From: Acidaminococcus fermentans DSM 20731
GTDB lineage: Bacteria; Bacillota; Negativicutes; Acidaminococcales; Acidaminococcaceae
DNA: 64,000 nt
Assembly: GCF_000025305.1 (NCBI RefSeq)
Contig: NC_013740.1
Span: 1,302,001 to 1,366,000, forward strand
Reading direction: 5' to 3'
The translations under genes were made by a program, and so were the position numbers. Under the pieces are notes generated by a model. That model did not search any database. It saw only the letters and a program-made list of their open reading frames with translations, and was not told the origin of the DNA. Shown one piece after another: positions 1-64,000 of this stretch; the stretch's first letter is position 1; every line of letters starts with the position of its first letter.

Positions 1-2242
1 TCAGGCTCTTTTCTTCCTTATCAAGACTTTCCACCTGCTGAAGAGTCTTCAGGGCCATTTCATTTTCTTCCGGATTTTTTTTCAGTTCTTTCAACAAAGG
101 CGATATATTCTTCACTACAAAAGCATCGCCATTCTCATTCAAAGCAGAGGCTATGCTCTCTTTTTCTTCTTCCCCCATTTCATCCAATAGATTTTGGATT
201 GCTTCGGGAATTTCCTGTAGCCGGTTCTGCTTGTTATGCAACTCGATCAATTGGTCCTGCATATACGTCTCCTGTACCAGGCTGAAAGCCAGCACATGTC
301 CCTGCCAGCCTTCCTGGACTTCTGCTTCCTTGCCATTCTTCTTTTTCACCACCATATGAGGGTCTACCTGATTGGCAGCAGAAAGTCCCTCTGCCTGGAG
401 GATTTCCAGATCGCCGGCAATCCGTCCATACTGGTTATGGAATAATTCATAAGCTTCATAGGGATCCAGAAGAGGAACTGTGGAAAAATGCCGAAAAAGC
501 TCCTGGGTAGCATCTTCTTCCGCCTGGGCAATGGAAATTTTCTCCATTCCGTCAATCAGGGTATGGTGCAGATATTGGGGGAAATCCTTGAAATTCTGGG
601 TAAATTTTTCTTGAAAATCTCTTACGGCCAGATTGTTTTCCACTGTCTTTCGGATATCCGGATTTTTCAGCTGAGCGTATCCCTGACAAGTGACAAAAAG
701 CTCCTCTTTTAAAGTAGGGAACGTATCCCAGTAGGGCTGGAGTCCTGCCAGCTCGCTTTCCGGGATACCGCCAAACATGGTGGCATAGATATCCCAGCTT
801 TCCGTAGGCTCTGATGAATCCACATACCGCGGAATATTTAGATTGTAGTCATTGGCACGGATTTCTTCCCGGCTCACTTTCCGGGCATACTGGGGTACAT
901 CCCGCCGGCTGATGACTGTATCCACAATCCGACGAATGTCAGAAGCCCGGAGCTTGTTATTTTTTCCTTCTTTCACAAAACCCTTAGAAGCATCTACAAT
1001 CAATACATCCGTATTCTCCCGTTTTTGTCGCAGTACCATGATAATGGTAGGAATCCCCGTGCCGAAAAAGATATTGGCCGGCAGGCCGATTATGGCATCG
1101 ATATGATTGTATTCCACCAGGTTTTTCCGGATGGTTCCTTCCTCGCCGCCCCGGAAAAGGACCCCATGGGGCAGGACGATATTCATTATGCCGTCCGGTT
1201 TAAGATGATATAGGTCGTGGAGTAAAAATGCATAATCCGCCTTGGATTTGGGAGCCAGTCCAAAGCGAGAATACCGAGGGTCATTGTCTTTACCGCTGGG
1301 ATCCCATTGCTGGCTGTAGGGAGGATTCGAGACCACCGCATCCACATAAAGCGGATTGTAAGTCCCGGTGGGATCACTGTCATCAAAATAGGGCCAATCT
1401 TCTTCCAGTGTATCCCCATTCCTGGCAATGATATTGGCAGGCAGGATGCCTCGCATTACCAGATTCATACGGGTCAGGTTATAGGTATTTTGTTTCAGTT
1501 CCTGGGCATAATACCGGATTTTGTTGGCATCTTTCATATACTTGGCCGCTGCATGCCCTATGTTGATCAGCAAAGATCCGGACCCTGATGTAGGATCATA
1601 GATGGAAATTTCTTCCCGGCCCTGAAGATAGTGGGCAATGATTTCTGACATCAACTGAGAAACTTCATGGGGGGTATAGAATTCCCCGGCTTTTTTCCCG
1701 GCATTGGCTGCAAACTGACTGATTAAATATTCATAAATAAAACCCAGCACATCATAATCCTGTTTCCCATCCATGGGAATATCTTTGATTAACTGAAGCA
1801 GGTCTCGCACCGCTTTGGTCTGGGATTTGGTATTTTCTCCCAGTTTGCTTAACCCGGTTTCCAGTGTATTAAAAATTTTATCAAATACCAGTTTATGCGT
1901 AGGAGAAATCAAACGGGTAAAAGAACTGAGAGCCGTACGGACATTGTCTACAGTAAAGTCTCTTCCCATGCTCAGCCAAGTAGAAAACATGTCTTTATAA
2001 GCAATAAAATAGCCCAAATTGTCCTGGACCATTTGAACCGTTTCCGCATCTTCCTCGTTCACATAGTCACGGATATCCTCCGGACGGTAATCCCGCTGCA
2101 GCAGGTACCGTTCTTCTTGGTCGGACAGATATTTATAGAAAATAAATCCCAGTATATAATCTTTATATTCATTGGCTTCAATTTTAGAACGCATCTTATT
2201 GGCGCTTTCCCAGATTTTGGAAGCCAGTTTTTGTTTATTCAT
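1..2242 (-). CDS. hsdM: Type I restriction-modification DNA methyltransferase subunit M (C-terminus cut by window edge)
   Basis: The frame is open from an ATG at 2242 to base 1, so at least 747 codons are present and the C-terminus lies outside the window. It is an N6-adenine methylase subunit of a type I restriction system, which works with S (specificity) and R subunits. Visible motifs are the SAM-binding DPTSGSGSLL near residue 215 and the catalytic SNPPYS near residue 303. The N-terminal helical part (ANKMRSKIEANEYKDYILGF) is typical of HsdM_N. The start is supported by an AAGGAG about eight bases upstream. The S and R genes would be expected further left. Base composition is more AT-rich than the genes after 4.6 kb, which fits acquisition. 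Family assignment is secure; whether the system is complete cannot be seen. Confidence 0.93.
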   Translation of the reverse strand, partial: MNKQKLASKIWESANKMRSKIEANEYKDYILGFIFYKYLSDQEERYLLQRDYRPEDIRDYVNEEDAETVQMVQDNLGYFIAYKDMFSTWLSMGRDFTVDNVRTALSSFTRLISPTHKLVFDKIFNTLETGLSKLGENTKSQTKAVRDLLQLIKDIPMDGKQDYDVLGFIYEYLISQFAANAGKKAGEFYTPHEVSQLMSEIIAHYLQGREEISIYDPTSGSGSLLINIGHAAAKYMKDANKIRYYAQELKQNTYNLTRMNLVMRGILPANIIARNGDTLEEDWPYFDDSDPTGTYNPLYVDAVVSNPPYSQQWDPSGKDNDPRYSRFGLAPKSKADYAFLLHDLYHLKPDGIMNIVLPHGVLFRGGEEGTIRKNLVEYNHIDAIIGLPANIFFGTGIPTIIMVLRQKRENTDVLIVDASKGFVKEGKNNKLRASDIRRIVDTVISRRDVPQYARKVSREEIRANDYNLNIPRYVDSSEPTESWDIYATMFGGIPESELAGLQPYWDTFPTLKEELFVTCQGYAQLKNPDIRKTVENNLAVRDFQEKFTQNFKDFPQYLHHTLIDGMEKISIAQAEEDATQELFRHFSTVPLLDPYEAYELFHNQYGRIAGDLEILQAEGLSAANQVDPHMVVKKKNGKEAEVQEGWQGHVLAFSLVQETYMQDQLIELHNKQNRLQEIPEAIQNLLDEMGEEEKESIASALNENGDAFVVKNISPLLKELKKNPEENEMALKTLQQVESLDKEEKSL

Positions 2243-2263
2243 TTTGATATCTCCTTACTTTGC

Positions 2264-2292
2264 TAGTTATTAATAATTTTTTATTTTGTCAA
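2264..2292 (-). promoter_or_regulatory. Putative promoter of hsdM
   Basis: On the minus strand TTGACA (2292-2287) is followed after 17 bases by TAACTA (2269-2264), about 20 bases before the hsdM start. A second TATAAT lies further upstream at 2380-2375 without a good -35 box. The -10 of the closer pair is imperfect, so the choice is tentative. Confidence 0.4.
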
Positions 2293-2411
2293 AGACTTTA
2301 TCATGGCTGATTGCCGGTGCAGCCACTACATTGGCTGTTTTCAATGCGTTTCTCCATTGTTAATACTATGGTTTATTATAACATAGCCGCTGTGCTAATT
2401 TTAGGACAACT

Positions 2412-2445
2412 AAAGAAAAAAGCCGTGGCAGGACTCCCGCCACGG
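2412..2445 (-). terminator. Rho-independent terminator
   Basis: On the minus strand CCGTGGC and GCCACGG form a seven-pair stem with a nine-base loop, followed by CTTTTTTCTTT. It would end a transcript coming from the Lrp-type gene or from the unexplained 2446-2678 stretch. Confidence 0.75.
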
Positions 2446-2678
2446 ACCATCTCCCTTGCCGTACCCTTTCCTGCGAGCAAGTTTTCCTGTATCTGAATGT
2501 AAATTTACTTCATATGTTTCTGTTATCCCCAGTTCATGCGCCTCTCCAGCCTCGCGCCCCCGTAGTGCCGTAGCAGATAAATGGTATCACTGTCAGCCTT
2601 GGTGTTTGGGAAAGCCTGACGGAAACCACACAAAATCTTATGTCTGCGGATAGTGAATGTGTCTGTTACAGAAAAAAA
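2446..2678. other. Unassigned stretch between terminator and regulator gene; possible gene remnant
   Basis: No gene with a start codon was found. On the minus strand a frame of roughly 50 codons without a plausible start (it includes KADSDTIYLLRHYGGARLER) ends in a stop about 120 bases before the terminator at 2412-2445. It could be the tail of a decayed gene or part of an untranslated RNA. I do not recognise it. Confidence 0.35.
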
Positions 2679-3140
2679 TCATTCATCACCTTCAGAGAGT
2701 AAGATGTCCCTTAATACCAATTCGATTTCATAATCCCCCCATTTTTGGATTGTGTCAATAAATTCCTGCAATTCGGCCTCGTCCGTAAAATAACTGTCGA
2801 TGGACAGTGTTTGAGCACCAGTTATCTGATAACAGTGGTTGATATGGCAGTGGCACTGAGTAAGATAATCCAACAGGGACTTCATAAAACCGCTGTGTGG
2901 GGTTATTTTTATAAGGGCATGTGTTTTATAACCATATACGGGGCAGTTGACATTCACGGTATAGTGATGGACAACGCCCAAATCAGTCAGGCGGTCAAGA
3001 CGATTCCTGACCGCCTGACTGGTTAAATGAACGCGTTTTCCCAGTTCAGTCATGGAAATTCTGGCCTCTTTATGCAGAATGCTGAGGATTTCATGGTCAG
3101 TTTTGTCAATTTTTTTGTTGTTGGCAGGTAAAAAATTCAT
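2679..3140 (-). CDS. Lrp/AsnC-family transcriptional regulator
   Basis: A protein of 153 residues with an N-terminal winged helix-turn-helix (IDKTDHEILSILHKEARISM, then LGKRVHLTSQAVRNRLDRL) and a C-terminal ligand-binding RAM/ACT-like domain, the Lrp/AsnC layout. I start it at the ATG at 3140 because AGGAG lies eight bases upstream; the frame also runs further upstream to 3191, but without such a site. It is divergent from the periplasmic MBL-fold gene at 3277 with a 136-base gap, so it probably controls that gene and itself in response to a small molecule, perhaps an amino acid. The ligand cannot be read from the sequence. A terminator follows about 230 bases downstream. AT-rich codon use matches hsdM rather than the genes after 4.6 kb. 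Confidence 0.85.
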   Translation of the reverse strand: MNFLPANNKKIDKTDHEILSILHKEARISMTELGKRVHLTSQAVRNRLDRLTDLGVVHHYTVNVNCPVYGYKTHALIKITPHSGFMKSLLDYLTQCHCHINHCYQITGAQTLSIDSYFTDEAELQEFIDTIQKWGDYEIELVLRDILLSEGDE

Positions 3141-3276
3141 GGCAATGCTCCTAACTTGAAAACTTGAAAATTTCAAGTGATTTGTCTGCATCTCTTGAAA
3201 TCCTGTATCGTAAGTAAAATTCTAGCAAAGTATAATCACAATGTAAATTAAATTGTGATTCAGAGGAGGAAATGAA

Positions 3277-4137
3277 ATGAAGTGGAGAAAAACTTTACTG
3301 GCTGCATTCTTGGGAATGACGATGATGACGGGCAGTGCCTTTGCACAGGTTTCTTACCAGCATGTACGCAATGCTACGGGCAAACTGGCGTACAACGATA
3401 CGGTATTTTTGATAGACCCCATGCTGGCAGAAAAAGGCCGTTATGAAGGCTTTGCTGGTTCTTTTAACAGTGAGGTGCGCAATCCCAAGGTGGACTTGCC
3501 CGAATCAAAGGAGGATGTATTAAAGGATGTTGATGCGTTAATTGTCACGCATACCCATCTTGACCATTGGGATGAAGTAGCTCAGCAGTTCATCAACAAA
3601 GATATTCCTGTATTTGTGCAGGATGATAAGGACGCTACTGAAATTCGCAAGGAAGGTTTCCGCAATATTCAGGTGCTGGATCGGGATATCGAGTTCCAAG
3701 GGGTGCGCCTGACCAGAGTAGAAGGCACGCATGGCACGGAAGAGATGTATGCCAATCCCGCTTACAGCGCACTGCTCGGAGAAAGTATGGGCGTGGTCTT
3801 TGCTGCTCCCGGTGAAAAAACTACTTACCTGATGGGCGATACAGTCTGGACGGCCCGGGTTGATAAAACGCTGCAAAATCGTCAGCCCGATATTCTGATT
3901 ATGAATACTGGTTATGCTAAGTCCATCTGCTACAATGATTCCATTATTATGGGTACAGAAGATGTAGGCAGAGCGGCAACGAGAATGCCAAATGCCAAAA
4001 TTGTAGCGGTGCATATGGATGCCATTAACCATTGCACCATATCACGCAAGAATATGCGCGACTTTGTCCATAGCAGAAAGATAGACAAACAGGTAGCTGT
4101 ACCGGATGATGGACAGATAATAAATTTTGATAAATAA
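3277..4137 (+). CDS. Exported metallo-beta-lactamase-fold hydrolase, UlaG-like
   Basis: A 286-residue protein with an N-terminal signal peptide (KTLLAAFLGMTMMTGSAFA, cleavage after AFA), so periplasmic or secreted. The MBL metal motif HTHLDHWD is near residue 92, followed by EGTHGTEEM, GDTVWTARVD and a late HMDAINHC, the UlaG/RomA-like arrangement of an MBL hydrolase. The substrate is unknown. RBS GAGGAGGA is nine bases before the ATG. It is divergent from an Lrp-type regulator, which suggests inducible expression. Most UlaG-like enzymes are cytoplasmic, so the clear signal peptide is unusual. Composition is AT-rich compared with the region after 4.6 kb. An alternative reading is a generic MBL-fold lactonase or phosphodiesterase. 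Confidence 0.85.
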   Translation: MKWRKTLLAAFLGMTMMTGSAFAQVSYQHVRNATGKLAYNDTVFLIDPMLAEKGRYEGFAGSFNSEVRNPKVDLPESKEDVLKDVDALIVTHTHLDHWDEVAQQFINKDIPVFVQDDKDATEIRKEGFRNIQVLDRDIEFQGVRLTRVEGTHGTEEMYANPAYSALLGESMGVVFAAPGEKTTYLMGDTVWTARVDKTLQNRQPDILIMNTGYAKSICYNDSIIMGTEDVGRAATRMPNAKIVAVHMDAINHCTISRKNMRDFVHSRKIDKQVAVPDDGQIINFDK

Positions 4138-4153
4138 GAACGTAACAAAGTGA

Positions 4154-4225
4154 GCTGTTGCATGTGAAATCGCGTGCAACAGCGTGATAAATGGGGGCTG
4201 TTGCACGTAATGTGACGTGCAGCAG
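4154..4225. repeat. Two tandem TGTTGC-type stem-loops after the MBL gene
   Basis: GCTGTTGCA (4154-4162) pairs with TGCAACAGC (4175-4183), and GCTGTTGCACGT (4197-4208) pairs with ACGTGCAGCAG (4215-4225). Neither is followed by a clear T-run. Similar cores recur at 6380, 6781, 32655 and 63559. They may act as 3' ends of the MBL transcript. The rest of the 4138-4393 gap shows nothing I recognise. Confidence 0.6.
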
Positions 4226-4393
4226 TCCTTAAAATCGTTGTACTGGAATTGTTCCTTTTTCGTACAGGTTCCCATTCCGACTTATTCTAAAACATTACAT
4301 ATCGATAAAACAGGCCCGCAATCTCCTCAAGACTGCTCGCTCCTTCCATCCCCCTCTGCACTCTTCTTTCTGCACTTAATGGCCCAATTCCCA

Positions 4394-4422
4394 TTGACAA
4401 ACTGTACTTTATACGGTATCAT
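4394..4422 (+). promoter_or_regulatory. Sigma-70/A promoter of metNI
   Basis: TTGACA (4394-4399), a 17-base spacer and TATCAT (4417-4422). It sits directly before the SAM riboswitch, as expected for a riboswitch-controlled operon. Confidence 0.75.
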
Positions 4423-4436
4423 TTAATACGCACAGA

Positions 4437-4600
4437 ATTCATCCAGAGTAACGGAGGGACTGGCCCTATGAAGTTACGGCAACCATCAGCGCTTCTATTG
4501 GCTGAACGGTGCTAAGTCCATCAGGCACTGCCTGAAAGATGAAGATGAGTGAGCTCAACTGATTCCTCTTCATTTTCATGAAGGGGAATTTTTATTTTTA
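4437..4600 (+). promoter_or_regulatory. SAM-I riboswitch (S box) with intrinsic terminator upstream of metN
   Basis: The aptamer carries the S-box signatures GGAGGGACTGGCCC, a TGAAG stretch and CGGCAACC, followed by the GGTGCTAAGTCC and GCA elements. Downstream, ATTCC-CTTCA and TGAAGG-GGAAT (about 4562-4590) form a terminator hairpin followed by TTTTTATTTTT. When SAM is plentiful the terminator should form and metNI expression should drop. Recognition rests on the consensus; no covariance search was run. Confidence 0.9.
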
Positions 4601-4615
4601 CGGAGGTGAACCCCC

Positions 4616-5653
4616 TTGATAGAACTGCAGCACATCGACAAAATCTATCATACGTCTTCCGGCGACCTGCACGCCCTGAAAGACATCAATCTGACCATCA
4701 ACGAAGGTGAGATCTTCGGCATCATCGGCCTTTCCGGGGCCGGCAAAAGCACCCTGGTCCGGTGCATCAACATGCTGGAAAAACCCACCAGCGGCAAGGT
4801 GATCGTGGACGGCCAGGAAATGACCGCCCTGGGCGAAGAACAGCTGCGGAAGGCCCGGCAGAACATCGGCATGATCTTCCAGCATTTCAACCTGCTGTCC
4901 AGCCGCACGGTTTTCGGCAACATTGCCTTCCCTCTGGAAATCCAGGGGCTGGACAAAGCCGCCATCCAGAAGAAAGTGGAACCCCTGCTGGACCTGGTGG
5001 GCCTGAAAGACCGGGCGGACCACTACCCCAGCCAGCTGTCCGGGGGCCAGAAACAGCGGGTGGGCATCGCCCGGGCCCTGGCCAGCGATCCCAAAGTGCT
5101 GCTCTGCGATGAAGCCACTTCCGCCCTGGATCCCCAGACCACGGAAAGCATCCTGAACCTGCTCCGGGACATCAACAAACGGCTCCACATCACCATCGTC
5201 ATGATCACCCACCAGATGAATGTGGTGAAAGAAATCTGCGACCGGGTCGCCGTCATTGAAAACGGGGAAATCATCGAACAGGGGTCCATGGTGGATATTT
5301 TCACCAACCCCCAGAAAGCCACCACCCGGGAATTCGTGGCCAGCATCCAGCACAACGACCTGCCTGATTTCGTCAGGAAACTGGACATCCACAAGGATTA
5401 CAAAGCCGGAGACAAGGCCCTGGTCAGCCTGAGCTTCATCGGGGACAGCGCCGGAGAGCCCATTGTTTCCGTGCTGATCAAAGAATACGATACCAACGTG
5501 AACATCCTCACGGCCAACATTGAAACCCTGCAGGATACCCCCTTCGGGACCCTGCTCATTGAAGTGGAAGGGGACGAGGCCCATCTGAAGAAAGCCCTGG
5601 ATTACCTCCACGAAAGAAAAGTCAAAGACGAGGTGATCGGTTATGTCTCCTAA
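4616..5653 (+). CDS. metN: Methionine ABC transporter ATP-binding protein MetN
   Basis: A 345-residue ABC ATPase that powers methionine uptake through MetI in the cytoplasmic membrane. Walker A GLSGAGKST is near residue 38, the signature LSGGQKQR near 141 and Walker B VLLCDEATSALD near 161. The C-terminal ~100 residues form the NIL/ACT-like domain that senses methionine in MetN. The start is a TTG at 4616, seven bases after ACGGAGGTG. The preceding S box and the following metI confirm the substrate class. Its 3' end overlaps metI by 11 bases, so translation is probably coupled. Length and motifs match the family. Confidence 0.95.
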   Translation: MIELQHIDKIYHTSSGDLHALKDINLTINEGEIFGIIGLSGAGKSTLVRCINMLEKPTSGKVIVDGQEMTALGEEQLRKARQNIGMIFQHFNLLSSRTVFGNIAFPLEIQGLDKAAIQKKVEPLLDLVGLKDRADHYPSQLSGGQKQRVGIARALASDPKVLLCDEATSALDPQTTESILNLLRDINKRLHITIVMITHQMNVVKEICDRVAVIENGEIIEQGSMVDIFTNPQKATTREFVASIQHNDLPDFVRKLDIHKDYKAGDKALVSLSFIGDSAGEPIVSVLIKEYDTNVNILTANIETLQDTPFGTLLIEVEGDEAHLKKALDYLHERKVKDEVIGYVS

Positions 5654-6305
5654 TATGATCCATCTGCTGATTAAGGCCCTGGGAGAGACCCTCTACATGG
5701 TGGCCCTCTCTGCGGCCATTGCATCCCTGTTCGGCATCCCCCTGGGGGTGATCCTGACCATTACCGGAAAAGGCCACATCAAGGAAAATGCGGCTCTCCA
5801 CAAAACCCTGGGCTCCATTGTCAACGCCCTCCGGTCCGTGCCTTTCATTATCCTGATGGTGGCCATCATTCCCCTCACCCGGATCATAGTGGGGTCTTCC
5901 ATCGGCACCACCGCCGCCATCGTGCCTCTGACCATTTCCTGCACCCCGTTCATTTCCCGGATCATCGAATCCTCCCTGCTGGAAGTGGATCCCGGGGTCA
6001 TTGAAGCGGCCCAGAGCATGGGGGCCTCCCCTCTCCAGATCATCTGGAAGGTGCTGCTGCCGGAAGCCATGCATTCCATTGTGCTGGGCATCACCCTGGC
6101 GGTGATCAGCCTGATCGGTTCCAGCGCCATGGCCGGTGCCCTGGGGGGCGGCGGCCTGGGGGACCTGGCCATCCGCTACGGGTATCAGCGGTTCCAGGCC
6201 GACACTATGATTGCCACCGTCATCGTCCTGATTGCCCTGGTCCAGCTGGTCCAGACCATCGGGAACAAGATTTCGGCCAAGTTGAACAAGACGAAGATCA
6301 AATAA
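5643..6305 (+). CDS. metI: Methionine ABC transporter permease MetI
   Basis: A 220-residue permease with about five membrane spans and the EAA loop characteristic of ABC importers (IEAAQSMGASPLQIIWKVLL, about residues 121-140). It forms the channel with MetN. The ATG at 5643 lies inside the end of metN. No substrate-binding lipoprotein gene (metQ) follows; a strong terminator comes directly after the stop, so MetQ must be encoded elsewhere. Regulation is through the S box upstream of metN. Confidence 0.95.
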   Translation: MSPNMIHLLIKALGETLYMVALSAAIASLFGIPLGVILTITGKGHIKENAALHKTLGSIVNALRSVPFIILMVAIIPLTRIIVGSSIGTTAAIVPLTISCTPFISRIIESSLLEVDPGVIEAAQSMGASPLQIIWKVLLPEAMHSIVLGITLAVISLIGSSAMAGALGGGGLGDLAIRYGYQRFQADTMIATVIVLIALVQLVQTIGNKISAKLNKTKIK

Positions 6306-6338
6306 AAAAAATCCACCCCTCGAGGGTGGATTTTTTTT
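6305..6338 (+). terminator. Terminator after metI
   Basis: ATCCACCC (6311-6318) and GGGTGGAT (6324-6331) form an eight-pair stem with a five-base loop, followed by eight T on the plus strand and flanked by A-runs that also make it usable on the minus strand. A second perfect palindrome, GCCCGCCCGGGCGGGC, follows at about 6339-6355. Confidence 0.85.
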
Positions 6339-6359
6339 GCCCGCCCGGGCGGGCCATTT

Positions 6360-6403
6360 TGACAGCTGACCGTTGACAGGGATTGTTGCTTATGCAACAA
6401 TCC
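6360..6403. repeat. Decamer microrepeat and TGTTGC stem-loop overlapping the DUF192 gene end
   Basis: TGACAGCTGACCGTTGACAG (6360-6379) is one of several copies of a TTGACAGCTGAC-like microrepeat. It is followed by GGATTGTTGC (6380-6389) and GCAACAATCC (6394-6403), whose four-base loop holds the TAA stop codon of the minus-strand gene. Confidence 0.7.
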
Positions 6404-6740
6404 GCTTCATCCCCACCTTCATCCCCAGCCGGTCCGCTTCTCCGGCTTTCATTTCCAGCACGGAAGTGGCCTTCAGGCAGGCGGAAAGACCCAGCCAGGG
6501 GTGGAGGTTTTTGACGATTTTCACGATTTCCATCCGGTCGTTGAAATACACCGCATCGATGGCAAACCCCATGAAGCACATGTGGATGCTGTTGGTGGGG
6601 TTCAGCCACAGGCCCGCAGCCGGAGGCAAAGGCTTCCGCAGCATCAGCCCCCGGAACCGTCCCCACCAGGTGTCAGCGATTTCCACAGCAATCCGGATTT
6701 CAGCATGGTCCCCAAAGGACCAGGTTTCCTGTTTGGACAA
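6390..6740 (-). CDS. DUF192 family protein
   Basis: The product is 116 residues if it starts at the TTG at 6740, which I choose because AAGGAG lies eight bases upstream; an ATG at 6770 in the same frame has no such site. The DUF192 core is visible: RFRGLMLRKPLPPAAGLWL, then NSIHMCFMGFAIDAVYFN and the C-terminal VLEMKAGEADRLGM. Members are often exported or found near the cell surface, but I see no signal peptide here. The function of the family is not established. It lies downstream of tadC, separated by a TGTTGC hairpin (6781-6806), so it may be a separate unit. The stop codon sits in the loop of a perfect ten-pair hairpin. Confidence 0.85.
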   Translation of the reverse strand: MSKQETWSFGDHAEIRIAVEIADTWWGRFRGLMLRKPLPPAAGLWLNPTNSIHMCFMGFAIDAVYFNDRMEIVKIVKNLHPWLGLSACLKATSVLEMKAGEADRLGMKVGMKRIVA

Positions 6741-6780
6741 TTTATTTTCTCCTTCGGCGTATGACCCCATGACGTACGAC

Positions 6781-6806
6781 GGGGCTGTTGCTCCTGCAAC
6801 AGCCCC
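6781..6806. terminator. Stem-loop between tadC and the DUF192 gene
   Basis: GGGGCTGTTGC (6781-6791) and GCAACAGCCCC (6796-6806) form an 11-pair stem with a four-base loop. There is no T-run on the minus strand, so its role as an end of the tad transcript is only likely. It belongs to a recurrent hairpin family. Confidence 0.55.
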
Positions 6807-6812
6807 GCTTTC

Positions 6813-7742
6813 TCATTTCATCCCCTGCATCAGGGAAATCAGCGACGGCAACAGCACCACCACGAAAATGGCGGGGAAAATGCAGAACACCAGGGGGAAG
6901 ATCATCTTCACCGGTGCCTTCATGGCCTGGGTCCTGGCCCGCTGTCTCCGCAGGTCCCGCATGTTGTCCGCCTGGATCACCAGGGTATCGGACATGGAAG
7001 CTCCCAGCCGTTCTGACTGGACCACGGACATGACGAACAGGTACACATCCTGCACATCACACCGCCTGGCCATCAGCTGCATGGACCGGCGGCGGGTCAT
7101 GCCCATCCGCACATCCCGGAGCATCCGGCGGAATTCATCGATCAGAGGGCCTTCCATCCGTTCCACCACTTTTCGCATGGCCCCGTCCAGCGACAGACCG
7201 GCCTGGACGGAAATGGACAGCAGATCCAGCACATCCGGCAGCTGCCGGATAATCTTCGTCTGCCGGTTCCGGATGATATGGTTCAGCACCCCGAAAGGCA
7301 GCATGGCTCCGAACAGCAGACATCCCCAGATCAATACAAGGCCCCCGAAGGTGCTCATGGGATGGCCGGTGGTGTACCGGAACCCCTGGAACCCCCAGAA
7401 AATCATGGAAACGAACCAGATGCCCACCAGGGTCCGGGGCTTCCAGATCCCCTGCTTCCCGGCCAGGATGATCCGCTGTTCCATCATCTGGGGCAGGGCT
7501 GAAGGAGCGAATTTGGAGAAAAAGTCCATGGCCTGGGCCAGCAGCCGGCCAATGGTCCGCTGGTACAGGGGGATCTTCTTCAGGTCATTGGGATTGTCCT
7601 CTGCTTCCTGGGGCTTTTCTTCTTCCCGGAAGGTTTCCAGCCGGCGCTTCACTTCTTCGCCCTGGATCTTCTTCAGGGCCAGCACCGACAGGGATAGATA
7701 GAAGAACAGCGCCAAGGCAATGGAAAGAGACAGTGCCAGCAT
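6813..7742 (-). CDS. tadC: Tad pilus inner-membrane platform protein TadC (type II secretion F family)
   Basis: A 309-residue T2SF-family membrane protein. It has an N-terminal span (LALSLSIALALFFYLSLSVL), a short pair of spans near the middle and a C-terminal pair (VKMIFPLVFCIFPAIFVVVL), with the cytoplasmic T2SF helical domain LPDVLDLLSISVQAGLSLDG between them. With TadB it forms the platform that couples the CpaF ATPase to Flp pilus assembly. It starts two bases after the cpaF stop and is the last gene of the locus. The order cpaF-tadC, with tadB further upstream and split off by flp and tadE, is a rearranged tad order. Confidence 0.9.
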   Translation of the reverse strand: MLALSLSIALALFFYLSLSVLALKKIQGEEVKRRLETFREEEKPQEAEDNPNDLKKIPLYQRTIGRLLAQAMDFFSKFAPSALPQMMEQRIILAGKQGIWKPRTLVGIWFVSMIFWGFQGFRYTTGHPMSTFGGLVLIWGCLLFGAMLPFGVLNHIIRNRQTKIIRQLPDVLDLLSISVQAGLSLDGAMRKVVERMEGPLIDEFRRMLRDVRMGMTRRRSMQLMARRCDVQDVYLFVMSVVQSERLGASMSDTLVIQADNMRDLRRQRARTQAMKAPVKMIFPLVFCIFPAIFVVVLLPSLISLMQGMK

Positions 7743-7744
7743 GG

Positions 7745-9193
7745 TCAGTCACCTTCTTCCCAGTCAATCCCCGGCCGGGCCTTCTGCATAAAGGCCGGAT
7801 ATTCCACATTGTGAGATTTGAACTTGCTCAGGAACTGGGGCTGGAGCCCGGTGGGACGGAATTCCCCCAGAGCCTTGCCGCTTTCGTCAAACCCGGTCTG
7901 GACATACCGGAACAGGTCCTGGAGGACGATCACATCCCCTTCCATCTTCTGGACTTCCGTAATATAGGTGATTTTCCGGGATCCGTCCTGGATCCGCTCC
8001 TGATGGATGATCAGGTCCAGAGCCGAAGAAATCTGGTCCCGGATGGCCCGTACCGGCAGGTCCAGGCCGCTCATGAGCACCATGGTTTCCAGACGGGACA
8101 GTACATCCCGGGGGCTGTTGGCGTGGGCGGTGGTCAAAGACCCTTCGTGGCCCGTATTCATGGCCTGGAGCATGTCCAGGGCTTCGCCCCCGCGGACTTC
8201 CCCTACGATGATCCGGTCCGGGCGCATCCGCAGGGAGTTCTTCACCAGGTCCCGGATGGTCACGGCCCCTTTGCCTTCAATGTTGGCAGGCCGGGCTTCC
8301 AGGGTCACCACATGGGGCTGTTCCAGCCGCAGTTCCGCCGCGTCTTCAATGGTCACGATCCGTTCATCATGAGGGATGAAGGAACTGAGCACGTTCAGGG
8401 TGGTGGTTTTACCGGAACCGGTACCGCCGCTGATCATTACATTCAGTTTGGCATTCACGCAGGCCCGGAGGAAAATGGCCATTTCTTCCGACAAAGTGCC
8501 AAAGGATATGAGATTCTCCACAGAAAGTGGCGTCCGGGAGAATTTCCGGATGGTCACACAGGGGCCGATCAGGGAAAGAGGCGGGATCACCACGTTCACC
8601 CGGCTGCCGTCCTGGAGACGGGCATCCACCAGAGGCGAGGCTTCATCCACATGCCGGCCGATGGGGGTGACGATCTTGTCGATGATGGCCATCAGATGAT
8701 TGTTGTCGTGGAACTGGGCTCCCGTAAGGTGGAGTTTCCCCATCCGTTCCACATAGATCTTCTTGGGCCCGTTCACCATCACTTCGGTGATGCTGTCGTC
8801 CTTCAGGAAGGGTTCGATGGGCCCCAGGCCCAGGATTTCGTCGCAGATGTCCGATACCAGCCGGGCCCGTTCCCCCCGGGGCACCACAAAGGGATTGTGC
8901 TCCAGCACCCGCTGGACATAGCCGGAAATCACATTTTCGATTTCCTGGCGGCTGTGGGTGGCAGAATCCAGTACCCGCTGCTGTTCCGCACTCATTTCAT
9001 CCACAATGGCCCGGTGGACGGTAACCTTCAGGTTCTGGTATTCTTCTTCCCGGGCATCTGCCGCCCGTCCGGCAAATATGGGATTCTCCCGGACCTCGGG
9101 CTTGCCTTGTTCAGTTTTCCGTCCCAGCCGTTCCAGCAGTTTCAACGCCGTATCCCCCTTGTTTCCGCCAGGTCCCCGGATCCGGCGGTTCAT
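7745..9193 (-). CDS. cpaF: CpaF/TadA-family pilus assembly ATPase
   Basis: A 482-residue secretion ATPase. Walker [10 protein letters not shown] is near residue 259, followed by the Asp/His boxes and Walker B region ([39 protein letters not shown]). The N-terminal part includes [20 protein letters not shown], typical of the CpaF N-domain. It energises Flp pilin polymerisation at the inner membrane with TadB/TadC. It lies between tadE and tadC with gaps of two to three bases, so the three are co-translated. The length is normal. Confidence 0.95.
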
Positions 9194-9196
9194 TTC

Positions 9197-9628
9197 TTAT
9201 TTTTGCTGATTTTCGTCGTACATGGTGTAGGTAGCCTTCATGGTCTTCAGGTCGCTGCCCTGGAGCAGCCCTGCCCAGGCCAGGTTGGAAAAGAAAGCCC
9301 CCTGGGTTTTGATGGGGGCCTGCACCGTCACCGTCACCGAAGGAGACCCATCCACCGTAGTCTGCTGGATGGTGATGTTGTCCACACTGGTCAGATTGTA
9401 CAGGTTCCCCACAGTTTTGTATTCGTCGAAGTTCCGGTTCCGCACATTGTCCCAGTTGTCCCCGGGCTCCCGGACCACCGCCTCCCGGGCCACGGACCGG
9501 GCCACATTGTTGAAGGTGATGTAATCACTGAAGAACATCCCGAAAGCACACATGGCAAGCAGGATGAGAAAAAAAAGAGGGACCAGAATGGCAAATTCGA
9601 TGATATCCTGTCCCCTTTGCCGTTTCAT
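9197..9628 (-). CDS. tadE: TadE-like pseudopilin
   Basis: A 143-residue protein starting at the ATG at 9628, which has AGGGGG upstream; the frame runs further upstream but through the structured intergenic region. The N-terminus QRGQDIIEFAILVPLFFLIL is a TadE domain with a prepilin-peptidase-like G|QDIIEF site and one membrane helix. The remainder is periplasmic. TadE-type pseudopilins are minor components needed for Flp pilus biogenesis. It is followed by cpaF with a three-base gap. Confidence 0.88.
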   Translation of the reverse strand: MKRQRGQDIIEFAILVPLFFLILLAMCAFGMFFSDYITFNNVARSVAREAVVREPGDNWDNVRNRNFDEYKTVGNLYNLTSVDNITIQQTTVDGSPSVTVTVQAPIKTQGAFFSNLAWAGLLQGSDLKTMKATYTMYDENQQK

Positions 9629-9654
9629 GGTGGTTCCCCCTTTCGTTGTTATTT

Positions 9655-9738
9655 TTCTACTGTTCTTTCGAAAAGGCACCAGCCGGAGCTGACGCCCTTT
9701 CGAAAGAACTCCTGCAAGAGCAGGAGTTCTTTGGCTGT
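9655..9738 (-). promoter_or_regulatory. Two overlapping hairpins between flp and tadE (terminator/attenuator)
   Basis: Read on the minus strand, GAACTCCTGC and GCAGGAGTTC (about 9735-9706) form a perfect ten-pair hairpin followed by TTTC just after the flp stop. Directly after it, GTTCTTTCGAAAGGGC and GCCTTTTCGAAAGAAC (about 9710-9661) form a longer stem. The right arm of the first and the left arm of the second share GTTC, so both cannot form fully at once. Confidence 0.7.
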
Positions 9739-9762
9739 AAAACCAATGCGACAATCAATAGA

Positions 9763-9984
9763 TCATTGCCCTTTAGAGTTTTTAGCTGCTGCCTCTGTCA
9801 TCAGGTTGCCGGCATTGTTAAATACATTGTTGATTTGACCAGCCAGGTTAGTCTGCTGATAAATCAGCCAGCCAATCCCAACGATGATGGCCAGCATCAG
9901 GGCATATTCCACCATGTCCTGGCCTTTTTCACCCAGACGGGGTTTAATGTACATATCGTACATCATCTTTGCCATGGTAATCAT
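9763..9984 (-). CDS. flp: Flp-type major pilin (type IVb)
   Basis: A 73-residue pilin precursor. The Flp motif KGQDMVEYALMLAIIVGIG has the cleavage site before QDMVEY and the Glu-Tyr pair that defines type IVb pilins, followed by a hydrophobic helix. The leader is about 20 residues. The start is the ATG at 9984, six bases after AAGGAGGTG; a GTG nine bases upstream lies inside that RBS. It sits between two transcription-ending hairpins (9655-9738 downstream, 10021-10050 upstream), as expected for a pilin made in excess over its assembly machinery. No promoter of its own was clear between 9985 and 10020. Confidence 0.92.
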   Translation of the reverse strand: MITMAKMMYDMYIKPRLGEKGQDMVEYALMLAIIVGIGWLIYQQTNLAGQINNVFNNAGNLMTEAAAKNSKGQ

Positions 9985-10020
9985 AGTTTTCACCTCCTTG
10001 AGTAAGTTTGTACAATTGCA

Positions 10021-10050
10021 GTATTTATAAAAAGGGAAAGTCCCTTTTTA
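10021..10050 (-). terminator. Hairpin between tadB and flp
   Basis: AAAAAGGGA and TCCCTTTTT around a three-base loop form a short stem with A/T flanks on both sides, so it can act on either strand. On the minus strand it follows tadB and precedes flp. Confidence 0.6.
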
Positions 10051-10069
10051 CCAAAATTCAGGGGACATG

Positions 10070-11035
10070 TTAAATCTTGATGTCCACGATCCGGCTGATA
10101 ATCAGGTAGCCAATGATTTCCATCACCACGGCTGCCCCAATGGCCATTTTGCCAATGCTGGTGGTCAGCAGGGGTTTCAGGTATTCCGGAGAAGTAACCG
10201 CAAAAAACAGTCCCAGAGCCACAGGAATACAGGTCAGCACCAATCCGGAAAATTTCCCCTGAGCCGTCAGTGTTCCCACTTCCCGGCGGAGCCGGATCCG
10301 TTCACTGATGGTTTCCCGGATGGTATCCAGGATGGTGGCCAGATTGCCCCCCACCTGCTGCTGGATCAGCACTGCGGTGATCACCAGGGAAAAATCCTCG
10401 TTGCCCACCCGCTGGTCCATTTCCTGGAGGGCATCCTCCATGGTCCGGCCCAGAGAGGTATTCCGCATCACATTGGCGAATTCTGTGGACATGGGAGGCT
10501 GCATTTCCCGGGAGATGATCTCCATGGTCTGCAAAAAGGAGAACCCGGCCCGGAGAGAGTTGGATACCAGGGTGAGACAATCCGCCAGCTGCCGTTCAAA
10601 GGCTTCCTTCCGGCGGCTGATCCGCCGCTGGAGAAAGATCACGGCCCCGAACAGTGTCAGGATCCCTCCCAGGAGCCCGGTCACCAGGCTCCGGCCGGCC
10701 ACCGCCGTAACCAGGAACACCAGCACTGCCAGTCCCCCGGCAATGGCCACATATTCCTTCCCCAACAAAGGCAGCCCGGCCTGGATCATCATCAGATCCA
10801 GCTTCTTCCGGTTCCAGGGACGCCCCGGTCTCCGGTTCCGTTCCGCAAACAGCTCATGGAACCGGTTCCGGAGGATTTCCCAGAACGGGGTCTTCCGGAC
10901 AGCTGCCGGCTGGTATCCTGCATACTGCTGGATCCGCTGGGATACTTCCCGCCGCCGCTGGAGGTATACGGAAAGTCCCGCATACAGCCCCAGGAAAAAC
11001 AGAAAGGCAAAAAGCAGAGAAACCAGACCAATCAT
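10070..11035 (-). CDS. tadB: Tad pilus inner-membrane platform protein TadB (type II secretion F family)
   Basis: A 321-residue T2SF-family protein with an N-terminal span (GLVSLLFAFLFFLGLYAGLS), a central pair of spans (VAIAGGLAVLVFLVTAVAG and LVTGLLGGILTLFGAVIFL), the T2SF cytoplasmic domain (RQLADCLTLVSNSLRAGFSF) and two C-terminal spans. It pairs with TadC. An internal promoter just upstream (11059-11086) could give the tadB-flp-tadE-cpaF-tadC part extra transcription. Confidence 0.92.
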   Translation of the reverse strand: MIGLVSLLFAFLFFLGLYAGLSVYLQRRREVSQRIQQYAGYQPAAVRKTPFWEILRNRFHELFAERNRRPGRPWNRKKLDLMMIQAGLPLLGKEYVAIAGGLAVLVFLVTAVAGRSLVTGLLGGILTLFGAVIFLQRRISRRKEAFERQLADCLTLVSNSLRAGFSFLQTMEIISREMQPPMSTEFANVMRNTSLGRTMEDALQEMDQRVGNEDFSLVITAVLIQQQVGGNLATILDTIRETISERIRLRREVGTLTAQGKFSGLVLTCIPVALGLFFAVTSPEYLKPLLTTSIGKMAIGAAVVMEIIGYLIISRIVDIKI

Positions 11036-11058
11036 GCTTTTCGCTCCTTTCTATCTGT

Positions 11059-11086
11059 ATTATACCATGGATGGACCGCTGTACAA
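11059..11086 (-). promoter_or_regulatory. Putative internal promoter before tadB
   Basis: On the minus strand TTGTAC (11086-11081), a 16-base spacer and TATAAT (11064-11059), the latter preceded by TGG (extended -10). AAAGGAG and the tadB start follow about 25 bases downstream. Confidence 0.6.
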
Positions 11087-11106
11087 CGGTCAAGTTTGCT
11101 AAATTT

Positions 11107-12210
11107 TCACCAGTGTTTAACCTGGTCCGCCATCTGTCCCACGGCTTGGGAGAAGGGATTCTCCGGAGCCTGGTTCAGCAGCAGCCGGCCATTGTCCGCC
11201 GCGGCGGATACCGCCAGGTATTCATTGGGCAGCACCTGGAATACCGGGAAGCCCAGGGCCTGGGAATACCGGTCCCGTTCTTCCTCCGTGCAGGGGGATA
11301 CCCGGGTGAACACCGGCTTCACCCGCCGGTCACAGTCCTCCCAGGCCCGGAAGATCTCCAGGGCCCGTTTCATGTGTTCCACTTCGTAGCCCCCGTTCAC
11401 CATGGCCATCACCAGGGTCTTGTCCGCCATTTCACAGGCGGTGCAGGCCACATCGGAAAACCCGGAAGATAGATCCACCAGCACATACCGGAAGATGCCC
11501 CGGGCCATTTCGATCAGGCTGGTCATCCCTTCCATGGTCACCGTTTCCGCCAGGTCGGGCTTGGCGGCCCCGCACAGCACGGAGAGATTCTCGTTCACCG
11601 GCACAAAATAGGATTTCAAAGTCACCGGGGACAGGAAGGAAATATCCCGCACTGCCTCCACAATGGTGCTCTGGGGGGTCAGGTTGAAGAACACCCCCAT
11701 ATCCCCGAACTGGAGATCCCCGTCGATGATGGCCACCGGTTCCCCGGTCTGCTGGGCCAAGGCGGCCCCCAGATTGGCAATCAGGGTGGTCTTCCCGCTT
11801 TTCCCCTTGGGGCTGAAAAAGGCCACCACCTGGGAATGCCGGGATGCCGAGGTGTTCTGGAGATTCTTCAGGGTATCCAGCAGTTCCTCTCCGGAAAAGG
11901 GCTTCACCATAAAGCCCCCGGCTCCGGACCGGAGCAGCCGGGACTGGGCTTCCGCATCCCACCGGCGGCTCATGCCGATGATCACCGTGTGGGGATAGGC
12001 TTTTTTCAAATCCGGCAGCAGGGTGCTGTTCCGGTCCAGGTCGATGTCCAGGAGGATCAGTTCCGGCTTGAAGGCCTGCATCTGGCCCAGGGCATCCCCT
12101 GCATTCCGGTACCGGGCACTCAGCTCAAACCCGGGCGTATTCCGGATGACACTGGAAAGCCGTTCCTGCATCACCTGGTTGTCTTCGATCAGTACGGTTC
12201 TGTAACCCAC
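11107..12210 (-). CDS. cpaE: CpaE/TadZ-like pilus localisation ATPase with receiver domain
   Basis: A 367-residue protein with an N-terminal response-regulator-like receiver domain (VLIEDNQVMQERL; phosphoacceptor region LILLDIDLD near residue 55; FMVKPFSGEELL) and a C-terminal ParA/MinD ATPase (VVAFFSPKGKSGKTTLIANL near residue 135; IIDGDLQFGDM; VLVDLSSGFSDVA). Proteins of this type place the Tad machine at a cell pole or site. The receiver keeps the acidic and Lys residues, so phosphorylation is possible but not shown. A second, receiverless ATPase of the same class is encoded immediately upstream. Confidence 0.88.
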   Translation of the reverse strand: MGYRTVLIEDNQVMQERLSSVIRNTPGFELSARYRNAGDALGQMQAFKPELILLDIDLDRNSTLLPDLKKAYPHTVIIGMSRRWDAEAQSRLLRSGAGGFMVKPFSGEELLDTLKNLQNTSASRHSQVVAFFSPKGKSGKTTLIANLGAALAQQTGEPVAIIDGDLQFGDMGVFFNLTPQSTIVEAVRDISFLSPVTLKSYFVPVNENLSVLCGAAKPDLAETVTMEGMTSLIEMARGIFRYVLVDLSSGFSDVACTACEMADKTLVMAMVNGGYEVEHMKRALEIFRAWEDCDRRVKPVFTRVSPCTEEERDRYSQALGFPVFQVLPNEYLAVSAAADNGRLLLNQAPENPFSQAVGQMADQVKHW

Positions 12211-12223
12211 GGTTCATGCCTCC

Positions 12224-13042
12224 TCAGGAAAAGATACGGCTCAGCCAGCTGCCGCCGGAATGGCCGTCTCCGCTGTCCCGGCTGTCGGTTTCCGGATGCA
12301 CGTAGCCATCCACCATGGAAGCCATCCCCTGGGCCAGGGGCGTATGCCGGCTGCTCAGGATGCAGGGCACCCCGGTGCGGATGGAATCCTGGGCCGTCTG
12401 GAAATCGTTGGGCAGCACAAAATCGAAATGCTTCCCCAGAATGGATTCCACATCCTCCACATCGATCCGGGTCTTGGCATTGCTCCGGTTCAGCACGTAG
12501 CGGATCTTGCTGTCGTCGTAGCCCAGTTCCTTCAGGGTGTCGGACCCCCGCTTCATGTTCTTGATGGTGGGGATGAAATCCACGATTCCCACAAAGTTGA
12601 TCAGGGTGGACATATCCATCAGCAGAAGGTTCAACGCGCTGAAGGTGGAGGTGGTGTCCAGGATCACATAATCATATTCCAGCTGGAGCTGGAGCACCAG
12701 GGATTTGATGATGTTGTTGTCCATATTGTAGGCTTCTTCCAGCAGTTTGGGATTGGCCAGCACATCGAATCCCGTGTTCCCTTCCTGGTACCGGGTCAGG
12801 TATTCCACGGCCACCGTATCTTTGGGATGCTGTTCCATGGATTTCTGGGCGTCCGCAATGGTCCGTTCCGGATTCAGCTTCAGGTAGTAGCACACATCCC
12901 CGAACTGGAGATCCAGGTCTGCCAGGCACACCTTCAGCCCCTGCCGGGCCAGTTCCGCTGCAATGTTGATGGCCAGCAGCGTCTTGCCCACGGCATAGGC
13001 CGTGCTGAAAACGGTAAATAGGGTCCCTTTCCTGCCTTCCAT
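12224..13042 (-). CDS. Second CpaE/ParA-like ATPase with atypical Walker A
   Basis: A 272-residue ParA/MinD-type ATPase without a receiver domain. The deviant Walker A lies at FSTAYAVGKTLLAINIA (about residues 12-28): the GKT lysine is kept, but the signature KGG that starts the MinD/ParA motif is replaced by TAY. Switch regions are recognisable (CLADLDLQFGDVCYYLKLNP; YVILDTTSTFSALN). It lies 13 bases before cpaE and 44 bases after cpaC. TadZ proteins with atypical Walker boxes are known, so this may be the true TadZ, perhaps pairing with the receiver-bearing copy. Whether it hydrolyses ATP is uncertain. Confidence 0.82.
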   Translation of the reverse strand: MEGRKGTLFTVFSTAYAVGKTLLAINIAAELARQGLKVCLADLDLQFGDVCYYLKLNPERTIADAQKSMEQHPKDTVAVEYLTRYQEGNTGFDVLANPKLLEEAYNMDNNIIKSLVLQLQLEYDYVILDTTSTFSALNLLLMDMSTLINFVGIVDFIPTIKNMKRGSDTLKELGYDDSKIRYVLNRSNAKTRIDVEDVESILGKHFDFVLPNDFQTAQDSIRTGVPCILSSRHTPLAQGMASMVDGYVHPETDSRDSGDGHSGGSWLSRIFS

Positions 13043-13086
13043 AGCTTCATGCCTCCTGCTGTTTCTGGTTCATGGTTCATTGATTG

Positions 13087-14859
13087 TCAGGGGCGGGCCG
13101 GGTTCTGCCACTGGTTCCGGTACGCCTGCCGGAGCTTCCGGATCCGTTCCCGGAAGCTGGTGGGCCGCCGGGTTTCCGGCTTTTTCTTTTCCACCAGCAG
13201 GGGTTCCTTCCCCATGTTCCGTCCCTTGTTTTCCGCTTCCCGGGCTTCCGGTTCGTCCAGCTGGATCTCTCCGTTGGGTTTTTCCACCCCCACCACTTTC
13301 AGTTTCTCTTTCCGCAGCTGATAATCATCTTCGGAGAGAGGCACCAGGACGGTTTCGCCCTTTTCGTCAGTGGTCCGGAGCAGCCGGGAAGGTGGTTCCG
13401 GTGCTTTCTTTTCTTCCAGGATCTCCGTATCCGGATGTTCTTCCGGACGGCCGCCCCAGATATCCCGTTCCTGCTTGTCGTTCCCCGGTTTCACCGGCGT
13501 ATTCACATCCACTTTTTCCGCATTCCGTTCATACCGTTCCGAAGCCTCGTAATTTTCCTTCATCCGCTGGCTCATGGAAACAGGAGAATCGTCCCCTACC
13601 AGAAGCGGCGTGATCAGGATCAGCAGTTCCCGGTTGTCCCGGGTGGTGGAGGTATGCCGGAAGAACTGGCCGATAATGGGGATATCCCCCAGCAGCGGAA
13701 TCTTGGAAACGGACTTGCTGTCCTCGGAATTCAGCAGCCCTCCGATGGCCATGGTCATACCGGAGCGGACATTGATCATGGCTTCCGCTTCCCGGGAGGC
13801 AATGGCCGGGATGGAAAAATCGTTTTCCTTCACACTGTGGCCGTAATCCAGGGTGGATACTTCCGCATGGACCTTGGAGGTGATCTTGTTGTCCGCATCC
13901 ACCACCGGCTCGATGTCCAGTTTCACCCCGTAATCCCGCCAGTCAATGGCAATCTGCCCGTCCCCGGCGGAGGTGGGGATGGGGATCCGGCCCCCGATCA
14001 GGATCTTGGCCTTCTGGCCGCTCATGGTGGTAATGGAAGGCCGGGACAGGATCCGGGCCTTGCCGCTGGTTACCAGGGCCTGGAGAGAGGCGTTCAGGTT
14101 GGACAGATGGCTGCCGAACCAGCCGAAACTCCCCCGCTGTTTGTAGAAGTTTTCCCCGGCATAGAACAGACCGGGGGTCCCCCGGGTAATGTCCGTGGAA
14201 TTGCTGTTCCCCGTCGTATTATCCCCCAGAGTCGGAGACCAGTACTGGATCCCCAGGTCCTTTTCCGCTGAGGTGTTGATTTCGATGATCTGGGCCACCA
14301 GCCGCACCTGGGTGGGTTCCGTCATGTCCAGCATGTCGATGATGTTGGAATCAGTGGTCCCTCCCTGGGCCGCGGTGCCTTCCTTGCCTCCCGCCTGGGC
14401 GGTGGAGGTGGTGCCCCCGCCGCTGCCCAGATACATCTGGGCCACTTTGATGGCGGAATCGTGTTCATACTGGTTCTGGACCCGGCCCCGGAGCAGCACC
14501 TTGCCGTTCATCATCTGCACCTGGACCTCCGGATACCCGATGGCTTCCTGGATGGCCTGGGCCGTGCCTGCATCACTGCCGGAGACGAACACATTGTATT
14601 CTTCCCGGCCGTTGTCGGACCAGACCAGCAGCGTGGTGGAACCGGGCTTTTTCCCCACCAGCAGGAAATCATTGCCGGAAAGGAGCCGCACATCGGCGAT
14701 TTCCGGATTCCCCACTGCCAGCCGGGTGATTCCCGAAGCTTCCATATACCGGGACCCGTTCACCGCCACGCTCAGGGTGGTGGCGGCCAGCGCCTGTCCC
14801 GTCATTCCCAAAATGGCCGCCGTCACAAGGAGGCCCATCCGTTTACTGTAATTGATCAT
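13087..14859 (-). CDS. cpaC: Tad pilus outer-membrane secretin (CpaC/RcpA)
   Basis: About 590 residues with a signal peptide (MGLLVTAAILGMTGQALA). An N-terminal pilus-secretin domain follows (RLAVGNPEIADVRLLSGNDF; GSTTLLVWSDNGRE), then a BON/T2SS-N-like part and the secretin core (RPSITTMSGQKAKILIGGRI; GMTMAIGGLLNSEDS; PLLGDIPIIGQFF). The C-terminal ~130 residues are charged and low in complexity (Lys, Glu and Pro rich). A secretin requires an outer membrane, which supports a diderm host. I prefer the ATG at 14859, spaced well from AGGGGGAA; the ATG at 14865 overlaps the cpaB stop. Confidence 0.93.
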   Translation of the reverse strand: MINYSKRMGLLVTAAILGMTGQALAATTLSVAVNGSRYMEASGITRLAVGNPEIADVRLLSGNDFLLVGKKPGSTTLLVWSDNGREEYNVFVSGSDAGTAQAIQEAIGYPEVQVQMMNGKVLLRGRVQNQYEHDSAIKVAQMYLGSGGGTTSTAQAGGKEGTAAQGGTTDSNIIDMLDMTEPTQVRLVAQIIEINTSAEKDLGIQYWSPTLGDNTTGNSNSTDITRGTPGLFYAGENFYKQRGSFGWFGSHLSNLNASLQALVTSGKARILSRPSITTMSGQKAKILIGGRIPIPTSAGDGQIAIDWRDYGVKLDIEPVVDADNKITSKVHAEVSTLDYGHSVKENDFSIPAIASREAEAMINVRSGMTMAIGGLLNSEDSKSVSKIPLLGDIPIIGQFFRHTSTTRDNRELLILITPLLVGDDSPVSMSQRMKENYEASERYERNAEKVDVNTPVKPGNDKQERDIWGGRPEEHPDTEILEEKKAPEPPSRLLRTTDEKGETVLVPLSEDDYQLRKEKLKVVGVEKPNGEIQLDEPEAREAENKGRNMGKEPLLVEKKKPETRRPTSFRERIRKLRQAYRNQWQNPARP

Positions 14860-14861
14860 GA

Positions 14862-15842
14862 TCATTTCCCCCTGGTTGCACTGGTTCCCCGAATGACTTC
14901 GATACCCGACAGTCCGCCGGCGTCGCCTCCACCGTCTCCGGAAGGAGCCGCCGGTGCCTGGGGAGCCGGCCGGGGCGTATAGTCACGCTGAACTGCCGGT
15001 GCCGGTGCTGGGGTACTGGAGGATGCCGTATTGCCAGGCAGAGGGATCACGTAATAGCCGATGGATTTGTCATCTGTGGAACCATCCGCCGGCCGGAGCA
15101 TCATCTGGAGCTGGCCGATCCGGGAGGACCCGATCAGTTTGGCTGCATCATAGGGTGTGAGGGCCACGGTCACCACCGAAGGAGTGCCCATGGAACCGGT
15201 GCTGCCGGAATTTCCCGCCGGCTGGCTGCCGCTTGTCAGGGTCTTTTTATCGCTGCCGCTGGTCTGGGTGGTACCCTGGGGCCGGTCGGAGCTTTTGTTC
15301 ACTGCCAGGATCAGCACATCTTTCAGCAGGGTCTTGGAAACGATTCCGTTCCCTTCCTTATCCGTCACCAGCAGGATATCCACTTTGTCCCCGGGTTTGG
15401 CAAAACCGGAAACCCCGGTCACATCATTGACCCCGAAGGAAACCGCCCGCATCCCGTCAGGGATCATCCCCACGAAGCCGCCCCCGTGGGAGGTCAGTTT
15501 CCGTTCCGTCAGGATATCCCCTGCAAACAGGTCGATGCCGGTTTTCTTCCCCAGGGCCTGTTTCTTGTCCGTCAGAGCCCCGGCCGGTACCAGATTGGCC
15601 GGTACTTCCACGGTTTTCAGCATTTCCTCCGTGAGCACGGTCTGGGGTGCGATATCCCGGGCCGCTTCCACCACGGTCACATTCCCGGCCGCCACATTTC
15701 CGGGCTTCTGGTCCGGGAACAGGGCAGATAAAATCACGTACAGCAGCAGGAATACAGCCAGTGCCGCGGATCCGCACAGCAGCATCAGTTTCCTGGGCGA
15801 CATTTTCTCGATGATTTCAGTGAGTTTCTCCAGCTTCTTCAC
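14862..15842 (-). CDS. cpaB: Flp pilus assembly protein CpaB/RcpC
   Basis: A 326-residue protein starting at the GTG at 15842, chosen because GGGGGAG precedes it by four bases. A membrane anchor (LMLLCGSAALAVFLLLYVIL) is followed by a SAF domain (VEAARDIAPQTVLTEEMLKT) and the RcpC/CpaB core (GMRAVSFGVNDVTGVSGFAK; GDKVDILLVTDKEG). It ends in a Pro/Ala-rich tail. It is thought to bind peptidoglycan or gate the secretin from the periplasm. It is the first gene of the locus. Confidence 0.92.
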   Translation of the reverse strand: MKKLEKLTEIIEKMSPRKLMLLCGSAALAVFLLLYVILSALFPDQKPGNVAAGNVTVVEAARDIAPQTVLTEEMLKTVEVPANLVPAGALTDKKQALGKKTGIDLFAGDILTERKLTSHGGGFVGMIPDGMRAVSFGVNDVTGVSGFAKPGDKVDILLVTDKEGNGIVSKTLLKDVLILAVNKSSDRPQGTTQTSGSDKKTLTSGSQPAGNSGSTGSMGTPSVVTVALTPYDAAKLIGSSRIGQLQMMLRPADGSTDDKSIGYYVIPLPGNTASSSTPAPAPAVQRDYTPRPAPQAPAAPSGDGGGDAGGLSGIEVIRGTSATRGK

Positions 15843-15912
15843 AATGCTCCCCCTTCGTTCCCCGGAAAAAGACGGCAACATCCCCAAACCGTCCTCCTCC
15901 TGTTCCTATCCG

Positions 15913-15941
15913 TCACAAATGGTCACGTGACCGAATTGTGA
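15913..15941. promoter_or_regulatory. Palindromic operator-like site in the cpaB leader
   Basis: A perfect 12-base palindrome GGTCACGTGACC (15921-15932) is flanked by TCACA and TGTGA arms, giving a near-perfect inverted repeat over 29 bases. It lies 12 or more bases downstream of the proposed cpaB -10, where a bound protein would block transcription. The protein is unknown. Confidence 0.55.
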
Positions 15942-15953
15942 ATATTTTTCTCT

Positions 15954-15982
15954 ATTTTACCACATTTACACCGGTTGTACCA
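15954..15982 (-). promoter_or_regulatory. Putative promoter of the tad locus
   Basis: On the minus strand TGGTAC (15982-15977), a 17-base spacer and TAAAAT (15959-15954). The -35 is weak. On the plus strand a TATAAT at 16042-16047 is the likely -10 for the divergent gene at 16098. Confidence 0.5.
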
Positions 15983-16097
15983 CTGTTTGGCTGAGGAATC
16001 GTATGAAAAAGGGCCCTCTTCCTTCTTCTTCCACAATCGTATATAATAAAAACAGTTTTGACTGTTATTTAAACCACTGACAAAAGAGGGATCCCAC

Positions 16098-17681
16098 ATG
16101 ACAAAACAGGCCGTAATCATCGGGGCCGGGCCCGCAGGGCTTACGGCTGCCTATGAACTTCTGCGCACCACTTCCATCCATCCTCTCCTTCTGGAGGCTG
16201 ATACCCAGGTAGGCGGTCTTTCCCGCACCGTCAACTTTTCCGGCAACCGGATGGACATCGGGGGCCACCGGTTCTTTACCAAAAACACTCGGGTCCAGGC
16301 CCTTTGGGACCAGCTGATGCCCCATGCCTCCGCCCCGGCCCTGGACGACCGGCTGCTCCACCGCTCCTGCACCCTGGTTCCCCAGGGGGCCGACCCGGAA
16401 CAGGCCGACCGGGTATTTCTGGACCGGCAGCGGGTATCCCGGATCCTCTACCGGCACAGATTCTTTGATTACCCGGTGTCCCTGAACCGGACCACCATCC
16501 GGAACCTGGGCCTGGGCACCATGGCGGAAATCGGCTGTTCCTACCTGGCTTCCTGCCTCCACAAACGACCGGAACACACCCTGGAAGACTTTATGGTGAA
16601 CCGGTTCGGAGAAAAACTCTACCAGACCTTCTTTGCCGGCTATACGGAAAAAGTCTGGGGCCGCTCTCCCAAAAACCTTTCCGCCGACTGGGGCAGCCAG
16701 CGGATCAAAGGCATCTCCATCGGCGCCGTGCTGAAGGACCTTTTCCAGCGGACTTTCCACATCCAGCCCAAATCCGTCCAGACCTCCCTCATTGAACGGT
16801 TCGCCTATCCCAAACTGGGCCCCGGCCAGTTCTATGAAACCCTCCGGGACGAAGTGATCCGGCTGGGCGGAGAGATCCGCATGGGAGCCACGGTCACCGG
16901 ATTCACCAGCGGCCCGGGAAAGACCCTGTCCGCCGTCCAGTACCGGGATCAGCAGGGGAACCTGCACCAGGTGCCCGGGGATATTGTCCTCTCCACCATG
17001 CCGGTAAAAGACCTGGCTGCGGGGCTGCCCCAGGACTGGCTTTCCCCCAAAGCCCGGGAAACCGCTGCCACCCTCCCCTATCGGGACTTTATGACGGCCG
17101 GGCTCCTGGTGGACCGGCTGGAACTGAAAAATGAAACGGACCATCCCACCCTGAACCATATTGTCCCGGACTGCTGGATCTATGTCCAGGAACCGGAGGT
17201 AAAACTGGGGCGGCTGCAGATTTTCAACAACTGGTCCCCTTATCTGGTCCGGGATCCCCTCCACACCCTGTGGATCGGCCTGGAATACTTCTGCCAGGAA
17301 GGGGATGCCCTCTGGTCCATGACCGATGAGGATTTTCTGGCTTTTGCGGCCAAGGAACTGGAAACCATCCAGGTGATCCGGCCCGGCGCCGTGCAGGAAG
17401 GCCATGTGGTGCGGATGAAAAAAGCCTACCCGGCTTATTATGGCAGCTACCGGGATTTTCCCCGGCTCCGGCAGGAACTGGACACCATCCCCAATCTCTA
17501 CTGCATGGGCCGGAACGGCCAGCACCGGTACAACAACATGGACCATTCCATGCTCTCCGCCCTCACTGCCGTGGATCTGATCCGCCAGGGCGAAACCAAT
17601 AAAACTGCTCTGTGGCAGGTGAATACGGAACAGGAGTACCAGGAAACGGAAACACAGGGAGGGCAGAACCATGAAAAATAA
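16098..17681 (+). CDS. FAD-dependent oxidoreductase (amine oxidase / UDP-galactopyranose mutase-like)
   Basis: A 527-residue flavoprotein. The N-terminal Rossmann motif is [15 protein letters not shown], followed by the Glu of the ribose-binding strand ([15 protein letters not shown]) and the GGHRFFTKN segment typical of COG1232-type enzymes. A C-terminal FAD motif is seen at [18 protein letters not shown]. Such proteins in bacterial envelope loci are usually annotated UDP-galactopyranose mutase-like or NAD(P)-binding; the substrate cannot be deduced. It overlaps the following membrane-protein gene by 11 bases, suggesting a joint task in glycan or lipid assembly at the membrane. RBS AAAGAGGGA precedes the ATG. 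Confidence 0.8.
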
Positions 17682-19356
17682 GATGGGATCTCTGGTCTAT
17701 GCTTTTCTGATGATATTGGTTGTAGTGATTTTCACCAACCGGTTTGACAATGATGGCTGGTTCCTGCTGAACAGTGGCCGGTATGTAGAACAATTTGGCA
17801 TTCCCCATGTGGAGCCCTTTACCATCCATCAGAACTTCCATTTTGTCATGCATCAGTGGCTCTTTGATCTGGGGCTGTGGAAACTGTATAAACTGGGCGG
17901 TCTGAAAGCCATGATTGCTTACAACTGGATTATATCAGCTGTCTTTCTTTTTCTATATTCCCGTTTGATAAAATTGAAAGTTGGACAGATTTCGGGAGCT
18001 GTTTACTTTTTTCTGCTGCTCTGGCTTCTTCTGATGTCCATGGGGTATTTGTTCCAGCGGCCTCAGACAATGTCCGGTTTAATTTTTCTTCTGGAAATCT
18101 ACCTGTTGGAAAAGTCCTCCAAACGGGATCGTATGCCCCGGTTCCTTCTCCCGGTTTTCTTTCTGCTTTCTGCTCTTCTGAGTAACCTGCATGGAGCCAT
18201 GTGGCCCATGTTCACCGTTTTCCTGCTGCCCTATGCCTGTGAAGCTTTGGCAGGGCCCAAACTTCCTTTTGGTCGATGGGAACTGACATGGCAGGCCAGG
18301 GACTTCTTTTTGCTATTGGCAGCCGTCCTGGCCGGAGGTTTCTGCAACCCCTATGGAACGGAAGCCATGACCTATGCCTTTCATTCTTACGGATACCATG
18401 AAATCAACCAACTGGTTTCTGAAATGCATCCCTTATGCCTCGATTTCGGAACTCCTTTTATGGTCATGATTTTCACATTGTTGTTTATTTGCACGGTCTG
18501 TTACGCCCGCCATTCCCTGCCTCTCCGGCAGCAGCTGCTGGCTCTGGGCACCGGGTTCATGGCCCTCCAGGCCACCCGCAGCAGTCTGCTGTTCCTGCTG
18601 GCCGGTCTGTTTCCATTGGCGGAAATCCTGGCCAACCACAAATTCCAAAAGACTGCCGGTGCTTCCTATGCCTGGTCCCGGGCCCGCCGGATGGTGGCCC
18701 TTATGGTGCTGGCAGCCATTGCAGGATCCGTTGCCCTGTTCCAACAGACCAAAATTCCGGAAGGACGGGGAGCCCTGTTCTTTGGGAGCTTTATCTTATT
18801 GGCGCTGATGACCCTTTGGTCTCTTTGGCGATTGTGGAAAACCCATAATCAGGAAGAAACCCTGAAAGAAAATATCCGGATGTTCTTTGCGCTGGTTGTC
18901 ATGATGCTGATGATTCCCTTTTCCGTGGCCTGGTTCCAACCGCCCCGGGAAGATGTCATTCTCTCTAAAAGTGTGAAAATCATCAAACAGGATGCCGGCA
19001 GCAACCCCATCTGCCTGTGGACAGGATACAACGATGGTCCCTATGCGGAATTCCAGGGGATTCCCTGCTACATGGATACCCGGGCGGAAGTATTCAAGCC
19101 CAAACTGAATCACCAGAAAGATGTGATGGAGGAATATTGCTCCCTGCTTTTGGGGAAACTGGATTACCGTGATTTTGTCACCCGGTATCCCTTCACCCAC
19201 TTCCTCACCACTGATCTGGACCCCCTGTACGTGAACCTGAAAAACGATCCCCGGTTCGAGCTGTTGTGGGATTCAGAAGAAGATGATGAAATCCAGGAAA
19301 AGGCCACGGAAGTGGAGAAGAAGAAAAAGGTCAGGGTATATAAATGGAGACATTGA
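17671..19356 (+). CDS. Polytopic membrane protein, GT-C glycosyltransferase-like
   Basis: A 561-residue protein with about ten hydrophobic spans. After the first span comes [18 protein letters not shown], then [15 protein letters not shown] and MHQWLFDLG. This resembles the D-WWHL-G-P--DPFS-H-WL signature of GT-C-like bacterial membrane proteins that use lipid-linked sugars. A soluble C-terminal domain follows the last span. The very C-terminus is Lys/Glu rich. It overlaps the FAD oxidoreductase gene. Codon use is somewhat more AT-rich than its neighbour. Donor and acceptor are unknown; the GT-C call is from the motif only. Confidence 0.6.
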
Positions 19357-19380
19357 GGCAAAACCTCAATGTCTCCATTT
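19345..19380 (+). terminator. Terminator overlapping the stop of the membrane-protein gene
   Basis: GGAGACATTGAGG and CCTCAATGTCTCC form a 13-pair stem with a five-base loop, followed by ATTTTGTC. The TGA stop codon is within the left arm. The remaining gap to 19483 holds copies of the TTGACAGCTGAC-like microrepeat (about 19459-19486). Confidence 0.75.
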
Positions 19381-19483
19381 TGTCAGCGGCCACTGGGAAC
19401 GGGTCCCATCTCATCAAAAAAGAACCCGCCCCCAGGGGACAGGTTCTTTCTTCCGGCAGCTGACCGTTGACAGCTGACCGTAT

Positions 19484-20383
19484 TTACTTCAGCAGCCCGC
19501 TTTCTTTCCAGGCCCGGGTGACCTTTTCTCTTTCTTCGTCGGTCATGGGACACAGAGGCAGACGGTAGGGCCCCGGGTTGAAGGGGGTCATTTTGGCCAC
19601 AGCTTCTTTCACCGGGATGGGGTTGCTCACCAGGAACATGCTCCGGGACTGGAGTACCATGGTTCTGTTCAGGTCCCGGGCTTTCTGGACTTCGCCCCGT
19701 TCATAGCTCTGCATCAGTTCCTGGATCATTTCCCCGTTCACATTGCTCAGGACGGAAATCAGGCCCACGGCGCCCACACTCATGAAGGGCAGGATCAGGG
19801 CGTCATCCCCGCTGTAAATGGAGAAATCTTCCGGTACCAGGCGGTACAGATCTTCCACCTGGCTCACATTGCCGGCGGCTTCCTTGATGGCCACGATGTT
19901 CTTGCATTCGTGGGCCAGCCGGGCAATGGTGGCGGGCAGGATGTTGCTGCCGGTCCGTCCGGGTACGTTGTAGATGATGATGGGCAGGCTGGTGTTGTCC
20001 GCAATGGTCTTGTAATGGCGGTAGAAGCCTTCCTGGGAGGGCTTGTTGTAGTAGGGACCCACCACCAGGACGCCGTCGGCGCCCACTTTTTCCGCCAGTT
20101 TGTTCATTTCCAGTACATCGGCCGTATTGTTGGAGCCGGTACCCACGATCACCTGGCCCTTGCCCTTGGTCCTGGCAATGACTTTGGTGAACAGTTCTTC
20201 CTTTTCTGCATAGGTCATGGTGGGGGCTTCACCTGTGGTGCCGCTGACCAGGATGGAATCAGAGCCGTGGTCCAGCAGCCAGGCGGCGAATTCCGCCGTC
20301 CCGTCCGCATTCAGGGAACCGTCTTCATGGAAGAAGGTCACCATGGCTGTAATCAGTCGTCCGAAATAGGGTTTCTTGTTCAT
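19484..20383 (-). CDS. dapA: 4-hydroxy-tetrahydrodipicolinate synthase
   Basis: A 299-residue class I aldolase that condenses pyruvate with aspartate semialdehyde, the first committed step of lysine/diaminopimelate synthesis. Catalytic features are seen: GTTGEAPTM near residue 45, IIYNVPGRTGSNI with the active-site Tyr near 134, and IVAIKEAAGN with the Schiff-base Lys near 162. I start at the ATG at 20383, five bases after AAGGTGG; an in-frame GTG upstream overlaps that RBS. It is the last gene of the lysine-riboswitch cluster, 12 bases after lysC. Confidence 0.95.
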   Translation of the reverse strand: MNKKPYFGRLITAMVTFFHEDGSLNADGTAEFAAWLLDHGSDSILVSGTTGEAPTMTYAEKEELFTKVIARTKGKGQVIVGTGSNNTADVLEMNKLAEKVGADGVLVVGPYYNKPSQEGFYRHYKTIADNTSLPIIIYNVPGRTGSNILPATIARLAHECKNIVAIKEAAGNVSQVEDLYRLVPEDFSIYSGDDALILPFMSVGAVGLISVLSNVNGEMIQELMQSYERGEVQKARDLNRTMVLQSRSMFLVSNPIPVKEAVAKMTPFNPGPYRLPLCPMTDEEREKVTRAWKESGLLK

Positions 20384-20395
20384 GCTTACCACCTT

Positions 20396-21607
20396 TTATT
20401 GTTGGAAAGCAGCGTGCAGGGCATTGACTGCTTCTTTTACCTGTTCTTCCCGTACAATGGCGGAAATCAGGTTGTCTGAATCTGTTGTTTGAAGGATTTC
20501 GATGCCGGATTTGGCCAGGGCATTGATGAACCGGGCCATGATGCCGGGGACGCCGCCCATGTGGGAGCCCACCACGGTCACTTTGGCGCAGTTTTCCACC
20601 TTGGTGTACTGGCAGTTTTCCGCTTTCAGCACTTTTTCCGCATCATCGGCGGCGGCGCTGTACACGGCGAACATCAGGGAATGGGGCTGGAGGCTCATGG
20701 TGCCGATGCTGACCCCGTTTTTGGCCAGGGTATCGAACAGATCGGCTCCGTCACTGCTGTCCAGGTTCACGGAGAAGAAAGCAATGTTGTTCTTGCTGGC
20801 TACCCCGCAGGCATGTTTTTCTTCCAGGGAATCGGTTTCTTCCATTTCCTTGGGCTGGTCTTCCTTGCTGATCAGGGTACCGGGGGCTTCGGAGAAGGTG
20901 CTCTTCACCACCATGGGGACCCCATAGCGCATAACGATTTCCACGGCCCGGGGATGGATGACCTTGGCACCCTGGTGGGCCATCTCACGGATTTCATCAT
21001 AGGAAATCTGTTTGATGATATGGGCATTCTTGACAATCCGGGGATCGGCGGTCATGACCCCGTCCACATCGGTGTAGATTTCCACTTTGTCCGCATGGAC
21101 GGCCACACCGAAGGCGGCGGCAGAGGTATCGCTGCCCCCGCGGCCCAGGGTGGTCACGTTCTTGTGGTCCGCCGTCACGCCCTGGAACCCGCAGACCACG
21201 GGGATGATCCCCTGTTCCACCAGTTCCAGCAGGTTGTCCGGTTCCACGGTGCGGATCTTGGCATTGCCGTATTCGTCATCGGTGATCATGCCGGCCTGGC
21301 CCCCGGTGAGGGCTTTGGCCTTCAGGCCTCTTTCCTGGAGGGTGGCGGCCATTACTGTGGAGGAGATGATTTCCCCACAGGCCATCAGCAGATCCAGTTC
21401 GTGAGGAGCCGGGTTGGGGTTCACGCTTTTCAGCATATCGATCATGGTATCCGTGGCAAACGGGTCTCCCCGGCGGCCCATGGCGGATACCACCACAATG
21501 GGTGCATAGCCATGGGCAATGGCTTCCTGGACCTTGCCCACCACTTTTTCCCGGGTGGCAGGCGTAGCTACGGACGTTCCTCCGAATTTTTGTACAATGA
21601 TTTTCAT
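20396..21607 (-). CDS. lysC: Aspartate kinase
   Basis: A 403-residue aspartokinase that phosphorylates aspartate at the head of the lysine, threonine and methionine pathway. The N-terminal KFGGTSV motif, the GRGGSDTSA segment near residue 155 and two C-terminal ACT domains (SSDGADLFDTLAKNGVSI; GIMARFINALAKSGIEI) make it a monofunctional, probably lysine-inhibited enzyme. It lies between asd and dapA in a cluster led by a lysine riboswitch, which fits feedback by lysine at RNA and protein level. Confidence 0.96.
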   Translation of the reverse strand: MKIIVQKFGGTSVATPATREKVVGKVQEAIAHGYAPIVVVSAMGRRGDPFATDTMIDMLKSVNPNPAPHELDLLMACGEIISSTVMAATLQERGLKAKALTGGQAGMITDDEYGNAKIRTVEPDNLLELVEQGIIPVVCGFQGVTADHKNVTTLGRGGSDTSAAAFGVAVHADKVEIYTDVDGVMTADPRIVKNAHIIKQISYDEIREMAHQGAKVIHPRAVEIVMRYGVPMVVKSTFSEAPGTLISKEDQPKEMEETDSLEEKHACGVASKNNIAFFSVNLDSSDGADLFDTLAKNGVSIGTMSLQPHSLMFAVYSAAADDAEKVLKAENCQYTKVENCAKVTVVGSHMGGVPGIMARFINALAKSGIEILQTTDSDNLISAIVREEQVKEAVNALHAAFQQ

Positions 21608-21648
21608 TTTAACCTCAGGCTCCCCTCAAAATCTCTAGGTTCTTGTTC

Positions 21649-22680
21649 TTACAGCCAGCCGTTCTTCACCATGGTTTCGGCAATCTGCAGGGTGTTCAGT
21701 GCGGCCCCTTTGCGGATCTGGTCGCCTACGCACCAGAAGTTGAAGCTGTTGGCGGCGGATTCGTCCCGTCTCAGACGGCCCACATACACATCGTTCTTGC
21801 CGGAGGTGTACAGGGGCATGGGATAGATCTGCCGGGAAGGATCATCCTGGAGCACCACGCCGGGGAAGCCGGCCAGGGCTTTGCGGATGTCTTCCAGTTC
21901 CACATCATGTTCCAGTTCCACGTTGACGGATTCACTGTGGCTCCGGTAAACGGGGACACGGACGGTGGTGGCAGTGATGCGCATTTCCGGATCGGAGAAG
22001 ATTTTCTTGGTTTCGTTGACCATCTTCATTTCTTCCTTGGTGTACAGGTTGTCCAGGAAGATATCAATCTGGGGCACCAGATTCAGAGCCAGGGGGAAGT
22101 GTTTTTCAGCGCTGGCGCTGGGGAAGATCCTGGCGGTCATTTCTTCGCCCCGGGCAGCCTGTTTGATCTGGTTTTCCAGTTCGTCCAGCCCGTCTTTGCC
22201 GGCACCGGAAGCAGCCTGGTAGGTGGAAACGATGATCCGTTTGATCCGGGCCAGGTCATAGATGGGTTTCAGGGCCATTACCATGATGATGGTGGAGCAA
22301 TTGGGGTTGGCAATGATCCCGTGATGTTTGGTGATATCCTGGGGGTTCACTTCAGGAACAATCAGAGGCACATCCGGATCCATCCGGTAGGTGCTGGAGT
22401 TGTCAATGACCACGGCACCAGCCTTTACGGCAATGGGTGCGAAGGTCTTGGAAATGCTGCCGCCGGCGAACAGGGCCACATCCACCCCGTTGAAGGAGTC
22501 AGCCTTGGCTTCTTCCACTTTATAGGTCTTGCCCCGTACGGTCAGTTCCTTGCCGGCGCTCCGGGCAGAAGCCAGCAGCTTCAGATTTTTGAAGGGGAAA
22601 TCCCGTTCGTTCAGCAGATTGATGAATTCCTGTCCAACGGCGCCGGTGGCACCCAGAATTGCCAGATTGTATTCTTTCAT
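21649..22680 (-). CDS. asd: Aspartate-semialdehyde dehydrogenase
   Basis: A 343-residue enzyme that reduces aspartyl phosphate to aspartate semialdehyde using NADPH. The Rossmann start LAILGATGAVGQEF, the catalytic Cys in NPNCSTI (near residue 130) and the His region IRKGAALN are all visible. It is separated from dapB upstream by 108 bases that contain a terminator-like hairpin, and from lysC downstream by 41 bases. Its product feeds dapA here and hom at 60.5 kb. Confidence 0.96.
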   Translation of the reverse strand: MKEYNLAILGATGAVGQEFINLLNERDFPFKNLKLLASARSAGKELTVRGKTYKVEEAKADSFNGVDVALFAGGSISKTFAPIAVKAGAVVIDNSSTYRMDPDVPLIVPEVNPQDITKHHGIIANPNCSTIIMVMALKPIYDLARIKRIIVSTYQAASGAGKDGLDELENQIKQAARGEEMTARIFPSASAEKHFPLALNLVPQIDIFLDNLYTKEEMKMVNETKKIFSDPEMRITATTVRVPVYRSHSESVNVELEHDVELEDIRKALAGFPGVVLQDDPSRQIYPMPLYTSGKNDVYVGRLRRDESAANSFNFWCVGDQIRKGAALNTLQIAETMVKNGWL

Positions 22681-22714
22681 TGCACTCGTCTCCTTTGTTT
22701 ACATGAGGTAATGC

Positions 22715-22760
22715 CCAAAAAGGGGACCCATCCACCGTCCATGGGGACGGTCCCCTTCCC
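22715..22760 (-). terminator. Internal terminator-like hairpin between dapB and asd
   Basis: On the minus strand AAGGGGACC and GGGTCCCCTT can pair, followed by TTT. An alternative inner stem GACCGTCC/GGACGGT overlaps it. It may reduce read-through from dapB into asd-lysC-dapA. Confidence 0.5.
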
Positions 22761-22788
22761 TTTCAGGAAAGGACTTCCTATGGAAGCC

Positions 22789-23562
22789 TTACTCCAGGAT
22801 CTGATCCAGTCCGTACACCAGGCCCTTGCGTTTCACCATGGTCCGGCAGCCCAGCATGACCCCGGGCATGTAGCATTCCCGGCTCACCGGGTCGTTGCGC
22901 ACCGTAAGGGTTTCGCCCATGCTGCCGAAGATGATTTCCTGGCTGGCCACGAACCCGGGCAGCCGTACGCTGTGGATCCGCATCCCTTCGTATTCGCTGC
23001 CTCTGGCATGGGGCAGTTTTTCCACTTCATCCGGATTGCCCTGCTGGACAAAGCCGCCCCGGACTTCCGCCAGTTTCTGGGCGGTAAGGATGGCCGTGCC
23101 GCTGGGAGCATCCAGCTTTTTGTCATGATGCATTTCGATGATTTCCACCTGGGGGAAGTATTTGGCCACTTCTGCAGCGATTTTCATCATCAGGACAGCC
23201 CCCATGGCGAAGTTGGGGCAAACCAGGATACCCACGCCGTTCTTTTCCGCCAGGCCTTTCAGTTCCTCCAGATTTTCCTGGGTGAAGCCGGTGGTGCCCA
23301 CTACGGCGTTGACCCCGGCGTTCAGGATGATCCGCAGGTTGTCCATGACCACATCGGGCCGGGTAAAATCCACCACCACATCGGGCTTGCAGGTTTCCAG
23401 GGCCCGGACCAGGTCCGTATCCACCGGGCAGCCTTCCACGGTTTTGTCCTTGCCGAACTTGTCCACAGCACCCACCAGTTCCATATCTTTCTGCTGCAGG
23501 ACCGTTTGTACCACTGTGTGCCCCATTCTGCCCAGGGCACCGTTTACCAACACTTTGATCAT
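22789..23562 (-). CDS. dapB: 4-hydroxy-tetrahydrodipicolinate reductase
   Basis: A 257-residue NAD(P)H-dependent reductase, the second step after DapA in lysine/diaminopimelate synthesis. The nucleotide-binding motif is VNGALGRMG and the active-site signature HHDKKLDAPSGTA is near residue 148. The start is the ATG at 23562 (MIKVLVNG), downstream of AAAGGAGAG. It is the first gene after the lysine riboswitch, whose terminator ends about 38 bases upstream. Confidence 0.95.
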   Translation of the reverse strand: MIKVLVNGALGRMGHTVVQTVLQQKDMELVGAVDKFGKDKTVEGCPVDTDLVRALETCKPDVVVDFTRPDVVMDNLRIILNAGVNAVVGTTGFTQENLEELKGLAEKNGVGILVCPNFAMGAVLMMKIAAEVAKYFPQVEIIEMHHDKKLDAPSGTAILTAQKLAEVRGGFVQQGNPDEVEKLPHARGSEYEGMRIHSVRLPGFVASQEIIFGSMGETLTVRNDPVSRECYMPGVMLGCRTMVKRKGLVYGLDQILE

Positions 23563-23599
23563 ACCAAGCATCTCTCCTTTGTGCATTCCTTTGGGAGAC

Positions 23600-23850
23600 A
23601 AAAAAACAGGTCATGGAGGCGAGCCCAATGACCTGCAAGAAAAGAAGCCGCTCCTGCCATGGCAGGGGACTTGTTTCCGTTCCCATTGATAGCTCTCCAC
23701 CCAAAGGCGACAGTCTGCAGATTGTTCACCTGCATCCCAGCATAAGCGCGCACCCGCAGCTTTGCTTCGGCGGTTCCCCTTTCGTTCCCTTCGTCGGTGT
23801 CCCTCTGAGAATTACTGATGTTTTCCGCGCCTCTATCTTTTGTTCAGTTA
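23600..23850 (-). promoter_or_regulatory. Lysine riboswitch (L box) with terminator
   Basis: On the minus strand the leader of dapB carries the L-box elements AGAGGCGCGG, CATCAGTAA, CAGAGGGA, CCGCCGAAGCAAAGCTG, GCTGGGATGCAGGTG and CTGCAGACTGTCGCC (aptamer about 23838-23690). It ends in a CAGGTCAT/ATGACCTG hairpin followed by seven T (23636-23600). Lysine binding should favour the terminator and shut off dapB and probably asd-lysC-dapA. A perfect CCTGCCATGGCAGG palindrome sits between aptamer and terminator. Confidence 0.92.
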
Positions 23851-23857
23851 TGGTTAC

Positions 23858-23886
23858 AGTATAGGAGTTTCCGGCTGGCTTGTCAA
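23858..23886 (-). promoter_or_regulatory. Promoter of the dapB leader
   Basis: On the minus strand TTGACA (23886-23881), a 17-base spacer and TATACT (23863-23858), near-consensus and immediately before the lysine riboswitch. Confidence 0.85.
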
Positions 23887-23915
23887 CCTTTATTCTCCCA
23901 CAAAGTGGATTTTTT

Positions 23916-24359
23916 TCAGTCCCGGAGGTCCTTCCGCAGTTCCGCCTGGACGCGGCTGAAGAAATTTGTCAAATCCTTTACAAACTGCCGGGAATACACC
24001 GTGCTGTCAATGGTACTCCGTTTGGCGAAAATGACCTTTTGCTGGGCCAGGGACTGACCTTCATAGCTGCGGAGGGCTTCCACCATTTCTTCATAGGTGG
24101 CCCCGTAGCTGTAATCCGGGGTGGCTTCCATCTGTCTGCCCAGGGCCAGATAGAATTCGTTCCAGTCCTCCTGGGTCAGATCCTTTTTCAGGGCCGCCAT
24201 GCAGCCCCGGATCAGATGGGCCTTCAGGTAGATGTATTCCCGCAGGGCCGTTTCCCGCTGTTCCGGGAACAGCTTGAACCATTCATACAGCTGATAGCCG
24301 CCCCAGTCTCCCATGGTGTCTACCAGGCTGATCATTTTCTTCCATTTGTTTTCCGTCAT
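23916..24359 (-). CDS. Hypothetical protein, 147 residues
   Basis: No family is recognised. The sequence is soluble and helix-rich, with many Trp, Tyr and charged residues (WKKMISLVDTMGDWGGYQLY; YSYGATYEEMVEALRSYEG; QQKVIFAKRSTIDSTVYSRQ). No signal peptide or membrane span is visible. It starts nine bases after the dut stop on the same strand, so it belongs to the same unit as dut and the exported protein gene upstream. It ends just before the dapB promoter. Confidence 0.7.
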   Translation of the reverse strand: MTENKWKKMISLVDTMGDWGGYQLYEWFKLFPEQRETALREYIYLKAHLIRGCMAALKKDLTQEDWNEFYLALGRQMEATPDYSYGATYEEMVEALRSYEGQSLAQQKVIFAKRSTIDSTVYSRQFVKDLTNFFSRVQAELRKDLRD

Positions 24360-24368
24360 ATCAGTGCC

Positions 24369-24821
24369 TCATTTCGTGGTGCTGCCGAAGCCGCCGCTCC
24401 GTTCCTGTTTGGGTGCTTTGCCGTCGTCATCGGCCAGCAGATAGGTGTAGAAAATCCCCTGGGCCACCCGTTCCCCCTTTTCCAGGGTCACGTCCTGATC
24501 GGTATCGTTGGCCAGGGCCAGCAGCAGATGGCCTTCGTTGTCCGGATTGTTGTAGTAATCCGCATCCACGATGCCCTCGTTGTTCACCAGCCGCAGGTGA
24601 CGCTTCACCGCCATGCTGGACCGGATATGGATGCCCAGGTATTCATTGTCCTGCATATAGGCCTTTACCCCGGTGGGGACCATTTTCTGGCCGTGGGCCG
24701 GGATGGTCACCGTTTCCGGCAGGTAGATGTCGTACCCGGCGCTCCGGGCGGTCTGCCGGCTGGGCAGGGGGAAATCCATTTCTTTATAGGAAGAGATTTT
24801 TTCAAAACCGCGGATTTTCAT
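24369..24821 (-). CDS. dut: dUTP diphosphatase-like protein
   Basis: A 150-residue trimeric-type dUTPase fold, hydrolysing dUTP to dUMP. The five motifs are present in order: AGYDIYLPE (1), RSSMAVK (2), GIVDADYYNN (3), GERVAQ (4) and RSGGFGSTTK (5). Motif 3 reads DADYYNN rather than the common DSDYRG, so it may be a diverged member. Its start overlaps the end of the preceding gene by 20 bases. Confidence 0.88.
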   Translation of the reverse strand: MKIRGFEKISSYKEMDFPLPSRQTARSAGYDIYLPETVTIPAHGQKMVPTGVKAYMQDNEYLGIHIRSSMAVKRHLRLVNNEGIVDADYYNNPDNEGHLLLALANDTDQDVTLEKGERVAQGIFYTYLLADDDGKAPKQERSGGFGSTTK

Positions 24822-25293
24822 GTTTCACAGACTCCTTTTTGTGCTCCATTTTCCAGGCCTGGATTTCTTTTTCCAAGGCGTCCACAAAGGTCCGCTGGGG
24901 AATGGGGCTGAAATTTTCCTTGATCTTTTTCTTTTCCAGGATCTTCCCGTTCCGGGTCAGCACCTGGATCTGGTTGATCCGGTAGGTATGGCCGGCCTCG
25001 TCGATTTCCACATCCATGATGCATTCTTTGGCCGAATCCGTCTCTTTCAGCTTTTTGGCGTACAGATGGTCCAGCAGCCGGATGAACGAGGGATTCTTCA
25101 GCACCGCCCGGGCCGTAGCCTGGGTCAGGGACGGGGTCTTGGGTTCCTGTTTGAACGAGGCCAGATCCGTATAATAGGTTCCGGATTTGTTTTCGCCCAA
25201 CAGGCTCCATTCAGTGGGTTTGGCCGCCAGAGCATCCCCGCAGCCCCAAAGGACAAAGCAGGAAAACACCAGGGCCAGCAGTTGTTTTTTCAT
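24802..25293 (-). CDS. Exported hypothetical protein
   Basis: A 163-residue protein with a signal peptide (MKKQLLALVFSCFVLWGCGD). Either lipoprotein processing at the Cys in LWGC or ordinary cleavage after ALA is possible. The mature part is mixed alpha/beta with WSLLGENKSGTYYTDLASF near its start. That pattern resembles small secreted proteins of Negativicutes with a 'surface-adhesin E-like' fold, but this is only an impression. It overlaps dut by 20 bases. Confidence 0.65.
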   Translation of the reverse strand: MKKQLLALVFSCFVLWGCGDALAAKPTEWSLLGENKSGTYYTDLASFKQEPKTPSLTQATARAVLKNPSFIRLLDHLYAKKLKETDSAKECIMDVEIDEAGHTYRINQIQVLTRNGKILEKKKIKENFSPIPQRTFVDALEKEIQAWKMEHKKESVKHENPRF

Positions 25294-25348
25294 GGGCCCA
25301 CTCCTTCTCAGTTTGTTTATCTTTCCATATTATAGGATACGTGGTTGT

Positions 25349-25372
25349 CAGCGGTCAACAGTCAACCGTCTT
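25349..25372. repeat. TTGACAGCTGAC-like microrepeat
   Basis: TTGTCAGCGGTCAACAGTCA and the bases following are a reverse-oriented copy of the microrepeat seen at 6360, 19459 and 58848. It overlaps the end of the ThiE/TenI-like gene. Confidence 0.5.
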
Positions 25373-25924
25373 CCACCACCCCATCATCACCGCTCCGGCG
25401 GCGCCGGCTTTTTCCAGTTCCGGGATTTTTTCCGGTGTCACCCCTCCCAGAGCATAGACGGGAACGGGACTTTGGGCGCACACCTGCCGGAGGGCTTCCA
25501 GGCCCCGGGGCGGCAGCCCCGGCTTGCATTGGGTGGGATACACATGGCTGAAGGTGCAGCAATCCGCCCCCAGCCGGGCCGCTTCCTGCACTTCGTCCAG
25601 ACTGTGGCAGGAGGCCCCCACCCTCCCCGGGAAACCTTGCCGCCACCCGGCAGGCAGCTCCCGGAGCACCGGCATGGGCAGCTGGATCCCATCCGGCCGG
25701 AGTTCCACCGCCGCCTCCAGGAATGTGTGGAACCAGCAGGGCACCCCTGCCCGGCGGCATTTTTCCAGCACCTGCCGGCCCAGGGCCAGGTATTCCTCCA
25801 GAGAAAGGTCTTTTTCCCGGAGGATCACCCCCGCCGGGCGCAGGGCCAGGATCCGGTCCAGCTGTTCCAGAAACGGCAGGGCATACAAATGCCGGTTGGT
25901 GATGCAGTACAGGGGAAAAGACAT
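25355..25924 (-). CDS. ThiE/TenI-like thiamine phosphate synthase family protein
   Basis: A 189-residue TIM-barrel protein. It has the ThiE segment VILREKDLSLEEY near residue 34, DGIQLPMPVLREL, a GASCHSLDEVQEA stretch, FSHVYPTQCKPGLPPRGL and the phosphate loop ALGGVTPEKI with GAAGAVMMG. It may join thiamine pyrimidine and thiazole phosphates (ThiE), or be the TenI aromatase-type paralogue; the altered second motif favours TenI. No other thi gene is near. RBS AAGGAGG precedes the ATG, with an extended -10 TGCTATAAT about 30 bases further upstream. Confidence 0.75.
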   Translation of the reverse strand: MSFPLYCITNRHLYALPFLEQLDRILALRPAGVILREKDLSLEEYLALGRQVLEKCRRAGVPCWFHTFLEAAVELRPDGIQLPMPVLRELPAGWRQGFPGRVGASCHSLDEVQEAARLGADCCTFSHVYPTQCKPGLPPRGLEALRQVCAQSPVPVYALGGVTPEKIPELEKAGAAGAVMMGWWKTVDC

Positions 25925-25956
25925 GGGAAAAGGCCTCCTTGGGTGGTTTTGGTTTG

Positions 25957-25965
25957 ATTATAGCA
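25957..25965 (-). promoter_or_regulatory. Extended -10 promoter of the ThiE/TenI-like gene
   Basis: TGCTATAAT on the minus strand; no good -35 is seen because that position lies in the terminator stem at 25968-25996. Confidence 0.5.
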
Positions 25966-25967
25966 CA

Positions 25968-25996
25968 AACGGGCCTGCTGTGGGGCAGGCCCGTTT
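25968..25996 (-). terminator. Hairpin downstream of desulfoferrodoxin
   Basis: AAACGGGCCTGC and GCAGGCCCGTTT pair over 12 bases around a short loop. On the minus strand it would end the dfx transcript after the octamer repeats. Confidence 0.65.
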
Positions 25997-25997
25997 C

Positions 25998-26092
25998 AAG
26001 TGGGTAAGTGGGTAAGTGGGTAGGTGATTAAGTGGTTAGGTGGTTAGGTGGTTAGGTGGTTAAGTGATTAGGTGGTTGGGTGATCAGGTGAC
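25998..26092. repeat. Octamer tandem repeat array (AAGTGGTT type)
   Basis: Eleven full eight-base units and one partial, all variants of AAGTGGTT, AGGTGGTT or AAGTGGGT, fill the gap between dfx and a terminator. A similar array of 11 units lies at 42629-42716. Confidence 0.95.
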
Positions 26093-26099
26093 AACCAAT

Positions 26100-26474
26100 T
26101 TATTTCTTCCACAGCCCGTGCAGGTTGCAGTAAGCATAGGCGGCTTCCACTTCGTCCCCATCCACCAGGGCGAATACGGCCTTGGGCGCATCTCCCGGTT
26201 TCAGTTCTTTTCTCTGGTTCCCCTGTTTGGTGTGCAGGGAGATCCATTCGATATAGTGTTCCGGCTGCATGGGATGGAGCACGGAACCTACGGTTACGGT
26301 TACAATACTGCCATTTACTTCCACAACGGGCACATGTTTTTCCTGGGCGGCATCGGTGGTGTTGGGCACCAGTTCATCCATCTTCTGGCCGCAGCACATC
26401 ACCGGCACCCCGGTTTCCTTGACAACAGCGATGATCTTGCCGCAATGGGCACATTTGTAGAATTTTTGTTCCAT
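26100..26474 (-). CDS. dfx: Desulfoferrodoxin (superoxide reductase, two-iron type)
   Basis: A 124-residue protein that reduces superoxide to hydrogen peroxide in anaerobes without releasing oxygen. An N-terminal desulforedoxin-like rubredoxin site (KCAHCG and VMCCGQKM) and the SOR iron centre (HPMQPEHYIEWISLH and late YCNLHG) are both present, so it is the 2Fe class. The start is the ATG at 26474 after AAGGAGGAG; the frame extends further upstream without a better site. It is the sole obvious oxidative-defence gene in the window. Confidence 0.95.
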   Translation of the reverse strand: MEQKFYKCAHCGKIIAVVKETGVPVMCCGQKMDELVPNTTDAAQEKHVPVVEVNGSIVTVTVGSVLHPMQPEHYIEWISLHTKQGNQRKELKPGDAPKAVFALVDGDEVEAAYAYCNLHGLWKK

Positions 26475-26648
26475 GGATTTTCTCCTCCTTGTTCTTCCAA
26501 AACACGACTGCCGTGTTCCGACAATCTTTTCTGACAACTCCATGATACCATAAAAATCCCGGGAAAGAAAGAGGATAATGTGATATAATAGGTAACAAAT
26601 AATAATTCTCTAACTAAATATTTGTTTGACTACAGAAAGGAGGCCCCC

Positions 26649-26930
26649 ATGGGATTCTTCACGAAAAAGATTACTGTTTTCAAGGAAAAAGGCTGCAAAG
26701 CCCGCTGGCAGGCAGCCAGGGATGCCCTGAAAACCGCTGGCATCCCCTATTCCTCCACTTCGCTCCCCAGCGAAGCCCCCACCTGCGGCTGCGGCGCCAA
26801 ACTGGATATCCGGGATTTCGGACCCCGGGGAAAAATCGACCGGGATATGTACTACATCGACGTGGCGGAAAAAGAAGCGGGCCGGGCCCGGGAAGTGCTG
26901 GCTTCCCTTGACGGAAATACCACCCCATGA
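26649..26930 (+). CDS. Small hypothetical protein, 93 residues
   Basis: It starts at the ATG at 26649 after AAAGGAGG; the frame also opens earlier at 26622 without an RBS. It is small, soluble and basic at the start (MGFFTKKITVFKEKGCKARW), with a CGCGAK element near residue 45 and DMYYIDVAEKEAGRAREVLA at the end. It weakly recalls short DUF2007-type signal-transducing proteins; I do not claim this. An extended -10 TGATATAAT is at 26581-26589. It lies just before ssrA. Confidence 0.7.
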   Translation: MGFFTKKITVFKEKGCKARWQAARDALKTAGIPYSSTSLPSEAPTCGCGAKLDIRDFGPRGKIDRDMYYIDVAEKEAGRAREVLASLDGNTTP

Positions 26931-26956
26931 TAAAATACAATGTACACACTATACCC

Positions 26957-27305
26957 GGGGATGTACCGGTTTCGACGGGGGTAGATGGTGTGCGATAAGC
27001 GAGCTGGGATCCCGCCAACCCCATAAAACGGTGGAAACGCGTTATAAACGCAGACGATTCTTACGCTTTAGCAGCTTAAATTGCTAACGTCTTTCCTCTT
27101 CATTCCTGCTGAAGAAGAATAGACGACACTTGCAGGATACCTGCCTGCCAATTCTCGGAGGCTGACAGGGAAACTCATCGAGATAGCACGTTCCTTGGCC
27201 CGTCTGCAGGCAAAGGGGCTGCGAAACAAAATATGCAGTCTGCGCTCGGAGAAGTTCGCATGGCAATGCTTTCGGACAGGGGTTCGACTCCCCTCATCTC
27301 CACCA
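26957..27305 (+). ncRNA. ssrA: Transfer-messenger RNA (tmRNA)
   Basis: It opens with GGGGATGTACCGGTTTCGAC and closes with the T-arm GGGGTTCGACTCCCC and ACCA; the first seven bases pair with CATCTCC before ACCA. The tag frame at 27050-27079 reads ADDSYALAA then TAA, which ends in the proteolysis signal ALAA. It rescues stalled ribosomes and marks the peptide for degradation. Length of 349 bases is normal. Confidence 0.97.
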
Positions 27306-27658
27306 ACGCTTATTACGGGAACGGGTTAGCGTCTCATACTGTTAAAGACCTTGTAAACATGCGGGTTTTGGGGTTTTTAAAACAGTCTGGACGTTTCACA
27401 CCGTTCCTTTTTTCATGCCTGTTTTGCCAACTTTTTGCCAACTTTTCGAAAATCAGCAGGGCAAAATTTGCCAACTTTTTTTAAGTCTGGAAAGCCGCTC
27501 CCCGTCTGGGGTTGCGGCCTCCCTTGGTGCGGCCCCTACGGCGCTGGGAGCAAAGTTCTGTGCTGTTTGCGGGCCGCCCGGCGTGCGGCCCCTACGGACC
27601 CGCAATGGGGCTGTCGGGACCGCCGTCCCGCTCTGCACTCTCCACCATTTTCCCATAA
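27306..27658. other. Intergenic region with GC-rich interspersed element after ssrA
   Basis: No gene is supported. A TTTGCC/GGCAAA hairpin with eight T near 27460-27482 may end ssrA. From about 27493 to 27652 the DNA is GC-rich and shares exact stretches with two other loci: a 27-base match at 27571-27597 to 47885-47911, and a 24-base match at 27611-27634 to 50224-50247. This is an interspersed repeat of the REP type. Confidence 0.7.
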
Positions 27659-27710
27659 AAAAAAAGAGCTGTGAAAAAATGATCTCTCATTTTTTCACAG
27701 CTCCTTTTTT
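27659..27710 (-). terminator. Bidirectional terminator after nrdD
   Basis: GAGCTGTGAAAAAATGA and TCATTTTTTCACAGCTC form a 17-pair stem with a four-base loop, with A-run and T-run on the two sides. It ends the nrdD transcript on the minus strand. Confidence 0.85.
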
Positions 27711-27711
27711 C

Positions 27712-30120
27712 TTACATCCCCTGCTGCCGGATGAAGGCCCGGATGGGGCCGAATCCTACGATTTTGTTCAGGGTGTCTCCCTGGTTGACCAGCAGGGTGG
27801 GTGCGCTTTGCACCTGGTATTTCTCCGCCAGTTCCGGATGCTCTTCGGCGAAGATTTCCGTAAAGGCGGCGCCGTGTTTTTCCAGTTCTCTAACGGCCAT
27901 TTTGCAGTTGGGGCAGGTATGGGTCCCGAACAGGATCCATCCTTTGTCCCCTCCGGTGCTGGCCACCTGTCTGGCTTCGGTGGGAGCGGTCTTCACGGAG
28001 GGTTTCCGGAACACCGGCCGTTCAGCCGGCGCTTCTTCTTTCTTCAGATGGGACTGGCCCAGGTCGTAGACTTTCCGGTCCTTGAATTCCTGGATCTTCC
28101 CGTCGTTCCAGTTCTGGACCGGCCGGTAATAGCCGGTGATCCGGCTGTAGACTTCGGTCTTTTTGCCGCAGTAAGGGCAGGTGTACTGTTCCCCGCTCAG
28201 GTACCCGTGTTCCCGGCAGATGCTGTAGGTGGGAGACAGGGTGAAGTACGGCAGCTTGTAGTTGCTGGCAATCTTCCGTACCAGGCCGGCGGCAGAGTTC
28301 CAGTCCGGCAGCTTTTCGCCCAGGAAGGCATGGAATACGGTGCCGGAGGTGTACAGGGTCTGAAGATCGTCTTCCATATCCAGGGCGGTGAACAGGTCTT
28401 CGGTATACCCCACCGGCAGATGGGAGGAGTTGGTGTAGTACGGGGTACCGTGTTCGTTGGCGGTGATGATGTCCGGATACTGTTCCTTGTCGTGCTTGGC
28501 CAGCCGGTAGGTGGTGGATTCCGCCGGGGTGGCTTCCAGGTTGTACAGGTCTCCGTACTGTTCCTGGTAATCCTTCAGCCGTTCCCGCATGTGGGTCAGC
28601 ACTTCTTTGGTGAAGGCCAGGGTTTCCGGGTGGGTCAGATCTTTCCGGAGCCAGTTGGCGTTGAGCCCCACTTCGTTCATGCCAATGAGCCCGATGGTGC
28701 TGAAATGGTTCTTGAAGGTTCCCAGGTACCGCTTGGTATAGGGATAGAGCCCCGCATCCAGCAGCTTGGTGATTACGGTCCGCTTGGTTTTCAGGCTCCG
28801 GGCGGCAATGTCCATCATATGGTCCAGACGGTCATAGAAGTCCTTTTTATCCCTGGCCAGGTAGGCAATCCGGGGCATGTTGATGGTGACCACCCCCACG
28901 GACCCGGTGGATTCCCCGGACCCGAAGAAGCCCCCGGATTTTTTCCGCAGTTCCCGGAGATCCAGACGCAGCCGGCAGCACATGCTCCGGACGTCACTGG
29001 GTTTCATGTCGGAATTGATGTAGTTGGAGAAATACGGGGTACCGTATTTGGCGGTCATTTCAAAGAGCAGCCGGTTGTTTTCCGTTTCGCTCCAGTCGAA
29101 ATCCCTGGTGATGGAATAGGTGGGAATGGGATACTGGAAGCCTCTCCCGTTGGCGTCCCCTTCGATCATGTTTTCGATGAAGGCCTTGTTCACCATATCC
29201 ATTTCTTTTTTGCAGTCCCCATAGGTGAAGTCCTGCTCCTTGCCCCCCACAATGGCGGGCACGTCCTTCAAATCGTCCGGGCAGGTCCAGTCCAGGGTGA
29301 TGTTGGAGAAAGGCGCCTGGGTGCCCCACCGGCTGGGGGTATTCACCCCGTAGATGAAGGACTGGACGCACTGTTTCACTTCCTTGTAGCTCAGGTTGTC
29401 CTTTTTCACAAAGGGTGCCAGATAGGTATCAAAGGAAGAGAAAGCCTGGGCCCCGGCCCATTCGTTCTGCATGATGCCCAGGAAGTTCACCATCTGGTTG
29501 CACAGGGTGGAAAGATGGCTGGCGGGAGAAGAAGTGATTTTCCCGGGAATGCCCCCCAGCCCTTCCTGGATCAGCTGTTTCAGGCTCCAGCCGGCGCAGT
29601 AGCCGGTGAGCATGCTCAGATCATGGATGTGCATGGCGGCGCTTTTGTGGGCGTCGGCCACTTCCTTGTCATAGATTTCGTTCAGCCAGTAGTTGGCGGT
29701 GATGGCCCCGCTGTTGGACAGGATCAGGCCCCCTACGGAATAGGTGACGGTGGAGTTTTCCTTTACCCGCCAGTCATTCACATGGAGGTAGTTGTCCACC
29801 AGGTCCTTGTAGTTCAGCAGGGAGGAATTCACGTTCCGGATCTGTTCCCGCTGTTTCCGGTACAGGATATAGGCTTTTGCCACATCGGCATAGCCGGAAT
29901 CGGACAGGACTTTTTCCACACTGTCCTGGATGCTTTCCACACTGATGCGGTCGTCTTTGATTTTGGGATCGAAGTCAGCAGTCACCTGCAGAGCCAGCAT
30001 GTTGATGATGCTGGGATGATAGTTTTTATGAAGTGCTTCGAATGCTTTGGTAATGGCGCTGCTGATCTTGGTCACGTCAAAATCAACGATCTGGCCATCG
30101 CGTTTTACCACGGAATACAT
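27712..30120 (-). CDS. nrdD: Anaerobic (class III) ribonucleoside-triphosphate reductase fused to a C-terminal redoxin domain
   Basis: An 802-residue glycyl-radical enzyme that makes dNTPs without oxygen. An ATP-cone is at residues 1-90 (VVKRDGQIVDFDVTKI), the reductase core follows, a zinc site is formed by CREHG and CPYCGKK, and the radical loop is RITGYYRP near residue 660. After a Pro/Ala-rich linker, residues about 727-802 form a thioredoxin/glutaredoxin-like domain with CPNC (736-739) and a cis-Pro in SAPTLLV. That domain could supply electrons to the active site. I start at the ATG at 30120; the frame extends upstream through the promoter. Activated by NrdG, encoded upstream. Confidence 0.93.
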   Translation of the reverse strand: MYSVVKRDGQIVDFDVTKISSAITKAFEALHKNYHPSIINMLALQVTADFDPKIKDDRISVESIQDSVEKVLSDSGYADVAKAYILYRKQREQIRNVNSSLLNYKDLVDNYLHVNDWRVKENSTVTYSVGGLILSNSGAITANYWLNEIYDKEVADAHKSAAMHIHDLSMLTGYCAGWSLKQLIQEGLGGIPGKITSSPASHLSTLCNQMVNFLGIMQNEWAGAQAFSSFDTYLAPFVKKDNLSYKEVKQCVQSFIYGVNTPSRWGTQAPFSNITLDWTCPDDLKDVPAIVGGKEQDFTYGDCKKEMDMVNKAFIENMIEGDANGRGFQYPIPTYSITRDFDWSETENNRLLFEMTAKYGTPYFSNYINSDMKPSDVRSMCCRLRLDLRELRKKSGGFFGSGESTGSVGVVTINMPRIAYLARDKKDFYDRLDHMMDIAARSLKTKRTVITKLLDAGLYPYTKRYLGTFKNHFSTIGLIGMNEVGLNANWLRKDLTHPETLAFTKEVLTHMRERLKDYQEQYGDLYNLEATPAESTTYRLAKHDKEQYPDIITANEHGTPYYTNSSHLPVGYTEDLFTALDMEDDLQTLYTSGTVFHAFLGEKLPDWNSAAGLVRKIASNYKLPYFTLSPTYSICREHGYLSGEQYTCPYCGKKTEVYSRITGYYRPVQNWNDGKIQEFKDRKVYDLGQSHLKKEEAPAERPVFRKPSVKTAPTEARQVASTGGDKGWILFGTHTCPNCKMAVRELEKHGAAFTEIFAEEHPELAEKYQVQSAPTLLVNQGDTLNKIVGFGPIRAFIRQQGM

Positions 30121-30169
30121 GGCTCCATTCCCTCTTTCTCTCAAAATTGTTGCTCCAAAAGGCTCTTTC

Positions 30170-30198
30170 ATTGTAGTCCGGAAACCGGTGAATGTCAA
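30170..30198 (-). promoter_or_regulatory. Promoter of nrdD
   Basis: On the minus strand TTGACA (30198-30193), 17 bases, then TACAAT (30175-30170). It lies between nrdG and nrdD, so nrdD can be transcribed alone. Confidence 0.75.
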
Positions 30199-30211
30199 TA
30201 TCTAGTGGTTC

Positions 30212-30240
30212 TATACAACGTTGTATACCAAATATAGTGT
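30212..30240 (-). promoter_or_regulatory. AT-rich palindrome and NrdR-like box upstream of nrdD
   Basis: TATACAACGTTGTATA (30212-30227) is a perfect 16-base palindrome. Overlapping it, ACACTATATTTGGTAT on the minus strand (30240-30225) resembles the NrdR box ACACTATATATTGTGT at most positions. Both lie directly upstream of the -35. Confidence 0.5.
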
Positions 30241-30950
30241 TATACACCCCGTAACCGGACAGTGTCCGCTATGGGTTCCAGCAAGGCTCCATACTGCTCC
30301 AGGGCTTTTTTATCCGGAGCCGTGAACCCGGCAAAGGGAACGGTATCCCGGTCTTTGAAAGCCTGGAGATAAAAGGCCGGGATCTTTTTCCCGTTTTTCC
30401 CAGTGAGCGGCAGCAGATAATCCCGGATTTGTTCGAACGACTGTTTGCTGTGGAGCTGTTCCACAACGGTTGTACGAAGCTCAAAGGGAACTGTCCCTGA
30501 AAGGAGCGCTTCCAGGCTCCGGGTGACGGCGGCCAGGGGGGATTCCCCCACCCCTGTGGTAAGGGCATAGTGTTCCGGATCGTTTTTCCAGTCCATGGCC
30601 ACGTAATCCACCAGACGGGCGTCCAGGATCTTTTCCAGCCGGTCCGGGAAGCAGCCGTTGGTATCCAGTTTCACCAGCAGGCCCTTTTCCTTCAGCCGGG
30701 CCAGGAAGGGAACCAGATCGGACTGGAGACAGGGTTCTCCTCCGCTGATCACCACTCCGTCCAGGATGCCCTTCCGGACGTCCAGATAGGCCATCACTTC
30801 CTCCATATCCTGGGAGGGCATTTCGCCTTCCAGGAGCTCGCTGTTGTGGCAGTAGGGGCACCGGAGATTGCATCCCCCGGTAAACAGGGTGCAGGCCACT
30901 TTCCCCGGGTAATCCACCAGGGATACTTTCTGCCAGCCGGCAATGTGCAT
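30240..30950 (-). CDS. nrdG: Anaerobic ribonucleoside-triphosphate reductase activating protein
   Basis: A 236-residue radical-SAM enzyme. The iron-sulfur motif CNLRCPYC with a preceding FTGG is near residue 27, followed by the SAM-binding GGEP segment (VVISGGEPCLQ) near residue 69. It generates the glycyl radical on NrdD. At 236 residues it belongs to the longer form of this family. The unusual order nrdG before nrdD is separated by a 119-base region with its own promoter. An extended -10 TGATATAAT lies about 35 bases upstream of its start. Confidence 0.92.
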   Translation of the reverse strand: MHIAGWQKVSLVDYPGKVACTLFTGGCNLRCPYCHNSELLEGEMPSQDMEEVMAYLDVRKGILDGVVISGGEPCLQSDLVPFLARLKEKGLLVKLDTNGCFPDRLEKILDARLVDYVAMDWKNDPEHYALTTGVGESPLAAVTRSLEALLSGTVPFELRTTVVEQLHSKQSFEQIRDYLLPLTGKNGKKIPAFYLQAFKDRDTVPFAGFTAPDKKALEQYGALLEPIADTVRLRGV

Positions 30951-31081
30951 GTTTCTCCCTCCCCTCCTGACAAATCGGTATCATTATATCACGGCTGAAA
31001 AAATATAAAAGACTTGACAAAAACGTGTGTTCATGGAACGCAAGGCGGGATGCGGGTTTGGGAAATTTTCTCAGATATGCG

Positions 31082-31113
31082 AAAAGAGGACCCTCTGGAG
31101 CAGGATCCTCTTT
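31082..31113 (-). terminator. Terminator after gltS
   Basis: On the minus strand AAAGAGGATCC and GGGTCCTCTTTT pair with one mismatch around a nine-base loop, ending in TTTTC. Confidence 0.65.
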
Positions 31114-31147
31114 GTGTGATTGGATATTCTGTTGACTATCCTTGCGC

Positions 31148-32389
31148 TTACAGCCCCATGGCCATTTGCATGGTATGTGCAATGTCCAGGAACTTACTGA
31201 TGATGATGGCGTTGGTGATGTTGCTCAGGAACCCACCGATAACCGGTACCACGAAGAAGGCCAGTTTGGAGTAACGGTACTTCTTGCATACGGCCGTCAT
31301 AGTTACCATGGATACGGGCACGGCACCCAGGCCGAAGCCGGTATGACCAACGGCGATGACTGCTGCATCGTAGTTCTTGCCCATTCCGAAGAAATCCACG
31401 AAATAGGAGTAGAAGATGATGAAAATGGCCTGGGCCATGCAGAGGATGAACAGCTGGAGGCCCATGCCGGCCAGGGTCCACAGTTTCATGGAAATGATGG
31501 ACATGGACACGAACAGACCCAGGGAGAAGTCCCCAACGGTATCGATGCCTTCATACAGGGCCGTATGATCTGCGCCCTTCTTGGCGTCGAAGAACAGACG
31601 GATCAGGATGCCGGCAAACATGCAGCATACGTGGATCGGGAAGGAGATGTGCAGGGCTTTCAGCACGGTGAACACGGCACCGCCAACCCCCAGGGCGAAG
31701 CACATCAGGTACATGGCCTGGACCACATCCCCTTTGTGCATCAGGTTGCCCATGGTGGACTTCCCGGATTCTTCTTCCATTTCACCCTTCCCATCCAGAG
31801 CAGGATCTTCCAGGTGATGTCTCCGGACAATGAACCGGCCAAAAGGCCCGCCGATGATGGCGCCGGAGATCAGACCAAAGGTGGCTGCAGCGATGGCGGC
31901 TTCCATGGCATTGCTCTGGCCGAACTGTACGGCGATGGGAGCAAAGGCTGCGGCGTTGCCGTGGCCCCCGGTCATGGGAATGGAACCGGTCATCATGGAC
32001 AGCAGAGGCGGAACCTTCAGTACAGAGCCCAGGCCCAGGGCGATACCGTTCTGAAGAGCGGCCAGGACGGCAGCGGAAATGCAGAACAGCACAACGTATT
32101 TGCCGCCGGTTTTCAGCAGGCTCAGGCTGGCTGCCGCACCGCTGGCGGCAAAGAAGATGCAGTAGAACAGGCTGTTGGCTACCTTGTAGTCAAATTGCAG
32201 TTCGCAGATGCCCGCGTTGTAAAGCAATAAACTGATAATGGCAAAAATCGTACCGCCGACAACTGCACCAGGCAGGCAGTACTTCTTCAGGAACGGGAAT
32301 TTGGCTCTCAGCCAGTCACCGAACCAGATGGAAAGTACACCCAATGCCAATGTGTGGAACATGGATAATTTAATAATCATCCTCTCCAT
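31148..32389 (-). CDS. gltS: Sodium/glutamate symporter
   Basis: A 413-residue GltS-family carrier with ten or more membrane spans. The family's conserved loops are seen in both halves: SIPMTGGHGNAAAFAP and IGGPFGR in the first, VGHTGFGLGAVPVSMVTM in the second. It imports glutamate with sodium. For a glutamate-fermenting anaerobe this would be a carbon and energy entry point. It stands alone with its own promoter (32475-32503) and terminator. The start could also be the ATG three codons in. Confidence 0.95.
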   Translation of the reverse strand: MERMIIKLSMFHTLALGVLSIWFGDWLRAKFPFLKKYCLPGAVVGGTIFAIISLLLYNAGICELQFDYKVANSLFYCIFFAASGAAASLSLLKTGGKYVVLFCISAAVLAALQNGIALGLGSVLKVPPLLSMMTGSIPMTGGHGNAAAFAPIAVQFGQSNAMEAAIAAATFGLISGAIIGGPFGRFIVRRHHLEDPALDGKGEMEEESGKSTMGNLMHKGDVVQAMYLMCFALGVGGAVFTVLKALHISFPIHVCCMFAGILIRLFFDAKKGADHTALYEGIDTVGDFSLGLFVSMSIISMKLWTLAGMGLQLFILCMAQAIFIIFYSYFVDFFGMGKNYDAAVIAVGHTGFGLGAVPVSMVTMTAVCKKYRYSKLAFFVVPVIGGFLSNITNAIIISKFLDIAHTMQMAMGL

Positions 32390-32474
32390 TTTTGAAACCC
32401 CCTCTAAATAAAAAATAATGAAACCATGCAGCGCGTCAGCCGGCTCCAGCCCGGCTGACCTTCGTTACTGGAAT

Positions 32475-32503
32475 ATTGTAGCACAATAAAGTCACAAATT
32501 CAA
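32475..32503 (-). promoter_or_regulatory. Promoter of gltS
   Basis: On the minus strand TTGAAT (32503-32498), 17 bases, TACAAT (32480-32475). The leader to the start at 32389 is about 80 bases. The remaining stretch to 32640 shows only an AGGATG/CATCCT inverted repeat. Confidence 0.7.
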
Positions 32504-32647
32504 GGGAATAGTCTGAATATTAATAACTATAACCGTTATCTTATTTGTTACACAATGAAGATTGTGCCTATACAGAATACATTGCCCTGCAGGATGGTAT
32601 AAATAAGGCATCCTATATGGCAGATCGTGGACATTGTAACGATTCAT

Positions 32648-32693
32648 AAAAAAAGGGGGGGTTGCACAGGACGTGCAACACCCCCCCTTTTTT
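32648..32693 (-). terminator. Bidirectional terminator after htpX
   Basis: GGGGGGGTTGCAC and GTGCAACACCCCCCC pair around a five-base loop, with seven A before and six T after, so it works on both strands. Confidence 0.85.
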
Positions 32694-32698
32694 CCCCC

Positions 32699-33565
32699 TT
32701 ACACCACCGGGTCGATCATGCCCCGGCTGCGCATTTCCTGGGCCTCCTGGCGCAGGCGTTCGATCCGCTTTTCGGTAGGCGGATGGGTACTGAAAATGGC
32801 CTGGGCATCTTTGGCAGAGAACGGAGAAATGATGAACATATGGGCCGTGGCTTCCGTGGCCCGGGGCATGGTCCGGGTACGGGCATACCCTTCGATCTTT
32901 TCCAGGGCGTCTGCCAGGGCATCCGGGTCCCCGCTGAGCTGGCCGCCGGTGAAATCGGCCATGTATTCCCGGGTACGGGAAATGGCCAGCTGGATCACCG
33001 CCGCGGCCAAAGGCGTCAGCACCAGCATCAGGATCCCGGCCAACGGATTGTTCCGCCGGTCATCCCGGTCCCCGCCGAACCAGAAGGCGAACCGGGCCAT
33101 GACGGAAATGATCCCGGCCATGCCGGCGGCAATGGTGCTGATCAGGATATCATTGTGCTTCACATGGCTCATTTCGTGGCCCAGCACCCCGGCCACTTCC
33201 CGGGGCGTGAGCATCTCCATAAGCCCTGTGGTGACACAGACCGCCGCATGTTCCGGATTCCGTCCGGTGGCAAAGGCATTGGGCAGCGCCGTATCCACCA
33301 CATACACCCGGGGCATGGGCAGCTGGGCCCGCCGGGCCAGGCTCTGCACAATGCCGTACAGCTGAGGAGCGCTCCCGGCGTCCACCGGCCGTGCATCGTA
33401 CTGGGCAATGACCAGTTTGTCACTGTACCAGTACAGCAATACATTGGAAATCAGAGAAAAGGCCAGCATCACGGTCATACCGCTGCTGCCTCCGATATAG
33501 TCCCCGATGACCAGCAGAAGTGCCGTCATCAGGCCCATCAACAGTGTGGTTTTCAGCATAATCAT
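32699..33565 (-). CDS. htpX: HtpX-like membrane zinc metalloprotease (M48)
   Basis: A 288-residue protein with two N-terminal spans (TTLLMGLMTALLLVIGDYIG; MTVMLAFSLISNVLLYWYSD), the zinc motif VLGHEMSHVKH near residue 131, two further spans and the third zinc ligand region RTREYMADFTGG. HtpX degrades misfolded membrane proteins. It is the last gene of the long mut/mia operon, eight bases after xerD. Confidence 0.94.
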   Translation of the reverse strand: MIMLKTTLLMGLMTALLLVIGDYIGGSSGMTVMLAFSLISNVLLYWYSDKLVIAQYDARPVDAGSAPQLYGIVQSLARRAQLPMPRVYVVDTALPNAFATGRNPEHAAVCVTTGLMEMLTPREVAGVLGHEMSHVKHNDILISTIAAGMAGIISVMARFAFWFGGDRDDRRNNPLAGILMLVLTPLAAAVIQLAISRTREYMADFTGGQLSGDPDALADALEKIEGYARTRTMPRATEATAHMFIISPFSAKDAQAIFSTHPPTEKRIERLRQEAQEMRSRGMIDPVV

Positions 33566-33573
33566 TCACCTCC

Positions 33574-34479
33574 CTAGGCTCTGGGATGGGTTTTGTCAAA
33601 GACTTTCTTCAGACGGTTGTTGGTGAGATGGGTATAGATCTGGGTGGTGGAAATGTCCGCATGGCCCAGCAGTTCCTGGACCGTCCGGAGATCCGCCCCG
33701 TTGTCCAGCATGTGGGTGGCAAAGGAATGGCGCAGGATATGAGGCGTAAGCGGTTTCTGGAGCCCCGCCTTCACCCCGTAGGCACGGATGATCTGCCAGA
33801 ACCGCTGCCGGGTCATGCCGGTACCCCGGATGGTCAGAAACAGGCTGTCGTCATCCTTCCCGTTCTTCACGAACAGGGGCCGCACCTGGGCCAGGTACTT
33901 CTTCAGATACTGGATGGCATACTGGCCCAGCGGGATCAGCCGTTCCTTGGCCCCTTTGCCGTAAGCGATCACATACCGGGTCTCCAGGTTCACGCTGGCC
34001 CGTTTCAGGCTCAGCAGTTCCGATACCCGCATGCCGGTGGCGTACATCACTTCCAGCATGGTCCGGTCCCGGAACCCTTCCGGCTGGGTCAGGTCGGGAG
34101 CGGAAAACAGCTGTTTCACTTCCTCCAGGCTCATGACCTTGGGCAGCACCACTCCCCGGGTGCCGGCTTCCACCACTTCGGAGGGATCTTCCTCCAGGAA
34201 GCCTTCCGCCGTCATGAACCGGAAGAAGGCCTTGAGGGCCGCCAGCTTCCGGGAAGCAGAGGTGGGAGCATACTGGTGCACCTTCAGCATCCGCATGTAT
34301 GCCAGGATGTCTTCCCGTTTCACATCCTCCAGGGGCTTTTTGATCCAGCCGGCAAACAGACGGAGATCCCGGCCATAGGATTCCCGGGTGTTGTAGGCCA
34401 GCCCCAGTTCCACCGTCAGATATTCCAAAAACAGATTGATTTCTTTTTCCAGATTATTTCGCAGTGACACCCTGATCAT
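33574..34479 (-). CDS. xerD: Site-specific tyrosine recombinase, XerC/XerD type
   Basis: A 301-residue recombinase with an N-terminal SAM-like core-binding domain ([20 protein letters not shown]) and the catalytic domain with Arg in [38 protein letters not shown]. It resolves chromosome dimers. Length and position in a housekeeping operon argue against a phage integrase. Its start overlaps hfq by 26 bases; a nearby in-frame GTG could be the true start. Confidence 0.93.
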
Positions 34480-34726
34480 TCCCTTTTTTCAGCACTAGAA
34501 TTGCCTCGTTTTCCAAGGGAGCGATGGTGGAGATGGCATGTTTGTAGATCAGCTGCTGCTTCCCTTCACATTCCATGATGACGGTGAAGTTGTCGAAGCC
34601 CCAGACCCGTCCCCGGACCTGGAAGCCGTTGAGGAGATACACCACAATGGTCTTTTTTTCGCTGCGTACTCTGTTCAGGAAACTGTCCTGCAGATTCAGA
34701 GGTTTGTTGGTTCCTGTTGTCATCAT
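34454..34726 (-). CDS. hfq: RNA chaperone Hfq
   Basis: A 90-residue Sm-like protein. Sm1 is seen as [20 protein letters not shown] and [19 protein letters not shown], and Sm2 as [12 protein letters not shown]. It binds small RNAs and mRNAs as a hexamer ring. RBS AAGGAAAT precedes two adjacent ATGs. The miaA-hfq order is common in bacteria. The C-terminal tail is short. Confidence 0.96.
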
Positions 34727-34815
34727 ATTTCCTTCTCTCTGTTGGGATTTTGGTACGGAGTCTGCCTTGCAGCATCCGCCTTGAGCCTCAGTGGCCGGAT
34801 GGGCCGCTTCATGCC

Positions 34816-35766
34816 TCAGGAGTCCTGTTGCGGGATAAACTTTTTTTCAGCCAGGGAATCCAGCATGGCCGCGACGCACTTCCGGTAGTCCGGAGGATCG
34901 TCCAGCTGGAACCACTGGATATAGGGCATCTTCTTGTACCAGGTGATCTGCCGTTTGGCAAAGTTCCGGGTCGCCTGCTTCAGTTTGGCGATGGCTTCTT
35001 CCTTTGTCCACTCACCATGGAAATACTGCAGCACCTGCCGGTAGCCGATGCTCTTCATGGACTGGGCCGTTTCCGGCACCCCCATGGCAATCAGCTTCCG
35101 GGTCTCTGCAAAAAGGCCCTGTTCCACCATCAGATCAACCCGCCGGTTGATCCGCTCATACAAAGAATCTCGAGGCATTGTCAAACCGAAAACGACCGCG
35201 TGGTAGGGACTTTCCGCAGCCTTGGCCGCAGACACGGATTCCCCGCCCCGGATGGTTTCGATTGCCCTTATTATACGCCTTCTGTCGTTAATCTTCAATT
35301 CACCGGCCTTCACCGGATCCAGGGCCGCCAGTCTGTCATGAAGGGCCTGGTTCCCTTCCCGGTCGGCGAACTCTTCCAGCTGCCGGCGCAGGGCTGCGGA
35401 TTCGTCCACGTGGGAAAAATCATAGGCTTCCAGCAGGGCCTTCACATACAGGCCGGTTCCCCCCACCAGGATGGGGATCTTCCCCCGGCTGTTGATTTCC
35501 CGGATCAGCCGGTCCGCCTGCTGCTGGAAATCCACCACGGAAAATTTGGCGTCCGGCTCCAGGATATCCACCAGATGGTGGGGCACCAGGGCCAGTTCCT
35601 CCGCCGTGGGTTTGGCAGTGGCAATATCCATGTGGCGGAACACCAGCATGGAATCTCCGGAGATGATCTCCCCGCCCAGCTTCCGGGCCAGGGCGATGCC
35701 GCAGTGGCTTTTGCCGGTGGCAGTGGGACCGATGATGGCGATGACTCTGGGTTTCTCTTCCCTCAC
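34816..35766 (-). CDS. miaA: tRNA dimethylallyltransferase
   Basis: A 316-residue enzyme adding the isopentenyl group to A37 of tRNAs that read UNN codons. The P-loop [10 protein letters not shown] and [17 protein letters not shown] are typical; [16 protein letters not shown] and the tRNA-gripping C-terminal part ([15 protein letters not shown]) follow. It starts with GTG at 35766, overlapping the stop of the methyltransferase gene (GTGA). MiaB, which acts next on the same base, is encoded at the start of the same operon. Confidence 0.96.
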
Positions 35767-36557
35767 TGGTCTCCCTCCTCCCGCCGGATGATGCCGTACC
35801 GGAGCTTGCTGTATTTGCCTCCCTGGATTTCCCGGGCCCCCAGGCTCCGGAGCAGGTCTTCGTCCCGTTCCTTCACCACCACCCGGGGCGCCAGGCGCAG
35901 GGCTTCCCGGATCATGGAAGGATCCAGGGGCTTGTGGTAGGAAGCCGGCCGCAGGGGTTGCATGCTGGCGGAATTCCCCACCGGTTTCCGGAACATGGGG
36001 TCGAAATAGACCACATCGAAGGAATCCGCCGGGAACGTGGGCAGCAGTTCTTCCGCTTTGCCCAGCCGGGGCTGGATCCGCCGGAGGCTGGCGGTAATGT
36101 CCGGGTCGTCGATGGCATACGTTTTGAGCCCCTGGGATACGGCCCAGTACAGCACCGGCGACGCTTCCAGGCCCACCACTTTGCCCTCGGGTCCCACCAG
36201 GAAAGAGGCCACCACCGCATCCGCCGCCAGGCCCAGGGTACAGTCCAGCACCCGCATGCCGGTCCGGAAGCCGCAGGCCTGGGCCAGATGGTCACTGCCT
36301 CCCCGCTTCAGGTTCCGGATCCGGGGCACCCCCATGGAAGGGTGGTATTTCAGGATCCCTTCTTCCGTATAGACCTGGGGCCCCTGGTGGGTGGCCACCA
36401 GCACCGCTTTCAGGCCTTTTTCCCGGAGCAGCTGGTCCAGGGTGCCGTGGATGGGCCGGGGGATATAGGGCAGATCCAGGGTACAGGCCCAGCTTCTGGC
36501 TTCGTTGTACAGTTCGGTGCCGCATTTGCGGATGGCCGTTACGCCATAGATGGACAT
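35763..36557 (-). CDS. Class I SAM-dependent methyltransferase, RsmJ-like
   Basis: A 264-residue protein with SAM-binding VLDCTLGLAADAVVASFLVG near residue 98, VVGLEASPV and a catalytic-type motif VYFDPMFRKP near residue 176. The DPMF motif and overall pattern fit the RsmJ family (16S rRNA guanine-N2 methyltransferase), though the N-terminal ~90 residues differ from the enterobacterial enzyme. It lies between mutL (18-base gap) and miaA (overlap), within the DNA repair/tRNA modification operon. Confidence 0.8.
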   Translation of the reverse strand: MSIYGVTAIRKCGTELYNEARSWACTLDLPYIPRPIHGTLDQLLREKGLKAVLVATHQGPQVYTEEGILKYHPSMGVPRIRNLKRGGSDHLAQACGFRTGMRVLDCTLGLAADAVVASFLVGPEGKVVGLEASPVLYWAVSQGLKTYAIDDPDITASLRRIQPRLGKAEELLPTFPADSFDVVYFDPMFRKPVGNSASMQPLRPASYHKPLDPSMIREALRLAPRVVVKERDEDLLRSLGAREIQGGKYSKLRYGIIRREEGDQ

Positions 36558-36575
36558 GAATGGATCGCTCCTTTC

Positions 36576-38564
36576 TCAGGTTCGTTTGAACATATGGTAC
36601 AGTTCGTCACTGGTCAGCTGGATCATGCAGGGCCGGCCATGGGGGCAGGTAAAGGGATGCTCGGTGTTCAGCAGTTCCAGGATCAGCTGGCGCATCTGCC
36701 GGATGTTCAGCACTTCCCCGGCCCGGATGGCACTGTGGCAGGCGGCGTAATGGAGCACGCTTTCCCGCAGGTCGCTGGCCTTGATCTTTTTGTTTTCCGA
36801 CAGCAGCTTCAGGATGTCTTCGATGAAGCCCTCCGCCTGGCTGCTTTCCACATCCGCCGGCAGGGCGGACACCCGGAGGGAAGTCTCCCCGGCAGGTTCC
36901 ACATCCACCCCCAGCTGCAGGAATTCCTCCCGGTATTCCTCGATCAGGTCCACATCGGGCCGGGTCACGTTGAGGAACAGGGGGATCAGCAGCTGCTGGG
37001 AAGGGATCTCCTGCTGCTGGCGGATGAATTTGTCGTACATGATCCGCTCGTGGGCGGCATGCTGGTCGATGAGATACAGGGCGGTTTCCGACTGGGCGAT
37101 GATGAACACCCGGTCCACCTGGCCCAGGGGCCAGATCAGATCCACCCCGCTGGAAAGGGCCCCGTCCCGGGCTTCTTCCGTCAGGGCTTCGTCACTGGCC
37201 GGGGCTGCCGTGCCGTCTGGAGCCGGTCCCCCGTCCTCTTCCAGAGGGATCCCGGCTCCCTCCCCTGCCCCTTCGGCCCCGGGGACCGGGTCTTCCCGAC
37301 GCTGGGCTGCAAAGAATTTCTCCGTGGTCTCTTCCGAAATGGCATCGGGCACCTTCCATACCGGCTGGCCGTAGCTCCCGGAAGGACTGGAGGCATAGCT
37401 CCGGCCAAAGGCGCTGGTCCGGGGCTGGTATCCCCGGTCCCCGCCCTGGAACAAAGGCTTCTCTTCCGGGGCCGGTCCCCGGTTCTGTCCGGATCCCGCA
37501 GCCGCCGGTTCCCTTTTCCGGAACCCCGGCTGGGCCAGGGCCACGGTGCCGTCCCCTTCGGATTTCCCGGCCATGGGCTGGGTCAGTGCCTGGCAGAGGC
37601 CATGGTACACCGCCCGGTATACGGCACTTTCGTCCCCGAATTTGATCTCGCTTTTCTGGGGATGGACATTGATGTCGATGAGATGGGTATCGATGCCGAT
37701 GTTCAGCACCGCAAAAGGGAACCCGGCTTTGGGGATCTGGGACTGGTAGGCGTGGTCGATGGCCTTGCTCACCATCCGGTTGTTGATGCACCGGCCGTTT
37801 ACAAACAGGGTCTGCCACTGGCGGGTGCCTTTCAGCAGGGTGGGACGGCTGATGAACCCTTTCAGGGTGATGCCGTCCTGGGCATAATCCACCGTCAGCA
37901 GTTCCCGGGTCACTTCCTTCCCGTACAGGGAGGCAATGGTATCCACCAGGTCCCCGCTGCCCGGGGTATTGATCACTTCCTTGTCGTCCCGGGTGAGCAC
38001 CAGGTGCACATCGGGCCGGGACAAGGCGATCTTGGACAGGATATCGCTGATGTAGCGGCCTTCGGTGTTCACCGTCCGGAGGAACTTCCGCCGGGCGGGC
38101 ACGTTGTAGAACAGGTCCTTCACCGTAATGGTGGTGCCCACATCCCCGCCCATGGATTCCACGTCCATGTCCTCTCCCCCGTCCAGGGTGATCCGGGTGG
38201 CGAATTCCGCCCCGGCTTCCCGGGTGAGCAGGGTAAAGTGGGAGACGGACGCGATGCTGGGCAGGGCCTCTCCCCGGAACCCCAGGGTATGGAGGGTCAG
38301 CAGGTCGTCCGCTTTCACGATCTTGCTGGTGGCATGGCGCAGGATGGCCATCCGGGCGTTGGCTTCATCCATGCCGGATCCGTTGTCCCGGACCCGGATG
38401 AACTCCGTTCCCCCGGCAAAAATGCTCACTTCGATGGTATCGGCGCCGGCATCCAGAGAATTCTCCACCAGTTCCTTCACCACGGAAGCGGGTTTTTCCA
38501 CCACTTCCCCGGCGGCGATCTGGTTGGAGGTGTTCTGGTCCAGCAGCTGCACTTTGGCACTCAT
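36576..38564 (-). CDS. mutL: DNA mismatch repair protein MutL
   Basis: A 662-residue protein with a GHKL ATPase N-domain (NQIAAGEVVEKPASVVKELV; DNGSGMDEANA; LGFRGEALPSI), a low-complexity linker at about residues 350-450, and a C-terminal dimerisation domain. That domain has DQHAAHERIMYDKF (the endonuclease-type motif DQHA-E) and a late ACHSAIRAGE and CPHGRP, so it probably nicks DNA itself, as in bacteria lacking MutH. It begins one base into the mutS stop (ATGA). Confidence 0.96.
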   Translation of the reverse strand: MSAKVQLLDQNTSNQIAAGEVVEKPASVVKELVENSLDAGADTIEVSIFAGGTEFIRVRDNGSGMDEANARMAILRHATSKIVKADDLLTLHTLGFRGEALPSIASVSHFTLLTREAGAEFATRITLDGGEDMDVESMGGDVGTTITVKDLFYNVPARRKFLRTVNTEGRYISDILSKIALSRPDVHLVLTRDDKEVINTPGSGDLVDTIASLYGKEVTRELLTVDYAQDGITLKGFISRPTLLKGTRQWQTLFVNGRCINNRMVSKAIDHAYQSQIPKAGFPFAVLNIGIDTHLIDINVHPQKSEIKFGDESAVYRAVYHGLCQALTQPMAGKSEGDGTVALAQPGFRKREPAAAGSGQNRGPAPEEKPLFQGGDRGYQPRTSAFGRSYASSPSGSYGQPVWKVPDAISEETTEKFFAAQRREDPVPGAEGAGEGAGIPLEEDGGPAPDGTAAPASDEALTEEARDGALSSGVDLIWPLGQVDRVFIIAQSETALYLIDQHAAHERIMYDKFIRQQQEIPSQQLLIPLFLNVTRPDVDLIEEYREEFLQLGVDVEPAGETSLRVSALPADVESSQAEGFIEDILKLLSENKKIKASDLRESVLHYAACHSAIRAGEVLNIRQMRQLILELLNTEHPFTCPHGRPCMIQLTSDELYHMFKRT

Positions 38565-41173
38565 CAGCTGCGGCCTCCTTCCCGTTTGGCTTCTTCCTGG
38601 AGCTTGTACAGGGTGTTCAGGGCTTCCAGGGGCGTCATGGTCATCACATCCAGGTTCCGGAGCGTATCCCCGATCACATCCCCGAAGAGGCTGGGCTGGA
38701 GGTCTTCTTCTTTGGGGGCCTCCGGCTTCTGGGGAACCGGTGCCGCCGGCTGCCCGGTTGTGCCCTGGGCGGTGTACTGGGCCAGCAGTTCGTCAGCCCG
38801 TTTCACCACTTTTTCCGGCAGTCCCGCCAGCCGGGCCACATGGATCCCGTAGCTCTTGTCGGTGCCCCCGGGGACGATCCGCCGGAGGAACACCACTTCT
38901 TTGCCCTTTTCCTTCACCGCCACAGAATAGTTCTTGATCCCCGGATCCAGCTGTTCCAGTTCGATCAGTTCGTGGTAGTGAGTGGCAAACAGGGTCTTGG
39001 CCCTGATTTTGTCATTGATGAATTCCACCACCGCCCGGGCGATGCTCATGCCGTCGTAGGTGCTGGTACCCCGGCCCACTTCGTCCAGGATGATCAGGCT
39101 GCGGCTGGTGGCATATTTCAGGATGTTGGCCACTTCGTTCATTTCCACCATGAAGGTGCTCTGGCCGGTGGCCAGGTCGTCGCTGGCCCCCACCCGGGTG
39201 AAGATCCGGTCCACGGGACACACGTCCGCTTCCCGGGCCGGGATGAAGCTGCCCATCTGGGTCATGAGGGTCAAAAGGGCCACCTGGCGCATGTAGGTGG
39301 ATTTCCCGGCCATGTTGGGGCCGGTGAGGATGATCAGCCGTTCATCAGTATTGTTCAGGTGCACATCGTTGGGCACGAACAGTTCCCGTTCCAGGAGTTT
39401 TTCCACCACCGGGTGCCGGCCGTCTTTGATGAGGATTTCCTGCCGGTCGTTCAGCCGGGGGCACACATAGCTGCCCTTGAAGGCTGCCATGGCCAGGGAA
39501 TAGAGCACATCCAGCACCCCCAGGGCCCGGGCGGTTTCCTGGACTTCCACCAGATGCTGCCGGATATCCTGGCGGATTTCGTTGAACAGGTAGTATTCCA
39601 GCTGCTGGATCTTTTCCCTGGCGCTGAGGATCTTGTTTTCAAACTCCTTCAGTTCCGGCACGATGTACCGTTCCCCGTTCACCAGGGTCTGTTTCCGGAT
39701 GAAGGTATCCGGCACCTGGGACACCTGACCCCTGGACACTTCGATGTAGTAGCCGAAGACCTTGTTGTATCCCACCTTCAGGTTCTTGATGCCGGTCTGG
39801 TCCTTGATCTTCTGTTCGAAGTGCAGCATCCACTGGTTGTTGTTTTCCGCAATGTCGTGGACTTCGTCCAGTTCGGCGTTGAAGCCTTTCCGGATCATGC
39901 CCCCGTCCCGGACGGTGAAAGGCGGATCGTCCACAATGCCCCGTTCCAGTTCGTCCAGCAGGTCCTCATGGAGGCTGATCCGGCCGTCCAGGGTATGGAG
40001 CAACCCCTGGGGCACCTGGTCCAGCAGGCTCTTCACCTGGGGCAGGGCCCGGAGGGCGGTCCGGAGGGCGGCCAGGTCCCGGGCGTTGGCGGAACCCACT
40101 TCAATCCGGGACAGGATCCGTTCCAGGTCGGTGATTTCACTGAGGGCATCCCCCAGGTCCGTACGGAACCGGGCGTTGTCCACCATCCAGCCGATGGCCT
40201 GCTGGCGGAGCCGGATCCGGGCGGTATCCAGGAGGGGTGCTTCCACCCACTGGCGCAGCTGCCGGGCCCCCATGGCGGTGCGGGTGTAATCCAGCACATC
40301 CAGCAGGGTGCCGTGGCGGGTGCCGTCCTTCATGTTCTTCACCAGTTCCAGGTTCCGGATGGCGGTGGCATCCAGGTTCATCACCGCGTCCGTAGTGATT
40401 TCCCGGAGCCGGTTGATCTGGGCCAGATCGCTTTTCACGTTTTCATGGATATACTGGAGCATGTGCTCCACGGTGCCCCGGACCAGGGGCAGCTTCCCGG
40501 CGGGACAGTCACTTCCGAAATGCCGGGTGAAGTAATCCAGGCCGGGCACCGGGTCGTACTGGTTCACCATGCAGTCCGGCAGTTTCTGGACCATTTTGTC
40601 CAGCAGGCCGCCGAAAGCCTCGGAGGATTCCGTCAGCACCAGTTCCGCCGGCTGGATCCGGTACAGCTGGTCCAGCACCGCTTCTTCCCGGTCCTTCCCC
40701 CGAGCCGTGTACCAGGCACATTCCCCGGTGGACACATCGGCGTAGGCCAGGCACAGGGTGTCCTCCTGCTGTTCCAGGCAGGCCAGGTACTGGTTGTGGT
40801 TCTCTTCCAGCACCGCGTCGCTGAGCACCGTGCCCGGGGTCAGGATCTTGGTCACCTGGCGCTTCACGATGCCCACGGCTTTTTTCGGATCTTCCATCTG
40901 GTCGCAGATGGCGATTTTGTACCCTTTCCGGATCAGCTTGGCCAGATACCCGTCCACCGAATGGAAGGGCACCCCGCACATGGGCATGGAACTGGAAGCA
41001 CCGGCCTTTCCTCCGGCCCGTTTGGTCAGGGTCAGGTTCAGTTCCCGGGAAGCGGTAAGGGCGTCTTCATTGAACAGTTCGTAGAAATCCCCCAGTCGGA
41101 AGAACAGCAGCTCGTCCTTGTGCTGTTCCTTGATTTCCAGATACTGCTGGAGCATGGGTGTAAGGGCGGTCAT
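38564..41173 (-). CDS. mutS: DNA mismatch repair protein MutS
   Basis: An 869-residue protein. The mismatch-binding Phe-X-Glu is in LGDFYELF near residue 27-34; the ATPase carries LTGPNMAGKSTYMRQ near residue 618, followed by LDEVGRGTSTYDG and FATHYHEL. It recognises mispairs and recruits MutL. Linked by four-base overlaps to miaB and mutL. Length is standard. Confidence 0.97.
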   Translation of the reverse strand: MTALTPMLQQYLEIKEQHKDELLFFRLGDFYELFNEDALTASRELNLTLTKRAGGKAGASSSMPMCGVPFHSVDGYLAKLIRKGYKIAICDQMEDPKKAVGIVKRQVTKILTPGTVLSDAVLEENHNQYLACLEQQEDTLCLAYADVSTGECAWYTARGKDREEAVLDQLYRIQPAELVLTESSEAFGGLLDKMVQKLPDCMVNQYDPVPGLDYFTRHFGSDCPAGKLPLVRGTVEHMLQYIHENVKSDLAQINRLREITTDAVMNLDATAIRNLELVKNMKDGTRHGTLLDVLDYTRTAMGARQLRQWVEAPLLDTARIRLRQQAIGWMVDNARFRTDLGDALSEITDLERILSRIEVGSANARDLAALRTALRALPQVKSLLDQVPQGLLHTLDGRISLHEDLLDELERGIVDDPPFTVRDGGMIRKGFNAELDEVHDIAENNNQWMLHFEQKIKDQTGIKNLKVGYNKVFGYYIEVSRGQVSQVPDTFIRKQTLVNGERYIVPELKEFENKILSAREKIQQLEYYLFNEIRQDIRQHLVEVQETARALGVLDVLYSLAMAAFKGSYVCPRLNDRQEILIKDGRHPVVEKLLERELFVPNDVHLNNTDERLIILTGPNMAGKSTYMRQVALLTLMTQMGSFIPAREADVCPVDRIFTRVGASDDLATGQSTFMVEMNEVANILKYATSRSLIILDEVGRGTSTYDGMSIARAVVEFINDKIRAKTLFATHYHELIELEQLDPGIKNYSVAVKEKGKEVVFLRRIVPGGTDKSYGIHVARLAGLPEKVVKRADELLAQYTAQGTTGQPAAPVPQKPEAPKEEDLQPSLFGDVIGDTLRNLDVMTMTPLEALNTLYKLQEEAKREGGRS

Positions 41174-42498
41174 AAGGCAGCACGACCTTTAAGGAGCCAG
41201 GTCTGGGCGGTTTCGATGGTTACCGGGACCAGGTCTCCCGGGTTGAAGAACCGTTCTCCCACCGGCCACAGCACCAGTTTGTTCCCATCGGTGCGGCCGC
41301 TCCACATTTTGCTGTTGTTGTGGCTGAGCCCTTCCACCATCACCGGCAGGGTCCGTCCCACCAGTTTCTGGTTGTGCTTCAGGCTGTGCCGGTTCTGGAG
41401 TTCCATGAGCCGGTTCAGCCGGTCTTTCTTCACCGCTTCCGGCACCTGGGCTTCCATGGCGGCCGCCGGAGTCCCGGACCGCTTGGAATAGATGAAGGTG
41501 TAGGCCGCGTCATAGCTTACCCGATCGAACAGGCTGAGGGTTTCCTGGAAATCCTCTTCTGTTTCTCCGGGGAACCCCACGATAATGTCCGTGGTGAGCA
41601 CCGCTTCGGGCACGTATTTCCGGATGGTGTCCACCAGGTGCAGGTAGGATTCCCGGGTATACCCCCGGTTCATGGCCTGCATGATCCGGGTGCTGCCGCT
41701 CTGGACGGGAATGTGGAAATGTTTGCACACATGTTTGCTTTCCGCCACGGTGCGGATCAGTTCCTCGCTCATGTCACGGGGATGGCTGGTCATGTAGCGG
41801 ACCCGTTCCACCCCGGGGATGGCGTCCACCTGGCGGAGCAGGGCGGCAAAGGCATCCTTGTCCCCCCGGTCCTTGCCGTAGGAGTTCACGTTCTGGCCCA
41901 GCAGGGTGAATTCCCGGTACCCCTGGTCCACGGCTTTGCGGATTTCCTCACAGATGGCTTCGGCGCTGCGGCTCCGCTCCCGGCCCCGGACATAGGGGAC
42001 GATGCAGTAGGTGCAGAAATTGTTGCAGCCGTACATAATGGGCACCCAGGCCGCATAGCTGCTCTTCCGGACGAAATGGCCCTCGAATTCCCGGGGCATC
42101 ACCGTCAGGTCGTTGAACATGCCGGATTTCCGCTGGGTCTGGTGCAGGTAGTCCTGGAGGATGGCACTGAAGTTGTTCACATGGGCGGTGCCGATCAGCA
42201 GGTCCACCTGGGGATATTTCTTCAGGAAATCCTCCCCGTCCTTCTGGGCCATGCAGCCGGTGACGCACAGCACCTTGGAGGGATCCTCCCGTTTCACCTG
42301 CTTCATTTCGCCGATTTTCCCCAGGATCTTCTTTTCCGCGCTTTCCCGGACGCAGCAGGTGTTGATCAGGATCACGTCGGCATCGTGATAATCCTCCGTA
42401 TAGTGGTAGCCCAGGTCAGAAAGCTGCCCGGCATAATGTTCTGAATCGCTTTCGTTCATCTGACAGCCGTAATTCAGAATGGTGTAATGCTTGGTCAT
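41170..42498 (-). CDS. miaB: tRNA-2-methylthio-N6-dimethylallyladenosine synthase
   Basis: A 442-residue radical-SAM methylthiotransferase. The N-terminal UPF0004 domain has three Cys (YGCQMNESDS; NTCCVRESAEKK; VTGCMAQ), the radical-SAM motif is CNNFCTYCIVP near residue 155, and a C-terminal TRAM domain follows. It adds the methylthio group to i6A37 made by MiaA. It is the first gene of the operon running to htpX. Confidence 0.96.
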   Translation of the reverse strand: MTKHYTILNYGCQMNESDSEHYAGQLSDLGYHYTEDYHDADVILINTCCVRESAEKKILGKIGEMKQVKREDPSKVLCVTGCMAQKDGEDFLKKYPQVDLLIGTAHVNNFSAILQDYLHQTQRKSGMFNDLTVMPREFEGHFVRKSSYAAWVPIMYGCNNFCTYCIVPYVRGRERSRSAEAICEEIRKAVDQGYREFTLLGQNVNSYGKDRGDKDAFAALLRQVDAIPGVERVRYMTSHPRDMSEELIRTVAESKHVCKHFHIPVQSGSTRIMQAMNRGYTRESYLHLVDTIRKYVPEAVLTTDIIVGFPGETEEDFQETLSLFDRVSYDAAYTFIYSKRSGTPAAAMEAQVPEAVKKDRLNRLMELQNRHSLKHNQKLVGRTLPVMVEGLSHNNSKMWSGRTDGNKLVLWPVGERFFNPGDLVPVTIETAQTWLLKGRAAL

Positions 42499-42574
42499 TG
42501 GTGTTTGTTTCCCTTCTATTGTAATAATTGCACAGGATGGCAGTAAAAAGTCTCAATAGTTAATTATACGATGA

Positions 42575-42620
42575 ACGGCAAAAAAAAGGAAGGGGGTGCC
42601 CCGTCCGGCTGCCCCCCGTT
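42575..42620 (-). terminator. Terminator after the type III restriction genes
   Basis: On the minus strand a GGGGG/CCCCC stem with an internal CCGGACGGGG section is followed by TTCCTTTTTTTT. It separates the restriction island from miaB. Confidence 0.65.
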
Positions 42621-42628
42621 GGTGTGGT

Positions 42629-42716
42629 AAGTGATTAAGTGGTTAAGTGGTTAGGTGGTTAAGTGGTTAAGTGGTTAGGTGGTTAAGTGGTTAAGTGGTT
42701 AGGTGGTTAGGTGGTT
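42629..42716. repeat. Octamer tandem repeat array (AAGTGGTT type)
   Basis: Eleven exact-length eight-base units, each AAGTGGTT, AGGTGGTT or AAGTGATT, without interruption. It is the second array of the kind at 25998-26092 and lies between the res terminator and the res gene end. Confidence 0.95.
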
Positions 42717-42779
42717 CATCGTTTAAGACCTCCTTAATACCATAATTTTCCCCATATCTGCCAGAAAACAAACGTTGTC

Positions 42780-45431
42780 TTACATCCCAGCCAGCAACTG
42801 GCTGAATTCATCCAGGGTATAACTTCCTTCTCCTGGAATTTTTTTCTTGTCGAACACCATATAATACCGGTAATTGCTCCCTGCCAGGTTCTTCCACTTG
42901 GTTCCCAGCTGAAGCTTTTTCTGGCTGTCCGAACCGTCCAGGTAATCCCCTTTGGTTTCAATCATTAAAATCCGGCCGTTTTTCAGTTGTACGATGAAAT
43001 CCGGGTAATGATTGATGAAGCCATTGATTTTAAACCCTTTCCGATCGATGTTCCGATGCCACCACAGGACCTTGTCGCTGCAGGCAATCACTTCGTTCAG
43101 CATCCGCATTTCAAAAGAATCCAGATCCTTCTTTTCTCCTTCATACAAAGAATTGGGAATGGAGGTAATGGCTTCTGCCGGTGTAATGATGGCCGGAAAT
43201 GCATAGGACGGTTCACAGGTAATCTTTCCCGTTTCCAGCCAGTCCTGGAATTTCTGGATCCGATACTTCTCTGTCAGGCTTTTCAATTTATCCTGAATCC
43301 GGCTGGCATAAGATGGAATGGACGTTTCCATCTGCTGCAGTTCATCTTCTGTCATGTTGTGGATGACACGCTTCACATATTCCTGCACTTCACTGGTTAC
43401 ATACTGGTTGTTTTTGTTGATGTGCCGGGTCAGGATTTCCGCACATTGAGCAATCCGTTTCTCCGGTGCGATTTTTTCCAGATACTTGCGGATTTCTTCC
43501 TGGTCCGAAAGGTTGACCTTCCTGTATTTGGGCACAGCTTCTCCCTTCTGCTGCACATCCACCTGGTACATTTCTCCGGTGGAAAGCTGGAAACTAATCT
43601 GGGCATCCTGCCCTGTAAGAGAAAAACCGTCTGTCAGGCTCTCCGGCGTCAACAGTGTTTTTTCTCCCCCGAAAAGGTCCGCTTCCGTCCGCAGGAAAAA
43701 TTGGGGAATCCGAAGCTGTTCCGCCTGGGTCCGGAACTCTGCCATCATTGGATACTGGTTCTGCATGGCGCCCAATTCGCCTCCCATCAGTCCCTGTTCT
43801 TCCTGTTTTTTCGTTTCATCCTGATACTGCTGCCCCTGTTTTACAGCCTGGGCCATCATTTCCCCTACCGTCGAATCCAAAGGCGGTCTGCCTGATTCGT
43901 TCGGCTGATTCAGCTCTCGCTGTACGGCCTCCGAATCAATATCATCATATTCTTCAGCCGGAGTTTCTTCTTTTCCTTCTTCTTGAGATTCCGGCTGATG
44001 AGGAAAAAGACTGCTTTCCTGGGCCTGGGACTGGGCTGGCTGGAATTCAGGCATTTCTCCATCTCCCACCCGGTAATCTTTCCGGCTGAAGCCAGCGTCA
44101 TTCAGCCCTTTGACAATGCTTTCCAGGACTCCTTGGAATTCTTTGGAACTGGTAAGCACAAAGGACATGTTCAAGAGGCTTTTTCCATACTGACGGGCAT
44201 AAGGCTGGCGCAGGATCCGTCCTACAATCTGTTCCACATCCACCTTGGACGTTTTATTGGCCAGAGAAGCCAGGATATAGGCAAAGGGACAGTCCCACCC
44301 TTCCTTCAGGGCATTGACCGTAATGATGTAGCGGATGGGGCACTGGGGACTCATCAGATCCACCTGCTTCAAATCATCCACATCGGCGGTCTTGATGGCA
44401 ATTTGTTCTTCCGGAATCCCGATTTTCAGCAGCAGTTCCCGAACCTTCGTAAACGTGGTGCTGTCTTCTTTCACTTTGGGCTGGGCCTGGAACAGGACAA
44501 TGGGCCGGATGTACGGTCCTCCATTTTGTTCCAGGGCTTTGGCCTGAGATTCCAGGATGCCTCGAAACTGGATGGCGTCCTGGAGCACACTTTGCCGATT
44601 GTTCCGGTTGAACACCATCACCGGCAGCTTCACCATATTTTCTTTTTTTAGTTCCCGGGCATCCACATAGGACACCACATTGCTGCTGGCCCGAGGAGTA
44701 GCCGTCAGTTCCAGAATAAAAGAGGGATTCAGGTTCTCCAGCATTTCTTCACTGAGTTTGGAGGTGGCATTGTGGCTTTCATCCACAACGGCCACCGGAT
44801 GCAGGGACCGGAGAACCTGGATCAGGGCCGTATCCGGGGTATTTTCCAGCAGATAATCCGTTCCCCTGGCGTATCCCAGAAAGGGCATCAGATTCCCATT
44901 TTCCTGGAACACCTTCCGGTCTTCCTTTTTCTTGGAATTGATCCGCAGAGAGGCGTAGCTCATGACACACACGGACAGCTGGTCCCGGACCGTATCAGGA
45001 GAAAAATTCTGGGCATTCAGCAGGGCATCTTTGGTGTACACCATCACTTTTCCGCCAAAATCCCGGTCCAGCTGATGACGGTAGGGATGATGGGGATTGG
45101 AAAGATTCTGTATGGTCTGGCTCAGAATGGAATCCGAAGGCACCAGCCACACCACGGCCCGGTTCTGAGCCAGGGGCATGTGATCAAAAATCGGTTTCAC
45201 CGCACAACAGGCCATAAAGGTTTTACCCCCGCCAGTAGGGACTTTCATGCACACATGGGGCACCCCAGGAATCCGCTCCCGGTACGGAGGCACGCCTCCT
45301 TTGCCCACCTTGATGTCCTTGGACTGCCAGAACGCCTTCCAGCCTTTTTTGATATCGTTCTGGGCATTCACCGCGTCCATAAACAGGGACAGATCCTGGA
45401 GCACGTTTTTCTGATAATTTTTCAGTTCCAT
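42780..45431 (-). CDS. res: Type III restriction enzyme Res subunit (helicase-nuclease)
   Basis: An 883-residue SF2 helicase with an endonuclease domain. Walker A PTGGGKTFMACCAV is near residue 66, the DEAD-type box is VVDESHNAT near residue 217, ILELTATPR follows, and a motif VI region is at QIVGRILRQPYA. The C-terminal nuclease is visible as PDFIVQL with LMIETKGDYLDG. With Mod it cuts unmethylated DNA after ATP-driven movement. Mod is encoded 12 bases upstream. The full-length frame suggests a working enzyme. Confidence 0.93.
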   Translation of the reverse strand: MELKNYQKNVLQDLSLFMDAVNAQNDIKKGWKAFWQSKDIKVGKGGVPPYRERIPGVPHVCMKVPTGGGKTFMACCAVKPIFDHMPLAQNRAVVWLVPSDSILSQTIQNLSNPHHPYRHQLDRDFGGKVMVYTKDALLNAQNFSPDTVRDQLSVCVMSYASLRINSKKKEDRKVFQENGNLMPFLGYARGTDYLLENTPDTALIQVLRSLHPVAVVDESHNATSKLSEEMLENLNPSFILELTATPRASSNVVSYVDARELKKENMVKLPVMVFNRNNRQSVLQDAIQFRGILESQAKALEQNGGPYIRPIVLFQAQPKVKEDSTTFTKVRELLLKIGIPEEQIAIKTADVDDLKQVDLMSPQCPIRYIITVNALKEGWDCPFAYILASLANKTSKVDVEQIVGRILRQPYARQYGKSLLNMSFVLTSSKEFQGVLESIVKGLNDAGFSRKDYRVGDGEMPEFQPAQSQAQESSLFPHQPESQEEGKEETPAEEYDDIDSEAVQRELNQPNESGRPPLDSTVGEMMAQAVKQGQQYQDETKKQEEQGLMGGELGAMQNQYPMMAEFRTQAEQLRIPQFFLRTEADLFGGEKTLLTPESLTDGFSLTGQDAQISFQLSTGEMYQVDVQQKGEAVPKYRKVNLSDQEEIRKYLEKIAPEKRIAQCAEILTRHINKNNQYVTSEVQEYVKRVIHNMTEDELQQMETSIPSYASRIQDKLKSLTEKYRIQKFQDWLETGKITCEPSYAFPAIITPAEAITSIPNSLYEGEKKDLDSFEMRMLNEVIACSDKVLWWHRNIDRKGFKINGFINHYPDFIVQLKNGRILMIETKGDYLDGSDSQKKLQLGTKWKNLAGSNYRYYMVFDKKKIPGEGSYTLDEFSQLLAGM

Positions 45432-45443
45432 GATGCTGCCTCC

Positions 45444-47366
45444 TTAAAACCGGGCAATGTCCCGGGGAATTTTTTTGAACGTAATATGATATTTCTGCAG
45501 TTCCTCTTCACTGAGGGTACACCGGTCCGCATACATCACATAGCTTTCGCCTTTTGTCCTGACTTTAGCCAGAAAATCCCAGTTCAGGGTAGTGGCTGCG
45601 TTCCGGTCGTAATGGAAATAATACACGGTATCCATCCATTTTCCCAGGTAGGCCGGTTCTTCTGGCCGGATTGGTTCCGCCGGCTGCCGGGTTTCTGTGA
45701 AATAGACGTATTTGCGGATTTCCTCCAAACCGATTTCCTCGTTCAGGAAATCCCCGTGGAAAATCGGCTGTCCCAGTTCATAATAACTGAAGCTGCCGCC
45801 AATACCCTTAATTTCATCAGTTGCTTTTATAGTTCCAATAACTTGTAAATGATTATCAATTATTTTTATACTAACATTATCATACGCATTTTTTGCTTCT
45901 TTTTTAATTTTTAAAGCTTGTTCTATTAATTCTTTACCCTTTTCTAATACTTTTAAAGTTATTTTTTCTTCCATCAGAACATTTTCTTTATTTTTTTCTT
46001 TTGAATAACCAGAAATAACCTTTTTTACTCTCTGAGCTGTGATATCATTTGCATAATCCATCATTTCTACAAGGATAAATTTTCGGTTTCCATTATCTTC
46101 TAGATTAGTTTCAAGTACAGAATGTGCCGTAGTTCCAGAACCAGCAAAAGCGTCCAATACAATCGAATCTTTATTTGTAGCAATTTGAATAATTCGTTTC
46201 AGTAAGCGAGTTGGTTTTGGCGTATCGAAGACTTTTTTACCAAAAATCGTCTTAATCTCTTTTTTTGCTTCATCTGTATGTCCTGTTTCATCATAAGACC
46301 AAAAATTTGTGACTACCCTGCCTTCAGTATCTTTTAAATAAGTTTTTCTAGCTATTCCACCCAATCCATTGCTGGTGAAAAAGAATAGTGGCCAGCATCC
46401 TTTGTCGTATACCATTTTCGCGTGTTTTTTTGCCTCGCTTAAGGGTTCCGCTAAAATGATTCCTTTTACATCTTTTTTAATCTTATTAACAGAGATACCG
46501 CATACTTCAGCTCGTCTATCTTCATCATGTAAGTTTTCATACTTATAAGCTGCCCAATTCTGCATAACGTTCAGCATGTCATCCTGCTGCCATGGCCAAC
46601 AAGCTCCGTTATACGGATAAATCATGTCCCCCGTAAATGGATGTTGGATAGCATAAACCATTCCTTGGTGGGTAGCAGCACTAGGAGCAAATGCATCACT
46701 CGTACGCCAAAGTTCTTTATCCCCATCTTTATTTTGATATTTAGAATTCATTTTTTTCGTTCTAGGTAATTTATGAGGTGTCCATCCTATTTTTTTAGAA
46801 TAAACAAGAATATATTCCGTTTCTCCACTAATACCTTTGGAATCATTACGAGGAGAATAAGTATGCTGCCATGAAATAGATGCTACAAAACATTGAATAC
46901 CAAAAATTTCATCACAAATTTCTTTTAAATGAGCTTGTTCATTATCATCTATACTGATAAATATAGCTCCATCTTCAGACAATAAACGTTGTAACAGCCG
47001 CAGTCGGGGATACATCATGCACAGCCATTTATCGTGACGGCTCAGGTCTTCCCCTTCTTTTCCCACCACTTCCCCCAGCCATTTCTGGATCCGGGGATCA
47101 TTCACATTGTCGTTGTACACCCAGCCTTCGTTCCCGGTGTTGTAGGGAGGATCGATATAGATACATTTTATCTTCCCTTCATACTGGGGCAGCAGGCTTT
47201 TCAGGGCTGCCAGATTGTCTCCGTGGATGATTTTATTTTCACTGCCATTATCTTCCGGGTGCTGACCTTTTTCGTCATAGCTGTATACCCGCTGCAGCAC
47301 CTGGTACGGCACTTCCAGATGGTGATTGACCACCTTGTTCTTGCCAATCCATTCCAGCGTCGGCAT
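45444..47366 (-). CDS. mod: Type III restriction-modification methyltransferase Mod subunit
   Basis: A 640-residue beta-class adenine methylase. The catalytic motif CIYIDPPYNTGNEGW is near residue 90 and the SAM motif IVLDAFAGSGTTAHSV near residue 409. The ends of the gene are GC-rich like the neighbours, but about 45800-46985 is strongly AT-rich, covering the target-recognition region and the second motif. This looks like an exchanged specificity segment. The ATG at 47366 follows GAGGAGG. A promoter lies at 47427-47455. Confidence 0.94.
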   Translation of the reverse strand: MPTLEWIGKNKVVNHHLEVPYQVLQRVYSYDEKGQHPEDNGSENKIIHGDNLAALKSLLPQYEGKIKCIYIDPPYNTGNEGWVYNDNVNDPRIQKWLGEVVGKEGEDLSRHDKWLCMMYPRLRLLQRLLSEDGAIFISIDDNEQAHLKEICDEIFGIQCFVASISWQHTYSPRNDSKGISGETEYILVYSKKIGWTPHKLPRTKKMNSKYQNKDGDKELWRTSDAFAPSAATHQGMVYAIQHPFTGDMIYPYNGACWPWQQDDMLNVMQNWAAYKYENLHDEDRRAEVCGISVNKIKKDVKGIILAEPLSEAKKHAKMVYDKGCWPLFFFTSNGLGGIARKTYLKDTEGRVVTNFWSYDETGHTDEAKKEIKTIFGKKVFDTPKPTRLLKRIIQIATNKDSIVLDAFAGSGTTAHSVLETNLEDNGNRKFILVEMMDYANDITAQRVKKVISGYSKEKNKENVLMEEKITLKVLEKGKELIEQALKIKKEAKNAYDNVSIKIIDNHLQVIGTIKATDEIKGIGGSFSYYELGQPIFHGDFLNEEIGLEEIRKYVYFTETRQPAEPIRPEEPAYLGKWMDTVYYFHYDRNAATTLNWDFLAKVRTKGESYVMYADRCTLSEEELQKYHITFKKIPRDIARF

Positions 47367-47426
47367 TCTGCATCCTCCTCATTTTTGGCGAATTCCTGAA
47401 ATCCGCATATATTCTCTCATTTTATA

Positions 47427-47455
47427 ACTATAACAGGAAATGAGCCCCTTGACAA
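47427..47455 (-). promoter_or_regulatory. Promoter of mod-res
   Basis: On the minus strand TTGTCA (47455-47450), 17 bases, TATAGT (47432-47427). The -35 abuts the T-run of the terminator just upstream. Confidence 0.7.
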
Positions 47456-47492
47456 ATAAAAAACCAGCAGCCCGGTCAGGTCAGGCTGCTGG
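47456..47492 (-). terminator. Strong terminator upstream of mod
   Basis: On the minus strand CCAGCAGCC and GGCTGCTGG form a nine-pair stem followed by TTTTTTATTT. It implies a minus-strand transcript arriving from 47.5-47.8 kb. Confidence 0.85.
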
Positions 47493-47790
47493 TCACCAGA
47501 ATGAAAATCGAGTCAGCATCAGTCCCGGAGTCAGCAGGACCGATGTTGGAACTCCTGGGCTTCCCCTGCTGCAGGGATTCCAAAAGTTGGGTAAAACAGT
47601 TGTTGTAGAAACGAAAGCCTGCAAGCACTGGTCGAGGGTGCTATGGTTGCAGATTTCGTTGACCACCACGCCCGTATACTGCCGGGCCGTCAGTGGGATC
47701 CCGACAGCGAGACTGGGTTATGGACATGTTGGGTGGGCCTCCTTTATCGTTCATCGTTGGCCGTTAAGGACCATCTGCCCCGGCAGATGG
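47493..47790 (-). other. Unassigned element ending in a terminator; decayed gene or structured RNA
   Basis: Read on the minus strand it begins with AAAGGAGG followed ten bases later by ATG. That frame gives MSITQSRCRDPTDGPAVYGR and eight more residues before a stop. After the stop the same frame stays open for about 57 codons (including CFTQLLESLQQGKPRSSNIG). It ends beside the terminator at 47456-47492. A second frame (GIPLTARQYTGVVVNEICNH) overlaps the first stop. No intact gene is supported; a frameshifted gene or an untranslated RNA are both possible. I do not recognise either. Confidence 0.4.
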
Positions 47791-47884
47791 TCTCCTTTTG
47801 CCGGAACGGGATGACCGGGCGACACGGCTGCGCCGGTCTTGGTCCTCCCATACGGGGCCGGTATCGACAGGCCGTGCATCAGGC

Positions 47885-48048
47885 GGGCCGCCCGGCGTGC
47901 GGCCCCTACGGTATCGCAATGGGTCGTTGGAATTTCGTACATTTCGCGGGGCAACCGGCGTGCGGCCCCTACGGTATCGCAATGGGTCGTTGGAATTTCG
48001 TACATTTCGCGGGGCAACCGGCGTGCGGCCCCTACGGCATCGCAATGG
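47885..48048. repeat. 63-bp tandem repeat within a GC-rich interspersed element
   Basis: Two identical 63-base units (47894-47956, 47957-48019) and a 29-base partial third (from 48020) start with GGCGTGCGGCCCCTACGG. The leading 27 bases at 47885-47911 also occur at 27571-27597. No coding function is supported. Confidence 0.9.
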
Positions 48049-48084
48049 ACCATTCGCCCCTTCCGTCCCGCTCTACACGCTTCC

Positions 48085-48648
48085 CTATTTCCCCTCTGTG
48101 CCATTGTTCTCCATTTTCTTTTTCATTTTCTGAAGAGCCTTTCGATAGCGTCCATACAGACTGGAGACAGGGCATCCAAATTCTCTTCCGATGGATTTCC
48201 AGGGGGTTCCTCTGACGGTGGCAAGACATACAAGACGGTGTTCGGCAGGGGTAAGACATTGGAGCGCCTTCTGAAGTTCCCCCCTTCGTATCCGCATGGT
48301 AAAATCTTCCGTGTAACTCGTCTCCTGATTCTGCGCATAGATTTTCTCCTTTACTTTGTTCCAGCGTATCTGCTTCCGGATGTAATGGGAAAGCAGGTAG
48401 TGCAGATGGGTATTTACGAAACCGGGGAACCGTCTTGGGTCTTCTCCGGGGTATTTCCGGATGGCTTCCAGGAGCCCCAGCACCAGCTGGCTGGCCAAAT
48501 CCATCCGCAGGGAGGGATTTTTTTCCTGTCCGGCCAGTTTCTGCACCAAAGGCCGGAAAGCGATGACGATGGCCAGCTGGGCTTCCTGATCCCCGCTCCG
48601 GGCCCTGGGCAGCAGGGCCGTCAGATCCGTGCTTTTGTTTTTCTTCAT
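48085..48648 (-). CDS. Sigma-70-family-like transcription factor
   Basis: A 187-residue protein. Region-2-like sequence runs from about residue 18 (GDQEAQLAIVIAFRPLVQKL) through DLASQLVLGLLEAIRKYP. A region-4-like helix-turn-helix lies near the C-terminus (LTPAEHRLVCLATVRGTPWK and GCPVSSLYGRYRKALQKM). It looks like a small alternative sigma factor or a sigma-like DNA-binding protein. It follows the DnaI/DnaC-like loader gene by 15 bases, and that pair is divergent from the DUF1659-DUF2922-YvrJ genes. In Bacillus, yvrJ neighbours the sigma factor genes sigO/rsoA, which supports a functional link. Confidence 0.75.
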   Translation of the reverse strand: MKKNKSTDLTALLPRARSGDQEAQLAIVIAFRPLVQKLAGQEKNPSLRMDLASQLVLGLLEAIRKYPGEDPRRFPGFVNTHLHYLLSHYIRKQIRWNKVKEKIYAQNQETSYTEDFTMRIRRGELQKALQCLTPAEHRLVCLATVRGTPWKSIGREFGCPVSSLYGRYRKALQKMKKKMENNGTEGK

Positions 48649-48663
48649 ATAGGCCTCCTTCCG

Positions 48664-49518
48664 TCAGGCAAACAGGCTGGGATCCAGCTCCCAGATTTCC
48701 GGCTTGTTCCGTGTTTCTCCGGCCTGGGGGAACAGGGTTTCCGGATTCCACCGGTGGTCCCGGCCTTTGGCTTCCAGTTCCACGGTCATGCCGCCGATGC
48801 GGCTGATGAGCCGGTCGATGGTCCGCCTTTCTTCCCACCCGGTTTTGTTCCGGGCCCGGTGGAACCTTTCCTGGAGGGCCTGCAGGGAAAAATTGCTGGT
48901 GAACACGGTCTGCCGCCGGGCAGTATACCGGGCATCGATGAGCAGGAACAGCTGTTCCAGTCCCCATTCGGTGACTTTTTCGGTGCCCAGATCGTCCAGG
49001 ATCAGGCAGGGGACTTCCTGGTACTGGTCCATCCGTTGGTTCCAGTCTCCCTGGATATTCCGCCGCAGCTGATTCAGCAATCCGGCCACGGTGGTGAACC
49101 GGACGGCTTTGCCCTGGGCAAGGAGCTCCTTGGCAAAAAGCACTGCCAGCATGGTCTTGCCCACCCCGGAAGGTCCGTGGAGGAAGAAGCCCCTGCCGGG
49201 CCGTTTTTCCCTGGCCAGCTTCCGGACGGTCTCCAGGGCCTTGCGGTTCCCCGGTTCCACCTGGTATTCCGAAAAGGTGCAGGAAAGGAACATTTCCGGC
49301 AGTCCGGCCTGTTCCAGCAACTGCCGGTTCCGTTCTTCCCGGCGCTGGATTTCCCCATAGGGACAGGGACTGAGGGCTTCCCGGACGGTTCCGGCATAGT
49401 AGACCACCAGAGGCATATAGCCGGGAGTGGGCTGGGTGCACTTTTTCCCGCTGCAGTTCCGGCACCGTTCCTGGGCCTTCAGGGCGTACTGGATATCCCA
49501 CTCTGCATTGCGGTACAA
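48664..49518 (-). CDS. DnaI/DnaC-like ATP-binding helicase loader
   Basis: About 284 residues. A Cys-rich N-terminus (CRNCSGKKC, later CPYG) resembles the zinc region of DnaI. The AAA+ core has Walker A FLHGPSGVGKTMLA near residue 119, Walker B CLILDDLGTEK near residue 180, sensor-1 TVFTSNFS and an Arg-rich RTIDRLISRI. It may load replicative helicase or act in a mobile-element context; no phage genes are near. The start is uncertain: the frame runs to 49623 but then overlaps the plus-strand DUF1659 gene, so I prefer the TTG at 49518, although no RBS precedes it. Confidence 0.75.
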   Translation of the reverse strand: MYRNAEWDIQYALKAQERCRNCSGKKCTQPTPGYMPLVVYYAGTVREALSPCPYGEIQRREERNRQLLEQAGLPEMFLSCTFSEYQVEPGNRKALETVRKLAREKRPGRGFFLHGPSGVGKTMLAVLFAKELLAQGKAVRFTTVAGLLNQLRRNIQGDWNQRMDQYQEVPCLILDDLGTEKVTEWGLEQLFLLIDARYTARRQTVFTSNFSLQALQERFHRARNKTGWEERRTIDRLISRIGGMTVELEAKGRDHRWNPETLFPQAGETRNKPEIWELDPSLFA

Positions 49519-49531
49519 GGAGGAAGGAAAT

Positions 49532-49759
49532 ATGGCAATCCAGAAGCAACTGACTGCAGTGACTCTGCAGCTGGAAGTAAGCAACGGCGTGGACAAAAAT
49601 GACCAGCCCAAGTTCAAGAACATCAGCTATGAAAAGCTGGCAAGGGAAGCCACTCCCGAAAAACTGGCGGAAGTGGGCAAGGAATTTGGCAACCTGATGC
49701 AGGAAGCTCCCAAAGGCATGTACGTGGTGGAACGCCATGCCCTGAATGAAGTGGCGTAA
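49532..49759 (+). CDS. DUF1659 family small protein
   Basis: 75 residues starting MAIQKQLTAVTLQLEVSNGV, matching the DUF1659 pattern of short Firmicute proteins. The ATG follows AAGGAGGAAGG by five bases. It is the first of three small plus-strand genes and its start is only 13 bases from the divergent loader gene start. Function unknown for the family; no signal peptide or span is visible. Confidence 0.82.
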   Translation: MAIQKQLTAVTLQLEVSNGVDKNDQPKFKNISYEKLAREATPEKLAEVGKEFGNLMQEAPKGMYVVERHALNEVA

Positions 49760-49774
49760 AGGAGGTAAGGCACA

Positions 49775-50023
49775 ATGGCAGATTCCAGAAAACTGGACCT
49801 GATTTTCAAAGACAGTGAAAAGGCAACGAAAAACATCCGTATCCCCAACCCCCGCACGGACGTGGACCGGGAAACGGTACTGCCGGTAATGAACAAAGTG
49901 GTGGAAAGCAAAGTCTTCCTCACCAAGAACAATCTCCCGGTGGAAACCATCCAGGGGGCCAAAGTGACCGACGTCAAGGACCTGCTCTCCGACGGGGCCA
50001 GTGACGAAAGCACCGAGGCCTGA
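49775..50023 (+). CDS. DUF2922 family small protein
   Basis: 82 residues (ADSRKLDLIFKDSEKATKNI, then VDRETVLPVMNKVVESKVFL). The strand-helix pattern with a conserved PxxD turn is that of DUF2922, commonly encoded beside DUF1659 and YvrJ. It starts 15 bases after the DUF1659 stop with AAAGGAGG upstream. Function unknown. Confidence 0.82.
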   Translation: MADSRKLDLIFKDSEKATKNIRIPNPRTDVDRETVLPVMNKVVESKVFLTKNNLPVETIQGAKVTDVKDLLSDGASDESTEA

Positions 50024-50025
50024 CC

Positions 50026-50175
50026 ATGGATGACCTGACCCTGCTGGCCGGCCAGGCTGCCCAGTACGGGTTCCCCATGGTCATTTCCTGGTACCTCCTG
50101 GTACGCATGGAAGAGAAACTGGAGAACCTGACCCAGAGCATCGAACGGCTGCGCATGGCAGTGAAATGTGAATAG
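50026..50175 (+). CDS. YvrJ family membrane microprotein
   Basis: 49 residues, starting two bases after the DUF2922 stop. A single hydrophobic segment YGFPMVISWYLLVRM is followed by an amphipathic helix EEKLENLTQSIERLRM, the YvrJ layout. In Bacillus subtilis yvrJ lies in the SigO neighbourhood. It completes the three-gene DUF1659-DUF2922-YvrJ unit. The overlapping translation signals suggest coupling. Confidence 0.85.
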   Translation: MDDLTLLAGQAAQYGFPMVISWYLLVRMEEKLENLTQSIERLRMAVKCE

Positions 50176-50179
50176 AGGG

Positions 50180-50210
50180 AAAGGCCGCCGGAAAACCTCC
50201 GGCGGCCTTT
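50180..50210 (+). terminator. Terminator after the yvrJ-like gene
   Basis: AAAGGCCGCCGG and CCGGCGGCCTTT form a 12-pair stem around a short loop, four bases after the stop codon. A 24-base GC-rich repeat shared with 27611-27634 follows at 50224-50247. Confidence 0.85.
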
Positions 50211-50271
50211 GTCAGCAAGGAATCTGTCGGGACCGCCGTCCCGCTCTTCCCTCTTCCCTCTTTCCTTCCCA

Positions 50272-50610
50272 TCACGGCAGCCCTGGGAAACTGGTCACGT
50301 ATTTGATCCGGATATCCGGGAAACTGGTGACGAACTGGATGGTGAAATCTTCTCCGTATTCCACGAACTGCCACTCTCCGATTCCGGACGGAAAATGGTC
50401 CACCACTTTCACCTTCAGATCCGGGAAACTGGTGACCACCTGGACCTTGATATCCGGGTTGTATTCCACCACCCGTACTTTGCCTGCCAGACGGATGCCG
50501 TTGAAGGTACCGTTGGAACTCACTGCAGAGGAAGCCAGGGCGGCCGTGGTCCACAGCAGGCAGAACAGGGCGGCAAGGATGCCTGCCAGCCAATATTTTG
50601 TCCGTTTCAT
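50272..50610 (-). CDS. Small secreted protein with SFPD repeats
   Basis: 112 residues, starting at the ATG at 50610 six bases after GAGGAGGG. A signal peptide (WLAGILAALFCLLWTTAALA) is followed by about six short repeats. Examples are VVEYNPDIKV, VVTSFPDLKV, VVDHFPSGIG, FVEYGEDFTI, FVTSFPDIRI and YVTSFPGLP. Each is about ten residues, with a hydrophobic-aromatic strand pattern ending in FPD. It probably folds as a small beta-repeat domain. Function unknown; no lipobox is visible. It is monocistronic with a hairpin on its upstream side. Confidence 0.8.
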   Translation of the reverse strand: MKRTKYWLAGILAALFCLLWTTAALASSAVSSNGTFNGIRLAGKVRVVEYNPDIKVQVVTSFPDLKVKVVDHFPSGIGEWQFVEYGEDFTIQFVTSFPDIRIKYVTSFPGLP

Positions 50611-50654
50611 CGCAATCCCTCCTCTGGCTGAATATTCTGTATCTATTATAGCAT

Positions 50655-50692
50655 AAAAAGGGCGCTGTGAAAAAATCATTCACAGCGCCTTA
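50655..50692. terminator. Hairpin upstream of the SFPD protein gene
   Basis: GGCGCTGTGA and TCACAGCGCC pair around a nine-base loop. It can end a plus- or minus-strand transcript. A second GATGTGAAAA/TTTTCACATC hairpin lies at about 50769-50795. Confidence 0.65.
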
Positions 50693-50722
50693 AATTTGCC
50701 AGCGTAAGCTGGCTTCCATCGG

Positions 50723-50764
50723 CTAGAGACTAGTGACTAGAGACTAGTGACTAGAGACTAGTGA
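50723..50764. repeat. Heptamer tandem repeat (CTAGAGA/CTAGTGA)
   Basis: Six seven-base units that alternate strictly CTAGAGA, CTAGTGA, giving three identical 14-base repeats. A related array lies at 61898-61925 and 61972-61985. Confidence 0.95.
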
Positions 50765-50847
50765 CGGGGATGTGAAAATCATTTTTTCACATCCCCTTGT
50801 CTGGAGTCAGGAGTCTGAAGTCGGAAGCCCCAGGACAGGATTTGCCC

Positions 50848-52059
50848 CTATTTCTCCGGCCCCTCCTGGTGCACGTGGGCTATGGGGATCCATTGCTTTT
50901 GGGGGAAGAACACGGACCAGACGGCCACCAGGGACAGGAAGATGCAGAAAAAGCCTCCGGTGAGGATGCCGGGCAGCATCCGTTTCACCGGCAGGTCCCC
51001 GGCCTTGATGGCGCAGGTGCCCATCACCAGGCTCAGCCCATAGAGCATGGTCCACCACAGCACGTCTTTCAGGGCAAACAGGGGTCTGCCTTCCACCGCA
51101 TGGTACCCCACCCACAGTACATTGGACAGGAAATAGAAGCCGAACACCACGCACATGAGCATGGGGACGAAATTGTCGATGAGCCGGGCATCGGGCCGGG
51201 CCCGGAAATGGGCCAGCCACTCCTTCCGGTACTCCCGGGCAATCTGATAGTTGCCGGTCATCCACCGGCGGAGCTGGCTCACCATCCCCTTCCAGGTCAC
51301 CGGCTGCTCGTCATAGAACCGGGCATCGTCCTGGTAAACGGAAAATACGCCCTTGAAGTTCTGCTGCATGGAAAATTCCATGTCCTCCACAATGGTCCGG
51401 GTATGCCAGCCTTCCGGCTCCAGCAGGGAAGCATCGAAGCCGAACCCGGTGCCGGAGATGATCCCCGGCAGATCCACATTGGCCCGGGGCTTGCTGAACA
51501 GGTCCACACTGAGCCAGTACATGCTGTACCATTGGGAAATCAGGTTGTCGAAGGGATTCAGGGGCAGCCGGTTTCCCATCACCAGCCGGGCTCCCCGGCG
51601 GAAGCTGCCGTCCAGGGCCGCCAGGAACCCCCGGTCCGCCATATTGTCCGCATCGAAGATCACAATATGGCTGAAGGTCCCGCCATACCGCTGGCGGATG
51701 AGAGGGATGCCCCAACTGAGCACCGCCCCTTTTCCGGTACGGGGGCCTTCCTTCCGTTCCAGCACCGTCACATGGGGATACCGCCGGCCCACCTCCGGGG
51801 TTCCGTCCTCACAGTGGTCCGCCAGCAGGAACACCCGGTACAGGTCCCTGGGATAGTCCTGGTCTTCCAGGCTCTGGAACAGTTTCCCCACCACATTGGC
51901 TTCATTGTGGGCGCAGACCAGGATGGCGAACCGGCTGGGTTCTCCCGTCACCGGTTTCTCTTTCCGCCGGGTCAGAAGGCCCATGAATACCGTGCTGCAG
52001 GTCCAGAGAAAGGTCACCACCAGCAGCAGCTGGACGATGAAGGTCAGTCGATACATCAT
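50848..52059 (-). CDS. Glycosyltransferase family 2 membrane protein
   Basis: A 403-residue inverting glycosyltransferase. An N-terminal span (LTFIVQLLLVVTFLWTCSTV) is followed by the GT2 domain: ILVCAHNEANVVGKL near residue 46, metal-binding IFDADNMAD near 132, IVEDMEFSM near 225, and the QLRRW motif near 268. Two or more C-terminal spans follow. The QxxRW motif is typical of processive or chitin/cellulose-like synthases. Substrate unknown. It is the last gene of the folate cluster run. Confidence 0.85.
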   Translation of the reverse strand: MMYRLTFIVQLLLVVTFLWTCSTVFMGLLTRRKEKPVTGEPSRFAILVCAHNEANVVGKLFQSLEDQDYPRDLYRVFLLADHCEDGTPEVGRRYPHVTVLERKEGPRTGKGAVLSWGIPLIRQRYGGTFSHIVIFDADNMADRGFLAALDGSFRRGARLVMGNRLPLNPFDNLISQWYSMYWLSVDLFSKPRANVDLPGIISGTGFGFDASLLEPEGWHTRTIVEDMEFSMQQNFKGVFSVYQDDARFYDEQPVTWKGMVSQLRRWMTGNYQIAREYRKEWLAHFRARPDARLIDNFVPMLMCVVFGFYFLSNVLWVGYHAVEGRPLFALKDVLWWTMLYGLSLVMGTCAIKAGDLPVKRMLPGILTGGFFCIFLSLVAVWSVFFPQKQWIPIAHVHQEGPEK

Positions 52060-52069
52060 GGAAGGTCCC

Positions 52070-52795
52070 TCATACAGCGGTCAGGATGAACAGCAGGGCC
52101 GCAAAGATCCCCATTACATATTCCACAATGATCAGTTCGAATTCATTGGGGAAGATAAAAGCCAGGCCCAGGCCCAGGAAGCCCCCGGTCAAAGCGATCC
52201 GCAGCATGGCCACCGCCATGCTCCGGGTGGTTCCCTTGTTGTCCCGGATCCGGTTCCACAGGGCTTCTCCCGCACCCCGGAACATCCGGGGCGCCGCCTG
52301 GCTGTACACCAGGAAGCCGCCTGCCACGGTGCACACCAGGGAAGCCAGGAAAATCCGGGGATAGGAAGCCGGGAACGGCACCACCTGGTACAGGTCGCCT
52401 CCCACTGCCGGGAACACCGCCATGGGTACGGCCCCGATCACACTCAGGACAAAGAACATGGTGGCCGTCCGCTGGTCTTCCACGCACAGATAGGGTTCCC
52501 GGGGGCTGCGCATCCCCTGCCAGATCCGGAAGGGCAGATAGGCGGAGAGCAGGGCTCCCAGGAATTCAATGGGGATGAAATTGGAACTGCCGCCGGTGAG
52601 GGCCATCCCCGCCGCTGCTCCCAGGGCCGCCGCAATGGCTCCCAGCCGGCCGAAGATCAGCCCGTAGGGTACGGACAGCATGGCCTGGATCCGGAGCCCG
52701 CTAAGGCCGGGCACCACCTGATACAATTGAGAAACCGCAAATAATACCGTATACAGAAGAAACAGGACCACGCCTGTCTTCACTCGTTCACCCAT
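52070..52795 (-). CDS. Polytopic membrane protein of unknown function
   Basis: A 241-residue protein with about six to seven hydrophobic segments (VVLFLLYTVLFAVSQLYQVV; GAIAAALGAAAGMALTGGSS; FFVLSVIGAVPMAVFPAVGG; ELIIVEYVMGIFAALLFIL). The GGSSNFIPIEFLGALLSAYL section recalls small S-component-like or MASE-type sensors, but I claim no family. It lies between folK and the glycosyltransferase with short gaps, so it shares their transcript. Confidence 0.65.
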   Translation of the reverse strand: MGERVKTGVVLFLLYTVLFAVSQLYQVVPGLSGLRIQAMLSVPYGLIFGRLGAIAAALGAAAGMALTGGSSNFIPIEFLGALLSAYLPFRIWQGMRSPREPYLCVEDQRTATMFFVLSVIGAVPMAVFPAVGGDLYQVVPFPASYPRIFLASLVCTVAGGFLVYSQAAPRMFRGAGEALWNRIRDNKGTTRSMAVAMLRIALTGGFLGLGLAFIFPNEFELIIVEYVMGIFAALLFILTAV

Positions 52796-52798
52796 GAC

Positions 52799-53278
52799 TC
52801 ATTCCTGCTTTCTGGTTTGTTTTTTCTGAAGATCCTGCCACAGTTCCCCGATGGTCCGGTGGAATACCGGATGGACCACCTGGGGAGCAATGGCGGCCAG
52901 GGGCTCCAGTACGAAGCTCCGGTTGGCCATATCCGGATGGGGCAGCACCAGGTCTTCACTGTGGATGCACTGGTCCCCGAAAAGAAGCAGGTCCAGGTCG
53001 ATGTTCCGCTCTCCCCAGTGCCGCTTCCGCTGCCGGCCCATTTCCTGCTCGATGGCCAGGAGGGTATGGAGCAGGCTTTCCGGATCCCCCGTCCATTCCA
53101 CTTCCGCCGCTCCGTTGAGGAATTCAGGCTGGTCCGTCACCCCATATGGCTCCGTGGCCAAAAGAGGCGAAACCTGCCGCACCCGGATGCCGTGTTTCTC
53201 CATCAGCTCCAGGGCCCGGCGGATGTTTTCTTCTTTATTCCCCAGGTTGCTGCCCAGGGCCACATAGGCTACTGGCAT
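52799..53278 (-). CDS. folK: 2-amino-4-hydroxy-6-hydroxymethyldihydropteridine diphosphokinase
   Basis: A 159-residue HPPK that pyrophosphorylates the pterin precursor of folate. AYVALGSNLGNKEENIRRAL is the N-terminal signature, GAAEVEWTGDP and RKRHWGERNIDLDLLLFG carry the conserved catalytic segment, and LPHPDMANRSFVLEPLAAI closes it. It overlaps folP by ten bases. Confidence 0.95.
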   Translation of the reverse strand: MPVAYVALGSNLGNKEENIRRALELMEKHGIRVRQVSPLLATEPYGVTDQPEFLNGAAEVEWTGDPESLLHTLLAIEQEMGRQRKRHWGERNIDLDLLLFGDQCIHSEDLVLPHPDMANRSFVLEPLAAIAPQVVHPVFHRTIGELWQDLQKKQTRKQE

Positions 53279-54465
53279 CTCCGGATCGCCTCCAGCATCC
53301 GGATCAGCCGGACATTTTCCTTCACATCATGGACCCGCACCATCTGGGCCCCGGCGTACAGAGCCGCCGCCGACAGGGCCATGGTCCCTTCCAGCCGCTC
53401 TTCCGTAGGCAGATCCCCCAGCACCTTGCCGATGAACCCTTTCCGGGAGCCGGCCAGGAGCACCGGGATGCCGTGGCCGGTCATTTCCCCCAGCCCATGG
53501 CACAGGGCCAGGTTCCCTTCCAGATCCTTGGCAAAGCCCAGGCCCGGATCCAGGATCACCTTGTCCTTTCCCAGTCCCGCCCGGGCACAGGCTGCCGCCC
53601 GTTCCAGCAGGTACTGGGACACTTCTCCCACCACATTGTGGTAGGTCTTCATTTCGTCCCCCATCATGGTCTTGGGCGTCCCCCGCATGTGCATCAGCAC
53701 CAGGGGTGCCTTGGCCCGGGCGGCCACGTCCAGCATCCGTCCGTCCCCGGTGGCGGCGGTCACGTCGTTGATGATGTCCGCCCCGGCGGCCAGGGCCGCT
53801 TCGGCCGTTTCCGCATGATAGGTATCCACACTGAGGATGGCCTCCGGAAACTGCTTCCGCAGGGCGGAAAGGGCCCCGGTGACCCGGCGTTTTTCCTCTT
53901 CCGGGGTCACGGGATCCGCCCCCGGCCGGGTGGATTCTCCCCCGATGTCCAGGAGATCCGCCCCATCCCGGAGCATGGTTTCCGCTTTGGCCAGCAGGGC
54001 TTCCTCCCCGCTGATCCGGGATCCGGCATAGAAGGAATCCGGGGTCACGTTCAGGATCCCCATCACCCGCATTTTTTCATAGGTCAGCTTCCGGCCGTCC
54101 GCCAGAAGGGTCACCACAGGTCCCGGTTCCAGGAATTCCCACAGGTCGTCCATAATGGACTGGATGCCGAACCAGTTGGCCATGGTCCCCAGCTTGGTCA
54201 AAAGCTGCCGGTACTGCCGCCGGTTCCCCAGGAGGATCACATCCACCCGGTCCAGGCTGCAGTTGATGGTGCCCTTGGGGTTCACACATTCCCCGCCCAG
54301 GGCCAGCATTTCCTGTTTCAGGATGTTGGCGGCCGGGGTGCGGATCTGGAGCAACTTCAGGGGCTCCACCGAAGCTTTGGGAGCCATCAGTTCCATCCCC
54401 ATGGGATGGACTTCGATTTTTTCCATTTCATAGCGGATCCGTTCAGACGGAATGGTCAGGAACAT
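53269..54465 (-). CDS. folP: Dihydropteroate synthase
   Basis: 398 residues from the ATG at 54465, which has GAGGTG upstream. The C-terminal ~270 residues are the DHPS TIM barrel (MGILNVTPDSFYAGSR; LLDIGGESTRPGADPVT; ISVDTYHAETAEAALAAG; LMHMRGTPKTM; ILDPGLGFAKDLEGN). It joins pterin pyrophosphate with p-aminobenzoate. The first ~125 residues are an extra domain found in some Firmicute DHPS proteins; its role is unclear. It lies two bases after folE2. Confidence 0.94.
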   Translation of the reverse strand: MFLTIPSERIRYEMEKIEVHPMGMELMAPKASVEPLKLLQIRTPAANILKQEMLALGGECVNPKGTINCSLDRVDVILLGNRRQYRQLLTKLGTMANWFGIQSIMDDLWEFLEPGPVVTLLADGRKLTYEKMRVMGILNVTPDSFYAGSRISGEEALLAKAETMLRDGADLLDIGGESTRPGADPVTPEEEKRRVTGALSALRKQFPEAILSVDTYHAETAEAALAAGADIINDVTAATGDGRMLDVAARAKAPLVLMHMRGTPKTMMGDEMKTYHNVVGEVSQYLLERAAACARAGLGKDKVILDPGLGFAKDLEGNLALCHGLGEMTGHGIPVLLAGSRKGFIGKVLGDLPTEERLEGTMALSAAALYAGAQMVRVHDVKENVRLIRMLEAIRRCQ

Positions 54466-54466
54466 G

Positions 54467-55234
54467 TCACACCTCTTTCTCCACCGTGGCAAAGGCATTG
54501 TGGTTGTGGATGCTTTCTTCGCTTTCCACCGTTACCGTATACCAGTCGATCCGGGGATCCCCATTGAGCTGGAGGGCGATTTCCCGGACCGCGTCTTCCA
54601 CGAACCGGGGATTCTCATAGGCCATTTCCGTGACGCATTTTTCGTCCGGCCGCTTCAGCAGGGAATAGAGAGGCGTGGACGCCCCTTTTTCCGCCATCTC
54701 CACCAGTTCCTCGATCCATACCGGCTGGGTGGAACGGATGCGGATCTTCGCCCAGGCCCGCTGGTTGTGGGCGCCGTATTTGCTGATTTCCTTGGAGCAG
54801 GGGCACAGGGTATGGATGGGCACATCCACGCCCACTTCCAGGGAGAAGGTCTCCCCTTTTTCCGCCCGGAAATGGCAGTCCACGTCCAGGTAGCTTTCAA
54901 TGCCGCTGACCGGGGCCTTCTTGGTGATGAAATAGGGACAGGAAAATTCCAGCAGGGCCTTCCGGGCTTCCAGTTTCTGCCGGAGATGGTCCAGCACTTC
55001 TTCCAGTTCGTGGGGACGGATGGCCCCCACCTGTTTCAGACATTCCACAAAACGGCTCATGTGGGTCCCCCGCTGTTCCTGGGGCAGATCCACCGCCAGG
55101 GCCACTTCCGCCACCGTGTGCTGGGTTCCCTTTTCCCGGTCCGCCAGGACGATGGGCCACCGGAGGTTCCGGATTCCCACGTGTTTCAGGGCAATGTGAC
55201 GCAGATCCTGCTGCGCCTGGACATCTTTCAGCAT
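54467..55234 (-). CDS. folE2: GTP cyclohydrolase FolE2 (type IB)
   Basis: A 255-residue type IB enzyme making dihydroneopterin triphosphate from GTP. FolE2 uses a range of divalent metals and no zinc site of the FolE kind. The conserved Cys segment HTLCPCSKEISKYGAHNQR is near residue 148. No type IA gene is seen in the window. It overlaps the PTPS gene by seven bases. Confidence 0.93.
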   Translation of the reverse strand: MLKDVQAQQDLRHIALKHVGIRNLRWPIVLADREKGTQHTVAEVALAVDLPQEQRGTHMSRFVECLKQVGAIRPHELEEVLDHLRQKLEARKALLEFSCPYFITKKAPVSGIESYLDVDCHFRAEKGETFSLEVGVDVPIHTLCPCSKEISKYGAHNQRAWAKIRIRSTQPVWIEELVEMAEKGASTPLYSLLKRPDEKCVTEMAYENPRFVEDAVREIALQLNGDPRIDWYTVTVESEESIHNHNAFATVEKEV

Positions 55235-55590
55235 GATTCACCTCGGTACACAATGCCGCTGGTCCTGGTTTCCCACACCTGGACTTCGTACAGGGTGTAG
55301 TTGGCCCCGGTCAGCGGTTCCTTCAGCTTGTTCCAGACCCAGACGGCGATGTTTTCCGCCGAAGGCTGGGGCAGGATGTCGTTGAGGCAGTGGTGGTCCA
55401 GCTGGTCCACCACCAGGTCCTTCACCGTATGCTTGAACTGGACAAAATCCAGTACCATCCCCTCCTGGTCCGGATGGCCTTCCACCTTCACCACCAGCTT
55501 GTAGGTATGGCCGTGGAGATGCTCGCATTTGCCGTGGTAGTTGGGCAGATAGTGGGCTGCGTCAAACTCGAATTCCTTGATACAGATCAT
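55228..55590 (-). CDS. queD: 6-pyruvoyl tetrahydropterin synthase family protein, PTPS-I/III type
   Basis: A 120-residue T-fold enzyme. Zinc ligands are seen at AAHYLP and HLHGHTY. The motif KCEHLHGH keeps both the Cys of QueD (PTPS-I) and the adjacent Glu of PTPS-III, i.e. the CExxHGH pattern of the bifunctional PTPS-I/III class. That class can make both the queuosine precursor and 6-hydroxymethyl-dihydropterin, replacing FolB. It lies between trmL and folE2, and no folB is present in this cluster. Confidence 0.88.
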   Translation of the reverse strand: MICIKEFEFDAAHYLPNYHGKCEHLHGHTYKLVVKVEGHPDQEGMVLDFVQFKHTVKDLVVDQLDHHCLNDILPQPSAENIAVWVWNKLKEPLTGANYTLYEVQVWETRTSGIVYRGESC

Positions 55591-56057
55591 ATGGTTCCCT
55601 CCTGGAGATCAAAATCGTTTTGCCGCAAAGCTTCATAAAGCACAATGGAAACCGAATTGGCCAGGTTCAGGGACCGGGCTTCGGAAACCATGGGAATCCG
55701 CACACACTCCTCTTCGTGGGCCTGCCGGAAAGCTTCCGGGAGACCGGCACTTTCCTTACCGAAGATCAGCAGGGAATCCGGGCCGTAGTGGACCCGGCTG
55801 TAGGATTTGTGGGCATGGGTGGTCAAAAGGAACCGGGGGCTGTCCGGATAGGCAGCCAGTACCTCCTCCACCGAATCATAGTAGTGGATGTCCACCAGGT
55901 GCCAGTAATCCAGCCCGGCCCGCTTCAGGTATTTGTCATCCACCGAGAACCCCAGGGGCCGCACCAGATGCAGGCTGGCTCCTGTGGCAGCGCAGAGCCG
56001 GGCGATGTTCCCGGTATTCCCGGGGATTTCCGGCTCCACCAGTACAATGTGCATCAT
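55587..56057 (-). CDS. trmL: tRNA (cytidine(34)-2'-O)-methyltransferase, TrmL type
   Basis: A 156-residue SPOUT (trefoil-knot) methyltransferase. It begins VLVEPEIPGNTGNIARLCAA, has RPLGFSVDDKYLKRAGLDYW in the middle and the knot segment LIFGKESAGLPEAF and NSVSIVLYEALRQ. It methylates the ribose of the wobble base of leucine tRNAs. It overlaps both neighbours by four bases. Confidence 0.93.
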   Translation of the reverse strand: MMHIVLVEPEIPGNTGNIARLCAATGASLHLVRPLGFSVDDKYLKRAGLDYWHLVDIHYYDSVEEVLAAYPDSPRFLLTTHAHKSYSRVHYGPDSLLIFGKESAGLPEAFRQAHEEECVRIPMVSEARSLNLANSVSIVLYEALRQNDFDLQEGTI

Positions 56058-57232
56058 TTCAACAAGCCTCCATCCCAGTCATTGCCGGAAATGGCGATGA
56101 TCTTCTTCATTTGTTCGTGGAGATTCAGGATCTTCTCCGCATAATAGCTGCCCGTGGCCCATTTTCCGTTGAGCTGGGACCAGCGGGTGTAAAAACCGTT
56201 CTGGACCTTGCCTTTGTACACCAGATAATACCGGGGATCGATCACCGGGGTGGCCGGCAGCCGGTCCGTGGTATAGGCCATCAGGTGCTGGACATGGGCC
56301 CGGACCCCGTCCCGGGGGGTGGGGAACCAGGCGCCCTGGACCGTGGCACTGGTGGTCCCCAGACCACAGAAATTGTTCTGGGCCGGTACCACCGTGCCCC
56401 CGAACCGGAAGAATCCGGTTTCCAGCAGGGCCTGGCAGAATACGATGTCCCAGCGTAGCCCTTCCCGGCCGGCTTCCTGGTAGTACAGATCCACGATCTC
56501 TTCCGGGGTGGCCTTGATGGGCAGGTTGGGATTGTACCGGCGCAGCAGCACCACCGCCTGGTCCCGGGTGGCTTCCGCCGGTCCGGCAATGGTCACCTCC
56601 TGGTAATTATCCGGAAGTTCCCAGATTTTCGCCGTGGTGGTCAGGTGATGGATGATGATCTTCAGGCTGGGGTCCGTGATCACCCGGTCCTGGTTCTCCA
56701 GTTTCAGCAGTCTGTCCGGATCCGGCCACTGGGGCAGGGTCAGCTTTTCCCCCACCAGGGAGAGGCTGCCCTTCCGGATCACCAGGCTGTCGGGATCTGC
56801 CGGGCCCAGGTCACGGGATACAGGGGACAGGGGCCGCTGTTTTTCCTCTTTTGCCTGTTTCCCAGCCGGCCGTTCCTTCCGGTTCTTCCTGGAAGGATTT
56901 TCGGCCGGAGGGTCCGGCTTCCGGACTTTTTCCGGTTTCCTGGCCGGTTCCGTGGTTTCCTGCTGTTTCCGGATACCCCGGATCCGGTCCAGGAAACTCC
57001 GGTGCTCCTTTTTCTCCGGTTCCCGTTCTTTCTGGACCTTTGCCTTTTTCTCTGTTTTTTTCTTTTGGATATGGGACAGCGGGCCGTCGGTTTCGTCCAA
57101 CAGGACGGTTTCCGCCGGTTTCACCCCCTGCTCCAGGGGAGAGGCCCAGACTGTCCCCGTTCCCAGCAGGCTGGCCAGCAGCAGGCCGGCCAGCATCCGT
57201 TTCTTGTTCTTGTTCAATGGGTCATACCTCAT
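56054..57232 (-). CDS. Exported glucosaminidase-domain protein
   Basis: A 392-residue protein. The signal peptide is RMLAGLLLASLLGTGTVWA, followed by a highly charged Lys/Glu/Arg/Pro region at about residues 50-145 and a C-terminal glucosaminidase domain (EIVDLYYQEAGREGLRWDIV; CQALLETGFFRFGGTV; AQNNFCGLGTT) like GH73 peptidoglycan hydrolases. The catalytic Glu is probably that in LLETGFF. It starts four bases after the symporter stop. Confidence 0.86.
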   Translation of the reverse strand: MRYDPLNKNKKRMLAGLLLASLLGTGTVWASPLEQGVKPAETVLLDETDGPLSHIQKKKTEKKAKVQKEREPEKKEHRSFLDRIRGIRKQQETTEPARKPEKVRKPDPPAENPSRKNRKERPAGKQAKEEKQRPLSPVSRDLGPADPDSLVIRKGSLSLVGEKLTLPQWPDPDRLLKLENQDRVITDPSLKIIIHHLTTTAKIWELPDNYQEVTIAGPAEATRDQAVVLLRRYNPNLPIKATPEEIVDLYYQEAGREGLRWDIVFCQALLETGFFRFGGTVVPAQNNFCGLGTTSATVQGAWFPTPRDGVRAHVQHLMAYTTDRLPATPVIDPRYYLVYKGKVQNGFYTRWSQLNGKWATGSYYAEKILNLHEQMKKIIAISGNDWDGGLLK

Positions 57233-57235
57233 GGG

Positions 57236-58669
57236 TTATTTTTTCTCTCCGGCTTCCTGTTTCCGGGGGAAGATCCACAGGCTCGCCAGCATCACCACCG
57301 CAGCCGTCAGGATCCCCAGGCTGGTGGAATTCAGGATGCCGAGGCCCTTGCCTCCGTTGAAAAATTTCAGCCCCAGCACCACAGCCACCCCCAGGATGGC
57401 GGAGCAGAAGGCCCCTTTGGTGGAAGCCTTTTCCGTAAACAGGCCGAACAGGAAGGGAGCGGCCAGGGATACAGTCATCAGGGAATAGAAAATGGCCAGG
57501 GCGGTGATGATGTTGGCCATGTAGCAGGCGATGAAAATGCCGGCGATGCCGCAGACCACCGTCAGCTTCCGGCTTACCTTCAGCAGTTCCTCATCGGAAA
57601 TCTCCGGATGGAAGAATGTTTTGTACAGATCCTTGGACAGGGACGTGGCCAGCATGTACAGCACCGTGTCGCAGGTGCTGACTTCCGCGGCGAAAATGGC
57701 GGACAGGGCCAGGGCACTCACTCCGAAGGGCATCATTTCCTTCATGGCTTTGGGCAGGGCCAGTTCCTGGTTCCCCAGATCCGGGAACGCCGCATAGGCG
57801 CACATGCCGATGAGCATGGGCAGGAAGGCGAACAGCAGCTGGACGATGCCGTTCCACAGGGTCCCCTGCCGGACGGCCTTTTCATCTTTGGCCGCGTAGA
57901 CTTTGCCGATGAGCCCGGGAGAGATGCAGAAAGCCGGAGTCAGCATCAGGAAATAGCCCAGGATGGTGGAAGTCCCCAGTCCGTCCCAGGAAAAATACCG
58001 GGCCGTCCGGGCAGGGTCTGCCATATGGCTGGCCACCGCCGCCTGGAGACCGCTCCACCCGCCCACATACTGGAGAGCGAAGGGGGCAGCGATGCAGAAC
58101 CCCAGAAGGATCACGATCAGTTCGATGATGTTCACGATGGCGGCGCTTTTGATGCCCCCGGCGGAGAAATACAGGGTCACCACCACGGCGGCGATGATGA
58201 TGCCGTAGAGCTTTTCAATGCCGGCCACCACGTTCAGGATCCAGGCAATGCCCAGCAGCTGGCCGGAAAACAGGGCCAGGGTGCCGATGGCCATCATGGT
58301 GGAGGTCACGCCCCGGAAAGCGTGGGAATACCGGAAATCCAGATAATCCCCCATGGTGTACAGATTGTGCTTCCGGGCCACTTTCCATACGGCCGGGCCC
58401 ACAATATAGGCCAGGATCAGGGAACCCAGGCCGCTGCAGCCGATCCACCACCAGCTGGAAACACCGGCTTTGTAAGCCAGGCCCGTGACCCCTACGGTGG
58501 AGCCTGCCCCGATGTTGGCGGCAATCAGGGTGGTGAACAGGAGACCCGCGTTAAAGGAGCGGCCCCCCACAAAGAAATCCGCGGCCCCCTTCACGTGTTT
58601 CCCCACCAGATGTCCCAGCAGGATCAGCAGCAGGGCATAACCAATAATGACCCCAAGATAAACGTTCAA
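57236..58669 (-). CDS. Sodium:solute symporter family protein
   Basis: About 477 residues with 12-13 spans of the SSS family (FFVGGRSFNAGLLFTTLIAA; NIGAGSTVGVTGLAYKAGVS; WWIGCSGLGSLILAYIVGP). The start is TTG at 58669 after GAGGTGATATCG. The solute (sugar, amino acid, vitamin or other) cannot be read. It heads the dense minus-strand run that includes the folate genes, which may only reflect co-transcription. Confidence 0.85.
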   Translation of the reverse strand: MNVYLGVIIGYALLLILLGHLVGKHVKGAADFFVGGRSFNAGLLFTTLIAANIGAGSTVGVTGLAYKAGVSSWWWIGCSGLGSLILAYIVGPAVWKVARKHNLYTMGDYLDFRYSHAFRGVTSTMMAIGTLALFSGQLLGIAWILNVVAGIEKLYGIIIAAVVVTLYFSAGGIKSAAIVNIIELIVILLGFCIAAPFALQYVGGWSGLQAAVASHMADPARTARYFSWDGLGTSTILGYFLMLTPAFCISPGLIGKVYAAKDEKAVRQGTLWNGIVQLLFAFLPMLIGMCAYAAFPDLGNQELALPKAMKEMMPFGVSALALSAIFAAEVSTCDTVLYMLATSLSKDLYKTFFHPEISDEELLKVSRKLTVVCGIAGIFIACYMANIITALAIFYSLMTVSLAAPFLFGLFTEKASTKGAFCSAILGVAVVLGLKFFNGGKGLGILNSTSLGILTAAVVMLASLWIFPRKQEAGEKK

Positions 58670-58749
58670 CGATATCACCTCAAAATTTTTTTGTAAGGTA
58701 CAACGGATATTCAACAAACACCATTGTACTTTACTTGGGGCAAGTTGTA

Positions 58750-58784
58750 AAGGAGGGGGTGACGCAATGCGTCACCCCCTCCTT
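58750..58784. terminator. Perfect 17-pair palindromic hairpin
   Basis: AAGGAGGGGGTGACGCA and TGCGTCACCCCCTCCTT pair with almost no loop. On the minus strand it follows the hydrolase gene at 58895; only TTT follows, so termination strength is uncertain. An AAATTTGC/GCAAATTT hairpin (about 58817-58838) and a TTGACAGCTGAC-like microrepeat (58848-58871) lie between it and the hydrolase gene. Confidence 0.6.
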
Positions 58785-58894
58785 GATTGTCAGAAGCCGT
58801 ATGATTGCCATATGCAAAAAATTTGCCTGCAAATTTCTCTTTCGGCCGTTGACAGCTGACAGTTGACAGTTCGGCTCCACCGGCAGCAGACCCC

Positions 58895-59560
58895 TTACAA
58901 TTCCACCGTCTTCCCCGGTTCCACCACCAGCACTTTGCTTTGGGTGGTGGCTTCCACTTCTTTCTTGAAAGCTTCCGGATCCTGGGCGATGATGGGCCAG
59001 GTATTGTAATGGATGGGAATCACCAGCGGCACGTTCAGCAGTTCCGCTGCCAGCCGGGCATCTTCGGGCCCCATGGTGTAGTTGTCCCCGATGGGCAGCA
59101 GGGCCGCATCGATGGTTTCCAGCCGGGACAAAAGGGCCATATCCCCGAACACGCTGGTGTCTCCGGCAAAATACACGGTTTTCCCGCCAAATTCCACAAT
59201 GAATCCGCAGGCGTGCCCTCCGGCAATGCCGCTGCCGTGGAAAGCCGGAGTCACCCGCACCCGGCCGAAGGGGAAGGTATGGGTGCCCCCCAGGTGCATG
59301 GCGTGGGACCGGAGCCCGTGGGCCGCCGCATCGTTGGCGATTTCCGCGGTGGAAACGATCAGGGCGTCATTGGCTTTGGCGATCTCGTAAGCCGCGCCCA
59401 GATGGTCTCCGTGGTAATGGGAAACAAAGATCACGTCCGCTTTCAGGTCCTCCGGCTTCAGTCCTTCCGGGTTCCCTTCCAGGTACGGATCGAACAGCAG
59501 GGTGGTTTTTCCGTCACACAGGGTGAAACAGGCATGATGGATGTAATGGAACTGCAGCAT
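58895..59560 (-). CDS. UPF0173-type metal-dependent hydrolase (MBL fold)
   Basis: 221 residues from the ATG at 59560, seven bases after AAGGAGGAA; the frame goes on upstream into thrB sequence but without an RBS. The MBL motif is FVSHYHGDHLGAA near residue 44, followed by YFAGDTSVFGDM and VIPIHYNTWP. UPF0173 proteins are cytoplasmic MBL hydrolases with no defined substrate. It lies 13 bases after thrB and probably shares its transcript. No signal peptide, unlike the MBL protein at 3277. Confidence 0.88.
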   Translation of the reverse strand: MLQFHYIHHACFTLCDGKTTLLFDPYLEGNPEGLKPEDLKADVIFVSHYHGDHLGAAYEIAKANDALIVSTAEIANDAAAHGLRSHAMHLGGTHTFPFGRVRVTPAFHGSGIAGGHACGFIVEFGGKTVYFAGDTSVFGDMALLSRLETIDAALLPIGDNYTMGPEDARLAAELLNVPLVIPIHYNTWPIIAQDPEAFKKEVEATTQSKVLVVEPGKTVEL

Positions 59561-59573
59561 GGACGATTCCTCC

Positions 59574-60500
59574 TTATTCGATGACTTTGGCCCCTTCCGG
59601 ATCGATGTCCAGATAATGCAGGGCCGTTTCCATATTCCGCTTCCGGAAGGGTTCGGCCATGGCCTCCCCCACTTTCCGGGCATCGGTATCCGCCGGCACA
59701 TAGGCCAGCAGGGTGGAACCGGCACCGGAAATGATCCCGTTGTAGGCACCGGCCTGCCGGGCCCCTTCCAGGGCTTCCTCCGCCCCGGGGATCAGGGGCA
59801 GCCGGTAGGGCTGATGGAGTCTGTCTTCCAGGGCCGTCCGCAGGAAATGGTAGTCCCCGGTAAGCAGGGACCCTACCAGGAGGGCCGCCCGGCTCACATT
59901 GTACACCGCATCCCGGTGGGGCACCTGCTTGGGCAGGGCCGCCCGGGCCTTGGAGGTGGGCAGGGGCAGGGAAGGCACCAGCACCACCAGCTGGAGAGGT
60001 TTGGCCAGGGCCAGTTTCAGGCTCTCCACTTTGCCCCCTTCCATCACGTTCACGGTGATGCCTCCCAGAATGGCCGGGGCCACATTGTCCGGATGGCCTT
60101 CGATCAAGGTGGCTTCCGTCACCAGCTCTTCTTTGGAAAGAGGGTTCCCAGCCAGTGCATTGGCTGCGGTCAGCCCGGCCACAATGGCCGTGGAGCTGCT
60201 GCCCAGGCCCCGGGATACGGGCACCTGGATCCGGGACGTGATCCGCAGTCCGGTGGCCGGCTGGCCCAGCTTCTCCCACAGGGTGTAGAAGGCGGAAGCC
60301 GCCAGGTTGTTCCGGCCCTGGGGCAGGGATGCGGAATCCTGGCCTTCGGCCGTGGCCGTGACCCCTTCCCCTTCCGGCACCAGTTCATAGGTAAATACAT
60401 TGTACAGGGTACAGGCCAGTCCCAGGCAGTCGAACCCAGGTCCGCAGTTGGCGGAAGTGGCCGGGACCCGTACCGTGACTTTTCTGCGCATATCTGCCAT
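59574..60500 (-). CDS. thrB: Homoserine kinase
   Basis: A 308-residue GHMP kinase that phosphorylates homoserine. The start is the ATG at 60500 after GAGGGG; an upstream extension of the frame runs into hom. Motifs are VRVPATSANCGPGFDCLGLA, PVSRGLGSSSTAIVAGLTAA (the GHMP loop near residue 88) and ISGAGSTLLAYV. It lies 16 bases after hom. thrC is not in the window. Confidence 0.94.
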   Translation of the reverse strand: MADMRRKVTVRVPATSANCGPGFDCLGLACTLYNVFTYELVPEGEGVTATAEGQDSASLPQGRNNLAASAFYTLWEKLGQPATGLRITSRIQVPVSRGLGSSSTAIVAGLTAANALAGNPLSKEELVTEATLIEGHPDNVAPAILGGITVNVMEGGKVESLKLALAKPLQLVVLVPSLPLPTSKARAALPKQVPHRDAVYNVSRAALLVGSLLTGDYHFLRTALEDRLHQPYRLPLIPGAEEALEGARQAGAYNGIISGAGSTLLAYVPADTDARKVGEAMAEPFRKRNMETALHYLDIDPEGAKVIE

Positions 60501-60516
60501 GATCAGCCCCTCTTCC

Positions 60517-61824
60517 TCATTCCAGGGTGCTGTCTTCCACCCGGATGATGTTGCAGATCCGGGCCACGACAGCCAGTTTGGACAGGGCGTCGGCGGCTTT
60601 CCGCAGGGCAAATTCCGATACCCCGTAGGTGATCACCACGATTTCCGCCAGGGTGCCCAGGGACCGTTTTTGGACAACGGTTTTCAGGCTGACCTTGTTT
60701 TCCCCGAAGGCGGAGGCAATGGTGGCCCATACCCCGGGCTGATCTTCCACCAGCATCCGGATGTAGCAGGGGGAGATGATTTCTTCCGGGGGCAGCATGG
60801 GTTTGGCTTCGTAGCAGGTGCAGCCCACCCGGCCAGTGCAGCCGGCCAGGATGTTCCGGGTGCTTTCGATGATGTCCCCGCAAACGGCACTGGCTGTGGG
60901 CATCCGTCCGGCCCCCCGGCCGAAGAACATGGCTTCGCCCACCGGCTGGCCTTCCACGTACACGGCGTTGAACACATCGTTGACCGTGGCCAGAGGATGG
61001 TCCTTCCGGAGCATGGTGGGATGGACCCGGGCGCTGACGCCCTTGCCCTCCTTCTGCTTGGCAATGCCCAGAAGCTTGATCACATAGCCCAGTTCATCGG
61101 CATATTCAATGTCCCGGGAAGAGATCTTGTCGATGCCTTCCACGTACACATCGTCCAGCCCCACCCGGCTGTTGAAGGCAATGGAGGCCAGGATGGCGAT
61201 TTTCCGGGCTGCGTCGAAACCGCCTACATCGGCGGTGGGGTCGCTTTCCGCATAGCCCTTGTCCTGGGCTTCCTTCAGGACTTCCGCAAAATCCATGTGC
61301 TCCTGGGTCATCTTGGTGAGCATGTAGTTGGTGGTCCCGTTGATGATCCCCATGATCTTGCTGATCCGGTTGGCGGCCAGGCTTTCCTTCAGAGGACGGA
61401 TAATGGGGATGCCCCCGGCCACGGCGGCTTCAAACAGGAAATCCACATGGTGGGCGGCTGCCAGTTCGAACAGTTCCTTCCCGTGGGTGGCCACCACATC
61501 CTTGTTGGCGGTAACCACGTTCTTCCCGCCCCGGAGGGCGGCTTCCATGTATTCCAGGGCCGGATGTTCCCGTCCCATCAGTTCCACCACGATGCTGATG
61601 TCCGGATCGTTGACGATGTCCTCGATCTTGTCGGTGGTGGGCAGACTGGCATCCAGGGCCCGGACTTTTTCCGGATGACGGGCCAGGACTTTTTTGATCT
61701 GGATTTCCGCTCCTACCCGTTCCGTGATCAGGTCCCGGTTCTGGTTCAGCACCAGGATCACGCCGCCCCCAACGGTGCCGGCGCCCAGCAGTCCAATGTT
61801 GATCTGTTTCATTTTATTCGCCAT
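60517..61824 (-). CDS. hom: Homoserine dehydrogenase
   Basis: A 435-residue NAD(P)-dependent enzyme that reduces aspartate semialdehyde to homoserine. The Rossmann motif LLGAGTVGGGV is near residue 13, the catalytic segment GGIPIIRPLKESLAANRI near residue 146, GYAESDPTADVGGFDAARK near 210, and an ACT domain (MLVEDQPGVWATIASAF) is C-terminal for threonine feedback. RBS GGGGAGGATG precedes the ATG. It shares substrate with DapA. Confidence 0.95.
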   Translation of the reverse strand: MANKMKQINIGLLGAGTVGGGVILVLNQNRDLITERVGAEIQIKKVLARHPEKVRALDASLPTTDKIEDIVNDPDISIVVELMGREHPALEYMEAALRGGKNVVTANKDVVATHGKELFELAAAHHVDFLFEAAVAGGIPIIRPLKESLAANRISKIMGIINGTTNYMLTKMTQEHMDFAEVLKEAQDKGYAESDPTADVGGFDAARKIAILASIAFNSRVGLDDVYVEGIDKISSRDIEYADELGYVIKLLGIAKQKEGKGVSARVHPTMLRKDHPLATVNDVFNAVYVEGQPVGEAMFFGRGAGRMPTASAVCGDIIESTRNILAGCTGRVGCTCYEAKPMLPPEEIISPCYIRMLVEDQPGVWATIASAFGENKVSLKTVVQKRSLGTLAEIVVITYGVSEFALRKAADALSKLAVVARICNIIRVEDSTLE

Positions 61825-61897
61825 ACCCTCATCCTCCCCGGTTAATAAGGGCTGCCACAGGGGCAGCCCGAAATGGTTCTATACACCTATAAGAGTC

Positions 61898-62012
61898 TTT
61901 AGTCTCTAGTCTCTAGTCCCTAGTCTGCAGCCGTTGGAAAAAATTTGCCCCTGGCAAATTTTACCCTTCAGCTAGTGACTAGTGACAGGTTGTGAAATTG
62001 AATTTCACAACC
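61898..62012. repeat. Heptamer repeats and two hairpins between the ACT gene and hom
   Basis: Four seven-base units of the TAGTCTC type (61898-61925) and two CTAGTGA units (61972-61985) relate to the array at 50723. Between them AAAATTTGCC/GGCAAATTTT (about 61941-61963) and after them TTGTGAAATT/AATTTCACAA (about 61989-62010) form hairpins. The latter likely ends the ACT-protein transcript. Confidence 0.75.
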
Positions 62013-62013
62013 A

Positions 62014-62466
62014 TTAATCCACCTGGCCCAGTACATCCAGCCGCTTCACCCCTTCGATGAGGCGCAGCTTGTCCATCAGGGCTTCCATATCGATGTTCAG
62101 GTATTTGGTCTCCACGGAAATGGTGGTGTTGGCCACTCCCTGGAGAGGCACGCCCTGGTTGATGGTGATCACGCTGCCTCCGTCTGCAGCAATGGTATTG
62201 AGCACACTGGAAAGAACCCCGGGCTTGTGTTCCAGCAGCAGGGAGATGGTGATGACTTTTTCCTTGCTGGCATCATAGAACGGGAATACATAATCCTTGT
62301 ATTTGTAGTAAGCACTGCGGCTGAGCCCCACCTTGCTTACGGCTTCGTTCACCGTCTTCATCTTTCCCCGTTTCAGGATCTCCTTTACCAGGATGGTCTT
62401 TTTGATTGCTTCCGGAAGAATTTCCTCTCTGACTAAGTAAAATTCCGATTTCCTCTCGTTGTTCAT
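62014..62466 (-). CDS. UPF0735-type ACT domain protein
   Basis: A 150-residue protein. A helix-turn-helix-like N-terminus (RGKMKTVNEAVSKVGLSRSA) precedes YYKYKDYVFPF and a C-terminal ACT domain (ISLLLEHKPGVLSSVLNTIA), the layout of PheB/UPF0735 proteins. It may sense an amino acid and regulate the hom-thrB genes immediately downstream; this is inference from position. Confidence 0.85.
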   Translation of the reverse strand: MNNERKSEFYLVREEILPEAIKKTILVKEILKRGKMKTVNEAVSKVGLSRSAYYKYKDYVFPFYDASKEKVITISLLLEHKPGVLSSVLNTIAADGGSVITINQGVPLQGVANTTISVETKYLNIDMEALMDKLRLIEGVKRLDVLGQVD

Positions 62467-62539
62467 GTGTAATCTATCCTTTCCACAAGAATGTTAATCC
62501 TTCCTAGGTAGACATTATATCATACAGTTCTGCAGAATG

Positions 62540-63532
62540 CTACTCTTTCTTCAATGTCCTTTTCATCAGGTCTTCAATGGCCCGTTTCACGTCCTTGCCC
62601 TGGAACAGCACCTGGTACAGCTGTTCGATGATGGGCATTTCCACCTGATGGGTCCGGGCCAGCTCCCGGACCACCGGAGTGGCGTTGATGCCTTCGATGA
62701 CCATCCGGGTGCCTCCGGTGATCTCTTCCAAAGTCTTTCCCCGAGCCAGGGCATAGCCGGCGGACCGGTTCCGGCTGAGAGGACTGGTGCAGGTGGCAAT
62801 CAGATCCCCCACCCCGGCCAATCCGAAAAAGGTGGCCCGGTGGGCCCCCAACTTCATCCCCAGACGGGTGAGCTCCGCCAGGCCCCGGGTGATCAGCCCG
62901 GCCTGGGCATTTTCTCCGAAGCCCATGCCGGAGAGCATGCCTCCCACCAGGGCGATGCAGTTCTTTACACAGCCGCACAGCTCCACCCCGATCAGATCCG
63001 GAGAAGTATAGGGCCGGAAATAGGGGGTCAGGAAGCACTGCTGGAGGAACCGGGCTTCCTTCATGTTCCGGCAGGCGATCACCGTGGCCGCCGGCTGCTT
63101 CTGGGCGATTTCCCGGGCCAGGTTGGGCCCGCTGAGGGCAGCAATGGCCCGGGCGTGAGGGAATGTCTCCTCCAGAATATCCGTCATCAGCTTGTGGGTG
63201 GACAAATCGAACCCCTTGGTACAGGACAGGATCACCTGGCTGCGGCAATCGGTGAAGCGGGCCGCCTGCCGGGCAATGGTCCCCATGCCCTTGGAGGGCA
63301 CCACGAACACCAGCACTTCAGCGCCCTCCAGGGCTTCCTGCAGGTCTGCGGTAACCTGAATGGAAGGGGACAGCCGGAAATCCGGCAGATAATCGGCATT
63401 GCACCGGGTTTCCCGGATCCGGGCCGCTTTTTCCGGGTTCCGGGCCCAAAGGGCCACCTCCCGTCCATTGTCCGCCAGGATCTGGGCCAGTACCGTCCCC
63501 CAGCTGCCGGCTCCAATGACTGCTGCTTTCAT
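62540..63532 (-). CDS. gpsA: Glycerol-3-phosphate dehydrogenase [NAD(P)+]
   Basis: A 330-residue enzyme making sn-glycerol 3-phosphate for phospholipids. AVIGAGSWGTVLAQILADNG is the N-terminal nucleotide motif, LSCTKGFDLST and LSGPNLAREIAQKQPAATVI follow, and the catalytic Lys is in GCVKNCIALVGGM near residue 190. With plsY upstream it forms a phospholipid-precursor pair, separated by two hairpins. Confidence 0.95.
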   Translation of the reverse strand: MKAAVIGAGSWGTVLAQILADNGREVALWARNPEKAARIRETRCNADYLPDFRLSPSIQVTADLQEALEGAEVLVFVVPSKGMGTIARQAARFTDCRSQVILSCTKGFDLSTHKLMTDILEETFPHARAIAALSGPNLAREIAQKQPAATVIACRNMKEARFLQQCFLTPYFRPYTSPDLIGVELCGCVKNCIALVGGMLSGMGFGENAQAGLITRGLAELTRLGMKLGAHRATFFGLAGVGDLIATCTSPLSRNRSAGYALARGKTLEEITGGTRMVIEGINATPVVRELARTHQVEMPIIEQLYQVLFQGKDVKRAIEDLMKRTLKKE

Positions 63533-63558
63533 CGTTTCAACTCCTTTGCATTAAAAAA

Positions 63559-63642
63559 GGGACTGTTGCCTGGGCAACAGCCCCTTTGGCCGCAATCCGC
63601 GACCCAAGGCCCGCGACCGGGGTGTGAATCCTTTCACACCCC
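63559..63642. terminator. Two hairpins between plsY and gpsA
   Basis: GGGACTGTTGC/GCAACAGCCCC (63559-63584) belongs to the recurrent TGTTGC hairpin family. GGGTGTGAA/TTTCACACCC (about 63620-63641) follows the plsY stop. Neither has a strong T-run on the minus strand. Confidence 0.6.
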
Positions 63643-63644
63643 TA

Positions 63645-64000
63645 TCATTTCTTCCAATGCCCCTGCCGGATCTTGCTTTCGGTTCCGTTTTTCAGGCGGA
63701 TCATGTTCTGGTAATGGCGGGCCACCACTACGGCGGCACACAGGCCCACAAAGGCCACAAGCCGGCCGTCATAGCCCAGATACCAGGCGGAAAAAGGCGC
63801 CGCCAGAGCCGCCAGGATGGACCCCAGGGACACATACCGGGTGACGAACACCGTGGCCAGCCAGATGGTCAGGGCAAACACCGCCACTTCCGGCATGAAG
63901 TACAGCAGGATCCCCAGACCGGTGGCCACACCCTTGCCTCCTTTGAACCCGCACATCCAGGAAAAACTGTGTCCCAGGATGGCACAGGTGGCGCACAGGA
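63645..64000 (-). CDS. plsY: Glycerol-3-phosphate acyltransferase PlsY (N-terminus cut by window edge)
   Basis: The frame is open through base 64000, so the first part lies outside. The conserved sequence HSFSWMCGFKGGKGVATGLG (the GFKGGKGVAT motif of PlsY) is at the visible start, followed by three hydrophobic segments and YVSLGSILAALAAPFSAWYL. It uses acyl-phosphate to acylate glycerol 3-phosphate made by GpsA. Stop at 63645-63647. Confidence 0.93.
   Translation of the reverse strand, partial: LCATCAILGHSFSWMCGFKGGKGVATGLGILLYFMPEVAVFALTIWLATVFVTRYVSLGSILAALAAPFSAWYLGYDGRLVAFVGLCAAVVVARHYQNMIRLKNGTESKIRQGHWKK

Follow-up and report, generated by a model that had tools for sequence, protein, structure and literature searches.

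The window analysed here is a 64,000-nucleotide stretch of the Acidaminococcus fermentans DSM 20731 genome (NC_013740.1), within which two genes on the minus strand face three microprotein genes (the trio) on the plus strand. The features of this locus are as follows.

47873..48089, no strand assigned: intergenic repeat copies downstream of the sigma gene (sequence and blastn)
48085..48648, minus strand: sigma-like gene, 187 aa, frame intact; N-terminal part HTH_16, C-terminal part sigma-70 region 4-like
48664..49518, minus strand: DnaC/DnaI-like helicase-loader gene, 5'-truncated (profile matches and blastn comparison with relatives)
49495..49517, no strand assigned: presumed deletion junction between the loader half and the trio half (blastn breakpoints)
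49517..50183, plus strand: cassette block conserved among other Acidaminococcus copies (five of them 80-95% identical), with the DUF1659 Shine-Dalgarno sequence at its start
49532..49759, plus strand: DUF1659 microprotein, 75 aa (Pfam; AF2 model b-b-a-b, pLDDT 88.5)
49775..50023, plus strand: DUF2922 microprotein, 82 aa (Pfam; AF2 model b-b-a-b, pLDDT 77.4)
50026..50175, plus strand: YvrJ microprotein, 49 aa, holin-like; hydrophobic segment followed by a charged tail (by eye; Pfam, PHROG)
50180..50211, plus strand: G+C-rich inverted repeat with a short T run at its end, 3' of YvrJ, terminator-like by eye

The five genes named in the earlier note are present in the ORF list, and matches in Pfam, NCBIfam and PHROG bear out its family names. 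DUF1659 (PF07872; 54.2 bits, Pfam cut-off 24.1), DUF2922 (PF11148; 60.9 bits, cut-off 25.5) and YvrJ (PF12841; 60.6 bits, cut-off 29.5) all score well above their thresholds. The ATPase matches Pfam IstB_IS21 (74.2 bits, cut-off 24.1), the PHROG DnaC-like helicase loader family (phrog_50; 175.6 bits) and the helicase loader 2w58 in the PDB (E 5.8e-22). For the sigma-like protein, HTH_16 is the sole Pfam sigma-type model over its cut-off (28.4 bits against 22), the r2 (18.1 against 24), r4 (20.0 against 24.1) and r4_2 (22.1 against 25.7) models remaining below theirs, and the NCBIfam sigma70-ECF model gives 58.9 bits (cut-off 42.9). Beside the loader, the congeneric genomes G078 (with two copies) and G094 have sigma homologs with 66%, 61% and 58% identity; the homolog of 58% identity contains one in-frame TGA. 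The frames bear marks of selection at the protein level, with low dN/dS values for DUF1659 (0.22 and 0.29), the sigma gene (0.20 and 0.25), the loader (0.33) and YvrJ (0.10 against locus L077 and 0.49 against L075). Comparisons with off-frame or misplaced coordinates (DUF1659 against L080 and L075; DUF2922 against L075 and L076) were left out, and the YvrJ pair with L080 (dN/dS 2.17, dS 0.01) is too alike to be informative. Stretches related to the repeats downstream of the sigma gene also occur near the trio copy of the congener locus L081.

Comparison with relatives by blastn divides this locus into two halves. The sigma/loader half is homologous to L075 as far as 49494, and the trio half matches L075, L076, L077, L080 and L081 from an abrupt start at 49517; two more copies match the trio in part only (L082 from 49550, L078 from 50025). 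Approximately 40 N-terminal residues of related loaders are not shared by the loader of the window, and no Shine-Dalgarno sequence is visible before its ATG at 49623 or TTG at 49518, so that neither makes a convincing start. An amidase gene, an Xre gene, a DnaD-like gene and an amidase-upstream element found in relatives are all missing at the window locus; a congener's amidase used as query gave no match in this genome at E<=0.001, and the TTATANAGTGTARGG element is absent from the window with up to two mismatches allowed. On account of the abrupt trio start, the truncated loader and the amidase and upstream element not found, we infer that the apparent compact unit arose by deletion and that the window copy is most likely a deletion derivative of a fuller module, which in this strain is probably no longer functional as first built. 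The earlier description of a compact five-gene unit therefore holds in part: the five ORFs are there and the adjacency of trio and sigma gene recurs elsewhere, whereas the homology break at 49494/49517 lies between the halves. Its proposal of an intact undescribed system fails here, given the truncated loader and the missing genes and element. Chance adjacency, which it had named as evidence against itself, does apply to the ATPase/DUF1659 junction and does not apply to the association of sigma gene and trio.

DUF1659-DUF2922-YvrJ is a conserved operon, both DUF genes lying beside YvrJ at 83 of the 98 loci sampled in Negativicutes and, in a wider scan of genomes, at 64 of 80. In profile searches, a sigma gene was found near YvrJ at 45 of the 98 and 43 of the 80 loci, and its position adjoining the trio recurs in Negativicutes, Clostridia and Tissierellia. 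The Negativicutes sample covers 98 of 125 YvrJ places, the weakest-scoring remainder having been left out; single-sequence sigma matches alone place a sigma gene within 5.5 kb at 33 of the 125, below the profile count. No overlapping Rfam match was obtained for the sigma leader of L180, L190, L221 or L198, four loci at which only SAM riboswitches and tRNAs exceed the Rfam gathering scores; the full set of 33 leaders includes two, L099 and L139, that are apparently unrelated. A mutual relationship of DUF1659 and DUF2922 was rejected (hhalign probability 3.4), although both AF2 models are b-b-a-b. Fold searches with the two proteins returned nothing at E<=0.001, resemblances to p6 and p56 serving as leads only, and sequence searches of the PDB were empty or weak. 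The DUF2922 protein of L221 has no match among 50,697 phage records.

The sequence of YvrJ is holin-like, and a holin activity may be proposed for it on this basis. Thirty-two of 35 YvrJ proteins match PHROG 4898, annotated as holin, at E<=0.05 (best 1.3e-7), and the window protein does so at 0.002. Membership of the BhlA family (PF10960) was rejected because BhlA is absent among the Pfam families matched by the 35 proteins at E<=5; the BhlA model also detected nothing in 120 Negativicutes genomes at E<=0.001, with the B. subtilis control detected. At 28 viral loci, YvrJ was found in all, DUF1659 and DUF2922 in none and a sigma gene as one weak match (L160). A hydrolase lies near YvrJ in about 11 of 20 viral neighbourhoods, and nine hydrolase-like genes near viral YvrJ, picked by eye, all match peptidoglycan-hydrolase domains. 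On the other hand, YvrJ lies among portal-, terminase- or protease-like genes (by eye) at the viral loci L147, L149, L153 and L161, which counts against a lytic role.

An amidase is encoded on the trio strand at no more than 16 of the 98 Negativicutes loci, a count that likewise weighs against such a role; at these 16 loci the sigma gene is divergent in 9, on the same strand in 3 and not found in 4, lying within 5.5 kb in 12. The Amidase_2 domain was confirmed in L077, and the TTATANAGTGTARGG element lies upstream of the amidase in six loci of the genus, with L258, the amidase locus of one congener, having no such element. The fetched 10 kb of the phage contig that carries the best amidase relative gave no YvrJ, DUF1659 or DUF2922 match. 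In fuller copies, the DnaC-like gene is paired with a phage-type DnaD-like gene, and DnaD-like and/or DnaC-like genes were confirmed in L076, L077, L078, L128 and L132 of the window's family.

The gene neighbours back both the envelope-linked and the DNA-handling ideas of the earlier note. We put at about even the reading that a deletion has scarred this copy of a family module for sigma-directed, holin-type, amidase-linked lysis or release. One strand of the fuller copies carries a dedicated sigma gene together with the gene of an Xre-type regulator and phage-type DnaD/DnaC genes for replication, complete to a varying degree; on the divergent strand are an endolysin-like amidase gene and the three genes of the trio, YvrJ being the membrane microprotein. 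The sigma factor may turn on the divergent amidase-trio operon. YvrJ, as a small holin-like protein, could then open the membrane and give the amidase access to the wall, which would result in regulated lysis or release. DUF1659 and DUF2922 may be soluble partners made at the same time, acting as cargo, as DNA-binding proteins or as modulators of the holin.

It is possible, with somewhat lower probability, that the module of the window's family is instead what remains of a mobile element, phage- or plasmid-like, with DnaD/DnaC, a regulator and a lysis pair, and that the window copy is a non-functional fossil. Copies occupy differing sites, one congener having four YvrJ loci and two others having two each, and the distribution in the genus is patchy (YvrJ in 5 of 9 genomes, the loader in 3 of 9). 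The DnaC and DnaD families are of phage type; furthermore, inspection by eye suggests a transposase-like ORF separating amidase and trio in L077 and a primase-like one close to the L080 copy. However, no integrase or virion gene was recognised by eye in the displayed flanks, dN/dS between copies is low, the sigma-trio unit occupies a recurrent chromosomal neighbourhood elsewhere, and the sigma protein matches only one of the 50,697 phage records at E<=1e-3.

That neighbourhood is the same-strand order sigma-DUF1659-DUF2922-YvrJ-recD2-comFC, found at 34 of the 80 wider-scan loci, with its gene families confirmed on example loci; a ComK-like gene lies between YvrJ and recD2 at 14 of the 34, and metK stands in front at 11. 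Similarity to Pfam ComK was detected for 12 of 41 ComK-like members at E<=0.05 (best 3.9e-7), the member at L221 scoring 23.2 bits against a cut-off of 22.3. With what we take to be the LexA-type (SOS) box consensus, a box was found at 27 of 44 ComK-like genes, compared with at most 3 for 100 permuted palindromes; permutations keeping the GAAC core were removed from this control, and with them the ComK-like maximum is 25. These counts use ORF starts, possibly placed too far upstream. Elsewhere, LexA-type boxes occur at 8 of 131 DUF1659 genes and at none of the 16 amidase genes. The window trio has no such box upstream, and the only box-like match in 45,000-53,000 (48945) sits inside the loader gene. 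No GAACN4GTTC box was found in the lexA locus fetched from this genome, and a LexA site of the genome was not recognised. Neither this genome nor any of 20 genomes of its family gave a ComK-like match. The link to DNA damage is therefore proposed for lineages outside the window's family, in which, since recD2 and comFC adjoin and a ComK-like gene with a LexA-type box is often near, DNA damage is the probable trigger and competence the probable setting.

The sigma gene and trio could, according to a further and less probable reading, constitute a competence/DNA-handling regulon and no lysis cassette, in which a ComK-like protein and the sigma factor drive the trio, RecD2 and ComFC, and the microproteins attach to DNA or guide it at the membrane. 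The same-strand order with recD2 and comFC argues for it, as does the position of 38 of 61 ComK-like genes in 120 Negativicutes genomes within 8 kb of a sigma and/or YvrJ match, which is a low count because L272, earlier scored under neither, does have a sigma gene according to the profile. L270, L271 and L272 carry ComK-like, sigma, recD2 and comFC genes, with the trio not detected in those stretches, and L270 additionally has a secretin gene; the genome of L270 (G013) has a trio on another contig (L043). The DUF1659 model also weakly resembles phi29 p6 (8pw4, E 0.23; BFVD dsDNA-binding/p6 entries, E 0.04-0.1), but no fold match reaches E<=0.001. In addition, the similarity to ComK is remote, 23 of the 61 ComK-like genes lie near neither sigma nor YvrJ, the window's family has no ComK-like match, and YvrJ and the amidase look lytic.

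A scheme joining the two for Negativicutes, Clostridia and Tissierellia has a fairly low probability. A ComK-like activator, released from LexA upon DNA damage, and the sigma factor would together switch on a regulon of competence type with recD2, comFC and the trio, and YvrJ, with the amidase in the window's family, would open cells and release DNA or protein; in Sporomusaceae the sigma gene would also be gated by its leader, in which a middle segment may pair with either an upstream arm or the ribosome-binding site, and the window copy would be broken.

The suggestion that a DnaC-like ATPase is a regular partner of the sigma factor was rejected, as the loader is found in 3 of the 9 genomes of the genus and absent from 6 at E<=1e-20; outside the genus sample, a DnaC-like gene adjoining the sigma gene was confirmed in just one more genome of the family (L128). 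These loader results use direct matches, a home-made loader profile having drifted to P-loop proteins (ABC-F- and RecD2-like) and its counts having been discarded. It is very improbable that the present five genes make up a complete system in which the ATPase works together with the sigma factor: loader and sigma gene do adjoin in G078 and G094 and both have low dN/dS, but the reading is already contradicted by the deletion junction, together with the truncated loader without a visible ribosome-binding site, the missing amidase, Xre and DnaD-like genes, and the uneven occurrence of the loader in the genus.

The preferred reading, a damaged lysis or release module, has a parallel in the Clostridium perfringens cassette (pIP404 type), which in the available text of PMC9527704 comprises the sigma factor UviA, the BhlA holin UviB, an amidase and Bcn5, and for which a reference cited there names UV-inducible promoters in its title. 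Relatives of the window locus appear to combine sigma factor, holin-like YvrJ and amidase in an analogous manner (the 12 of 16 amidase loci), the sigma factor being likened to UviA by its role in the gene set and not by sequence comparison, and the LexA-type boxes at ComK-like genes may be compared with the UV-inducible promoters. In contrast to UviB, YvrJ has no match to the BhlA Pfam model; DUF1659 and DUF2922 sit where the cargo gene might be in the Bcn5 cassette; Xre and DnaD/DnaC genes are added, and the window copy has no amidase. In B. subtilis, SigO-RsoA starts yvrJ transcription (PMC8103513), which likewise links a sigma factor to yvrJ. However, SigO-RsoA is split into two proteins, whereas the HTH_16/region 2 and region 4 similarities here lie on one 187-aa protein, and the available text of PMC8103513 does not mention DUF1659 or DUF2922. 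ComK-like, recD2 and comFC genes beside sigma gene and trio in other Bacillota resemble Bacillus ComK competence, but the ComK similarity is distant and does not extend to this genome. The loader and DnaD-like genes match phage families, as in phage DnaD/DnaC replication modules, but are linked here with a sigma gene and an operon of microproteins, with the window loader truncated.

The five genes thus resemble a damaged version of a gene set, widespread but little studied, that joins a sigma factor to a holin-like protein and, in relatives, to a wall-cutting enzyme or to genes for DNA damage and DNA uptake. DUF1659, DUF2922 and YvrJ are common in Bacillota genomes and hardly treated in the literature, in which a full-text search for the three family names yielded six papers, one of them naming DUF1659 a single time and none naming DUF2922. 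The sigma-trio unit, the amidase of the family, the phage homologs often near endolysins and the LexA-marked ComK-like genes with recD2 and comFC provide a concrete, testable proposal for the role of the trio. For this genome, the lesson is that a deletion most likely produced what looks like a new and compact unit; for anaerobes more widely, the trio system would offer candidate regulators of DNA uptake or programmed release.

The three microprotein genes DUF1659, DUF2922 and YvrJ (the trio) form a conserved operon. YvrJ is present in 73 of 120 Negativicutes genomes, and in a class sample of 98 loci, taken from 125 listed YvrJ places with the weakest left out, both DUF genes were found no more than 1.7 kb from YvrJ and on its strand at 83 loci, with the same gene order at 80 and a sigma homolog within 5.5 kb of YvrJ at 45. 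A wider genome scan, selected by the YvrJ pattern and covering the best 80 of 434 relatives, gave both DUF genes with YvrJ at 64/80, the same order at 64/80, and the sigma gene at 43/80. The association of the sigma gene with the trio, as claimed in the earlier note, is real, and outside the Acidaminococcaceae the sigma gene lies mostly upstream and on the same strand. No description of this association was found in the literature searched by the three family names and by ComK; of six papers matching the family names in full text, none mentions DUF2922, one has a single mention of DUF1659 and five mention YvrJ, and the titles and abstract openings on ComK with the LexA regulon and Clostridium, or on ComK with Negativicutes, do not cover it.

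The window, placed at 1,302,001-1,366,000 of the single 2,329,769-base contig, contains the only YvrJ gene of its genome. The five small ORFs recognized previously are real, with profile matches to sigma-70/HTH_16, a DnaC-like loader, DUF1659, DUF2922 and YvrJ. The locus and its surroundings are as follows:
42780-47366, left of the locus, genes with ResIII and DNA-methylase domains (Pfam)
47873-48089, near-identical intergenic repeats containing GCGTGCGGCCCCTACGGTATCGCAATGG
48085-48648, minus strand, sigma gene
48664-49518, minus strand, DnaC/DnaI-like loader (ATPase) gene
49532-50175, plus strand, trio
50272-50679, minus strand, ORF of 135 aa in which a hydrophobic stretch lies near the N-terminus and TSFPD-like motifs recur
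50848-52059, right of the locus, glycosyltransferase gene (Pfam)
The 135-aa ORF has no Pfam match at E<=0.1. Stretches related to the 47873-48089 repeats occur near another trio copy of the genus (L081), and these repeats and their relatives may promote rearrangement. Restriction-modification type genes adjoin the cassette in the window, and methyltransferase-like ORFs were seen by eye in a congener (G114, L078:10805-12452).

Sequence comparison points to the window copy of the module being a deletion derivative. In the sigma/loader half, homology to the congener locus L075 extends to 49494, and that of the trio half starts at 49517, the Shine-Dalgarno sequence of DUF1659, in the congener loci L075, L076, L077, L080 and L081. 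The N-terminal regions of the L075, L076 and L077 loaders are not common to the window loader frame, no ribosome-binding site was seen before the possible starts of the latter, and a congener's amidase has no match at E<=0.001 in the window's genome. The element TTATANAGTGTARGG, located upstream of the amidase gene in L075-L080, was not found in the window or in the amidase-bearing locus L258. A scan of further loci of the family (L083, L084, L112, L122, L128 and L132) did not find it either, and it is therefore a genus-level feature at best. The dN/dS values of 0.10-0.49 for the sigma, loader, DUF1659 and YvrJ frames (usable comparisons) reflect shared history, not selection since the deletion. 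The ATPase, proposed earlier as the partner of the sigma factor, is a local damaged remnant, with loaders at E<=1e-20 in three of nine genomes of the genus. Overall, the observation of the earlier note holds in part and its interpretation has partial support; the ORFs and the sigma-trio association stand, the ATPase pairing does not.

Fuller copies of the module occur in the Acidaminococcaceae. An amidase homolog lies within 3 kb at 16 of the 98 Negativicutes loci, always on the YvrJ strand, and the sigma gene, sought within 5.5 kb, is divergent at nine of these, on the same strand at three and not found at four. Amidase_2 was confirmed in L077, the only locus with an Xre-type HTH by Pfam; DnaD-like or replisome-organizer genes were confirmed in L076, L077, L078, L128 and L132. 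Two of these loci, L077 and L128, also have a confirmed DnaC-like loader, and homologs of the window loader are present in L075, L076 and L077. YvrJ is found in 5/9 genomes of the genus, with four loci in one congener and two each in two others.

YvrJ resembles holins. Of 35 YvrJ proteins, 32 show similarity to the phage family phrog_4898, annotated as 'holin', and none to the Pfam BhlA model. It is present without DUF1659/DUF2922 on 28 viral contigs, and a peptidoglycan hydrolase gene lies a few genes away in about 11 of 20 viral neighborhoods (by eye). Nine tested viral hydrolase genes match Amidase_2, Amidase_3, M15, M23 or GH108 domains, the M23 match of 27.7 bits being below the cut-off of 28.7. 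At the viral loci L147, L149, L153 and L161, YvrJ has other surroundings. By eye, L147, L153 and L161 have a YvrJ-like gene and a gene for an apparently hydrophobic protein of ~105 aa, followed by a large ORF unlike an endolysin in appearance. The nearest described arrangement is UviA (sigma) and UviB (BhlA holin) with an amidase and the Bcn5 bacteriocin (PMC9527704). In Bacillus subtilis, yvrJ is transcribed by SigO-RsoA (PMC8103513).

In other lineages, the trio is probably linked to DNA damage and competence. Among the best 80 of 434 relatives, the same-strand order sigma, DUF1659, DUF2922, YvrJ, recD2, comFC was found at 34 loci (domains being tested on example loci). At 14, YvrJ and recD2 are separated by a ComK-like gene, with metK in front at 11 of them; within 6.5 kb, ComK-like, recD2 and comFC genes were found at 34/80, 45/80 and 45/80, respectively. 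The similarity to ComK is remote, 12 of 41 ComK-like members matching Pfam ComK at E<=0.05. A LexA-type palindrome is present at 27/44 ComK-like genes (permuted palindromes, n=100: median 0, maximum 3), and at 2/49 recD2, 0/48 comFC and 0/28 metK control genes. The corresponding counts are 8/131 at DUF1659 (permuted maximum 5), with no sigma gene found upstream of seven of the eight, 3/85 at sigma (permuted maximum 4) and 0/16 at amidase. Such boxes lie upstream of the ComK-like gene in several lineages (L221, L213, L203, L198, L267, L271 and L272), and visual inspection places some of them between sequences resembling -35 and -10 elements.

ComK-like genes occur in 61/120 Negativicutes genomes; in 38, a sigma and/or YvrJ match lies no more than 8 kb away, and in 23 neither is near. 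The 38/61 is an undercount because the profile finds a sigma gene at L272, one of the 23. The loci L270, L271 and L272 have ComK-like, sigma, recD2 and comFC genes, with no trio detected within the stretch examined. A secretin gene is likewise present at L270, and the genome to which this locus belongs does have the trio, carried on a different contig (L043). In G092, which gave no YvrJ match when the 120 Negativicutes genomes were searched, the ComK-like gene adjoins one for a 310-aa HTH_16/sigma region 4 protein (L267:7348-9208). No ComK-like match was found in the window's genome or in any of 20 genomes of its family, and the window is without the ComK-like, recD2, comFC and LexA-box linkage of other lineages.

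A conserved leader lies upstream of the sigma gene at many Sporomusaceae and Tissierellia loci (e.g., L180:5700-5760, L037, L053, L110 and L221), consisting of a 6-base palindrome (AGCGCT/CCTAGG/CCATGG) and then a near-palindromic hairpin, the 3' arm of which is predicted to pair alternatively with the ribosome-binding site. Palindromes of at least 12 lie near 36/75 sigma starts (mononucleotide shuffles: mean 2.1, maximum 9). The leader arm and ribosome-binding site appear to change together, the complementary run averaging 5.94 for the own partner versus 4.08 when swapped in 33 leaders. No Rfam family covers the leader in the four loci tested.

The AF2 models of DUF1659 (pLDDT 88.5) and DUF2922 (pLDDT 77.4) are both b-b-a-b, with no Foldseek match at E<=0.001. 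Weak matches include phage p56 for DUF2922 and, for DUF1659, phi29 p6-type dsDNA-binding proteins, which in the PDB rank below an arginine decarboxylase. As a precedent, competence and a lysozyme-like protein for DNA donation are reported to be induced by DNA damage (PMC2912397). The trio and its sigma gene would most likely function as a sigma-directed holin-type module, set in a DNA-damage/competence context in other lineages.
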